Positions 1-35,073 of a stretch of DNA of 35,073 nucleotides are shown one piece after another. The DNA is taken from the NCBI GenBank assembly GCA_031292215.1, contig JARLHO010000114.1:1-35073 (forward strand), in the 5' to 3' direction. The notes below the pieces were generated by a model. The model saw nothing but the letters and a program-made list of their open reading frames with translations, was not told the DNA's origin and did no database searches. This stretch comes from Syntrophobacteraceae bacterium. GTDB lineage: Bacteria; Desulfobacterota; Syntrophobacteria; Syntrophobacterales; Syntrophobacteraceae. Both the position numbers and the translations under genes were made by a program. Position 1 is the first letter of the stretch. Each line of letters opens with the position of its first letter.

Positions 1-129
1 AACGGGGTGGCCACCAAGTACCTTCCGAATTACCTGGGTTGGCGAAGGGTGTATGAGAGGCCCCATGCGGTTCTCACGCCCACCGCGTGGATTCAAGCCG
101 CCTTGGGGAGATATCAACATCTAATGTGA
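1..129 (+). CDS. Transposase, C-terminal fragment (probable, cut by window edge)
   Basis: The first 42 codons from base 1 form an open frame ending in TGA at 127-129. The peptide contains VATKYLPNYLGW and ends ALGRYQHLM, which resembles the C-terminal tail of DDE-type insertion-sequence transposases; I cannot fix the IS family. Only the tail is in the window, so it cannot be said whether the gene is intact upstream. A strong intrinsic terminator follows at 160-183. I see no convincing terminal inverted repeat between the stop and the next gene. Confidence 0.5.
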   Translation, partial: NGVATKYLPNYLGWRRVYERPHAVLTPTAWIQAALGRYQHLM

Positions 130-159
130 ACAGAGCCAAATCTTTTACTCTGCCGATAG

Positions 160-183
160 AAAACCCGATCATCGGGTTTTTTC
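160..183 (+). terminator. Rho-independent terminator after the transposase fragment
   Basis: A 9-bp perfect stem (160-168 with 172-180) has a 3-nt loop and runs into six T residues (177-182). It lies 31 bases after the stop of the upstream fragment, so it probably ends that transcript. Confidence 0.75.
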
Positions 184-268
184 GTCTAGCTGAATCGTCG
201 CTCGTTTTTGACAGGATCCTTGCCCCCCGATTGGACAGTTGTTTCGTTTCTTCTGGCGCCGGCAGAGT

Positions 269-357
269 AAATCCCCCCAATCACCCTTTGCGAAAAGGGG
301 GGGGCGAGCTAAGCCCCTCCAGGCGCGAGTCATTGCAAAAGGAGATAGGTGAGCGAT
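269..357 (-). repeat. Dispersed GC-rich repeat, copy 1 (reverse orientation)
   Basis: Read on the minus strand it carries the shared unit: TTGCAATGAC, AGGGGCTTAGCTCG, a C-run, TTTTCGCAAAGGG and GGGGGGATTT. The same unit occurs at 2168-2224, 2407-2476, 10608-10714, 12205-12422 and 14901-14972. The segment GGAGATAGGTG at 340-350 matches the inner part of the terminal repeat of the complete element at 12205-12422. Confidence 0.7.
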
Positions 358-668
358 CGTATAGGAAACGTCAAGTTTCATTCCCGTTCAAACCGCGTCC
401 GAGGACGCGGCGGCCGGGCTTGAACGCAACTTCGAATCAGAAGGTGATTCCACACTGGGAACTCGGTTGCACTCGTTGATTTTCGCTGTTGACGTGAAAG
501 TCCAGTCGGGTGTAGTCACGCTAACGGGTTTGCCCCATCCCGTGTCGCGTATTGGGCCGCGCTCGGCGCCAAAAAATGATATGCTTTCGGCCTTTAGAGC
601 GATGCCCGACTGTCCGATGAGGAAAGATCGCAAGGTAATAACTTTAAAAGTCCAGCACGGAGATAGAG

Positions 669-1250
669 ATGCCATCCGCTGTCACTGCCAAATTGATTAA
701 CGCCATGAAACGGACCACCGATCGTATCGATGACTTTCTGGCGACAAACCCGACGATATTCGGTGAAGTTGATCCATCGCCATATAGTTACATGACATTT
801 TGTTCTTTTCTCGTGGTGGCATCCTATGCTCCTGGAAAAGAGCATTTTCCGAATACTTCGGTTGATCGTCAGGAAAGTGATACGGAAGAATTCAAAAATA
901 TTATTATCGAGACGATCGCCTACTCTGTATTGCAGCGTCATGCGGGCGCGATCGAATTGATGCGGAGCGAGGCGGAAAAAGATGAGCACGCCGCCAGGAC
1001 TAAGCAGCAGGTAGAAACATTTGTAAACGGGAAATATATCGAGTATTTCACATATTTCCAGATGGATGTAGAAGAATTGGCAGAGGGGAGGAGCTTGTAT
1101 AGGGAGCTTTCCACCGCTTTCATAAGAGATGTTTTGGCCGGGAAGGAGTCGGATTCGCCGCAGGAAGGACCCACGGCTGATAATGTGTCATTGGGGCTAT
1201 GCCTCTCGACTACGATTTCCGGATTGCTGTCATTTTTTGAAAGCGCCTAA
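669..1250 (+). CDS. Hypothetical protein, 193 aa
   Basis: I do not recognise this protein. The start ATG has a plausible ribosome binding site (GGAGATAG, about 4 bases upstream). The product is predicted soluble and largely helical, with a glutamate- and lysine-rich middle section (about residues 95-140), no signal peptide and no clear catalytic motif. The reading frame is more AT-rich than its neighbours, which together with the transposase tail upstream suggests acquired DNA. It stands alone: repeats lie upstream and the gene downstream is convergent. It may still be real, because it is long, starts well and has no long competing frame. Confidence 0.55.
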   Translation: MPSAVTAKLINAMKRTTDRIDDFLATNPTIFGEVDPSPYSYMTFCSFLVVASYAPGKEHFPNTSVDRQESDTEEFKNIIIETIAYSVLQRHAGAIELMRSEAEKDEHAARTKQQVETFVNGKYIEYFTYFQMDVEELAEGRSLYRELSTAFIRDVLAGKESDSPQEGPTADNVSLGLCLSTTISGLLSFFESA

Positions 1251-1312
1251 TTTTGCCTACCATGATAGCCAAACTCGCCGTAAGAAACGCTTAATGCGCT
1301 TTGGGCCCGTCG

Positions 1313-2038
1313 TTACGTAGAACTTGTGCAGAAGCGCTCCAGGCCAAACAGGTAGGCCGGAGCGGCAATCGTTGTGCCGTAGAAAAGTACGGGTTTACTG
1401 GTCAGAAACCGGCCGATGGTGTCGTTGCCGAAAGTGCTGCCGGTTACCAGCAGCAGATCGGCCCAATCTGCTGCTTCGACCGTTTTTTCAGGGCCTTCCA
1501 CAACCGTTCCGAACTTTTCCCGGCCGATGTTGTCCGCATCGAGGTCGAGCAGACGGAAGGGAAATGTTTTGGCCACGGCCTCGGCAATGCACGGCTGAAA
1601 GCCCACCTGGGTGACCTTCACGCGGCCGAAACGCTCCAGGATATAGGAGGGGATCCTGGCTGCGCATTCGGTTGGCCCCTTGTCCCGGCAATGGACGGTG
1701 TGATCGATTAGGCTAAGATGTCTAAATACCGCATTGAGGGCGGCGAGGAAAACCGCCCGGCGGTAGTTATTCTTAAGGGGCATGTCGAATATTTCACCCA
1801 GGCTGCCTTCAAAGTCGCCAAAATGATCGCTGAAAGCCTGCCCGAAGGCCCCGCGAAATTCGGCCTGCATCAGGCGCTCCCGACCCTTTTGCAACGGAAA
1901 GTCATCGCGTTCCGGGTCGCCGATTGCTTCCTCCGTGCTAAGAGCACGCGCTCGGATGACGACCTTTTCCCTGAGTAGATCGTTTTCTCTTACGGGCCGT
2001 AGAGCGCGGTTTTTTACCTCGTCATAAATATCGTTCAT
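1313..2038 (-). CDS. DUF4213/DUF364 (heavy-metal chelation-like) protein
   Basis: A 241-residue protein of the two-domain family in which an N-terminal DUF4213 region precedes a Rossmann-like DUF364 domain. Visible family marks are GDPERDDFPLQKG (about residues 40-52), RRAVFLAALNAVFRHL (about 93-108), THC-type text near residue 117 and DLDADNIG (about 170). Family members are proposed to bind metals or chelate compounds, often near metal uptake or nitrogenase/molybdenum genes, but no reaction is established. The start at 2038 is chosen because AAGGAGAGGG lies just upstream; an in-frame ATG at 2095 would add a poor 19-residue extension. It is convergent with the hypothetical gene at 669-1250 and has no operon partner here. 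Confidence 0.85.
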   Translation of the reverse strand: MNDIYDEVKNRALRPVRENDLLREKVVIRARALSTEEAIGDPERDDFPLQKGRERLMQAEFRGAFGQAFSDHFGDFEGSLGEIFDMPLKNNYRRAVFLAALNAVFRHLSLIDHTVHCRDKGPTECAARIPSYILERFGRVKVTQVGFQPCIAEAVAKTFPFRLLDLDADNIGREKFGTVVEGPEKTVEAADWADLLLVTGSTFGNDTIGRFLTSKPVLFYGTTIAAPAYLFGLERFCTSST

Positions 2039-2167
2039 TTCCCTCTCCTTCCCGACAGGACACCCGGGAGTGTGTTTCGTGTAAAAATAGCACAAGGACT
2101 ACTTGGTATCCATCCGGAAACTTACCGGTGGGCAATGTCCACTTATCCCTTGGCGAAGAATCGCTAG

Positions 2168-2224
2168 ATGGGGCTTGGGCTCAATCGCCCCCCTTTTTTT
2201 CAAAGGGGGGTTGGGGGGATTTCG
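2168..2224 (+). repeat. Dispersed GC-rich repeat, copy 2
   Basis: It carries GGGGCTTGGGCTCAATCG, a C-run, a T-run with CAAAGGGGGG and TTGGGGGGATTTCG, in plus orientation. It is nearly identical to the core of the copy at 10652-10714. Confidence 0.75.
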
Positions 2225-2406
2225 AGAACTCCGTCCATGTTCTTAGGAATATAGAGGTCGAAAAACCTGAGTACTGATAACCCTAAATTTGCAAGGATTC
2301 TTCTCTCATCTTTTATCCTGCCCTAGAGAGCCTGTTCTGCATCGGTCATCCTCTTGCGCAGTTTTCTCGCGAATGGTTTCATGCCGCCGCTAAAGGGAAG
2401 CATTTT

Positions 2407-2476
2407 AAAAACCCCCCCAACCCCTTGCAAAAAATTGAGGGATCGAGCCAAGCCCCTCCATGCGAGTCATTGCAAA
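2407..2476 (-). repeat. Dispersed GC-rich repeat, copy 3 (reverse, more diverged)
   Basis: On the minus strand it reads TTGCAATGACTCGCATGG, then AGGGGCTTGGCTCGATC, then TTTTTTGCAAGGGG and a G-run. It faces copy 2 across about 180 bases, the arrangement seen in compact form in the complete element at 12205-12422. Confidence 0.65.
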
Positions 2477-2651
2477 CCCGAATAGATCGGCTGCTACGTC
2501 GGGGTGACCAGTGCGAGTGCTAACGCCGTCACCGGAAATGTCCTGATCTATTTTGATTTTATGAGGTCCTATTCTGTTTTAAATCAAGGCGGGTTTGTGG
2601 CAATATTATCCGCGCTATTTCCTATTATTTTATAAACCCGAGGGGGATGGA

Positions 2652-3845
2652 TTGCTGAAAATACCTGCGGAAGAAATAGCCGGTCGCCTTGTGAGCTTAC
2701 AGGGACTTCTGGCGAAAAACGGCGTCGATGTGGCTATAATTCGCCATAATGCGGATCTCTTTTATTTTACCGGGACAGTCCAGGATGCGCACCTGGTTGT
2801 GCCGGCCGGCGGAAATCCCGTGCTGTTTGTTCGAAGAAATCTCGAACGGGCAAAGGAGCAGACACCGCTTCGTCCCATCGTGGCCATGAAAAGTCTTAGT
2901 GAGCTTGCGGGAGCAGTGTCTGCGGCGAGCCAAACCCGCGAGCCCGGCGTCATCGGGCTAACACTGGACGTCATGCCCGCCAATTTATTTTTCATGTTCG
3001 ATGAAAAACTGTTCCCCAAGCAGACGATAAGAGACATAAGCCCTCTGGTGCGTATGGTTCGCTCGATAAAATCCGCCTGGGAGATCGAGCAGATGCGAAA
3101 TGCGGCCAAGGTGGGCGATCTTGTCAAGGCGGCCGTGGTCGACTTCCTTCGGGAGGGTGTAAGCGAACTGGAACTGGATGCGGAGTTGGAAGCCGTTGCC
3201 CGCAAGGCGGGCAATATGGGACTCTACCGCGTCAGGACCTACAATAACGAGATGGGTTTTGGCCATATCCTCTCAGGCGCAGAAGGTGCGATCCCCGCCT
3301 ATCATGATGCCCCGACCGGTGGCCCCGGGCTCTGTTCGGCCTTCGGGCAGGGGGGCGGAATTCGAAAAATTGGACGAAACGAGGTGGTAAGCGTCGATAA
3401 TCTCGTTTGCGTAAATGGCTACCACAATGACAGCACTCGGAATTTTTGCATCGGTCGGCCTCCTCAAAGGCTTGCCGAGGCCTATGATTTCATAAAATCG
3501 GTGCATGTCCGCTTTCGCGAACTCGCCCGTCCCGGCAGTGTCGCCGGGGAACTCTACCAGACGGTCGTTCGATGGGCCGAAGATGGCGGATGGGGAAAGT
3601 GGTTCATGGGACATGCCGAACCGAGGATATCATTTGTCGCCCATGGCATCGGGGTCGAGGTGGATGAATTCCCGTTTATCGCAAAGGGCCAGAAAATGGC
3701 GCTCGAAGAGGGGATGATATTTGCGTTCGAGCCCAAAATCGTTATTCCCGGTGTGGGATTGGTCGGAATCGAAAATACCTATCTTGTAAACTCCGCCGGT
3801 ATCGAGTCGCTAAATATTGCCAGTGAAGAGCTGATAATACTGTAA
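2652..3845 (+). CDS. M24 family metallopeptidase (Xaa-Pro peptidase-like)
   Basis: A creatinase/prolidase-fold protein of about 397 residues. These enzymes cleave Xaa-Pro bonds or related substrates with two metal ions. An N-terminal creatinase-like domain (DLFYFTGTVQDAHL, about residues 35-48) precedes the catalytic domain. All five usual metal ligands can be placed: Asp in VSVDNL, Asp in HNDSTRNF, His in AHGIGVEVDEFP, Glu in FAFEPKIV and Glu in VGIENTYL. The start is set at TTG 2652 because AGGGGG lies just upstream and family members begin close to this KIPAEEI segment; an in-frame ATG at 2595 would add 19 unlikely residues. The exact substrate is unknown; such paralogues are common in anaerobic deltaproteobacteria. 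The stop codon abuts a strong terminator. Confidence 0.88.
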   Translation: MLKIPAEEIAGRLVSLQGLLAKNGVDVAIIRHNADLFYFTGTVQDAHLVVPAGGNPVLFVRRNLERAKEQTPLRPIVAMKSLSELAGAVSAASQTREPGVIGLTLDVMPANLFFMFDEKLFPKQTIRDISPLVRMVRSIKSAWEIEQMRNAAKVGDLVKAAVVDFLREGVSELELDAELEAVARKAGNMGLYRVRTYNNEMGFGHILSGAEGAIPAYHDAPTGGPGLCSAFGQGGGIRKIGRNEVVSVDNLVCVNGYHNDSTRNFCIGRPPQRLAEAYDFIKSVHVRFRELARPGSVAGELYQTVVRWAEDGGWGKWFMGHAEPRISFVAHGIGVEVDEFPFIAKGQKMALEEGMIFAFEPKIVIPGVGLVGIENTYLVNSAGIESLNIASEELIIL

Positions 3846-3895
3846 ACCCTTGCGGGGTTGGCGCAGGAGGAAATCGCACCTGCCCCGCAAGGGTT
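3845..3895 (+). terminator. Long hairpin terminator of the M24 peptidase gene
   Basis: Perfect 13-bp arms at 3845-3857 and 3883-3895 enclose a second pairing (GCAGG/CCTGC). The first arm begins at the last base of the stop codon. A moderately T-rich stretch follows a few bases later (TTTTGATTTT). Confidence 0.7.
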
Positions 3896-4338
3896 CCCGG
3901 CCGTTTTGATTTTGTGAAAATTTAGCTTTTCGTGCCGGCTAATCTATATTAAAATAGTAAAGAATGCATATAACGCATGGAACGCCTCGACCTTGCGGCC
4001 GCTGTTCCGACTCACTAAGCTAGTGTTACGTCCCGTAAGTTATATGTTATTGCCAACAAGCCAACGACGTAGGGTGGGCACGGCTTTTTTGTGCCCACCG
4101 GCTGCTTTTCAGTATCGTTGAATTTTCGGGACGCAACACTAGAAGCTAAAAGTTCATCTCCAGCTCGATTCATCGCTTTAGAAGCAAATTAATTGCCGCG
4201 TGGTCGATGTCGAATCTCCTCGGATGAAAGAAGGTACCTGGATCGCATGGAAGCGTGGCGCGGTGGCGTAAGGCCGTTTTTAAACCCGGTTTGTTTTAAC
4301 GGTGACACTGCTGTGCAAGCCATGCAAGGAGCCCCGTT
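3896..4338. other. Gene-free stretch between M24 peptidase and sigma-54 activator
   Basis: The stretch holds an AT-rich segment at about 3912-3975 that could carry the activator's promoter, the small inverted-repeat element at 4020-4142, and about 195 bases before the activator start in which I see no further gene. The activator's AAGGAG ribosome binding site is at 4325-4330. Confidence 0.55.
4020..4142. mobile_element. Miniature inverted-repeat element, 123 bp
   Basis: Terminal inverted repeats of 18 bp (CTAGTGTTRCGTCCCGWA type) at 4020-4037 and 4125-4142 match at 16 of 18 positions. Inside is a long hairpin, GGTGGGCAC/GTGCCCACC, around a T-run (4074-4098). The trinucleotide AAG lies directly outside both ends (4017-4019 and 4143-4145) and may be a target duplication. 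It has no coding capacity, so it would need a transposase supplied in trans. Confidence 0.65.
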
Positions 4339-6132
4339 ATGTACCATCTTTTGAATTTGCGCGCATGCGGGCGCCGTGTCGATATCGCAGCCGATCTGCC
4401 GGTCGCGCTGGTCGACAGTGAAGACGTCCTGGTGGCGGCGGTAAGCAAAAGCGGCCATCTCATCTATCACAACCGCTCCTTCATGAAGGCCTATCGGAAC
4501 CGCATCGCAGTGGCGGGGGGGATGAATCTGCGCGATGCGCTTCCCGAGTTGTGGCGTCGGATTCCGGACCTTCGTAGAGAGTCCCGAGACGATCTGGTAA
4601 AAGTTATCGACATCCATTCCGGGGTATCGGTAAATCCTATCGGCCATTTGCTGGTTTCGTTCAAGGAAGGCGCCAGGGACAATGGCGCCGTGGATTTTCG
4701 AGCGATGCTCGCCGAGCCCGAACACCCGCTGTTTTTGAATTCCTATATCGGCTTTTATGTCGCCGACCCTGAGGCGTATACGATACGGGTCAACCCGGCT
4801 TACGAAAAAATCGCCTTTCTCCCGGAAAGCGACCTTGTGGGCAGAAACTTGAGAGAACTCGAGGAACGGGGTTATTTTTCGCGTAGCGTCACCCTGCGCG
4901 TGCTCGAACAGCTTAAGCAGGGGAGCGCAAAAGACGTTACCCTTTTCCAGAAGATCATAACCGGGCAGGAAACCGTCGTTACGGGCAGGCCGATCTTTTC
5001 CGATGAAAAGAAATTGGAGTATGTACTGACCCTTGTGCAAAACATATTGCCGCTCGAAAAAATCGTTCGCAAGATCGAGGAATCCGAAGACAGGAGGCAG
5101 GTTTTCCCGCTTCGGGCAAAACCGGTTGGCGCCGGCCCGGCCGGGAATCGCGAGCGCATCGATGTCGTTTTTCCGGTGTTTGCCGACCTGCCCATTGTGG
5201 CGACAGACCCTTTGTCGCGCGCGGTGATGAGGCAGGCAGTCCACGCCGCCGGCTACAAATCGCCCGTTCTTCTCTGCGGGGAGACCGGGGTTGGTAAAGA
5301 CGTCATGGCGCAATACATTCACCGGGTCGGTTCCCGAAACGGAAATCTTGCCTTTGTCGCCATAAATACCTCTGCCATTCCTCAGGAACTACTCGAATCC
5401 GAGCTGTTCGGCTATGAAGAGGGCGCATTTTCCGGGGCCAAAAAGGGGGGGAAACGGGGGCTTTTTGAGGAGGCCCACGGCGGAACGCTCTTTCTAAATG
5501 AAATCAGCGAGATGCCCCTAAACCTCCAGGCAAAGCTTCTTTCCGCCCTCGATGAGGGCGCGGTGAGGCGCCTTGGCGGAAGTAAAACGAAAAAGGCCGA
5601 AGTCCGCATCATTTGCGCAACCAACAGGGACCTTGGCCGATGCGTGGCGCAGGGTTCCTTTCGAAGCGACCTGTATTACCGCATAAAAGTTCTGGCCATC
5701 GATATCCCGCCTTTACGGACCAGACCCCAAGACGTTCTCCCGCTGATCCGCCATTTCATGATGCAGATAACCCGCAACCACTCCATCATGCGATACTTAA
5801 GCGCGGATGTGCAGGACATCCTGCTCAGCTATCCCTGGCCGGGAAACATTAGAGAGCTTAGAAACGTCATCGAGAGGCTGGTGGTTTTTTCCACGACCGA
5901 ACAGATTTCGGTGGGAGATCTGCCATCGGAAATCCTGGGGAGCCCAGAGGTAAGCCGCGACGGCGAAGAGTTCGACCTGGAGGCCGGATTGTCGCTAAAA
6001 GATGCGGTAAGGCGCTTTGAGAGGCACATCATCGAAAAGACGTTAAAAAGATGCGGTCGGGTTTCCGCTGCCGCTTTAGCCCTGGCTATCGACCCTACAA
6101 CGCTCATCAGGAAACTCAAAAAGTCCGACTAA
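4339..6132 (+). CDS. Sigma-54-dependent transcriptional activator with PAS-like sensor region
   Basis: A 597-residue enhancer-binding protein. Two PAS-like segments (about residues 20-110 and 131-240) probably sense a small molecule. The AAA+ domain follows: Walker A GETGVGKD (314-321), sigma-54 contact loop GAFSGA (362-367), Walker B region GGTLFLNE (381-388), arginine-finger region FRSDLYYRIK (441-450) and PGNIRELRNV (501-510). A Fis-type helix-turn-helix closes the protein (about 572-594). Two departures from consensus are visible: GAFSGA instead of GAFTGA, and Asn instead of Asp in Walker B; both occur in some active members. There is no receiver domain, so control is by ligand rather than phosphorylation. 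The start has AAGGAG 8 bases upstream. A -24/-12 promoter sits 145 bases past the stop, so it probably regulates the lactonase gene and perhaps the abf operon. Confidence 0.92.
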   Translation: MYHLLNLRACGRRVDIAADLPVALVDSEDVLVAAVSKSGHLIYHNRSFMKAYRNRIAVAGGMNLRDALPELWRRIPDLRRESRDDLVKVIDIHSGVSVNPIGHLLVSFKEGARDNGAVDFRAMLAEPEHPLFLNSYIGFYVADPEAYTIRVNPAYEKIAFLPESDLVGRNLRELEERGYFSRSVTLRVLEQLKQGSAKDVTLFQKIITGQETVVTGRPIFSDEKKLEYVLTLVQNILPLEKIVRKIEESEDRRQVFPLRAKPVGAGPAGNRERIDVVFPVFADLPIVATDPLSRAVMRQAVHAAGYKSPVLLCGETGVGKDVMAQYIHRVGSRNGNLAFVAINTSAIPQELLESELFGYEEGAFSGAKKGGKRGLFEEAHGGTLFLNEISEMPLNLQAKLLSALDEGAVRRLGGSKTKKAEVRIICATNRDLGRCVAQGSFRSDLYYRIKVLAIDIPPLRTRPQDVLPLIRHFMMQITRNHSIMRYLSADVQDILLSYPWPGNIRELRNVIERLVVFSTTEQISVGDLPSEILGSPEVSRDGEEFDLEAGLSLKDAVRRFERHIIEKTLKRCGRVSAAALALAIDPTTLIRKLKKSD

Positions 6133-6154
6133 CTCCTGCGTTAATGCAGAGCGC

Positions 6155-6168
6155 CATGCAAAATTGCA
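6155..6168. promoter_or_regulatory. Possible operator with TGCAA-N2-TTGCA symmetry
   Basis: The 14-mer CATGCAAAATTGCA contains the inverted pair TGCAA/TTGCA separated by two bases. The identical 14-mer occurs inverted at 10995-11008 and with one mismatch at 10972-10985, so the motif brackets the 4-hydroxybutyrate genes. It could be a regulator site or part of a small repeat. Confidence 0.3.
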
Positions 6169-6276
6169 GGCGTTCCCGGGGCGCCCGCCCTTCAACAGTC
6201 TTTTTCCTAATCTCTTAGCTCCTTTACCCGCGCCCGTCTTGCAGGATATCCGTCAAAATGTGGCAAAATGTCGATA

Positions 6277-6292
6277 TGGCATCGGGTTTGCT
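6277..6292 (+). promoter_or_regulatory. Sigma-54 (-24/-12) promoter for the lactonase gene
   Basis: TGGCATCGGGTTTGCT fits the sigma-54 consensus TGGCAC-N5-TTGCW with one mismatch; GG (6278-6279) and GC (6290-6291) are separated by exactly 10 bases. It lies 122 bases before the lactonase start and 145 bases after the sigma-54 activator gene. Two direct copies of CAAAATGT (6254-6261 and 6264-6271) sit just upstream, unusually near for an enhancer site. Confidence 0.7.
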
Positions 6293-6413
6293 CTTACCCC
6301 TTATTGTTACTTTCACTGGAGATGAGGGCAGCGCACCAAAACGGCAAGTGTTCTTCGCAAATGCAGGGAACCATGGAATCTCCGCAACGTTTTGATGAGA
6401 AAAGGAGTGTAGG

Positions 6414-7193
6414 ATGAAGCTTTATCTATTTGAGGCCGGCGTTTTGAAGAGTCAAAAACACTACTTTACGCTTGGCCGTGACATCGGCAAGTCTTTCGAT
6501 GTGCCCGTTCCCTTCCTGCTGATCGATCATCCCAAAGGCAAGGTGCTTTTCGATACCGGCAATGCCTATGAAGTCATCGGCAACAAAGAAGAGCACTGGG
6601 GCGGGATCCTTGCCGCCTACGATCCGGTAATGACAGAGGATCAGTGGTGTGTGAACGCCATAAAGAAGGCAGGGGTTAGCCCGGAGGAGATAAAGTATGT
6701 TATCCTCTCCCACCTTCATTTGGATCATGCGGGTTGCGTAGGCCATTTCCCCAACGCAAAATATATCGTGCAGCGAGATGAGCTGCACTTCGCCTACGCC
6801 CCGGACTATTACATGAAAGCGGCCTATATCCGTAAAGATTTCGATAAAGACGTCCCGTGGGTGATCCTGGAAGGGTGGCGTGACGACAGGCTCGATCTTT
6901 TTCTCGACGGCTCGCTGATCATCTATTTCACTCCCGGCCACACGCCCGGCCACCAGTCGCTCTTGGTCAACCTGCAAAACAGTGGTCCCATGTTTTTCGC
7001 AGCCGATTCCTGTTACACGCTGGAAAATATCAACGAAGACGTTTTGCCCGGCCTCATGTGGAACGCCGGGGAGACTGTCCGATCCGTTCAGAGAATGAAA
7101 AACCTACGGGAGCTCTACGGGGCTCAAATCGTTACGGGCCACGACCCCGAGGCCTGGAAGCAGTTTAAACAAGCCCCGGGCTATTACGACTAA
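6414..7193 (+). CDS. Metallo-beta-lactamase-fold lactonase (N-acyl homoserine/gamma-butyrolactone lactonase-like)
   Basis: A 259-residue cytoplasmic hydrolase of the AhlD/AttM (BlcC) type, which open lactone rings with a di-zinc centre. The motif SHLHLDHAG gives His100, His102, Asp104 and His105; His176 (GHTPGH), Asp198 (AADSCY) and His243 (TGHD) complete the usual ligand set. Length matches the family. AGGAG precedes the ATG. The gene lies under a -24/-12 promoter, after a sigma-54 activator, and is convergent with abfT across a shared terminator. From the known gamma-butyrolactone activity of the AttM/BlcC branch and the neighbouring 4-hydroxybutyrate genes I infer that it may supply 4-hydroxybutyrate; an acyl homoserine lactone or another ester remains possible. 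Confidence 0.85.
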   Translation: MKLYLFEAGVLKSQKHYFTLGRDIGKSFDVPVPFLLIDHPKGKVLFDTGNAYEVIGNKEEHWGGILAAYDPVMTEDQWCVNAIKKAGVSPEEIKYVILSHLHLDHAGCVGHFPNAKYIVQRDELHFAYAPDYYMKAAYIRKDFDKDVPWVILEGWRDDRLDLFLDGSLIIYFTPGHTPGHQSLLVNLQNSGPMFFAADSCYTLENINEDVLPGLMWNAGETVRSVQRMKNLRELYGAQIVTGHDPEAWKQFKQAPGYYD

Positions 7194-7202
7194 AATAATT
7201 AA

Positions 7203-7240
7203 AAGGCCCCTTGCCTCCGAAACGGACGGCAAGGGGCCTT
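7203..7240 (-). terminator. Terminator between convergent lactonase and abfT genes
   Basis: Perfect 13-bp arms (7203-7215 and 7228-7240) form a GC-rich hairpin. On the minus strand it is followed by a T-rich run (TTTTAATTATTTTA), so it ends the abf operon. It may also stop the lactonase transcript from the other side, although the plus-strand T tract is weak. Confidence 0.8.
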
Positions 7241-7269
7241 GACCTTTGATCGCGTGCGCGTCTCGCGCA

Positions 7270-8589
7270 TCATGCCGTTTTGGGACGAGTCCCACTCGAT
7301 ACGTAGATATCCTTAAATTCTGCGGACAGTTGGTCCCTGAACTCGGGGGCGGCTATCGCGATGAGAGCTTCTGCTCGCTGGGCCACGGTTTTGCCCCTGA
7401 GGTGGGCCACCCCGTAGTCGGAAACCACGTAGTCCACATCGTTTCGCGATGTGGTGACCGCCTGTCCCCTCTCCAGAACAGACACTATGCGGGAAACCCT
7501 TCCCTTGGACGCCGTTGCGGGAAGAGCGATAATGCTGCGCCCGCCCTTGGATATCCGGGCGCCCCTTACGAAATCGACCTGTCCTCCGACGCCGCTGTAC
7601 TGCCTGGGGCCAAGCGTATCGGCGGCGACCTGGCCCAGAAGATCTACGGAGAGAGCCGAATTGAGGGAGACGAGATTGTCGTTTTTCGCGATATTTACCG
7701 GGTTGTTCGTATAATCGACCGGATACATCTCGATCATCGTGTTGCTGTCAAGCCATTTGTAGAACTCCGTTGTGCCCATCGCAAACGTGATGACGATCTT
7801 ATTGGGGTGGAAGCTCTTCCTGCGGCATGTGACGACCCCTCGTTCCACCAGGTGCATGACGCCGTCGGAGATCATCTCCGAATGGATGCCGAGGTCGTTT
7901 TTGTCTTCAAGGAAAGTCAAGGTCGCGTCCGGGATGGCGCCTATGCCCAACTGGAGACAGTCGCCGTCTTGTAAAAGGGAAGCGACGTTTTTGCCGATCG
8001 CCTTTTCAGTGTCTCCGATCCTTGGCGGCGACATCTCGATTAGAGGCTCATCGGAGTGAACGAAATAGTTGATGTCGGTTACATGCAGGCTGGAGTCACC
8101 GGCTATGCGGGGCATATTGGGGTTTACCTGGGCTATGACCGTGCGGGCGCTCGATGCCGCCTGTTTGGTGTAATCAACCGAGATGCCGAGGCAGACAAAA
8201 CCCTGCTTGTCGGGCGGCGTCACCTGGATGAGAGCAACGTCTACGGGAAGCGTATCGTTTCGGAAAAGCAGCGGGATTTCGCTAAAAAAACAGGGCGTAT
8301 AGTCCCCGCGCCCCTCGTTTATCGCCTGCCGGCTGGTAGCACCCACAAAAAGCGAATTGTGGCGGAAAGATTCGCAGTGCTCTGGCAGGCAATACTGCGC
8401 TTTGCCCATCGCAACCATGTGAACTATTTCAACGCCCCGCAGCTCTTTTGCCCGTTCGACCATAGCTGTCGTAAGCCCCCGGGGTTCGCCGCACGCATGG
8501 GCTACGACCACGCGGTCTTGAGGCTTAATGGCTTTTACCGCGGTTTGAGCGCTAACTGTGCAGCCCTCGTAATGATCTTTCCAGTTCAT
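7270..8589 (-). CDS. abfT: 4-hydroxybutyrate CoA-transferase
   Basis: A 439-residue class I CoA-transferase that moves CoA from acetyl-CoA (or a similar donor) to 4-hydroxybutyrate. The catalytic glutamate falls at residue 238 in HSEMISDG, the position reported for the Clostridium aminobutyricum enzyme. Other family marks are LGIGAIPDA (about 214-222) and the GGVGGQVDFVRGA glycine-rich segment (about 335-347). AAGGAG stands 7 bases before the ATG. It is the last gene of a tight operon with abfD and a small Cys-rich gene; its product 4-hydroxybutyryl-CoA is the substrate of AbfD. Close paralogues act on butyrate or acetate, so the substrate call rests on both sequence and linkage to abfD. Confidence 0.93.
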   Translation of the reverse strand: MNWKDHYEGCTVSAQTAVKAIKPQDRVVVAHACGEPRGLTTAMVERAKELRGVEIVHMVAMGKAQYCLPEHCESFRHNSLFVGATSRQAINEGRGDYTPCFFSEIPLLFRNDTLPVDVALIQVTPPDKQGFVCLGISVDYTKQAASSARTVIAQVNPNMPRIAGDSSLHVTDINYFVHSDEPLIEMSPPRIGDTEKAIGKNVASLLQDGDCLQLGIGAIPDATLTFLEDKNDLGIHSEMISDGVMHLVERGVVTCRRKSFHPNKIVITFAMGTTEFYKWLDSNTMIEMYPVDYTNNPVNIAKNDNLVSLNSALSVDLLGQVAADTLGPRQYSGVGGQVDFVRGARISKGGRSIIALPATASKGRVSRIVSVLERGQAVTTSRNDVDYVVSDYGVAHLRGKTVAQRAEALIAIAAPEFRDQLSAEFKDIYVSSGTRPKTA

Positions 8590-8600
8590 GAGGATCTCCT

Positions 8601-8924
8601 TTATATTTCATTCGAAGCGATTTTTAAAAGCTTCTCCACTATGGCCAAAGCGATCCGGGTCCCGGGGACCTCGACCTCGTCGACCGTCGTTCCGCACACC
8701 AGGACCCAATGGCGGGCAAAAGACAGGAGCTCGGGATGTTTGGCGCATCCCGAGCCGCACCCGCATATCAGAATGCCAAAGTCCCGGGGGACCGGGGCCG
8801 TCCCGTGAATCAGCGTAAATCCCTTCGGTAAAATGGTTTCGATTTCCCTGCCAATCCCTGCTCGATCGATTGCGGGATTGCAGCCGCCGCAGTATTTGAT
8901 GCCAACGGTTTTAAGAGCCTCCAT
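8601..8924 (-). CDS. Small cysteine-rich protein of the 4-hydroxybutyrate operon, 107 aa
   Basis: I do not recognise a characterised family. The protein has six cysteines, five of them in two clusters: KYCGGCNP near the N-terminus (about residues 10-17) and ICGCGSGC in the middle (about 58-65), with a sixth in VLVCGTTVDEVE. Such spacing suits an iron-sulfur cluster, another metal or a redox role. There is no signal peptide or membrane helix. It sits between abfD and abfT with gaps of 29 and 11 bases, so it is co-transcribed and probably serves the pathway, for example in maturing or reactivating the iron-sulfur/FAD dehydratase; that role is inference. The start is uncertain: ATG 8924 is used here, while an in-frame TTG at 8939 would add five residues; neither has a strong ribosome binding site. 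Confidence 0.75.
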   Translation of the reverse strand: MEALKTVGIKYCGGCNPAIDRAGIGREIETILPKGFTLIHGTAPVPRDFGILICGCGSGCAKHPELLSFARHWVLVCGTTVDEVEVPGTRIALAIVEKLLKIASNEI

Positions 8925-8953
8925 GGGATAGCGATCCAACCGCTGGAGAAACC

Positions 8954-10402
8954 CTAACTGATTCCTGCCAGCTCTTTAGCCAGTTGTTTTTTGTGATCCA
9001 GGTTTCCCTGCCGCGATATCATTATCCGTTGGGCCTGAGGGGAGCCGGCGCCGTGCATGGATTCTGTCCGATAGCCCACGGCCGCAGTTCCAAGCGTTAT
9101 GTTTTCAATCAGCCGCAATACTCTCATCCTGTGTTCGGTCGGAAATCCCCCCGCCCCGCGCAAATACTTGCGCACGACGTCGCCGATCTCCGGGTTTGCG
9201 AGATCTTTTTCCGAGGGCATCGTGACCATGATGCCGCCTGCGATGTCTTCGGCAAGCCGTGCAATTTCATAGGGAAATCGCGTGACGTTCTGCTTGCAGA
9301 CATTGGCCAGAAGAAGGTTTATGAGATAGGTCCCCGACTCGGTTTTTGTCCCCTCCGCCGAACAGGCGATCCCGCAGGCATAGAGGGTTTCGTTTAGATG
9401 AGTCATCTCGATTAACTTGTCCTTTACATGGGAGGCCTTGGCCGCTCCGTTTAGATCGGCGGCAAGGGCTGCCGCCCCTATCAGGACGTCTCCCACCCCC
9501 ACCTTGCACCCACCGTAGCTCTGGCGGTGATAGCCCGCGAAACGCTCAACGAGCAACCCGCTAAATTCGTGCTCTGCGCACATGAAGACGTTTTCCCGGG
9601 GAATAAAGACGTTTTCAAAGACCATCAAAGCTTCATGGCCCCCAAACTTCGCATTGCCCACATCCATATTTCCGCCTTCGAGCTTTCGCGTATCGCACGA
9701 CTGGCGTCCGTAGATGTAGTAGATCCCCTCGGCGTCGGCGGGGCAGGCAAAGGAAACCGCATAATCGGCGTCGTCTTTTCCCATCGCTATGGTCGGCATG
9801 ACCAGGACCCAGTGAGAATTGAGCGCTCCGGTCTGATGGGCCTTGGCCCCACGAACCACAATTCCATCTTTTCGCCTTTCGACCACACGCACGTACATGT
9901 CGGGGTCTTCCTGCCGGCACGGCGGCAATCCCCGGTCCCCTTTGGGGTCGGTCATAGCCCCGTCCACCGTAAGATCTTCTTCCTGCATCATGAGAAGGAA
10001 TTTTTCGAACCGTTTATGGTAGTCGGTCCCAAGCTTTCTATCCATTTCAAAGGTTACGGAGTCAACGGCGTTGATCGCGTCCATTCCCACACAGCGCTGA
10101 AAGCAGGCCCCGGTCTTTTGTCCCAGCAGCCGCTGCATCTTGACCTTTCTCACCAGGTCGTCGGTGCTTTGGTGCAGGTGACAGAAGCGGTTGACCGTTT
10201 TGCCGCTCAGGTGGGACTTTGCCGTCATAAGATCTTCGTGGAGGGGGTCTTCGGCAAGAGCGTAGGTCATCTTCACCGAATTCATCGAAGGCCGGATGAT
10301 CGGGTGATCCACCGGGTTATCGATGCGCTCGCCCAGAAGATATACTTTAAGATTTAGCTTTCGCAGGCTATCTTCATACTGTTGCGCGGTCTTAAGTGCC
10401 AT
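8954..10402 (-). CDS. abfD: 4-hydroxybutyryl-CoA dehydratase / vinylacetyl-CoA delta-isomerase
   Basis: A 482-residue flavoprotein of the 4-hydroxyphenylacetate 3-hydroxylase fold with a [4Fe-4S] cluster; it converts 4-hydroxybutyryl-CoA to crotonyl-CoA by a radical mechanism and is oxygen-sensitive. The four cluster ligands of the clostridial enzyme are present: Cys100 and Cys104 in GACFQRCVG, His292 and Cys299 in GYHRQSYGGC. Long blocks such as DGAMTDPKGDRG, GAKAHQTG, YGRQSCDTRK and ESMHGAGSPQAQR are as in the known enzyme. AAGGAG precedes the ATG. It heads the operon with the small Cys-rich gene and abfT. Crotonyl-CoA would enter beta-oxidation or butyrate metabolism, supporting a strictly anaerobic host. 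No -24/-12 promoter was found within about 160 bases upstream. Confidence 0.96.
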   Translation of the reverse strand: MALKTAQQYEDSLRKLNLKVYLLGERIDNPVDHPIIRPSMNSVKMTYALAEDPLHEDLMTAKSHLSGKTVNRFCHLHQSTDDLVRKVKMQRLLGQKTGACFQRCVGMDAINAVDSVTFEMDRKLGTDYHKRFEKFLLMMQEEDLTVDGAMTDPKGDRGLPPCRQEDPDMYVRVVERRKDGIVVRGAKAHQTGALNSHWVLVMPTIAMGKDDADYAVSFACPADAEGIYYIYGRQSCDTRKLEGGNMDVGNAKFGGHEALMVFENVFIPRENVFMCAEHEFSGLLVERFAGYHRQSYGGCKVGVGDVLIGAAALAADLNGAAKASHVKDKLIEMTHLNETLYACGIACSAEGTKTESGTYLINLLLANVCKQNVTRFPYEIARLAEDIAGGIMVTMPSEKDLANPEIGDVVRKYLRGAGGFPTEHRMRVLRLIENITLGTAAVGYRTESMHGAGSPQAQRIMISRQGNLDHKKQLAKELAGIS

Positions 10403-10607
10403 GTCGTTTCTCCTTGCTGCTTCTTAAGGATTGATTCTTTATAGAGACAAGAGATCCCGGATGGATGTGAATACCAGGTAGCGTTCAAGTTTAGCCAGTC
10501 CCTACCGGTAACCATTGTAGATGGGTGAAACGAAGTGCAACCCATCGCTTCGAGGAGTCTTTATTTAGCTCTCCTGAAGCCTTTTGTGAGTGGGCGCGCC
10601 CGTTATC

Positions 10608-10714
10608 CTTACAATTCCCCACACGTTCGCCCACTTACCCCTTAACGGAGACGCGCAAGAAGGGGCTTGGCTCAATCGCCCCCCTTTTTTTCAAAGGGGG
10701 GTTGGGAGGATTTC
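10608..10714 (+). repeat. Dispersed GC-rich repeat, copy 4 (one half-element with outer end)
   Basis: It begins CTTACAATTCCCCACACG, matching the outer end of the complete element at 12205, and continues through ACCCCTTAACGGAGAC, AGGGGCTTGGCTCAATCG and the C-run/G-run core to GGATTTCG. The mirrored right half of the complete element is missing, so this is a solo half. Confidence 0.75.
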
Positions 10715-10971
10715 GACTTCGTTCGTTGAGATGCCGATGCCGGGCCTTCTATCCATCTGTTACCATGATCATATTCCGGTCACGACACGTTTAGAGCAAA
10801 AGAGGTGCCAGGACGGGTAAACTCTGTGGCGAAAGAAAAGGAAAAGACCTTTCCCCGGGGGCTAAACTATAAATATTTGTGATAACAGGATAATTCTTGT
10901 GGGGCTTGGACCCGCCCGGAAGGCTTTACTCCGGCCTCCGTTTCCCGGGCGGACCCAAACGGAGGGCAGCG

Positions 10972-11008
10972 CATGCAGAATTGCACGAACCCGATGCAAT
11001 TTTGCATG
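10972..11008. promoter_or_regulatory. Inverted pair of the TGCAA-N2-TTGCA motif
   Basis: CATGCAGAATTGCA (10972-10985) and TGCAATTTTGCATG (10995-11008) are 14-base arms with one mismatch, separated by 9 bases. The motif recurs exactly at 6155-6168. It may be a regulator binding site or a hairpin-forming repeat; it lies about 60 bases downstream of the nfo stop and about 570 bases upstream of abfD. Confidence 0.3.
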
Positions 11009-11070
11009 GCTCGTTTACGGGCGGCGTATGATTTGTCGTGTGAGCCTCTCTTTATGACTCAAATGCAGCC

Positions 11071-11934
11071 TCAGTGGGGGGGCGGGGGCAAAAAAAGAGA
11101 GTTTAGGACCCCGAGGTTTTCCACGTCTTCTTTCATGTCCTTGCCTTTCGGGGTCTCGAGAACCATCGGGTGGCGCGCGAACCGGGGATCGTTTAGCAGA
11201 AGGCCAAATCCCCGCAGCCCTATTTTCCCCTTCCCGATGTGTTCATGCCTGTCGACCCGGGCGCCGAGTTCCCGTTTGCAATCGTTTATGTGGAAAAACT
11301 TTAGCCGCTCCAGGCCGATTGTTTCGTCGAGCTTTTTAAATGTCATCCCGTAGGTCGCAGCGTCTCGGATGTCGTATCCGGCGGCAAATCCGTGGCAGGT
11401 ATCGTAGCAGATTCCCATCGTGCTCCCAAACGCCGAGGTTTGCAAAATGAAGCCGATTTCCTCAAAGCTCGAACCAAGACTCGATCCCTGTCCCGCCGTG
11501 TTTTCGATAAGGACGCTTACCGATTCCACCCGGGAGGTCTCGATCGCCAAGTCGAGATTTTTTACGAGCCGCAGGAGTCCGGGCTCGCTTCCCTGGCCCC
11601 CGTGCGCCCCGGGGTGCATCACCAGGTAGGCAATTCCAAGGGCTTCGCACCTTTTGAGCTCTTCGGCAAAAGCTGCGACCGACTGCTGGAGAATCTGCTC
11701 ATCCTGCGCGGCAAGATTTATGAGATAACTGTCGTGGGCGGCAAGGGGAGGCGCCCCGCATTCCTTCCACCTGGATTTAAAAAGCGCGATCCGCTCGGCC
11801 CCGAGTTCTGCGGCGCGCCACTGCCTCTGGTTGGTCGTAAATAGCTGAAGGGCGCGGCCCTTAATTTTTTCCAGACGGTCGAATACGAGGTGGATGCCTC
11901 CGGCCGTTGATATATGCGCACCCAAATAAGGCAC
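11071..11934 (-). CDS. nfo: Deoxyribonuclease IV (endonuclease IV)
   Basis: A 287-residue AP endonuclease of the TIM-barrel family that cuts DNA 5' to abasic sites with three zinc ions, in base-excision repair. Family signatures are clear: VMHPGAHGG, CYDTCHGFAAGYD, FHINDCKRELGARVDRHEHIG and LETPKG near the C-terminus. The start is set at GTG 11934 (VPYLGAHIS, the conserved N-terminus) with GGAAAGGA upstream; an ATG at 11979 would add 15 residues not expected in the family. It lies in the same direction as the abf operon but 668 bases away, so it is probably transcribed alone. Confidence 0.95.
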   Translation of the reverse strand: MPYLGAHISTAGGIHLVFDRLEKIKGRALQLFTTNQRQWRAAELGAERIALFKSRWKECGAPPLAAHDSYLINLAAQDEQILQQSVAAFAEELKRCEALGIAYLVMHPGAHGGQGSEPGLLRLVKNLDLAIETSRVESVSVLIENTAGQGSSLGSSFEEIGFILQTSAFGSTMGICYDTCHGFAAGYDIRDAATYGMTFKKLDETIGLERLKFFHINDCKRELGARVDRHEHIGKGKIGLRGFGLLLNDPRFARHPMVLETPKGKDMKEDVENLGVLNSLFLPPPPH

Positions 11935-12204
11935 GAGAGATTTTCCTTTCCGATTCGAGGCCCCCTGGAGTCCCGGCAAATTTGTTTTCTTTCAGGAATG
12001 GTTGGAACTCAAAGAGTTTGCAGTCATCCGCGGATAATCGAAGACTATGCGCATGTTGCCTGTGAATTGTCTCATTTTTTGAGCCACGTTGTCTACGTCT
12101 CGGTCCTGTTTTCCGGATCAAAACCCTTACGTATCCGACTTTTTAATCCGTCCATGCTCGGGGCGGGCCTTCAATGTAATCCGGTCTCCCACGGCCGTCA
12201 AAAT

Positions 12205-12422
12205 CTTACAATTACCCACACATGCGCCCACCTACCCCTTAGCGGAGACTCCCAAGAAAGGGGCTGGGGCCGATCGCCCCCCTTTTTTGCAAAGGGGGGG
12301 TGGGGGGATTTACTCTCCAGCAGCTTGCAATGACGCGCATGGATCGGCTGGGCTCGCTCGCCCCCCCCTATTTGCAACTTTGCAAAAGGAGATAGGTGGG
12401 CGCATGTGTGGGTAATTGTAAG
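12205..12422. mobile_element. Complete MITE-like element with 30-bp perfect terminal inverted repeats
   Basis: The ends 12205-12234 and 12393-12422 are perfect inverted repeats of 30 bp, beginning CTTACAATTACCCACACATG. Each half carries one copy of the dispersed repeat core in opposite orientation (C-run, T-run, GCAAAG, G-run). The heptamer TCAAAAT lies directly left (12198-12204) and two bases right (12425-12431) of the element and may be a target duplication. There is no coding capacity. Solo or diverged halves occur at five other places in the window. Confidence 0.75.
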
Positions 12423-12527
12423 CATCAAAATAGAGGGTGATGTCCGTAAGGAGCGTGGGTTGATTTGCCTTTTCGCTGTTAAGATGCGCCAAATAGCGCT
12501 GCCAACAAGCCGACAAAATGCTATCCT

Positions 12528-12582
12528 GGGCTTTGGCGCGACCGCGCGGCCAAAGCCCCGCTTGACGGTGTGCACCGTCAAG
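12528..12582. repeat. Twin GC-rich hairpins (REP-like)
   Basis: The first hairpin (12528-12558) pairs GGGCTTTGGCGCG with CGCGGCCAAAGCCC, with one bulge. The second (12561-12582) has perfect 10-bp arms CTTGACGGTG/CACCGTCAAG with a 2-base spacer. Two hairpins side by side without a T-run look like a REP-type palindromic unit rather than a terminator. Confidence 0.5.
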
Positions 12583-12748
12583 CGTAAAATCCGTACTAGA
12601 GTGCGGGAAGACTGCCTGCGCGAGGCGGCTTCTTGCATGGAAACCCTCTGGCGCTTTAGGTCGGACGACAGGAACAGGGGAGGGCGCCATAAGAGAACCG
12701 GCAAAAAAACCTGCAACCTATGAAGACCTATACGACGTCCCCGAAAAT

Positions 12749-13270
12749 TTGATCGGGGAGATCGTTAACGGGGAGCTGACCGTACCCCCCAGGCCCACGA
12801 GGAAACATGGCTATGCGGCGACGGCATTGATTGAAGAGGTCGGACCGCCCTATCATCGCGGGCGTGGCGGACCAGGCGGGTGGAGCTTTATCGCCGAACC
12901 CGAGGTCATCTTCGGCGAAGACATCATGGCGCCCGACGTGGCCGGGTGGAAGGCGCAAAGATTCCTCTGGGAAGAAGATCGCAATCCTGTCTCGGTCGCA
13001 CCCGATTGGGTATGCGAAGTCCTCTCGCCAAAGACTGTCCGCAATGACAAAGTACGAAAAATGCCCGTTTATGCTCGCCACGGCGTTGGCCATATCTGGC
13101 TGATCGATCCCGCCGCCATGACAATGGACGCCTTCAGGCTTGAATCCGGCAGATGGCTCCTGTTGGCGAGCTTCTCCGAAAACGACAAGGCGCGTGTAGA
13201 GCCGTTCCAGGAGATTGAAATCAATCTTGCCTATCTGTGGGCCGAAAGCTCGCAGCCTCCCACACCGTAA
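12749..13270 (+). CDS. Uma2-family PD-(D/E)XK nuclease-like protein, start codon altered
   Basis: Uma2 (DUF820) proteins have a restriction-endonuclease-like fold and are often found with mobile DNA; their function is not established. Visible marks are IGEIVNGEL, APDVAGW (candidate metal-binding Asp), CEVLSPKT (candidate Glu) and GVGHIWLIDP. The family-typical N-terminus (REPAKKPATYEDLYDVPEN) is encoded in frame upstream from 12692, but the codon where ATG is expected (12689-12691, after GGAGGGCGCC) reads ATA. Coordinates here use the first standard start, TTG 12749, which would lose about 20 conserved residues. Either ATA is used, or the gene is decaying, or there is a sequencing error. The ParD/ParE pair lies downstream on the other strand. 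Confidence 0.8.
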   Translation: MIGEIVNGELTVPPRPTRKHGYAATALIEEVGPPYHRGRGGPGGWSFIAEPEVIFGEDIMAPDVAGWKAQRFLWEEDRNPVSVAPDWVCEVLSPKTVRNDKVRKMPVYARHGVGHIWLIDPAAMTMDAFRLESGRWLLLASFSENDKARVEPFQEIEINLAYLWAESSQPPTP

Positions 13271-13326
13271 GGGGCGGATCTGAAGGGCGCCTGCGGCAAA
13301 TTTAATTCTTAAGCCTTGTTTAGGCG

Positions 13327-13638
13327 TTAATCGTTGTCGGTGTCGTCGGAATGAAAAAGGGCGTCGAGGTCACGCGCGGCATGCAAGACGCGGACAACCT
13401 CAATGCCGTCTGGCTGGGGCAGATAAAAGACGATGTACCGGCCAATCGGAAAACTTCGCAACCCCTCCGCCAGTTCATCACGCAAGTGCCCTATAAGGGG
13501 ACGCGCGGCCAAGGTCTGAAGCTTCCGGTCGATCTTTCCAATGAAGGCGTCGGCGCGGGCTTCGATATCGTTCGCGACGTAATCCCATATCTCGGCAAGG
13601 TCGCTTTTAGCGCGTGGCCGTGTGACAATGACGGCCAT
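13327..13638 (-). CDS. parE: ParE/RelE-type toxin
   Basis: A 103-residue toxin of the type II ParE/RelE superfamily. The N-terminal AVIVTRPRAKSDLAEIWDYV, the middle IGHLRDEL and the C-terminal FPIGRYIVFYLPQPDGIEVVRVLHAARDLD fit the ParE branch, which poisons DNA gyrase; RelE-type ribosome-dependent mRNA cleavage is less likely but cannot be excluded by eye. Its ATG follows the antitoxin stop codon TAA with no gap, the usual coupling. The C-terminal tail is acidic (HSDDTDND). Confidence 0.9.
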   Translation of the reverse strand: MAVIVTRPRAKSDLAEIWDYVANDIEARADAFIGKIDRKLQTLAARPLIGHLRDELAEGLRSFPIGRYIVFYLPQPDGIEVVRVLHAARDLDALFHSDDTDND

Positions 13639-13914
13639 TTAAGCCTCTGGTTGGGTTGTTGCGCGGGCGGCTCTCTTTTTGCGGCCTTCAAGTTTTATTT
13701 CTTCGGGGTTCCATGGCGAGGGGGCGCCGCTGTTCAACCCGTCGTGAATGTCTTGTCTCAACTGTGCAAGCTTTGCCTCGCGAAGCCGATCTCGCTCTTC
13801 CATGAGGCGCAAGGCCTCGCGGACAACTTCGCTTGCCGATGTGTAAAGGCCGGACGCCACCTTCTGCTTTACCATATTTTCAAGCTGCTGGGTCAGATTG
13901 ACGTTCATAGTCAT
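13639..13914 (-). CDS. parD: ParD-type antitoxin (CC2985 family)
   Basis: A 91-residue antitoxin with an N-terminal ribbon-helix-helix domain (TMNVNLTQQLENMVKQKV, then SASEVVREALRLME, about residues 2-40) that binds DNA, and a charged C-terminal region (about 45-85) that would wrap the toxin. The first ATG (13914) is chosen because AGGAGG lies 5 bases upstream; a second in-frame ATG is at 13908. It precedes parE directly, and an inverted-repeat site lies upstream, consistent with autorepression. Confidence 0.9.
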   Translation of the reverse strand: MTMNVNLTQQLENMVKQKVASGLYTSASEVVREALRLMEERDRLREAKLAQLRQDIHDGLNSGAPSPWNPEEIKLEGRKKRAARATTQPEA

Positions 13915-13955
13915 CTCAACCTCCTGTTCTCTTCATTTTCGGAAAAATAACAAAG

Positions 13956-13982
13956 TTGTCAAAACCTGTCAATGATTGACAA
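13956..13982. promoter_or_regulatory. Operator-like inverted repeats upstream of parD
   Basis: TTGTCAA (13956-13962) and TTGACAA (13976-13982) are perfect inverted copies, with a third half-site TGTCAAT at 13967-13973. The site lies 41-68 bases upstream of the antitoxin start, where ribbon-helix-helix antitoxins usually bind to repress their own operon. Confidence 0.5.
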
Positions 13983-14235
13983 GTTTCCAATGCAAGAAGG
14001 AGTAGCGGAACCGCACGGGCTCCCCGATCCGGCTTGCCCAAGATTAATTGCTCGAAATGCGATAGTGCGATTGGTCAAGGCCGCGGTATGCGGAAGCTCC
14101 GGTTTAAAGTCCTTGGATGAGGGTAAAGCCGACCGCAAGATTGATCGGGATAAATGGAGCGTGCAAGCTGAGCGGGCCAATCTCCTTTTAACCGACCAGA
14201 GAGAAAAAAGGTCTTATGATGTAAATTGTTTACTT

Positions 14236-14417
14236 AGGGCTTGTCCGTAAATAAACCTTTTAGGGATTGCGCCGGATTTTGAGACTGATTTAGTCGCGAC
14301 GATTGAGCAAAACCGCAGGCGTAGCAGAGCTACGTCGAGGATTTTGCGATTGAGGAGCGGCCAAAGCAGGCCAAAAGCCGGATGCAGGCACAAAGGTTTT
14401 ATTTACGGACAAGCCCT
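14236..14417. mobile_element. MITE-like element with AGGGCTTGTCCG ends
   Basis: The ends are perfect 20-bp inverted repeats (14236-14255 and 14398-14417; AGGGCTTGTCCGTAAATAAA type), extending further with one indel. The interior contains a smaller hairpin (GTAGC/GCTAC) between inverted CAAAACC and GGATTTTG stretches. It has no open frame. A diverged copy of its right half is at 32920-32992. Confidence 0.7.
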
Positions 14418-14466
14418 TAATTTCACTCGATCCTGCAGATATACTTGTACCCACCGCCCACGTCAG

Positions 14467-14523
14467 TTGCCGCTTCTTTTGCCGCTCCTCGTTTCCGTTT
14501 CTCGTTGCCGTTTCTAGTTGCCG
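14467..14523. repeat. Five degenerate 12-13 bp tandem repeats (TTGCCG array)
   Basis: TTGCCG (once TTTCCG) begins at 14467, 14479, 14492, 14505 and 14518, so the period is 12-13 bp; the spacer is pyrimidine-rich (CGTTTCT-like). The array lies in a non-coding region just after the inverted-repeat element. Confidence 0.6.
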
Positions 14524-14692
14524 CTTTGCAGCTTAAAACAGCCCGGTGGTATAGTCCCTGTGGATCGATGACCCGGGGGGGCGAGCGACCAGGCGGCATG
14601 CCGCGGTCGAGGGTCACCCCGCTAGCCTTTGCCGCTCTTTTACAAATGAATAGGACCGCTTCGCACTTCCGATAGCTATTCTCTGCCCTTTG

Positions 14693-14776
14693 CTGTTAAT
14701 GCGCTGTTAATAGCTGTTAATAGGCTGTTAACGCACTGTTATTCATGCTGATACCCCTGCTGTTAGCTGGCTGTTA
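14693..14776. repeat. Helically phased CTGTTA array
   Basis: The hexamer CTGTTA starts at 14693, 14704, 14714, 14725, 14760 and 14771, with CTGTTA also formed at 14736; the spacing is 10-11 bp except for one gap of 24 (about two turns). All copies are therefore on roughly one face of the helix. The region is otherwise non-coding. Confidence 0.65.
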
Positions 14777-14900
14777 TTTTGGGGCTATGAATCGAGTATG
14801 ATAAGAAAATCAGTGGGTTGTAAAAGGTACGGCTGCGTTTTTCGCTGTTTTATCAGCTTGACCGGCCGATATCGACCACCCCGAATGACTGCATTCTGCG

Positions 14901-14972
14901 TTGCAATGACGCGCAAGCAGGGGCTTGGCTCGATCGCCCCCCTTTTTTGCAAAGGGGGGTTGGGGGGATTTC
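14901..14972 (+). repeat. Dispersed GC-rich repeat, copy 6
   Basis: It reads TTGCAATGACGCGCAAGC, AGGGGCTTGGCTCGATCG, a C-run, TTTTTTGCAAAGGGGGG and TTGGGGGGATTTCG in plus orientation, the cleanest copy of the core unit in the window. Confidence 0.75.
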
Positions 14973-15251
14973 GGGTCTGTTCAGCACAGCGGGTTGTAAT
15001 GCCTCACCGCTTTCCCCTTCGTTGCCGGCCCCCGGGAAGCGTTGGCAGCCGCCCCTTCAGATCGGAGGCCGGCTCGGTGTATCAGCGCCGCTTCAGCCTT
15101 TTTTGCGCTGAGAAGGACTGCGTTAGAACAGAATACACCCGCCACCAAGACTCCCGAGTTTGCCTTTCGGCCGATTTTAAACTATCCTGAATCGTTTACC
15201 TGGATGAGAACCGTTCGAAGATGAGTTTACCATACCTCACGGGAGGATATA

Positions 15252-16550
15252 ATGATAGAGCGTTACAGTAATCCGGCGATGGCCCGCATCTGGACAGTCG
15301 AGAACAAATACCGCAAGTGGCTCGATGTGGAGCTTGCGGTTTGCGAGGCTCTTTGCCAAAGAGGGGCGATTTCGCGGGAAGACTTTAAGACCATAAAGGA
15401 GAAGGCCGATTTTGATGTTTCAAGAATCGATGCGATCGAGCAGGAGACCCATCACGATGTCATAGCGTTTCTTACCTGCGTGGCCGAATTCGTAGGTCCG
15501 CCGTCACGCTTTATCCATGAGGGGCTGACCTCCTCGGATGTCTTGGATACCGCGTTCGGGCTGCTGCTAAGCGAAGCCTCGGACCTCCTTTTGGAAGACC
15601 TCGACAAGCTGCTCTCCGTTCTCAAAAAAAGGGCCTTCGAGTTTAAAGATGTTGTGGAAATGGGTCGCTCCCACAACATCCATGCCGAGCCGATCACTTT
15701 CGGGCTAAAACTTGCGATCTGGTATTCCGAGATGGAAAGAAACCGGGAACGCATGCTTCAGGCCCGGGAAAGCATTCGGGTGGGAAAAATATCGGGTGCT
15801 GTGGGCACTTTCGCAAACACGGCCCCGGAAATCGAGGAAGCCGTCTGCCGGAGCCTCGGACTCAAAACGGCTGCTGTGAGCACGCAAATCATCCAGCGGG
15901 ACCGCCATGCCCAGTTTTTTTCAACCATCGCCATCATCGGCTGTTCCATCGAAAAGATCGCCACCCAGATCCGGTTGCTCCAGCACACAGAAATTAGAGA
16001 GGTGGAAGAGTTTTTCTCCCCCGGCCAGAAAGGCTCCTCGGCGATGCCGCACAAACGAAATCCGATTTCGTCCGAAAACCTCTCGGGCCTTGCCAGGGTG
16101 CTCCGGGGAAATGCCCTGGCCGCAATGGAAAACGTGGCGCTGTGGCATGAGCGAGACATAAGCCATTCCTCGGTCGAGCGGGTGATAGGTCCGGATTCCA
16201 CCATTTTGCTCGACTACATGCTGGTTCGTCTTACGCGCGTTGTCGACCGGCTTACGGTATTTCCGGAGAATATGAAACGCAACATGGCGGCTTCGGGAAA
16301 CCTTTTTTTCTCCCAGCAGGTGCTGCTCGCTCTCATCCAGAAGGGGCTTAGCAGAGAAGATGCCTATCGCATGGTCCAGCAAAGCGCCATGGAAGTCTGG
16401 GGGAAACGGGGCGACTTAAAAGATCAACTGCAAGGCGACCCCCGGGTGGCCGCTTTTTTAACAGCCAAAGAAATCGACTCAATATTTGATCTCGACTATC
16501 ACCTCAAAAATGTGGACGTGATATTCGAACGGGTCTTTGGGGAGAAATAG
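15252..16550 (+). CDS. purB: Adenylosuccinate lyase
   Basis: A 432-residue fumarase/aspartase-superfamily lyase that acts twice in purine synthesis: SAICAR to AICAR plus fumarate, and adenylosuccinate to AMP plus fumarate. The superfamily signature GSSAMPHKRNP is at residues 261-271; LTSSD (92-96) and HNIHAEPITFG (141-151) are the other active-site segments. GGGAGG lies 6 bases before the ATG. The stop codon shares its last base with the GTG start of the U32 peptidase gene, so the two are co-translated. Confidence 0.96.
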   Translation: MIERYSNPAMARIWTVENKYRKWLDVELAVCEALCQRGAISREDFKTIKEKADFDVSRIDAIEQETHHDVIAFLTCVAEFVGPPSRFIHEGLTSSDVLDTAFGLLLSEASDLLLEDLDKLLSVLKKRAFEFKDVVEMGRSHNIHAEPITFGLKLAIWYSEMERNRERMLQARESIRVGKISGAVGTFANTAPEIEEAVCRSLGLKTAAVSTQIIQRDRHAQFFSTIAIIGCSIEKIATQIRLLQHTEIREVEEFFSPGQKGSSAMPHKRNPISSENLSGLARVLRGNALAAMENVALWHERDISHSSVERVIGPDSTILLDYMLVRLTRVVDRLTVFPENMKRNMAASGNLFFSQQVLLALIQKGLSREDAYRMVQQSAMEVWGKRGDLKDQLQGDPRVAAFLTAKEIDSIFDLDYHLKNVDVIFERVFGEK

Positions 16551-18616
16551 TGAATTCTAAACCGGAACTACTCGCCCCGGCGGGAAATGTCGAATCCTTT
16601 TACGCCGCCGTGCAAAGTGGCGCCAACGCGGTCTACCTCGGACTGAAAAAATTTAGCGCAAGGGCGACCGCTGCAAACTTTACCCTCGGCGAGCTGGCAA
16701 CGATTGTCCCCTACGCGCACAAACGGGGCGTTCGGGTGTACGTGGCCTTAAATAGCCAGGTCGTATCGGGTGAGCTCGCAAGTCTTATCGATACCCTCGA
16801 CGCCCTGTCATCTCTTAAGCCGGACTCGCTCATTGTCCAGGATGCAGGGATTTTCCATATCGTCCGGCGCCGCTTCCCGGCCTTAAGGCTCCACGCCTCA
16901 ACGCTTGCGGCCGTCCATAATTCCGCGGGCGTACGGGTGCTTCAGGCGATGGGGGCGCGCCGGGTGGTGCTTGCCAGGGAGTTAACCCTCGAAGAGATAG
17001 AAAAGATATACGACACCACCCGGGCCGAACTGGAAATATTTATCCACGGCGCGCTCTGCTATTCCTACTCGGGGCTTTGCCTTGCCAGCGGCTACCGCGG
17101 CGGGCGAAGCGGGCTTCGCGGCGAATGCGTCCAGCCGTGCCGGCTTAAGTTTCACCAGGGAAATAAAGACGGGTATTTTCTTTCCTGCGGCGATCTGTGC
17201 GGGCTGGAATTGGTCTCGAAAGTTAAGCCGATCGTTTCCGCGATAAAAATTGAGGGCCGGATGAAGCCCGCGTCCTGGGTGGCCGGCGTGGTAAAGGCCT
17301 ACCGCCTTGTCCTGGATGCCGAGTCTTTGGACGAAGAGAAAAAAGCCGTGGTCGAGGCAAAGGAATTGCTCGCGCTAAACCCGTCCAGGCGACTTAGTCC
17401 CGCGCGCCTTGGCAATGCGGGAGCCGCCGAAATTCTAACGCCTTCCCGTTCGGGATCTAACGGCCTGTGGTCTGCCACGGTAAAATCGGTTTCAGCGGAC
17501 CGCGTCCTGATCGATTTGCGCCGACCGCTTGCAATAGGCGACCGGATCCGCCCCGAATCCTCGAAGGGCAAAGAGGAAGAGGCCTTTACCGTTTCGCAGT
17601 TCTTCGATACCTCGGGGGCAGCCATTCAATCGGCGCAAGGCTCAACGCAAGCCTATCTATCCTGTCCTAAGCCCCTTAAGCCCGGGGATAAACTGTTTAA
17701 GGTCGGGACAAAATCCGAGCCTCTCCCCGCGATATGGAAAAAAATAAAAGATGCAGTCCCCCGCGCGGCTTCCATAAAAGCGGCGCGCTCCCTTACGCGC
17801 GAGATCTTCGAAGAGTACGAAACGGCGGCAGAACCCGGAAAAAAGGAAGAAGAGATTCTAACCGTTAAAATCGAATCGTCCACAGACCTTGTTTTGGCCC
17901 TCCAATCCTCGGTCTCCAGGGTGTTTCTCGCAGCCACCAAGACCAACCTCGAACGGATCGCAAAGCAACGGTTTTCGCCTCCCCAGATGAAAAAACTCGG
18001 CTTCTCGCTTCCTCCCATCATTTTGGAAAAGGACATGGAGTATTACAAGGCCGCCGTTTCCTGGTTCCTGAAGAAAGGTTTTATGCTGTGGGAGATCAAC
18101 AACTGGGGCCACTTCGACCTGATAGAAAAGCAAAAAGGTGTGCGCCTTTTTGCCGGGGCAAGACTAAACCTTAGAAACTCCGCAGCTTTTGCGCAAACCT
18201 TCGACATGGGGTGCGAATCGGCGGTCCTCTCCCTTGAAGCCACCAGGACCGAACTTTGCGAACTCGCGGGGCACAAAATCCGCTCCCGCCTGACAGTAAC
18301 AGTCTACTCCTGGCCTGCGCTGTTTACCTCCTGTCTCATCCCGGCCGTTTACATGGACCGCCCGCTTATAAGCCCCCGGAAAGAATTCTACTATCCAACG
18401 ACTAAGGCCGGTCGGGCGGAAATCTACGCCGACCGGCCTGTCAGCTGGCTCGAACAGCTCCCGGTTCTAAGATCTTTAGGCTACCGCCGCTTTTTGATCG
18501 ACGCAGGCGAGGGACCCGCCAAAAGACCCGGTCTTAGTGAAGTTTTGAGGGGATTTTCCGCTTCCAGAATCCGTGGCGTCTACTCGCTTTTCAACTTTGA
18601 GCGAAGACCAGAATAG
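16550..18616 (+). CDS. U32 family peptidase with DUF3656 region (RlhA-like)
   Basis: A 688-residue protein. The U32 signature EIFIHGALCYSYSGLC is at about residues 162-177, with further cysteines at 193, 197, 214 and 218 that could hold an iron-sulfur cluster. The length and the long middle region match the RlhA (YdcP) type rather than the shorter TrhP (YegQ) type. U32 members were long called collagenases, but RlhA and TrhP are needed for hydroxylating 23S rRNA and tRNA; which substrate applies here cannot be told from sequence. The GTG start overlaps the purB stop by one base, indicating a two-gene operon. Confidence 0.9.
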   Translation: MNSKPELLAPAGNVESFYAAVQSGANAVYLGLKKFSARATAANFTLGELATIVPYAHKRGVRVYVALNSQVVSGELASLIDTLDALSSLKPDSLIVQDAGIFHIVRRRFPALRLHASTLAAVHNSAGVRVLQAMGARRVVLARELTLEEIEKIYDTTRAELEIFIHGALCYSYSGLCLASGYRGGRSGLRGECVQPCRLKFHQGNKDGYFLSCGDLCGLELVSKVKPIVSAIKIEGRMKPASWVAGVVKAYRLVLDAESLDEEKKAVVEAKELLALNPSRRLSPARLGNAGAAEILTPSRSGSNGLWSATVKSVSADRVLIDLRRPLAIGDRIRPESSKGKEEEAFTVSQFFDTSGAAIQSAQGSTQAYLSCPKPLKPGDKLFKVGTKSEPLPAIWKKIKDAVPRAASIKAARSLTREIFEEYETAAEPGKKEEEILTVKIESSTDLVLALQSSVSRVFLAATKTNLERIAKQRFSPPQMKKLGFSLPPIILEKDMEYYKAAVSWFLKKGFMLWEINNWGHFDLIEKQKGVRLFAGARLNLRNSAAFAQTFDMGCESAVLSLEATRTELCELAGHKIRSRLTVTVYSWPALFTSCLIPAVYMDRPLISPRKEFYYPTTKAGRAEIYADRPVSWLEQLPVLRSLGYRRFLIDAGEGPAKRPGLSEVLRGFSASRIRGVYSLFNFERRPE

Positions 18617-18666
18617 AACCGCCATTCGACGTCGCGCCTCTTCCCGTGTCCCGTCGCGTCGGCGAA

Positions 18667-19197
18667 TCAAGCCGCCTTGGCCCGCACCTCCTCTAGCATC
18701 TTCAAGGAGGCCTCTATAAACGCCGGGATATCGGAGGGCTGCCTGCTGGTGACAAGATTTGCGTCCACCACCACCTCTTTGTCGACAAAATCGGCCCCCG
18801 CGTATTTCATATCGCAGGTGAGCGATTTCCACCCGGTAGCCTTGCGGCCTTGGAGTTTTCCTGCCGAGATCAAGAGCTGAGGTCCGTGGCAAATGGCAAA
18901 TACCGGTTTATCCCGCTCCATGAACTGCTTTACAAATCGAACGGGGCCCTTGTGCGCTCTCAGATTATCGGGGGAATAGCCTCCGGGAATGAGCAAACCG
19001 TCGAATTCGTCCGGATTGGCGGAGTCCGCCTCCATATCGATTCGCACGGGAGTGTTCTGCTTTTTCCCGGTTACCGTCTCGCCCTTCTTCAGACCAACGT
19101 GGACCAGCTCGTAGCCGGCCTCTTTGAAGGCTTGAGCGGGTTGACTGTATTCGGAATCCTCGAAATCCTTTCCGATCAAAACCGCAATCCTGGTCAT
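18667..19197 (-). CDS. DJ-1/PfpI family protein (intracellular protease/deglycase-like)
   Basis: A 176-residue protein of the type 1 glutamine-amidotransferase-like PfpI family. The nucleophile elbow AICHGPQLL holds the reactive cysteine followed by histidine (about residues 101-109), and the partner glutamate is in GKDFEDSEY near the N-terminus. Members have been described as proteases, chaperones or deglycases for glycated protein and DNA; the in vivo role is disputed. Start ATG 19197 is chosen because GGAGGA is 6 bases upstream; an in-frame ATG at 19203 is too close to that site. It is convergent with the U32 peptidase gene, with 50 bases between. Confidence 0.9.
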   Translation of the reverse strand: MTRIAVLIGKDFEDSEYSQPAQAFKEAGYELVHVGLKKGETVTGKKQNTPVRIDMEADSANPDEFDGLLIPGGYSPDNLRAHKGPVRFVKQFMERDKPVFAICHGPQLLISAGKLQGRKATGWKSLTCDMKYAGADFVDKEVVVDANLVTSRQPSDIPAFIEASLKMLEEVRAKAA

Positions 19198-19309
19198 ATG
19201 CATTCCTCCCAAATTTAAATTGGTTCACCTTTAAAGATTTGACATCACGGAGGAAATTGCAAGTATGAAGACGGAATGGAGGCGCTCTTTACCCGGGAAA
19301 AAACATTGA

Positions 19310-21076
19310 CTAGCGAGGATGCTCTTGCGAAGCCTTTTCGGCGAGAGCTTTTCGCACCCGCGAAATGACCTCGTCCCAGTCCCCCCTCTGTTTTTGCCTA
19401 AAAATCCGCAGCGCGCCGGGATACCACGGGCTGTCGTTACGGCCGGCGAGCCAGCGCCAACAGCTTGTAAACCGGTTTAGAAGCCAGAAGGGCCTGCCCA
19501 GCGCGCCCGCGAGATGTGCCACGGCGGTGTCGACGCCTATGACAAGATCGAGGTTCATGATTAGGGCCGCTGTATCGGCAAAATCTTTGCACCGCTCCAT
19601 CCAGTCTGCCAGGTGAAAATCGTCCGGCGCTCGCGCCCCATCTTTTTGCAGGGAAAAAAAGCGCACCCCTTCCACCCCGAGCAGAGATGCGAGCTTTTCC
19701 GGCGAAAGAGATCTCGCGCGGTCGGTGGCGATAAGATCGGGCGAGCGGGAGCGAGAGCTTCCCGCCCAAACGAGTCCGACTCGCAGCTCTCCGCCCGGCA
19801 GTGCCCCCAAACGATCCCTCCACATTTGCACATCGGCCGGGTCGGCGCTAAGGTAGGGGAGCTCGGCCGGTATGGTCTCAAGGGTGGTGCGCAAAGCAAA
19901 GGGCAGGCTCATCATCGGGCAATGGAGATCAAAATCGGTCGGGGGGGCGTCTTCGCTAATTACCTTTTCGACGCCGCGAAGAGATTCGATCAGCCGGGCG
20001 AGCGGTCTTTGGACCCGCATTATCACATGAAAACCGCGCTCCCTGATCAGTGGGGCGTATCGGCAAAACTGCAACGTGTCCCCGAAACCCTGCTCGGCGT
20101 GAACCAGGATTACACGTCCATCGCCGGGTTCTCCTTCCCACTCCGGTTTTTCGAAAGCCGGAAAAGATCTGCTAAGCTGAGGCGATTTCCACCGCCACCG
20201 GTACTCTCGCCACCCCTTCTCAAAGCGTCCCAACCCGAGCAAGGCCATACCAAGGTTCATGTGAAAGTCCCCATCCTCGGGCTTTAGCCCCACGGCCTTC
20301 TCATAGGCCGCTACGGCATCACCCGGTCGCCCGCCATCTTTTAGCGCGTTCCCAAGGTTATTGAAGGCCTCCGGATAATCCGGCCGCAAGGCCAACGCCT
20401 TTTGGCAGCAGGATATCGACGTATCGAGATCTCCTTGCAACCGTCGGATGGTGGCGAGATTACTGAGGGCTTCCGGAAAGTCGGGCCGAACGGCCAGGGC
20501 GGCCCTATAAAACGTTTCGGCGCCCTCCGGATCGTAGCCTAGAAACCTTACCACCCCCAGGTTATTTAGCACCTTGTGATTTTCGGGCGCAAGCCTCAGG
20601 GCCTGTTCGTGACAAAGCGACGCTTCAGGAAGACGGTTCAGCTCTTTTAGCGTATTTCCCAAATCGGTTAGAACATCTATGTCCTGAGGATTGATTTTTA
20701 GAGCTTCTTTCAGAGCATCGAGAGCGCCCGCCGGGTCGCCCCTATCTTTCAATATCCTGGCGATTCCGTGATAAGCTTTGCCATGATCGGGCTTAAGGGC
20801 TATGACACGCCGCATCATCGCCAGGGCCTGGCCATATCTTTTTCGGGCAAGGTGCAAGGTCGCCAAGCCGTAGGCGGCGTCAACCGAGTCGGGCTTTAGC
20901 CGTACGGCCCGCTCCATTGTGGCTTGGGCTTCTTCTTCATGGCCCATCTGAAACTCGAGTAGCCCCTGTAACGTGAGAGCGCGCGAACTGGCCGGATCGT
21001 CAGGAGAAAGAGCGGCGCAAGCCTTGCGCACTTTTTCGAGTTTATTTTCGAGGCTTTGCGTTTCCGTTTTCCCCAC
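19310..21076 (-). CDS. TPR repeat protein fused to a glycosyltransferase-9-like domain
   Basis: A 588-residue cytoplasmic protein. About residues 1-300 form some eight tetratricopeptide repeats (34-residue units with A..GLA and PDH/PDYPEAFNNLGN patterns). About residues 330-585 resemble the heptosyltransferase (GT9/GT-B) fold: RVGLVWAGSS, then DLVIGVDTAVAHLAGALGRPFWLL, and DSPWYP near the end. Such proteins are common near glycan or flagellin-modification genes; donor and acceptor are unknown. It starts at GTG 21076 with GGAG 8 bases upstream, 35 bases after the GtrA gene in the same direction. Confidence 0.88.
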   Translation of the reverse strand: MGKTETQSLENKLEKVRKACAALSPDDPASSRALTLQGLLEFQMGHEEEAQATMERAVRLKPDSVDAAYGLATLHLARKRYGQALAMMRRVIALKPDHGKAYHGIARILKDRGDPAGALDALKEALKINPQDIDVLTDLGNTLKELNRLPEASLCHEQALRLAPENHKVLNNLGVVRFLGYDPEGAETFYRAALAVRPDFPEALSNLATIRRLQGDLDTSISCCQKALALRPDYPEAFNNLGNALKDGGRPGDAVAAYEKAVGLKPEDGDFHMNLGMALLGLGRFEKGWREYRWRWKSPQLSRSFPAFEKPEWEGEPGDGRVILVHAEQGFGDTLQFCRYAPLIRERGFHVIMRVQRPLARLIESLRGVEKVISEDAPPTDFDLHCPMMSLPFALRTTLETIPAELPYLSADPADVQMWRDRLGALPGGELRVGLVWAGSSRSRSPDLIATDRARSLSPEKLASLLGVEGVRFFSLQKDGARAPDDFHLADWMERCKDFADTAALIMNLDLVIGVDTAVAHLAGALGRPFWLLNRFTSCWRWLAGRNDSPWYPGALRIFRQKQRGDWDEVISRVRKALAEKASQEHPR

Positions 21077-21111
21077 GCCGCAATCTCCGTTAACGGATTC
21101 AGTCAGAGCCG

Positions 21112-21579
21112 CTAATGCTCGTATGCGTGTTGCCTTTCAGCAGGGAACACCCACTTGTGGTAGAGCAGGAACTTAAATCCAGCCAGACACGCCTGGGTGG
21201 AAAGGATGTCCAGATCGAGCGGGAACCCGCTTATGGACAGAAATCCATAGTGCGGGTCGAGGCTCTTTAGAAGCGTCAGCGTAAATGTCGAGAGCGCCCA
21301 CATGCACGCAACCGCCGCCAAATATCTTGCCAGCGCATTTTTCTTGCGCGAGTCGGTCCGAAAATTTACGAAGTAATTCCAGAAAAAAAAGAAGGCGACG
21401 CTTACGGTCATACTCGCTGCGGAGATGGCGATAATCGGCAGCCCCGTGTGGAGTCGCAAGAACCTAAACGGTGTTGAAATCAAGGCATAGTTCATGCCCG
21501 CTCCCACAAAAAACCAGAAGACGCGCAACCCTGTGGACTGTTTTGCAGCCGGCTTTTTCCTGTCGTCGATTCGGTGCAT
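21112..21579 (-). CDS. GtrA-like membrane protein
   Basis: A 155-residue protein with four predicted transmembrane helices (about residues 20-38, 48-68, 83-103 and 122-143). The motifs FFVGAGMNY near the first helix, FFFWNYFVNFR after the second and FLLYHKWVF at the end fit the GtrA family, proposed to move undecaprenyl-linked sugars across the inner membrane for surface glycans. It lies 35 bases upstream of the TPR-glycosyltransferase gene and 52 bases downstream of the ABC permease gene, all on the minus strand, so a surface-polysaccharide role for the cluster is likely but inferred. Confidence 0.85.
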   Translation of the reverse strand: MHRIDDRKKPAAKQSTGLRVFWFFVGAGMNYALISTPFRFLRLHTGLPIIAISAASMTVSVAFFFFWNYFVNFRTDSRKKNALARYLAAVACMWALSTFTLTLLKSLDPHYGFLSISGFPLDLDILSTQACLAGFKFLLYHKWVFPAERQHAYEH

Positions 21580-21631
21580 GGTTGCCTTTTGGGGGTAGAG
21601 TGAACATTCTCATAATAAACTCAACCAGCCA

Positions 21632-22426
21632 TCAACTGATGAGCCTTCTGCGCATAACGATGAGGGCTACGGGAAAAAGCACGAGGAACATGAGCGCGAT
21701 GTAGGTAAGACTCCACGCGAGGTCCGGCGCGGGCTTACCCAGGCAAAAGGCCCGGCACAGGTCAACTAGGTGCGTTAGCGGCAACACCGTGGCAAGTTTT
21801 TGCGCCCAGCCGGGCAGGGCGGAGATGGGAAAAAAAGTGCCTCCGAATAGAAACATCGGAGTAATAAAAAGAAAAATCGGCAAGTTATACATGTCGATAG
21901 AGGGCGTTAAACCGGTAAAAACCATGCCGATCGTTCCAAACGCCAACCCGCCCAAAAAAGAAAGCGGAAGGACCAGCAGGCCCATGGGCAAAGCGACCAG
22001 TCCAAAACAGCTTATAACCGCTAGGACAATGGCGGTTGCAATGACCGATTTGGTTGCGCCCCAAAAGATTTCGCCCGCTATTATGTCTTCTAGCGACAGC
22101 GGCGTGGTGACCATGGCGTCGAAGGTTTTCTGGTAATACATGCGGACGAAGGAAGCATAGGTGTTTTCATAAAAAGAGTTATACATGATGGTTATCGCCA
22201 CCAGGGCGGGGGCGATATAGGCGACATAGGAAATCGGGGTCCCCTCATAGTTTATCCGCCCGATAAGGGTGCTCAACCCCACTCCGAAGGCCGCGATGTA
22301 GAGAACGGGCTCAAAGAGGGGCACCAGAAAGTTTACAAACCAGATCTTTTTATACACCACCATGTTGCGGCGCCATACGAGAATGAACCGCCATGAAAGG
22401 TTGGTTATTTGAAAATTGCCCCTCAT
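21632..22426 (-). CDS. ABC-2 type permease (NodJ-like)
   Basis: A 264-residue inner-membrane protein with six predicted helices, beginning FILVWRRNMVVYKKIWFVNFLVPLFEPVLYI and containing FLFGGTFFPISALP, typical of the NodJ branch of ABC-2 exporters. Its start overlaps the stop of the ATPase gene by four bases (ATGA), so the two form a translationally coupled exporter. The substrate is unknown; NodJ homologues export lipo-oligosaccharides or glycans, and the downstream GtrA and glycosyltransferase genes suit that class. Confidence 0.92.
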   Translation of the reverse strand: MRGNFQITNLSWRFILVWRRNMVVYKKIWFVNFLVPLFEPVLYIAAFGVGLSTLIGRINYEGTPISYVAYIAPALVAITIMYNSFYENTYASFVRMYYQKTFDAMVTTPLSLEDIIAGEIFWGATKSVIATAIVLAVISCFGLVALPMGLLVLPLSFLGGLAFGTIGMVFTGLTPSIDMYNLPIFLFITPMFLFGGTFFPISALPGWAQKLATVLPLTHLVDLCRAFCLGKPAPDLAWSLTYIALMFLVLFPVALIVMRRRLIS

Positions 22427-23346
22427 TCTCGAAGTTCCCTTCCCGTGAGTCTGAGGAAAACGTCTTCAAGGGTCGCCTGCCTCTTTATGCAGCTCTCCCC
22501 GCAGAACCGGTCCCCGATAACGTCGAAAAGATTATCGCCCGCCACGCCGTAGATAATGATCCTGCGGTCCCTGACGTCGTTTAGAAAACCCCTGGAATTT
22601 ACGAATTCTCTTACCTCTTCGCCCGGGTCGCTGATTTCCACGACATGATCGCCCACCTTGGAATGGATTAGCTCAGCCGGTTTTCCTTCAATAAGAATCT
22701 TGCCGTGGTCCATTAATATCAGCCTGTCGCACAGTCGCGAGGCTTCGTCCATGTAATGGGTGGTAAGAAGGATCGAAATTCCGTTTTCCTGAAGCAGTTC
22801 CAGCCTTTCCCACAGTTGGTGCCTCGCCTGCGGGTCCAGGCCGGTGGTGGGTTCGTCGAGGATCAAAAGTTTGGGGCTGTTTATGAGCGCGCGCGCAAGA
22901 ACGAGCCTGCGCATCATTCCCCCGGAAAGATTTGTGACCTTGTCGTCCTTTCGGTTCTCCAGCGCCATGAACTTTAGAAGCTGCAGGGCCCGGTCCGCAG
23001 TCTCTTTTCGCGGTATATTGAAATATCTCGCGAATACTTCCAGGTTCTGCAGAACGGTAAGGTCCGGGTCAAGGCTGTTATCCTGCTGGCATACGCCGAT
23101 TTTCGCCCTTATCCGCCGCCACCCGGTCTCTATGTTCAGGCCGAAGACTTCGAGCTTGCCTGAGGTAATCGGTGAAAATCCGTATGCCATCCGTATGGTG
23201 GAAGTCTTCCCCGCGCCGTTGGGGCCGAGAAGCCCCAGACATTCGCCGGGCCTCAGCTGAAAAGACAAGTCGTCGACAGCCTTGAGGCCGCCGAAAGTTT
23301 TCACCAGGTGAGTGGCTCGTATGATCGGTGGATTTTCTTTGCTCAT
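22423..23346 (-). CDS. ABC transporter ATP-binding protein (NodI/DrrA-like)
   Basis: A 307-residue ATPase. Walker A GPNGAGKTS (about residues 41-49), Q-loop region GVCQQDNSL, signature NLSGGMMRRL, Walker B LLILDEPTTGLD and switch histidine TTHYMDEA are all intact. A C-terminal extension of about 80 residues ends in LEDVFLRLTGRELRE, the usual tail of the DrrA/NodI branch. It energises the permease encoded immediately downstream. A divergent 211-base region separates it from the Old Yellow Enzyme gene. Confidence 0.93.
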   Translation of the reverse strand: MSKENPPIIRATHLVKTFGGLKAVDDLSFQLRPGECLGLLGPNGAGKTSTIRMAYGFSPITSGKLEVFGLNIETGWRRIRAKIGVCQQDNSLDPDLTVLQNLEVFARYFNIPRKETADRALQLLKFMALENRKDDKVTNLSGGMMRRLVLARALINSPKLLILDEPTTGLDPQARHQLWERLELLQENGISILLTTHYMDEASRLCDRLILMDHGKILIEGKPAELIHSKVGDHVVEISDPGEEVREFVNSRGFLNDVRDRRIIIYGVAGDNLFDVIGDRFCGESCIKRQATLEDVFLRLTGRELRE

Positions 23347-23557
23347 GTTTGCACAATAAATTGTAACGTGGTTAAGCTCAAGCCATTTGTATCGTCACCG
23401 GTTCGAATTGTAGCCTTTTCAAAAGAATTGAAGCCTGCGGCAAACAGCTCCCGCCCGCCCCGCCCAATGGCCTTTCTTGACTGGCGCGCGTTTGAAATGT
23501 TAGTTGTAAGAAGTTGTTGAGTGTATATCGTACAAACGCAAAAAATAAGGGGGATCC

Positions 23558-24667
23558 ATGAGCGGAGTTTTTGAAAGCGGAAATATTGCGGCAATGGCTC
23601 TATCTAACCGGTTTGTAAGGTCTGCGACCTGGGAGGGGTTGGCCACGAAGGAGGGCGCCGTTACGCCAAAGCTCTCTCAGACCATGCGCCAGCTTTCCGA
23701 GGGAGGAGTAGGGCTTATAATAAGCGGTCATACTTACGTTATGCCGGACGGACAGGCCAGCCCGTGGCAGTTGGGAGTTTACAAAGACGAACTGATCGAC
23801 GGGCTAAAGGAGATGACCGAGGCCGTTCACGCAGCAGACGCAAAGATTGTGATGCAGCTTGCCCACGCCGGCTTTTTTGCTCCCGAAGCCCTTACGGGAA
23901 GGCCGCCCAAAGTCGTCTCGGATTTCGAGGGCCTTTCCACTTCGCCTCGAACGCAACTCTTAATTCCCGATATCGAGGAAATCGTCAATGCCTATGGCCA
24001 AGGCGCGGCAAGAGCCAAGTCGGCGGGTTTTGACGGCGTAGAGATTCACTCGGCCCACGGCTATCTTCTCAGCCAGTTTCTCTCCCCGATCTATAACCGG
24101 CGAACCGATGAATACGGGGGGAGCCTCGCAAACCGCGCAAGGATCCACCTGGAGGTGTTGCGGGCGATTCGCGTGGCCGTGGGCGAAGATTTTCCCGTGC
24201 TGATAAAGATCAACTGCCAAGATTTTGCCGAAAACGGCCTTAGCCTCGAGGATTCGGCGCAGGCAGCAGCCTTTTTGGCCGCAGCCGGTCTTGACGCCAT
24301 CGAGGTGAGCGGAGGCATGCTAAACGGAGGAAAACTCTCGCCCAGCCGCCCCGGAATAAACTCCGAAGAAAAGGAAGCCTACTTCTCAAAGGATTTACAG
24401 GCCTTTAGAAAAGCTACCGACATTCCCCTGATCCTGGTCGGCGGCCTGAGATCCCTTGCGGTTTGCGAGCGGCTGATCCAAACCGGACAGGCAGACTATG
24501 TCGCGATGAGCCGCCCGTTTATAAGGGAGCCCGGGCTGGTCGATCGCTGGAAGTCCGGGGACCTGCGCCGGGCCGAATGCGCCTCCGATAACCTTTGCTT
24601 TAGACCGGGCATTGACGGCGAAGGCATCTACTGCGTAACCGAGAAGCGACAGTCGGCGAAAAAATAG
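23558..24667 (+). CDS. NADH:flavin oxidoreductase (Old Yellow Enzyme family)
   Basis: A 369-residue TIM-barrel FMN enzyme. Visible marks are NRFVRSATWEG near the N-terminus, the substrate-binding pair in GVEIHSAHGYLLSQFLSP (about residues 152-169), NRRTDEYGGS, and the phosphate-binding LVGGLR with DYVAMSRPFIREP near the end. It lacks the C-terminal iron-sulfur/FAD half of the 2,4-dienoyl-CoA reductase type, so it is a single-domain ene-reductase-like protein; the substrate is unknown. GGGGGA precedes the ATG. It is convergent with the dCMP deaminase gene. Confidence 0.9.
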   Translation: MSGVFESGNIAAMALSNRFVRSATWEGLATKEGAVTPKLSQTMRQLSEGGVGLIISGHTYVMPDGQASPWQLGVYKDELIDGLKEMTEAVHAADAKIVMQLAHAGFFAPEALTGRPPKVVSDFEGLSTSPRTQLLIPDIEEIVNAYGQGAARAKSAGFDGVEIHSAHGYLLSQFLSPIYNRRTDEYGGSLANRARIHLEVLRAIRVAVGEDFPVLIKINCQDFAENGLSLEDSAQAAAFLAAAGLDAIEVSGGMLNGGKLSPSRPGINSEEKEAYFSKDLQAFRKATDIPLILVGGLRSLAVCERLIQTGQADYVAMSRPFIREPGLVDRWKSGDLRRAECASDNLCFRPGIDGEGIYCVTEKRQSAKK

Positions 24668-24726
24668 GAGCTTCCGGCAAACAGGACCCGAACTCAATCG
24701 ATTGAACGTAATCGGAAGCCGGGGGA

Positions 24727-25227
24727 TCACGCCTCTTCGGGCCACTCTTCGGAAAGGGTCGATACCCTGTCTTCGATGGTCCAGTCGTCGACATCTATAT
24801 ATTTGAACGCACCCGGGCCGTCGGGAAGAATGACGCGGTTGATCCCGGCGTTTATGATCACCCGTTTGCAAAGCAGGCAGGGCATGACCGAGGAGGCCAA
24901 CTCGCCCGTTTCCACCTCGATGCCCAGAAGATAGAGGTCCGCGCCCACCATGTCCAGCCGCGAGGCGTGGATAACGGCGTTCATCTCGGCATGAACCGCC
25001 CGGCAAAGTTCATAATTCTGGCCGTGGGGAATGTTTTTTTGCTGCCGGAAGCAGTATCCGAGATCGATGCAGTTGCTGGTCTGGCGCGGAGCGCCGTTAT
25101 AGCCGGTGCTGATTATCTGGTCGTTTTTGACGATCACCGCCCCGTACCGGCGCCGAAGGCACGTGCTTCTCATCGCTACAGACCTGGCGATGTCCAGGTA
25201 GTACTGGCTTTTAGTCGGTCTTTTCAC
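24727..25227 (-). CDS. dCMP deaminase family protein
   Basis: A 166-residue zinc-dependent deaminase. The zinc site is given by HAEMNAV (His and catalytic Glu, about residues 71-77) and PCLLC (two Cys, about 106-110). The N-terminal ARSVAMRSTCLRRRYGAVIV and GYNGAP are typical of the dCMP deaminase/ComEB branch, which makes dUMP for thymidylate synthesis; other cytidine/deoxycytidylate deaminases are less likely. It starts at GTG 25227, with only a weak GGGGCG upstream. The end faces the Old Yellow Enzyme gene; between them GCTTCCG/CGGAAGC (about 24671-24718) can form a weak hairpin. Confidence 0.9.
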   Translation of the reverse strand: MKRPTKSQYYLDIARSVAMRSTCLRRRYGAVIVKNDQIISTGYNGAPRQTSNCIDLGYCFRQQKNIPHGQNYELCRAVHAEMNAVIHASRLDMVGADLYLLGIEVETGELASSVMPCLLCKRVIINAGINRVILPDGPGAFKYIDVDDWTIEDRVSTLSEEWPEEA

Positions 25228-25519
25228 TTTCGCCCCATGTGCTTTATGCCGATTGTCGTAAAACAGCCGGCCGCGTTAAATAGTGATACAATGGGCTGTC
25301 TCGCTGCGCCATCCCGCGCAAGCCCGCCTTCCCGGGACCCTATTTCGCCCCATGGTATTTAGAACACCCACCGGGATGAATTCAACCTCAAAATGACGAA
25401 GGATTTTCGATTGACTTTCACCGGGCCATCACTTAACCATCCACCCAATGGGTTTTGCCGTGTTGCGTTGCCGGCGCACAGTCGGTCCGGATATTTCCTT
25501 CGATAAAAAGGCGCTAAAA

Positions 25520-26476
25520 ATGGCTCAAAAAGAAATCTACGATGTCGTAATTATAGGGGGAGGCCCTGCGGGTCTTGCTGCGGGAATCTACGTAAAACGG
25601 GCGGCCATGGATGCTGTGCTTGTCGAAAAAGGGGTCCCCGGGGGGCAGGTCTGCATCACCAAGGGGGTGGAAAACTACCCCGGAATTGCCGATATCAGCG
25701 GCTTTGACCTTTCGGACAAGTTCTATCAGCATGCGAAGTCCTACGACCTGGAGACCATCCCGGACGAGGTGACGGCGGTGGAGCCGGGGAGCGAACTCCA
25801 CTCGGTGCGGCTTGCCGGAGGCGAAGTGCTAAAAGCCCGCAGCGTCATAATCGCCGCAGGCGGCACGGCCAAAAAACTAAATGTCCCGGGCGAGATCGAA
25901 AACTTTGGCAAGGGCGTTTCCTACTGCGCCACGTGCGATGGTTTTTTCTTTCGCGGAAAGGTTGTCTGCGTCATCGGGGGCGGAGATACCGCGCTGGAAG
26001 ATGCGCTATACCTCGCTAAGATCGCAAAGCACGTCTATTTGATCCACCGGCGAGACGAGTTTCGGGGAAGCAAGATCTTGCAACAGCGCGTATTCTCGGA
26101 GCCTTCCGTTGAAATCATCTTCAATACCGTGCCCACCTCAATTCTTTCGGACCCATTCGGCGTGCGGGCAGTGGCCTTACAAAACACCGTGACCGGAGAT
26201 ACAAAAGAGCTGCCGGTCGAGGGCGTTTTTATCTTCGTTGGTTTTTCGCCCAACAGCGTGCTCGCTCCCGAAGGGATGAAAATAAGCGAATCCGGATATA
26301 TACTTACCGACGAAAAATTGGAAACCTCCATCCCCGGTATTTTTTGCGCCGGGGACCTCAGGCAAAATTTCGCCAAACAGATCGTGATCGCCGCCTCCGA
26401 AGGCTGCATCGCCGCCCTGGCTTCGGCTCGCTACGTCGAGGAAAAGAAGGCGCGCGGACATCTCAAAACCGCTTAG
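25520..26476 (+). CDS. trxB: Thioredoxin reductase
   Basis: A 318-residue FAD/NADPH disulfide reductase. The FAD motif GGGPAGLAAG (12-21), redox-active CATC (Cys136, Cys139), NADPH motif GGGDTALEDA (about 153-162) with the NADPH-selecting HRR (about 179-181), and FCAGDLRQ near the C-terminus are all present. The start is set at ATG 25520, where the conserved Rossmann N-terminus begins; a start at 25448 would add 24 residues without support. No thioredoxin gene is seen nearby, so the partner must be elsewhere. Confidence 0.93.
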   Translation: MAQKEIYDVVIIGGGPAGLAAGIYVKRAAMDAVLVEKGVPGGQVCITKGVENYPGIADISGFDLSDKFYQHAKSYDLETIPDEVTAVEPGSELHSVRLAGGEVLKARSVIIAAGGTAKKLNVPGEIENFGKGVSYCATCDGFFFRGKVVCVIGGGDTALEDALYLAKIAKHVYLIHRRDEFRGSKILQQRVFSEPSVEIIFNTVPTSILSDPFGVRAVALQNTVTGDTKELPVEGVFIFVGFSPNSVLAPEGMKISESGYILTDEKLETSIPGIFCAGDLRQNFAKQIVIAASEGCIAALASARYVEEKKARGHLKTA

Positions 26477-26525
26477 CCTGATCGGCTTGGGTCCTGGGCG
26501 GGGTCGTTTCGAAACGAGGTTGGCT

Positions 26526-26897
26526 TTGTTAAGATTTGAAAACGAAGGCCTTCGCAAATGGCTTTATTTCAGTGCAATCGCTATAATGGTTACCGGTATT
26601 GCTTGTTCGACCCTTATTTATCACAAAGCATCCGTTGACTGTTCAAACAGAATGCAGGCATATGCAAGCGGGGAAGCGTCGGTTTACCCCTCACCGGATA
26701 CTTCCAAGCAGTACCTTCGTGAACTGGAGCTCTACGGAGGTACGGCAAACGTTTTGGCCTATCAGTTAAGATCCTGGTTTTCCGGTTTGTGGCGGGGAAA
26801 GCGTCTTGCTTATACGCTAATTCTTATAACCGTTTTGGTGTCTTCGGGGATAGTGTATGTGGCCCGCCGCCTGCCTTCTCGAAAAGATCCACCGTAG
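26526..26897 (+). CDS. Small protein with two transmembrane helices, function unknown
   Basis: I do not recognise a family. A helix near the N-terminus (about residues 11-31, WLYFSAIAIMVTGIACSTLIY) and one near the C-terminus (about 95-112, ILITVLVSSGIVYVA) bracket a loop of about 60 residues that is probably periplasmic; the tail is positively charged (RRLPSRK). Start TTG 26526 is favoured because GAGG lies just upstream and the first helix follows directly; another TTG at 26487 is possible. It lies about 50 bases after trxB in the same direction and may be co-transcribed. Confidence 0.6.
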   Translation: MLRFENEGLRKWLYFSAIAIMVTGIACSTLIYHKASVDCSNRMQAYASGEASVYPSPDTSKQYLRELELYGGTANVLAYQLRSWFSGLWRGKRLAYTLILITVLVSSGIVYVARRLPSRKDPP

Positions 26898-26959
26898 AGG
26901 CGGTTGAGAGCGCTGAGAAAAGAGGGTAAACATTACGGACTTTGCTACGAAAAGTCGTT

Positions 26960-26986
26960 GTTGGGCTGCGCTGCGCTTAGCCCAAC
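26960..26986. repeat. Short hairpin repeat (GTTGGGCT/AGCCCAAC)
   Basis: Perfect 8-bp arms at 26960-26967 and 26979-26986 enclose GCGCTGCGCTT, followed by CTACGG. This type of GTAGGTTGGGCT palindrome is widely scattered in bacterial intergenic DNA. There is no T-run, so a terminator role is doubtful. Confidence 0.45.
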
Positions 26987-27027
26987 CTACGGTTTTAGTC
27001 CAACCACGACCGGACTTCGGGGTGGAT

Positions 27028-27056
27028 TTGAGTTTTTGGCGTTAAAATCTTAAATT
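27028..27056 (+). promoter_or_regulatory. Possible sigma-70 promoter of the HlyD-ABC operon
   Basis: TTGAGT (27028-27033) and TAAATT (27051-27056) are separated by exactly 17 bases, with four of six consensus matches in each box. The predicted start of transcription would be about 10 bases before the GTG start, leaving a very short leader. Confidence 0.35.
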
Positions 27057-27073
27057 TTACAGGGTCTTATTTT

Positions 27074-28132
27074 GTGTCTCAATCTCTTGAAAAATATCGA
27101 ATCGCCGCTATTGCGCTCCTTGCTGTGCTCATCGCGGGGGGCGCGGTGTACTGGATTACCAGCCGGCCGCAGTCTATAGTGCTCACCGGGATAGTGGATT
27201 CCGACGAGGTGCAGGTAGGTCCCCTGGTCCAGGGGCGTCTTCAAAAACTCCTTGTCCAGCGTGGCGATGCGGTCACAAAGGGGGAGTTGCTGGCAGTAAT
27301 CCAGCCCCAGGAACTGGAGGCGGACACCTCATTCTATAAAAACAGCGAGAAAGAATACGCGGAGCAAAAAGAGCAGGCGAAGGCCGATCTGGAGTTTCTC
27401 CAAGCCCAGACGCGCGAGCAGATCCGGCAGGCGAAAGCAAGCCTTGCAATGCATAACGCCGATGTTGTCCAGGCCCAGGCCGACCTGGATTTAGCCAGGC
27501 GCAATTTCGACCGGGCAGGCAAACTCAGGGCCACAAACGCCAATTCGGTGCAAGACCTTGACCAGGCGCGCAGCATCTACAATGCGGCCAGAGCGCACGT
27601 CGATTCGCTGCAAAAGCAGGTGAAGGCCTCCGAGGCCGAATTGGCGCTGGCCCGGGCCAACACGGTCCAAATCGCCTCTCGGAAGGCGGCTCTCGCCTCC
27701 AGCCTCCATCACCTTGCCGCTGCCCGCGCGCAGACCCAAAAGGCCAATGTGATTTTGGGCTACACCGAAATTCACGCGCCCATAAGCGGCTTCGTTGACG
27801 TTCGGGTCTCGTTGCAGGGAGAGGTGGTGAGTCCGGGCCAGACGATCGTTACGCTGCTCGATCCCGACAACTTGTGGGTGCGAGCCGATGTGCCGGAGAG
27901 CTACGTCGATCAGATACATTTGGGCGACAAGCTCACCGTGCGCCTTCCCTCGGGCGCCGTTCGGACAGGGACCGTATTTTTCCGAGGGGTGGACGCCGAC
28001 TTTGCAACCCAGCGCGATGTGAGCCAGACCAAACGCGACATCAAAACCTTTGAAATCCGCTTGCGTTGCGACAACCGAGATCGCAGCCTGGCCATGGGGA
28101 TGACCGCCTATGTCATCCTGCCGGTGAGATAG
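27074..28132 (+). CDS. HlyD-family periplasmic adaptor (membrane fusion protein)
   Basis: A 352-residue adaptor of the EmrA/YbhG type. A signal-anchor helix (about residues 10-29) is followed by a half lipoyl domain (VQGRLQKLLVQRGDAVTKGELLAVI, about 52-77), a long coiled-coil hairpin (about 80-220, Ala/Gln/Glu-rich), the second lipoyl half (TEIHAPISGFVDVRVSLQGEVVSPGQ) and a beta-barrel region. It would link an inner-membrane pump to an outer-membrane channel in a Gram-negative envelope. Start GTG 27074 gives the anchor directly; only AGGG is seen upstream. It heads a three-gene operon with an ATPase and a permease. No outer-membrane channel gene is present. Confidence 0.92.
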   Translation: MSQSLEKYRIAAIALLAVLIAGGAVYWITSRPQSIVLTGIVDSDEVQVGPLVQGRLQKLLVQRGDAVTKGELLAVIQPQELEADTSFYKNSEKEYAEQKEQAKADLEFLQAQTREQIRQAKASLAMHNADVVQAQADLDLARRNFDRAGKLRATNANSVQDLDQARSIYNAARAHVDSLQKQVKASEAELALARANTVQIASRKAALASSLHHLAAARAQTQKANVILGYTEIHAPISGFVDVRVSLQGEVVSPGQTIVTLLDPDNLWVRADVPESYVDQIHLGDKLTVRLPSGAVRTGTVFFRGVDADFATQRDVSQTKRDIKTFEIRLRCDNRDRSLAMGMTAYVILPVR

Positions 28133-28135
28133 TTT

Positions 28136-29161
28136 ATGGCAAGTTCGGTGTCCACGGGTACCCCAAGTCCGGATAATGCCGTAGAAGTCGAAGAGATCTC
28201 CAAATCGTTTGGCGACTTTGTCGCCGTGGAGAGTCTTAGCTTTACGGTGGGCCGAGGCGAGGTCTTCGGGCTTCTGGGTCCAAACGGCGCAGGCAAATCC
28301 ACGCTCATCCGCATGCTTACGACCCTTGTTCCGCCAACTACGGGGAGCGCCCGCATCATGGGCCGCGATGTGGTGGCATCGGCAAAAGAGGTCCGACGCA
28401 TCATCGGGGTGATCCCCCAGGCGATGACTACCGATCTGGACCTAAGCGCCGCCGAGAACATGTCGATATTTGCCAAGCTCTATAACATCCCGCGCGACAG
28501 GCGCCAAAAGATCATCGACAGGCTGCTCGAAGCGGTCGATCTGACACAATGGGCCGATAAACCGGTGAAGATGTTTTCCGGAGGCATGCGGCGAAGGCTA
28601 GAAATTGCCCGCGGACTGGTAAATGAGCCGAAGGTCTTTTTCCTGGACGAGCCCACTACCGGACTTGATCCCGTGTCGCGGGTCTCGGTGTGGGAGATGC
28701 TCTCCCGCTTAAAAGACGACGGCGACTTGGCGATCCTCATAACCACCCATTACATGGACGAGGCGGACAAGCTCTGCGACCGGATCGCCATAGTCGATCA
28801 CGGCAAACTGGTGGCCCTCGATTCGCCCCTCCGGTTAAAGGCGTCGGTGCCGGGAAAAAACGTGATCGAGGTAAGTTTTTTACATACCCCGCAGGGCTGG
28901 ACAGGGGTCCTCGAAAGTCTTCCCGATGTCGCCGAGGTGAAGTCCGAGGACAATATCTATCGAATCTCCTCCCATAACGGCTCCCGCACCACGGTAGCGC
29001 TAATGGAGGCGGTAAGGAGCGTCGATGTGGCCATCGCCTCTCTTTCCGTTCAAAGCACGACGCTTGACGACGTTTTCGTACACTACACCGGCAGGCAGTT
29101 GCGCGATGCGCTCCAGGCCCCCCCCGCAAGTGATAGCCGGTTTCTCATGAAACGGGAATAA
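28136..29161 (+). CDS. ABC transporter ATP-binding protein (DrrA-like efflux ATPase)
   Basis: A 341-residue ATPase. Walker A GPNGAGKST (about residues 50-58), Q-loop GVIPQAM, signature MFSGGMRRRLEIARG, Walker B VFFLDEPTTGLD and TTHYMDEADKL are intact; the C-terminus ends TTLDDVFVHYTGRQLRD plus a tail of about 20 residues. It starts 3 bases after the HlyD stop codon and is followed 7 bases later by the permease gene, so all three form one efflux pump of the YbhF-type or daunorubicin-resistance type. The substrate cannot be read from sequence. Confidence 0.93.
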   Translation: MASSVSTGTPSPDNAVEVEEISKSFGDFVAVESLSFTVGRGEVFGLLGPNGAGKSTLIRMLTTLVPPTTGSARIMGRDVVASAKEVRRIIGVIPQAMTTDLDLSAAENMSIFAKLYNIPRDRRQKIIDRLLEAVDLTQWADKPVKMFSGGMRRRLEIARGLVNEPKVFFLDEPTTGLDPVSRVSVWEMLSRLKDDGDLAILITTHYMDEADKLCDRIAIVDHGKLVALDSPLRLKASVPGKNVIEVSFLHTPQGWTGVLESLPDVAEVKSEDNIYRISSHNGSRTTVALMEAVRSVDVAIASLSVQSTTLDDVFVHYTGRQLRDALQAPPASDSRFLMKRE

Positions 29162-29168
29162 TGTACTT

Positions 29169-30293
29169 ATGAAAGATGCCTGGGTCCGCATAGGGGCGTT
29201 GATCGAGCGCGACATGCGCCGTTTCAGGCGCAGTCCCACACTGGTTATCGTATCGATGGTGATGCCGCTGGTCCAACTTGTAATTCTTGGCTACGCGTTC
29301 GGGGGCAACATCAAAAACCTCAATGTCGGCGTGGTCGACCAGGACTACCGGGAACCGGCCGTGCGGCTAAAAGGGATGCTAAACGCCGTGGCGGTCAATG
29401 CGCAAACTTTTAAATCCATTCCGTATCGCGACCAGGGACGGGCCATGCGGGATCTTCGAATCGGCAAAATCGACGCGGTCTTAAATATTCCCCCCGATTT
29501 CTCGCGGTACGTGCTCTCGGGCGCCGACCCTCGCGTGGCTCTAATCGAGGATAATACCGACCGGTTCAGCTCTTCGGCCCTTACCGCAAGCCTTACCGAA
29601 CTGCTTGACGCCTACAATGCCAAGCCCTCGGTCTCACGGCAAAACCGCAAGGCGACTCTTTCCGTTGTCGAAGTCTACCCCTATGTGCCCTATATCCAGT
29701 TCTTGCTGCCCGGGACGATCGTTTTGGCCGTCTTTGTCTCCTGCATGATCGGGGGCGGCATCATGTACATCGATGACAAGGCGCGCGGCCTTCATGAAGG
29801 CTACCTGGTCACCCCCCTCACCAAATTCGACCTCATCATGGGGTTTAATCTGGCCGGGGCCATGAAAGCGATCCTCTCCGGGCTGGTGCTTATCACCGTC
29901 GGCTCCATCATCGCCGGCATTCCCAACCCGCTCGACCCGCTGCGCCTTATGCGGATGATGGCGCTTGTCTCCTTGACCGCGCTTGCGCTCGTCAGCATGA
30001 TGTTTCTGATCATGGTGCGGGTAAACGATCCTCTCGTACCCCGGGCCATTTTCGGAGTGCTAAACACCATGCTCTTTTTCCCGAGCGGGGCCGTCTACCC
30101 GATTAGCGCCTTCCCCCCCTGGATGAAGATCATTACCGTAATCGACCCTTTCACCTACGCCGTTGACGGATTTAAATCGCTTTTGTTGAAAAACACAGGC
30201 CTTGGGGCCATCTCCGGCGACATGTTCTATCTCGCCATTTTTACCCTTGTGGCCATGGCGGCTGCCACCCGTCTTTTCAGGCGCGATCTGTAA
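29169..30293 (+). CDS. ABC-2 type permease (YbhR/YbhS-like)
   Basis: A 374-residue inner-membrane protein. The first helix (about residues 24-44) is followed by an extracytoplasmic domain of about 120 residues (NVGVVDQDYREPAV and RDLRIGKIDAVLNIPPDF) and then five more helices from about residue 178 on, the layout of ABC-2 permeases that work with HlyD adaptors. FPSGAVYPISAFPPWM near residues 300-315 is typical. Only one permease is encoded, so it probably forms a homodimer with the preceding ATPase. Confidence 0.93.
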   Translation: MKDAWVRIGALIERDMRRFRRSPTLVIVSMVMPLVQLVILGYAFGGNIKNLNVGVVDQDYREPAVRLKGMLNAVAVNAQTFKSIPYRDQGRAMRDLRIGKIDAVLNIPPDFSRYVLSGADPRVALIEDNTDRFSSSALTASLTELLDAYNAKPSVSRQNRKATLSVVEVYPYVPYIQFLLPGTIVLAVFVSCMIGGGIMYIDDKARGLHEGYLVTPLTKFDLIMGFNLAGAMKAILSGLVLITVGSIIAGIPNPLDPLRLMRMMALVSLTALALVSMMFLIMVRVNDPLVPRAIFGVLNTMLFFPSGAVYPISAFPPWMKIITVIDPFTYAVDGFKSLLLKNTGLGAISGDMFYLAIFTLVAMAAATRLFRRDL

Positions 30294-30368
30294 GCCCCGC
30301 GGCGAGGAAAAATAGTTCCAAGGGCAGGGGAGGGTGCCTCGCTAAAGCTCAGGGCCACAACCTTTTTT

Positions 30369-31265
30369 TCACGATGCCGAACCGAATTCCTGTGCCCAGA
30401 AATAGCGGTAGCGGCCTGTCGCATCGAAAACCTCGCCCACTCCTATCTGCGTATAGCGTGGGTTCATGATGTTTGAGCGGTGCTCGGGGCTTGCGAACAT
30501 ACACTCAAACGTCTCCTCCGGCGTGGCGTAGCCGACCGCCAGATTTTCCCCGACAGTCGAGGTCGGATATCCGCTCTCGAAGACATTTTCATAGAACTGT
30601 TCGCCGGTGCTAAGCTCATGGGAGCAACAGTCGTGCCTGGCCATGTCCCTGGCATGACGCCGCGCGGCCTCGGTGAGCCGGCTGCTTAGTCCGAGCACCC
30701 GCAGCCCATCGGCTTCCCTTTCCAGGTTTACGAGCTCTATGAGTCGTATTTCCCCCGGCGTCGGTCCGCTCCCCGAACCTCCATCAGGACAAACCCCTTC
30801 CCTTGGCGCGCTGGAAGAGCTCTTCCCGGGACAGGCGAGCTCCCTTACCACATAGTCCCGTGAAGCCTCTCGGGCGAGGGCTGCGACCGGGCGAATCTGG
30901 ATAATGGACGAGCGGAGATAGACCGAAGCGTAGAGAAAGCCTTCTCGCACAACCAGGACGAGTTTTCCGCCTCCTGCCCCCTCGATTTTGCCCGACCACA
31001 CCAAAAGGCCTGAATCTTTCTGCTCTTTTTCCTGCCTTGCCGTGAGGCGGAGATCGTCGAACAAATGGAGGCTGATCGATTGTAAATCCGGCTGGGACAA
31101 AAGCTTTTCGGGGTCAAAGCGCGCAATACGTTCCCGAAGGATCTCGCTTTTGCCCGGCTGGAGGCCTCCGGCGGTCGCCCCCGTCAAGATGTCGGAGTAA
31201 GCCGACCCGCCGGAATACGAAACCGGCGGAATGGATGAGCAGGCGGTTAATGCCGGTAAAAACAT
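30369..31265 (-). CDS. CAP/SCP-domain lipoprotein, paralogue 1 (start codon altered)
   Basis: The C-terminal 130 residues form a CAP (SCP/PR1) domain: ELVNLEREADGL, ARRHARDMARHD, CSHELS, GYPTSTVGENLAVGYATPEE, SPEHRSNIMNPRYTQIGVGE and FWAQEFG. The N-terminal 150 residues are shared with the paralogue at 31602-32615 and resemble no family I know. The frame from ATG 31265 begins just before a lipobox (LTAC). In frame upstream, 13 more codons complete a normal signal peptide (KAKFCATTLLFC), but the codon aligned with the paralogue's ATG is ATC (31302-31304), after GAGGGG. So translation may use ATC, the shorter ATG start, or be impaired. Its leader is shared with the paralogue. CAP proteins are secreted; their bacterial role is unclear. 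Confidence 0.85.
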   Translation of the reverse strand: MFLPALTACSSIPPVSYSGGSAYSDILTGATAGGLQPGKSEILRERIARFDPEKLLSQPDLQSISLHLFDDLRLTARQEKEQKDSGLLVWSGKIEGAGGGKLVLVVREGFLYASVYLRSSIIQIRPVAALAREASRDYVVRELACPGKSSSSAPREGVCPDGGSGSGPTPGEIRLIELVNLEREADGLRVLGLSSRLTEAARRHARDMARHDCCSHELSTGEQFYENVFESGYPTSTVGENLAVGYATPEETFECMFASPEHRSNIMNPRYTQIGVGEVFDATGRYRYFWAQEFGSAS

Positions 31266-31304
31266 GCAAAAAAGCAGTGTGGTTGCGCAGAATTTAGCTT
31301 TGAT

Positions 31305-31404
31305 AAGAGGCCCCTCGCATCCGTGTTGGCTCGGAGGGGCCCTCCGCTTAAAGCCTGGGGACCACCTGGCGCCTTGGGTTTACAATCCCCCTTTGGCCGA
31401 GGCC
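31305..31404 (-). promoter_or_regulatory. Conserved 5' leader of CAP paralogue 1 (candidate RNA switch)
   Basis: Read on the minus strand the leader carries the blocks AAAGGGGG (31387-31394), TAAACC, CCAGGTGGTCCCC, GGCCCCTCCGAGCC and ACGGATGCGAGGGGCC, shared in order with the leader at 32616-32713. GGCCCCTC can pair either with the 5' G-run or with GAGGGGCC, which includes the likely ribosome binding site. Confidence 0.5.
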
Positions 31405-31601
31405 AGCGCCTTGCCTCCCGGGGCTTCGAGGGGATATTGTATTTCGGGCAGTTCCAGCAGCCGGGCGCCCTTTGGCTGAAACGGTCTTCTCCATGGCGCC
31501 TCCTGGATGCCATCCGAGCCCGTGCTCGGAGTGTGGAATTCTAGATAGGAAACCGCGGCAGTGTCAACGACTATTGAATCTTTTTTTGTTAAAGTCGTTA
31601 C
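31405..31601. other. Intergenic remainder between the two CAP genes
   Basis: The stretch holds GC-rich partly palindromic sequence on the leader side. The final bases before 31601 (T-run at 31576-31587 and GTTAAAGTCGTTA) lie downstream of paralogue 2 on the minus strand. No gene is seen. A promoter for paralogue 1 should lie here but no box pair is convincing. Confidence 0.4.
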
Positions 31602-32615
31602 TCAGATGTGCGGACGGGCCGAACTAAGCTGCATGGTCTGCTCGCTTCCATCCGATGCCGCCCCGAATTCCTGCGCCCAGAAATAGCGGTAGCCGCTTGT
31701 CTCGTTTACGGCATCGCTAACACCTATCTGGCGAAAGTCGGAGTTCATGATGTTTGAGCGGTGCTCCGAGCTGCTAAGAAGGCATTCGAACGCCTCCTCG
31801 GGTGTGGCGAGGCCCGCGGCCAGATTCTCTCCAACCGTGGAAACCGGGTATCCGCTGGCGAAGACATTCCGATAGAACGGTTCGCCGTTGCTCATCTCAT
31901 GGGAGCAAATGTCGTGTGAGGCCATATCGACGGCGTGGCGCCGCGCGGCCTCTGTCAGTTGGCCATTGTACTCAAGAGCCGGAAGCCCGTCGGCTTTCCT
32001 TTCAAGATTTACCAGTTCGACCATTTTTCTCGCATCCGATGTCAATCCGGTCGCGGTGCAATCCGGGCAAACCGTGTTCTGCGCGACCCGGGTTCCTGCG
32101 GCCGACCCGGCTGCGGAACCGCTCCGCCAGGGATAGGCGAGCTCCCTGATCACATACCGCTGCGAACCGTCTGCGCCTTGTGCTGCAACGGGGCGAATCT
32201 GGATGATGGAGGTCGGAAGATATACCGAGGCATACAGAAAGCCTTCTCGCACGACCAGGATGAGTTTGCCGCCCTGGATCCCCTCGATTGCGCCCGTCCA
32301 CAGCAAAAATCCGTTCGAATCCCTTTGCTTTTCTTTGAGCCGCGCACTCAGGTGGAGGTCATGGAATAAATCCAGCTTGATCGAGGTAAGCTTTGACCCG
32401 AGCATAAGCTTTTCGGGGTCCAGCCGCGCAACTCTTTGCCGAACTACTTCCCGGCTGAGCGGCCGCAAGCCCGGCTGAGCGCCGGAAACCGAAACGTTTG
32501 TCACGGTTGCTCCGTAAGCCGGTCCCGCGTCGGCTACCAGCAAAACCTCTGAGTGGGCGGCCGAGGCCGACAAAAGCATGCAAAGAATCGCCGCTGACAA
32601 AAATCCCGATTTCAT
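31602..32615 (-). CDS. CAP/SCP-domain secreted protein, paralogue 2
   Basis: A 337-residue exported protein. A Sec signal peptide (KSGFLSAAILCMLLSASAAHS) is followed by about 160 residues shared with paralogue 1 (PEKLMLGSKLTSIKLDLFHDLHLSARL, then GGKLILVVREGFLYASVYLPTSIIQIRPVA) and a C-terminal CAP domain: RRHAVDMASHD, CSHEMS, GYPVSTVGENLAAGLATPEEAFE, SSEHRSNIMNSDFRQIGVSD and FWAQEFG. The His and Glu residues of the CAP cavity are present. Unlike paralogue 1 it has no lipobox, so it is periplasmic or extracellular. Start ATG 32615 is chosen for GGAGGG about 6 bases upstream; an in-frame ATG at 32651 would spoil the signal peptide. Tandem duplication is evident. Confidence 0.92.
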   Translation of the reverse strand: MKSGFLSAAILCMLLSASAAHSEVLLVADAGPAYGATVTNVSVSGAQPGLRPLSREVVRQRVARLDPEKLMLGSKLTSIKLDLFHDLHLSARLKEKQRDSNGFLLWTGAIEGIQGGKLILVVREGFLYASVYLPTSIIQIRPVAAQGADGSQRYVIRELAYPWRSGSAAGSAAGTRVAQNTVCPDCTATGLTSDARKMVELVNLERKADGLPALEYNGQLTEAARRHAVDMASHDICSHEMSNGEPFYRNVFASGYPVSTVGENLAAGLATPEEAFECLLSSSEHRSNIMNSDFRQIGVSDAVNETSGYRYFWAQEFGAASDGSEQTMQLSSARPHI

Positions 32616-32713
32616 GGTGGTCCCTCCGCGTCCGTGGGCTTGAGGGGCCATCCGGCTACCCGGAGGACCGCCTGCCGTCCCTGGTTTATGAGCCCCTTTC
32701 GGTGAAAGAGGCT
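32616..32713 (-). promoter_or_regulatory. Conserved 5' leader of CAP paralogue 2 (candidate RNA switch)
   Basis: On the minus strand the leader carries AAAGGGGC (32692-32699), ATAAACC, GCAGGCGGTCCTC, GGCCCCTC-AAGCC and ACGGACGCGGAGGGACC, matching the leader of paralogue 1 block by block. AGGGGC can pair with GCCCCT to form a closing stem; the alternative pairing of GGCCCCTC with GAGGGACC would cover the ribosome binding site. It lacks the paired GCAAACC/GCAAAGCC blocks of GEMM-I riboswitches. Confidence 0.5.
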
Positions 32714-32995
32714 ATCAGGAGGTTAGGCAATCACCATGCCTAGGAAAGGAGATAGGAGGAGGGATGACTTTTGTAAATCATATCAAGCGGGTATCTTTTG
32801 ATGGAGACGGTGGGATCCTTGGCGCTTCCTTTAGCAATTGCGAGTATGGTATCTAATCGATCAAATAGATAACGAAATCGTAATTGGGCGTGAGCGGTTC
32901 GACTATCGGGCGCTCTGGCGCGATTTAGGAGCGGCCGGAGCGGGCCAAAAGCCGATTGCCGGGCGCAAAAAATTTATTTGTGGAAAAGCCCTAAA
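32714..32995. other. Gene-free stretch upstream of the CAP paralogue 2 leader
   Basis: The promoter of paralogue 2 should lie here on the minus strand; I can name no convincing boxes. The last 76 bases are a diverged half of an inverted-repeat element (32920-32992). Confidence 0.45.
32920..32992 (+). repeat. Diverged right half of the AGGGCTTGTCCG element
   Basis: It aligns from GCGATTTAGGAGCGGCC through GGCCAAAAGCCG to ATTTATTTGTGG and AAAGCCCT with bases 14346-14417 of the complete element, in the same orientation. The left half is not recognisable. It ends three bases before the end of the small gene at 32996. Confidence 0.6.
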
Positions 32996-33211
32996 TCACC
33001 CTCTCAAGGAAATCGTAAAAAGCCTCGCCCCCTCGCTTAGAGCGCCTTCTAGTCCGACGGCGAAGCCGTGTTCGTCCTCGACGCGGATCTCCCCGGAAAG
33101 CGCCGCAAAGTAGAGGCTCTGATCAAATGCTATGAGGGCGTGCTTTACTTGCATGCCCCGGTAGAGGGAGGTCTTGTGACCATTTACGAAGACCTCGATC
33201 GTCTCGCTCAA
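32996..33211 (-). CDS. Small conserved-looking protein, 71 aa, coupled to the 5'-nucleotidase
   Basis: I recognise no named family. The sequence (EVFVNGHKTSLYRGMQVKHALI, then a central acidic stretch RVEDEHGF and a terminal ARLFTISLRG) is compatible with a small beta-grasp-like fold but lacks the C-terminal Gly-Gly of ThiS/MoaD. There is no signal peptide. Its ATG overlaps the nucleotidase stop codon by four bases (ATGA), so translation is coupled. A role linked to the nucleotidase is suggested only by this coupling; its partner is exported while this protein appears cytoplasmic. Confidence 0.7.
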   Translation of the reverse strand: MSETIEVFVNGHKTSLYRGMQVKHALIAFDQSLYFAALSGEIRVEDEHGFAVGLEGALSEGARLFTISLRG

Positions 33212-34791
33212 TGGGAGCCGCCTCCCTCCCGCAGGATTATCCTGCCCGCGCCCCCCGTCTTTACCGGAGAATTATTCCCGATGTATTGGGCCACGGCGTC
33301 GCGAAGCGATTGCCCGGTTGAGATATCGCGGCCCTGCTTAAAGACCTCGAACCGGTCGCCTCCGGAGGCAAGGAAATCATTTGTCGCGACCCTGTAGGTG
33401 GCCCCCTCATCGAGGGGCTTTCCGCCGACCTTTATCGATACGGCCCGCTCACCGGGCGGTTTTGACAGGTCGAACACTATTTGTATCCCCGAAACCTGGA
33501 GAGAGATGCGTCCGTAGGCCGCGCTACGCTCGATCGCTTCCCGGACCTGTTTTCCCGATAGAGTCATGGACACGATGTTGTCGTCGAAGGGAAGGGTCGT
33601 AAAAACTTCGTTAAGCGTTATCGGCCCGGCGGGTATGTTGTCTCGGATGCCCCCGTTGTTTTCGAAGGCGATTTGAGCCCCTGAGGCATCGCGCATGGCA
33701 TCGGCGATGAGGTCGCCAAGGTTGCTCTCCTCCGCCGAGTCCCTCCTAAGATCCACTGCCGCTGTGCCTATCGTCTTGGAGAATTCGGCCTGAATCTTTG
33801 CTTCATATTTATCCACGATCCGCGCGACTTCGGGATCGGGGGGGGCCGCTTGGGGGGAAACCGCCACAAGTTCGTTTTGGCGGGTAAAGGTGAGGATCTT
33901 TTTCGTCTCCGGGTCAAAAGAGATCTTCATGACCCCCAGATACCGGCCGTAGGATCCGGCCTGCACAATGACTGTGCCCGATTCGACAACCGGGTCCATT
34001 ACGACCGTATGGCTGTGTCCGCCGACAATCAGGTCGATTCCCCTCACTTGTCCGGCCAGTTGCTCGTCGCTGTTAAGCCCCAGGTGCGTAAGAGCTATGA
34101 CGATCGAAGCCCCCTTGGCCCTGACCTCCCGGATTAAGGACGGCATGACCGATGAAGGTGAGGAAAACGTGAGATCGGCCACATTTTCCGGTTTTGTCGT
34201 GTAGCGGGTCGTGGGGGTCGTAAGGCCGATTACGGCAATTCGAACGCCTTTTCTCTGTAAAATTATATACGGTTTTACCCCTTCGATCGGTCCACCCTCG
34301 GGCGTGGTAATGTTTGCCGAAATGACCGGAAAAGATGCCCATGAAATAATGGAGTGAAGCACACCCTGTCCCCAGTCGAATTCGTGGTTGCCAAGGGCCA
34401 TTGCGTCGAAATGGAGGTAATTCATGATTTCCACCACCGGTTTTCCGTGGAACACATTGGACTCGGGGGTTCCCTGGAACATGTCGCCGGCCGATAAAAG
34501 AATCGTTCCCTGAGGGTTTTTCGCCCTTTGGGTTTCGATCATTGTAGCCAGGTACGCCGCCCCGCCGACTTTGCGGCCGTGGTCTAAAATCTTGCCGACA
34601 AAGGGAGAAAAAGGCACGATATGGCCATGGGTATCGTTTACGTGAAGGATGGTAAGACTTACTACCGGGTTTTGCGACCGGCCGGCGAACGCCCCCGGGA
34701 TTACCGGCGGCAGCAGGACAGATAGAAAAATAAGCAGGGCGGCCGTGGAACCGGCCAAGACTCCACGTCTGAATCCATGGGGAATTCGCAT
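33208..34791 (-). CDS. 5'-nucleotidase / 2',3'-cyclic phosphodiesterase family protein (UshA-like), exported
   Basis: A 527-residue periplasmic phosphoesterase. A signal peptide (about residues 1-36) precedes a metallophosphatase domain with two-metal motifs HVNDTHGH, GDMFQG, GNHEFDWG, LTHLG and GGHSHT, then the C-terminal 5'-nucleotidase domain with FENNGGIRDNIP, LPFDDNIV and NDFLASGGDRF, which carries the nucleobase-binding region. It would release nucleosides and phosphate from nucleotides. Start ATG 34791 is chosen for AGAGGA upstream and a good signal peptide; an in-frame upstream ATG at 34929 would bury the signal sequence. The stop overlaps the small gene downstream. Confidence 0.92.
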   Translation of the reverse strand: MRIPHGFRRGVLAGSTAALLIFLSVLLPPVIPGAFAGRSQNPVVSLTILHVNDTHGHIVPFSPFVGKILDHGRKVGGAAYLATMIETQRAKNPQGTILLSAGDMFQGTPESNVFHGKPVVEIMNYLHFDAMALGNHEFDWGQGVLHSIISWASFPVISANITTPEGGPIEGVKPYIILQRKGVRIAVIGLTTPTTRYTTKPENVADLTFSSPSSVMPSLIREVRAKGASIVIALTHLGLNSDEQLAGQVRGIDLIVGGHSHTVVMDPVVESGTVIVQAGSYGRYLGVMKISFDPETKKILTFTRQNELVAVSPQAAPPDPEVARIVDKYEAKIQAEFSKTIGTAAVDLRRDSAEESNLGDLIADAMRDASGAQIAFENNGGIRDNIPAGPITLNEVFTTLPFDDNIVSMTLSGKQVREAIERSAAYGRISLQVSGIQIVFDLSKPPGERAVSIKVGGKPLDEGATYRVATNDFLASGGDRFEVFKQGRDISTGQSLRDAVAQYIGNNSPVKTGGAGRIILREGGGSH

Positions 34792-35073
34792 CGTTTTTCC
34801 TCTCTGATACGCTGGATATTCGATATAGCGCTCGGCCCAAAGCGACCAAAGCGGAACATAGTCATAAAAAAATTCAGAAAAATTACCAAGAACCTGCATT
34901 TCATCCACTTCGCTCCATGGCCGAGACAACCATCAGGATTGGGGTCTGGACGCGCATAATTGGCCCGCTGAGGCCGTTTAGAGCCGGGGATGCATCCCGC
35001 CTCATTTTTCAATAAAAATGGCCCCAAAAGGCAAATCTCGCGGACTATTTTCGTAGTAATATCAAGTAGTTAC
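34792..35073. other. Upstream region of the 5'-nucleotidase gene, window end
   Basis: No gene is seen in these 282 bases. The ribosome binding site AGAGGA of the nucleotidase lies at about 34797-34802. AT-rich stretches (about 34858-34885 and 35000-35020) could contain its promoter, but no box pair stands out. The last 70 bases show no feature. Confidence 0.4.

Follow-up and report, generated by a model that had tools for sequence, protein, structure and literature searches.

The window analysed here is a 35-kb stretch of a 4.9-Mb genome (labelled G000) and carries two operons that converge on each other. On the plus strand, a sigma-54-dependent activator (bEBP) of 597 amino acids (positions 4339-6132) stands beside an AttM-like lactonase of the metallo-beta-lactamase fold with 259 amino acids (6414-7193). 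On the minus strand, the convergent operon has the order abfD-small open reading frame-abfT, i.e., 4-hydroxybutyryl-CoA dehydratase (abfD, 8954-10402), a small conserved companion (8601-8924) and 4-hydroxybutyrate CoA-transferase (abfT, 7270-8589). A strong hairpin at about 7203-7240 lies between the convergent operons (the fold of 7190-7260 has -34.8 kcal/mol, z -5.95) and is probably a terminator common to both. Two congeners, G007 and G010, share this layout; in G010, genes for a 3-hydroxybutyryl-CoA dehydrogenase, an acyl-CoA dehydrogenase-like protein and a thiolase are located directly upstream of the activator. The host bacterium is probably an anaerobe. The preliminary description had placed the lactonase under a -24/-12 promoter, beside a sigma-54 activator and convergent with abfD-abfT, and all of these parts are present; to them we add the -24/-12 site of abfD, located beyond the stretch described before, paired operators, the small open reading frame, the intergenic hairpin and a repeat within the abfD leader.

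The lactonase belongs to Pfam Lactamase_B, and its top NCBIfam model is AttM (NF045700, an equivalog), which matches residues 1-255 with 335.2 bits, below the cut-off of 390; by this measure the protein is AttM-like, short of AttM equivalog status. In an alignment of five rows the ligand set H100, H102, D104, H105, H176, D198, Y201 and H243 is invariant, i.e., the HxHxDH motif, the further metal ligands and the tyrosine of AttM/BlcC enzymes are in place, with roles that we assume to be those assigned from AiiA. The closest solved structures carry acyl homoserine lactonase names. We propose that the protein is a gamma-butyrolactone lactonase, judging from its sequence and gene context. The arrangement is not of the blcABC type, as abfD and abfT are found beside the lactonase in place of 4-hydroxybutyrate and semialdehyde dehydrogenases.

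AbfT scores 492 bits to 3eh7 and 459 bits to 3gk7, its top solved relatives being 4-hydroxybutyrate CoA-transferases, and E238 within its GIHSEM sequence is the GIHxEM glutamate, which we take to be the catalytic residue. With 312.9 bits against a cut-off of 674.8 for TIGR03948, it is not a butyryl-CoA:acetate CoA-transferase by that model. AbfD scores 784 bits to the dehydratase/isomerase 1u8v, and its C100, C104, H292 and C299 align to C99, C103, H292 and C299 of that structure, presumably the [4Fe-4S] ligands. The small protein between them has 107 amino acids with CGGCNP and GCxxxC motifs; a scan of 10 named abf loci found homologues with these motifs in 7, and tblastn gave matches in 7 of another 15 abfD neighbourhoods. 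We propose it as an Fe-S or redox helper of AbfD. It has no Pfam family, and a profile search of PDB sequences gave no convincing match (best E 0.31). For its AlphaFold2 model (mean pLDDT 82.8), Foldseek gave no match with an E value of 0.001 or lower, and the VIA Z values of at most 7.9 are common to many unrelated alpha/beta folds. Some chains of Hdr/hydrogenase complexes are among the Foldseek matches at E 0.10-0.34, a weak lead.

The activator is composed of a weak N-terminal PAS domain (PAS_4, 23.3 bits, borderline to the cut-off of 23.1), an AAA+ domain (Sigma54_activat, 206.6 bits) and a Fis-type HTH (HTH_8, 34.1 bits). The usual loop of sigma-54 activators is GAFTGA; here it reads GAFSGA, likewise in the activators of G001 and G005. 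The activators at the equivalent position of G007 and G010 are 80-82% identical. A scan of both strands of the window for -24/-12 sites, with GG and GC fixed and at most two mismatches, gave nine sites: one with no mismatch, two with one and six with two. The perfect site is the promoter of the abfD operon (TGGCACCTCTTTTGCT, 10795-10810, minus strand), and the one-mismatch sites are the promoter of the lactonase (TGGCATCGGGTTTGCT, 6277-6292, plus strand) and a site at 30638-30623 (minus strand). Apart from the spacer, both promoters are conserved in G007 and G010. The source genome encodes a sigma-54 factor, which at the level of sequence features completes a putative sigma-54 regulon of AAA+ activator, -24/-12 promoters and upstream operators; the sigma-54 control suggested previously is supported for both the lactonase and the abfD operons.

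The putative operators at both promoters are TGCA-N4-TGCA palindromes that come in pairs, with a spacing of about 20 bp. On the lactonase side the tandem pattern is made up of TGCGTTAATGCA (6137-6148) and TGCAAAATTGCA (6157-6168, centred 115.5 bp upstream of the -24 GG), the latter invariant across G000, G007 and G010. On the abfD side the nearer operator is TGCAGAATTGCA (10974-10985, centred at 170.5 bp from the -24 GG) and the farther one, at 21 bp from it, is TGCAATTTTGCA (10995-11006), from which G007 differs by one base. Across the three genomes the operators are conserved, as are the -24/-12 sites. In G000 the tandem operator is found at these two promoters and nowhere else in the 4.9-Mb genome; G010 has it at both equivalent places, G007 at the abf one and G001 only upstream of the lactonase operon, while genome scans of G005 and G003 gave none, and the reversed pattern, as a control, occurs 0 times in all six genomes. 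The motif was first chosen by eye in G000. Outside the segments that defined it, ten promoter segments from other loci contain 17 near-operators vs 1.0 expected, a count that none of 2000 Markov shuffles attains; please note that nine segments are bounded by the activator gene, that the start of the L060 segment was chosen by the analyst, that the sequences had been seen beforehand, and that the enrichment testing counts related loci as independent. Two further single operators (C107:44427, about 150 bp from a contig end, and C152:28554) lack a -24/-12 site of zero or one mismatch in the stretches fetched and are therefore treated as chance.

Close relatives of the lactonase (16 loci with at least 65% identity, neighbours counted within 10 kb) were used for genome comparison; judging by length, the contigs of L051, L052 and L054 are those of G007, G010 and G001, and L054 is the source of the HOT query. 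The co-occurrence check called for in the preliminary description did not refute it: 8 of the 16 loci, from both Desulfobacterota and Bacillota, have abfD and abfT within 10 kb of the lactonase, with the gene order varying. An iron alcohol dehydrogenase is the partner at seven others (HOT-like in three, weaker in four, two of the latter with an aldehyde ferredoxin oxidoreductase), and one locus has neither, although such absence means little at some loci because contig ends cut several (L053, L055, L057, L058, L063 and L064 among them). None of the queried genes lies within about 10 kb on each side of the 73% identical lactonase of L059. The alcohol dehydrogenase of G001 is tentatively called HOT (hydroxyacid-oxoacid transhydrogenase), a name that leans in part on its neighbours; it reached no NCBIfam cut-off, no listed NCBIfam family or PDB match is named HOT, and its GlcD-type neighbour is also below the NCBIfam cut-off. 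An activator of the window type is present at 11 of the 16 loci. Of the 16, eight have a -24/-12 site of zero or one mismatch directly upstream of the operon, and at the other eight, L056 with its paired operator among them, no such site was found; L062 has the promoter and no operator under the rule applied. More distant lactonases (28-30%) stand beside abfD and abfT in two Desulfosporosinus. Among cultured bacteria, Desulfobotulus alkaliphilus (L066) and Desulfosporosinus fructosivorans (L099) carry lactonase-abf clusters. In a quick lactonase tree with long branches (81 of 84 rows used, the rest having no hit or a match below 190 residues), the abf label requires at least eight changes, six of them forced by starred branches, and is more clustered than in 500 of 500 shuffles. 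For the iron alcohol dehydrogenase label, clustering does not exceed chance (156 of 500 shuffles as low). Chance adjacency of lactonase and abf genes is rejected on the 16 neighbourhoods, the two-place operator and the tree clustering.

Seen from the abfD side, the link to the lactonase is rare, which sets a limit to the earlier proposal. Among 395 genomes drawn from the phylum, abfD is present in at least 102 and a close lactonase in at least two of these, both adjoining abfD; the counts are lower bounds because few candidates were scored per genome (at most six and four in the two scans) and are among the matches listed. The lactonase as a component of every abf cluster is rejected on these numbers. 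In 15 further abfD neighbourhoods abfT was found in four, three of which have a -24/-12 site before abfD and no lactonase; it was not found in the other 11, so relatives of AbfD need not always serve 4-hydroxybutyrate.

Taken together, we read the locus, with a probability of about 0.78, as a dedicated two-operon regulon for the use of gamma-butyrolactone and 4-hydroxybutyrate without oxygen, i.e., known enzymes in what appears to be a new, dedicated and modular arrangement. Genes, ligand residues, promoters, two-place operators and recurrent neighbourhoods are the sequence basis of this reading, and genome comparison lends the butyrolactone pathway good support. The lactonase would open gamma-butyrolactone to 4-hydroxybutyrate, AbfT would transfer CoA from an acyl-CoA donor to give 4-hydroxybutyryl-CoA, and AbfD would dehydrate and isomerise this to crotonyl-CoA, which would enter beta-oxidation. 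The activator may sense a pathway compound, most simply 4-hydroxybutyrate, because similar activators adjoin lactonase-free abf clusters (L043, L161); it would bind the paired operators 115-192 bp upstream and drive sigma-54 polymerase at both promoters.

The enzyme names at the top of the NCBIfam and PDB searches would suit an acyl homoserine lactonase that quenches quorum signals and lies beside abf genes by chance. We consider this highly improbable, since potential 4-hydroxybutyrate users are within 10 kb at 15 of the 16 close loci, both window operons carry an operator pair absent from the rest of the genome, and 7 of 10 lactonases of 37-57% identity, taken as a contrast, have no abf genes or iron alcohol dehydrogenase in reach; on this neighbourhood evidence quorum quenching is rejected as the main role. 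The partners at the close loci are all plausible 4-hydroxybutyrate users, which points to gamma-butyrolactone opening instead. Equally little credence is given to another gamma-lactone, e.g., gamma-valerolactone, as the true substrate, with the Abf pair taking the matching 4-hydroxy acid: lactonases of this fold are promiscuous and the Abf substrates are read from homology, but the solved enzymes nearest to AbfD and AbfT take their names from 4-hydroxybutyrate or gamma-aminobutyrate metabolism, and for the iron alcohol dehydrogenases elsewhere a primary alcohol such as 4-hydroxybutyrate would be the simpler substrate.

4-Hydroxybutyryl-CoA and 4-hydroxybutyrate cyclise spontaneously to gamma-butyrolactone, and the lactonase might accordingly serve repair, i.e., salvage of lactone formed during growth on 4-hydroxybutyrate or its precursors. 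One operator type common to the lactonase and the abf operon is in line with this, and the three lactonase-free abfD-abfT loci with a -24/-12 site fit a regulon signalled by 4-hydroxybutyrate to which the lactonase was added on. We find repair unlikely, less so than the two readings above. The lactonases of G001 (85-86% identical), L058 and L061 (69-75%) have dehydrogenases as neighbours and, over the stretches covered, no abf genes, a setting in which no 4-hydroxybutyryl-CoA is expected, and 100 of the 102 abfD genomes have no close lactonase among the matches listed.

The structures 1u8v and 3gk7 are, we assume, products of the Clostridium aminobutyricum abf genes, which resemble the window in their AbfD and AbfT homologues with conserved ligands; to our knowledge, the textbook pathway of that organism includes no lactonase and no sigma-54 activator. 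The Agrobacterium gamma-butyrolactone operon blcABC (attKLM), with its repressor BlcR (PMC3907764), is similar in that, as outlined there, an AttM/BlcC-family lactonase feeds 4-hydroxybutyrate to catabolic enzymes and control answers to pathway compounds; it differs in oxidation via succinic semialdehyde and in its repressor, where the window has proposed CoA transfer and dehydration and a sigma-54 activator. The Clostridium XanR regulon (abfD-nifU-hyp-ach-golB) is likewise an abfD operon, for which control by sigma-54 and an activator of its own has been predicted (PMC6615313). In that account it is labelled as butyrate/butanol synthesis, and the window, from a Desulfobacterota-type genome, has the lactonase in a convergent operon of its own; golB may, at a guess, encode a metallo-hydrolase. 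The strings 'hydroxybutyr' and 'lactonase' are absent from the main text of PMC6615313. The layout had been called unusual, which needs softening because of this Clostridium prediction of a sigma-54-run abfD operon. A literature search gave no paper joining '4-hydroxybutyryl-CoA dehydratase', 'lactonase' and 'butyrolactone', and at the level of titles and abstract starts nothing closer than these two papers.

If the regulon reading is true, gamma-butyrolactone and 4-hydroxybutyrate would serve anaerobes, many of which are known from metagenomes only, as a regulated source of carbon, and some enzymes named quorum-quenching lactonases would be better called catabolic butyrolactone hydrolases. 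It would also offer a function for an abfD regulon earlier filed under butyrate synthesis, and a defined activator-operator pair as a possible 4-hydroxybutyrate sensor. More tentatively, and with the odds rather against it as a whole, the loci may jointly reflect a portable 'lactone gate' across anaerobes, in which one AttM-like lactonase clade, frequently accompanied by a related sigma-54 activator and by TGCA operators, stands before at least four 4-hydroxybutyrate routes (AbfT/AbfD; acyl-CoA synthetase/AbfD; transhydrogenase-like dehydrogenase with 2-hydroxyacid dehydrogenase and ETF; iron alcohol dehydrogenase with aldehyde ferredoxin oxidoreductase), the four-cysteine small protein being an AbfD-specific Fe-S or redox helper. 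In the abfD leader, a copy of a local repeat occupies 10605-10713, within a stretch missing from G007 and G010; its repeat families are common to 12205-12425.

We read this locus as a putative dedicated sigma-54 regulon for the use of gamma-butyrolactone and 4-hydroxybutyrate, with substrate, inducer and expression all predicted from sequence; the parts are already known, and their arrangement as a dedicated regulon is the new variant. Contig C48, which makes up the window, belongs to a 4.9 Mb draft genome in 177 contigs (G000). Gene calls and a consensus scan bear out the preliminary description of a lactonase (6414-7193, +) with a -24/-12 promoter, adjoining an activator (4339-6132, +) and convergent with abfD (8954-10402, -) and abfT (7270-8589, -); a small ORF (8601-8924, -) lies between abfD and abfT. 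A very stable hairpin keeps the convergent operon ends apart. The nearest named locus in the scan of public genomes is L051 from a Syntrophobacteraceae MAG (lactonase 93%).

AbfD, the predicted 4-hydroxybutyryl-CoA dehydratase, scores 784 bits against the solved dehydratase/isomerase 1u8v, and four residues that we take to be the cluster ligands align. AbfT is nearest to the 4-hydroxybutyrate CoA-transferases 3eh7 and 3gk7 and retains glutamate E238, which we take to be catalytic. The best NCBIfam model of the lactonase is AttM, yet it falls 55 bits short of the cut-off; what we take to be the metal ligands and tyrosine are all present in the alignment, and the closest solved structures, 9khq (252 bits) and 9kho (248 bits), are both named N-acylhomoserine lactonases. 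BlcC/AttM opens gamma-butyrolactone and is part of blcABC, which has the repressor BlcR (PMC3907764). G000 also encodes a second abfD-like gene (C163:57232-58674, L049; 40% identical), and the 12 kb seen around it lack a lactonase, an abfT, an activator match and an operator.

The only perfect -24/-12 site in the window lies upstream of abfD (10810-10795, -), and one of two one-mismatch sites lies upstream of the lactonase (6277-6292). Both promoters are preceded by paired TGCA-N4-TGCA palindromes, spaced 20 and 21 bp, at 6137/6157 for the lactonase (centres 115.5 and 135.5 bp from the -24 GG) and 10974/10995 for abfD (170.5 and 191.5 bp); among the four operators, only that at 6137 deviates from the palindrome, at a single position. 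Taken singly, the motif TGCANAATTGCA is present five times in G000, three of them at this locus, the share at the locus being 3/3 in the congener G010 and 2/3 in G007. By genome scan, the tandem pattern is confined to the lactonase and abfD promoters in both G000 and G010, to the abf promoter in G007, and to the region upstream of the lactonase operon in G001; it was not found in G005 or G003, and a reversed-pattern control gave 0 matches across six genomes. Operators and -24/-12 sites are kept in G000/G007/G010 alignments amid more variable intergenic DNA, except that G007 has one base changed in an abf operator and an altered first lactonase operator. Across ten promoter segments of other loci, outside the motif definition, 17 near-operators were observed vs 1.0 expected from the remainder of the same loci, a count reached in 0/2000 Markov shuffles; one segment, L062, has none. 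Together with the sigma-54 factor encoded in G000, these features agree with the sigma-54 control proposed earlier. The genome holds 36 activator-type matches, the window's own included, the next best having 47% identity across residues 304-596, outside the N-terminal sensor region. Because of adjacency and co-conservation, we infer that the activator acts through the TGCA operators.

Related repeat stretches at 10605-10713 and 12205-12425 (69-87% alike within reported families), the latter with 59-nt inverted arms, suggest a mobile element, small or of REP type; the copy at 10605-10713 lies within the abfD leader, in a stretch missing from two congeners.

A lactonase-alignment scan of public genomes kept 80 loci. 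The expected co-occurrence with abf was found among the 16 at >=65% identity, where abfD and abfT lie within 10 kb in eight (L051, L052, L055, L060, L062, L064, L065, L066). In three others (L053, L054, L056) the neighbour is a HOT-like iron alcohol dehydrogenase and in four (L057, L058, L061, L063) a weaker one (30-33%), with an aldehyde ferredoxin oxidoreductase additionally in L058 and L061; L059 has neither abfD/abfT nor an iron alcohol dehydrogenase among its neighbours. The window's type of activator is present in 11/16, and a -24/-12 site with <=1 mismatch directly precedes the operon in eight (L051, L052, L054, L055, L060, L062, L065, L066). L054 (G001) additionally has a GlcD-type dehydrogenase and EtfBA, in the order activator, HOT-like iron alcohol dehydrogenase, lactonase, GlcD-type dehydrogenase, etfB, etfA (6503-14436), possibly a 4-hydroxybutyrate/2-oxoglutarate transhydrogenase cycle of bacterial type. 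At 37-57% identity (L067-L076), abfD occurs in 0/10 loci and an iron alcohol dehydrogenase in three (L068, L070, L072), and L069 and L071 were judged by eye to be sugar-type ABC transporter contexts. The remaining 54 loci (<=37%) include abfD with abfT in two, Desulfosporosinus L099 and L102, and an iron alcohol dehydrogenase in five (L089, L091, L092, L109, L114). In a tree built from 81 lactonases, the abf label requires a minimum of 8 changes, of which starred branches impose 6, and none of 500 shuffles is as clustered. No clustering is seen for the iron alcohol dehydrogenase label (156/500 shuffles as low). The lactonase clade appears to have been reused ahead of several 4-hydroxybutyrate routes. 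That 4-hydroxybutyrate could be shared by all these partners is our main argument for gamma-butyrolactone as the likely lactonase substrate.

Within the genus, a search at 1e-30 matched a lactonase in six of 10 relatives, near abfD in G007, G010, G003 and G005. In G005 this lactonase (54%) is separated from abfD by an acyl-CoA synthetase, and a second (86%) lies at the edge of a contig, close to an activator. The G001 lactonase is accompanied by the HOT-type set, and that of G004 (33%) by an iron alcohol dehydrogenase and what by eye resembles an aldehyde ferredoxin oxidoreductase. Judged by eye, the G003 lactonase (37-38%; L037, 6113-7078) carries what looks like a Tat-type signal; it adjoins abfT-small ORF-abfD and a transporter-like gene, and the lactone may be opened outside the cytoplasm there. 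The transporter-like membrane protein (L037, 10798-12210) recurs beside abf or lactonase genes at 52-56% identity (L043, 3980-5362; L057, about 1790; L161, 8400-9761; L163, 2518-3900), has no Pfam family above cut-off, and is a candidate 4-hydroxybutyrate importer.

Seen from abfD, the lactonase amounts to an optional front end, and relatives of abfD are often without a nearby abfT: in a draw of 395 genomes from the phylum, abfD was matched at 1e-130 in at least 102 and any lactonase at 1e-25 in at least 22, and among the matches listed close lactonases occur only in G000 itself and G339 (78%; others 44% or less), both adjoining abfD; 15 abfD neighbourhoods fetched from these genomes include the lactonase in one (G339) and abfT in four (G339, L161, L162, L163). 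In G129, abfD and lactonase matches share a contig about 16 kb apart.

The small ORF occurs in 7/15 of the fetched abfD neighbourhoods (tblastn), and its four-cysteine family, which has no name, goes with abfD in many genomes. C12, C15, C56 and C60 are invariant in eight sequences; the ORF has no Pfam family match, its L062 homologue has a sub-threshold Rdx match, and structure searches gave no decisive match. A NifU-type gene adjoins abfD in L065 (without the small ORF) and L102 (with it). We propose that the product may assist AbfD as a helper of Fe-S or redox type.

Among the papers searched, none combines the terms dehydratase, lactonase and butyrolactone. The Clostridium sigma-54 regulon XanR, predicted in 2019, comprises abfD-nifU-hyp-ach-golB and is labelled butyrate/butanol synthesis (PMC6615313), and a COG including 4-hydroxybutyryl-CoA dehydratase is listed in a 2025 study as sigma-54-regulated primarily in Clostridia (PMC12316311).

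Elsewhere in the window, a ParE-type toxin gene (13327-13638, -) and a Uma2 putative nuclease gene (12749-13270, +) lie beyond the repeat region, and two adjacent CAP-domain proteins are encoded at 30369-31265 and 31602-32651 (-).
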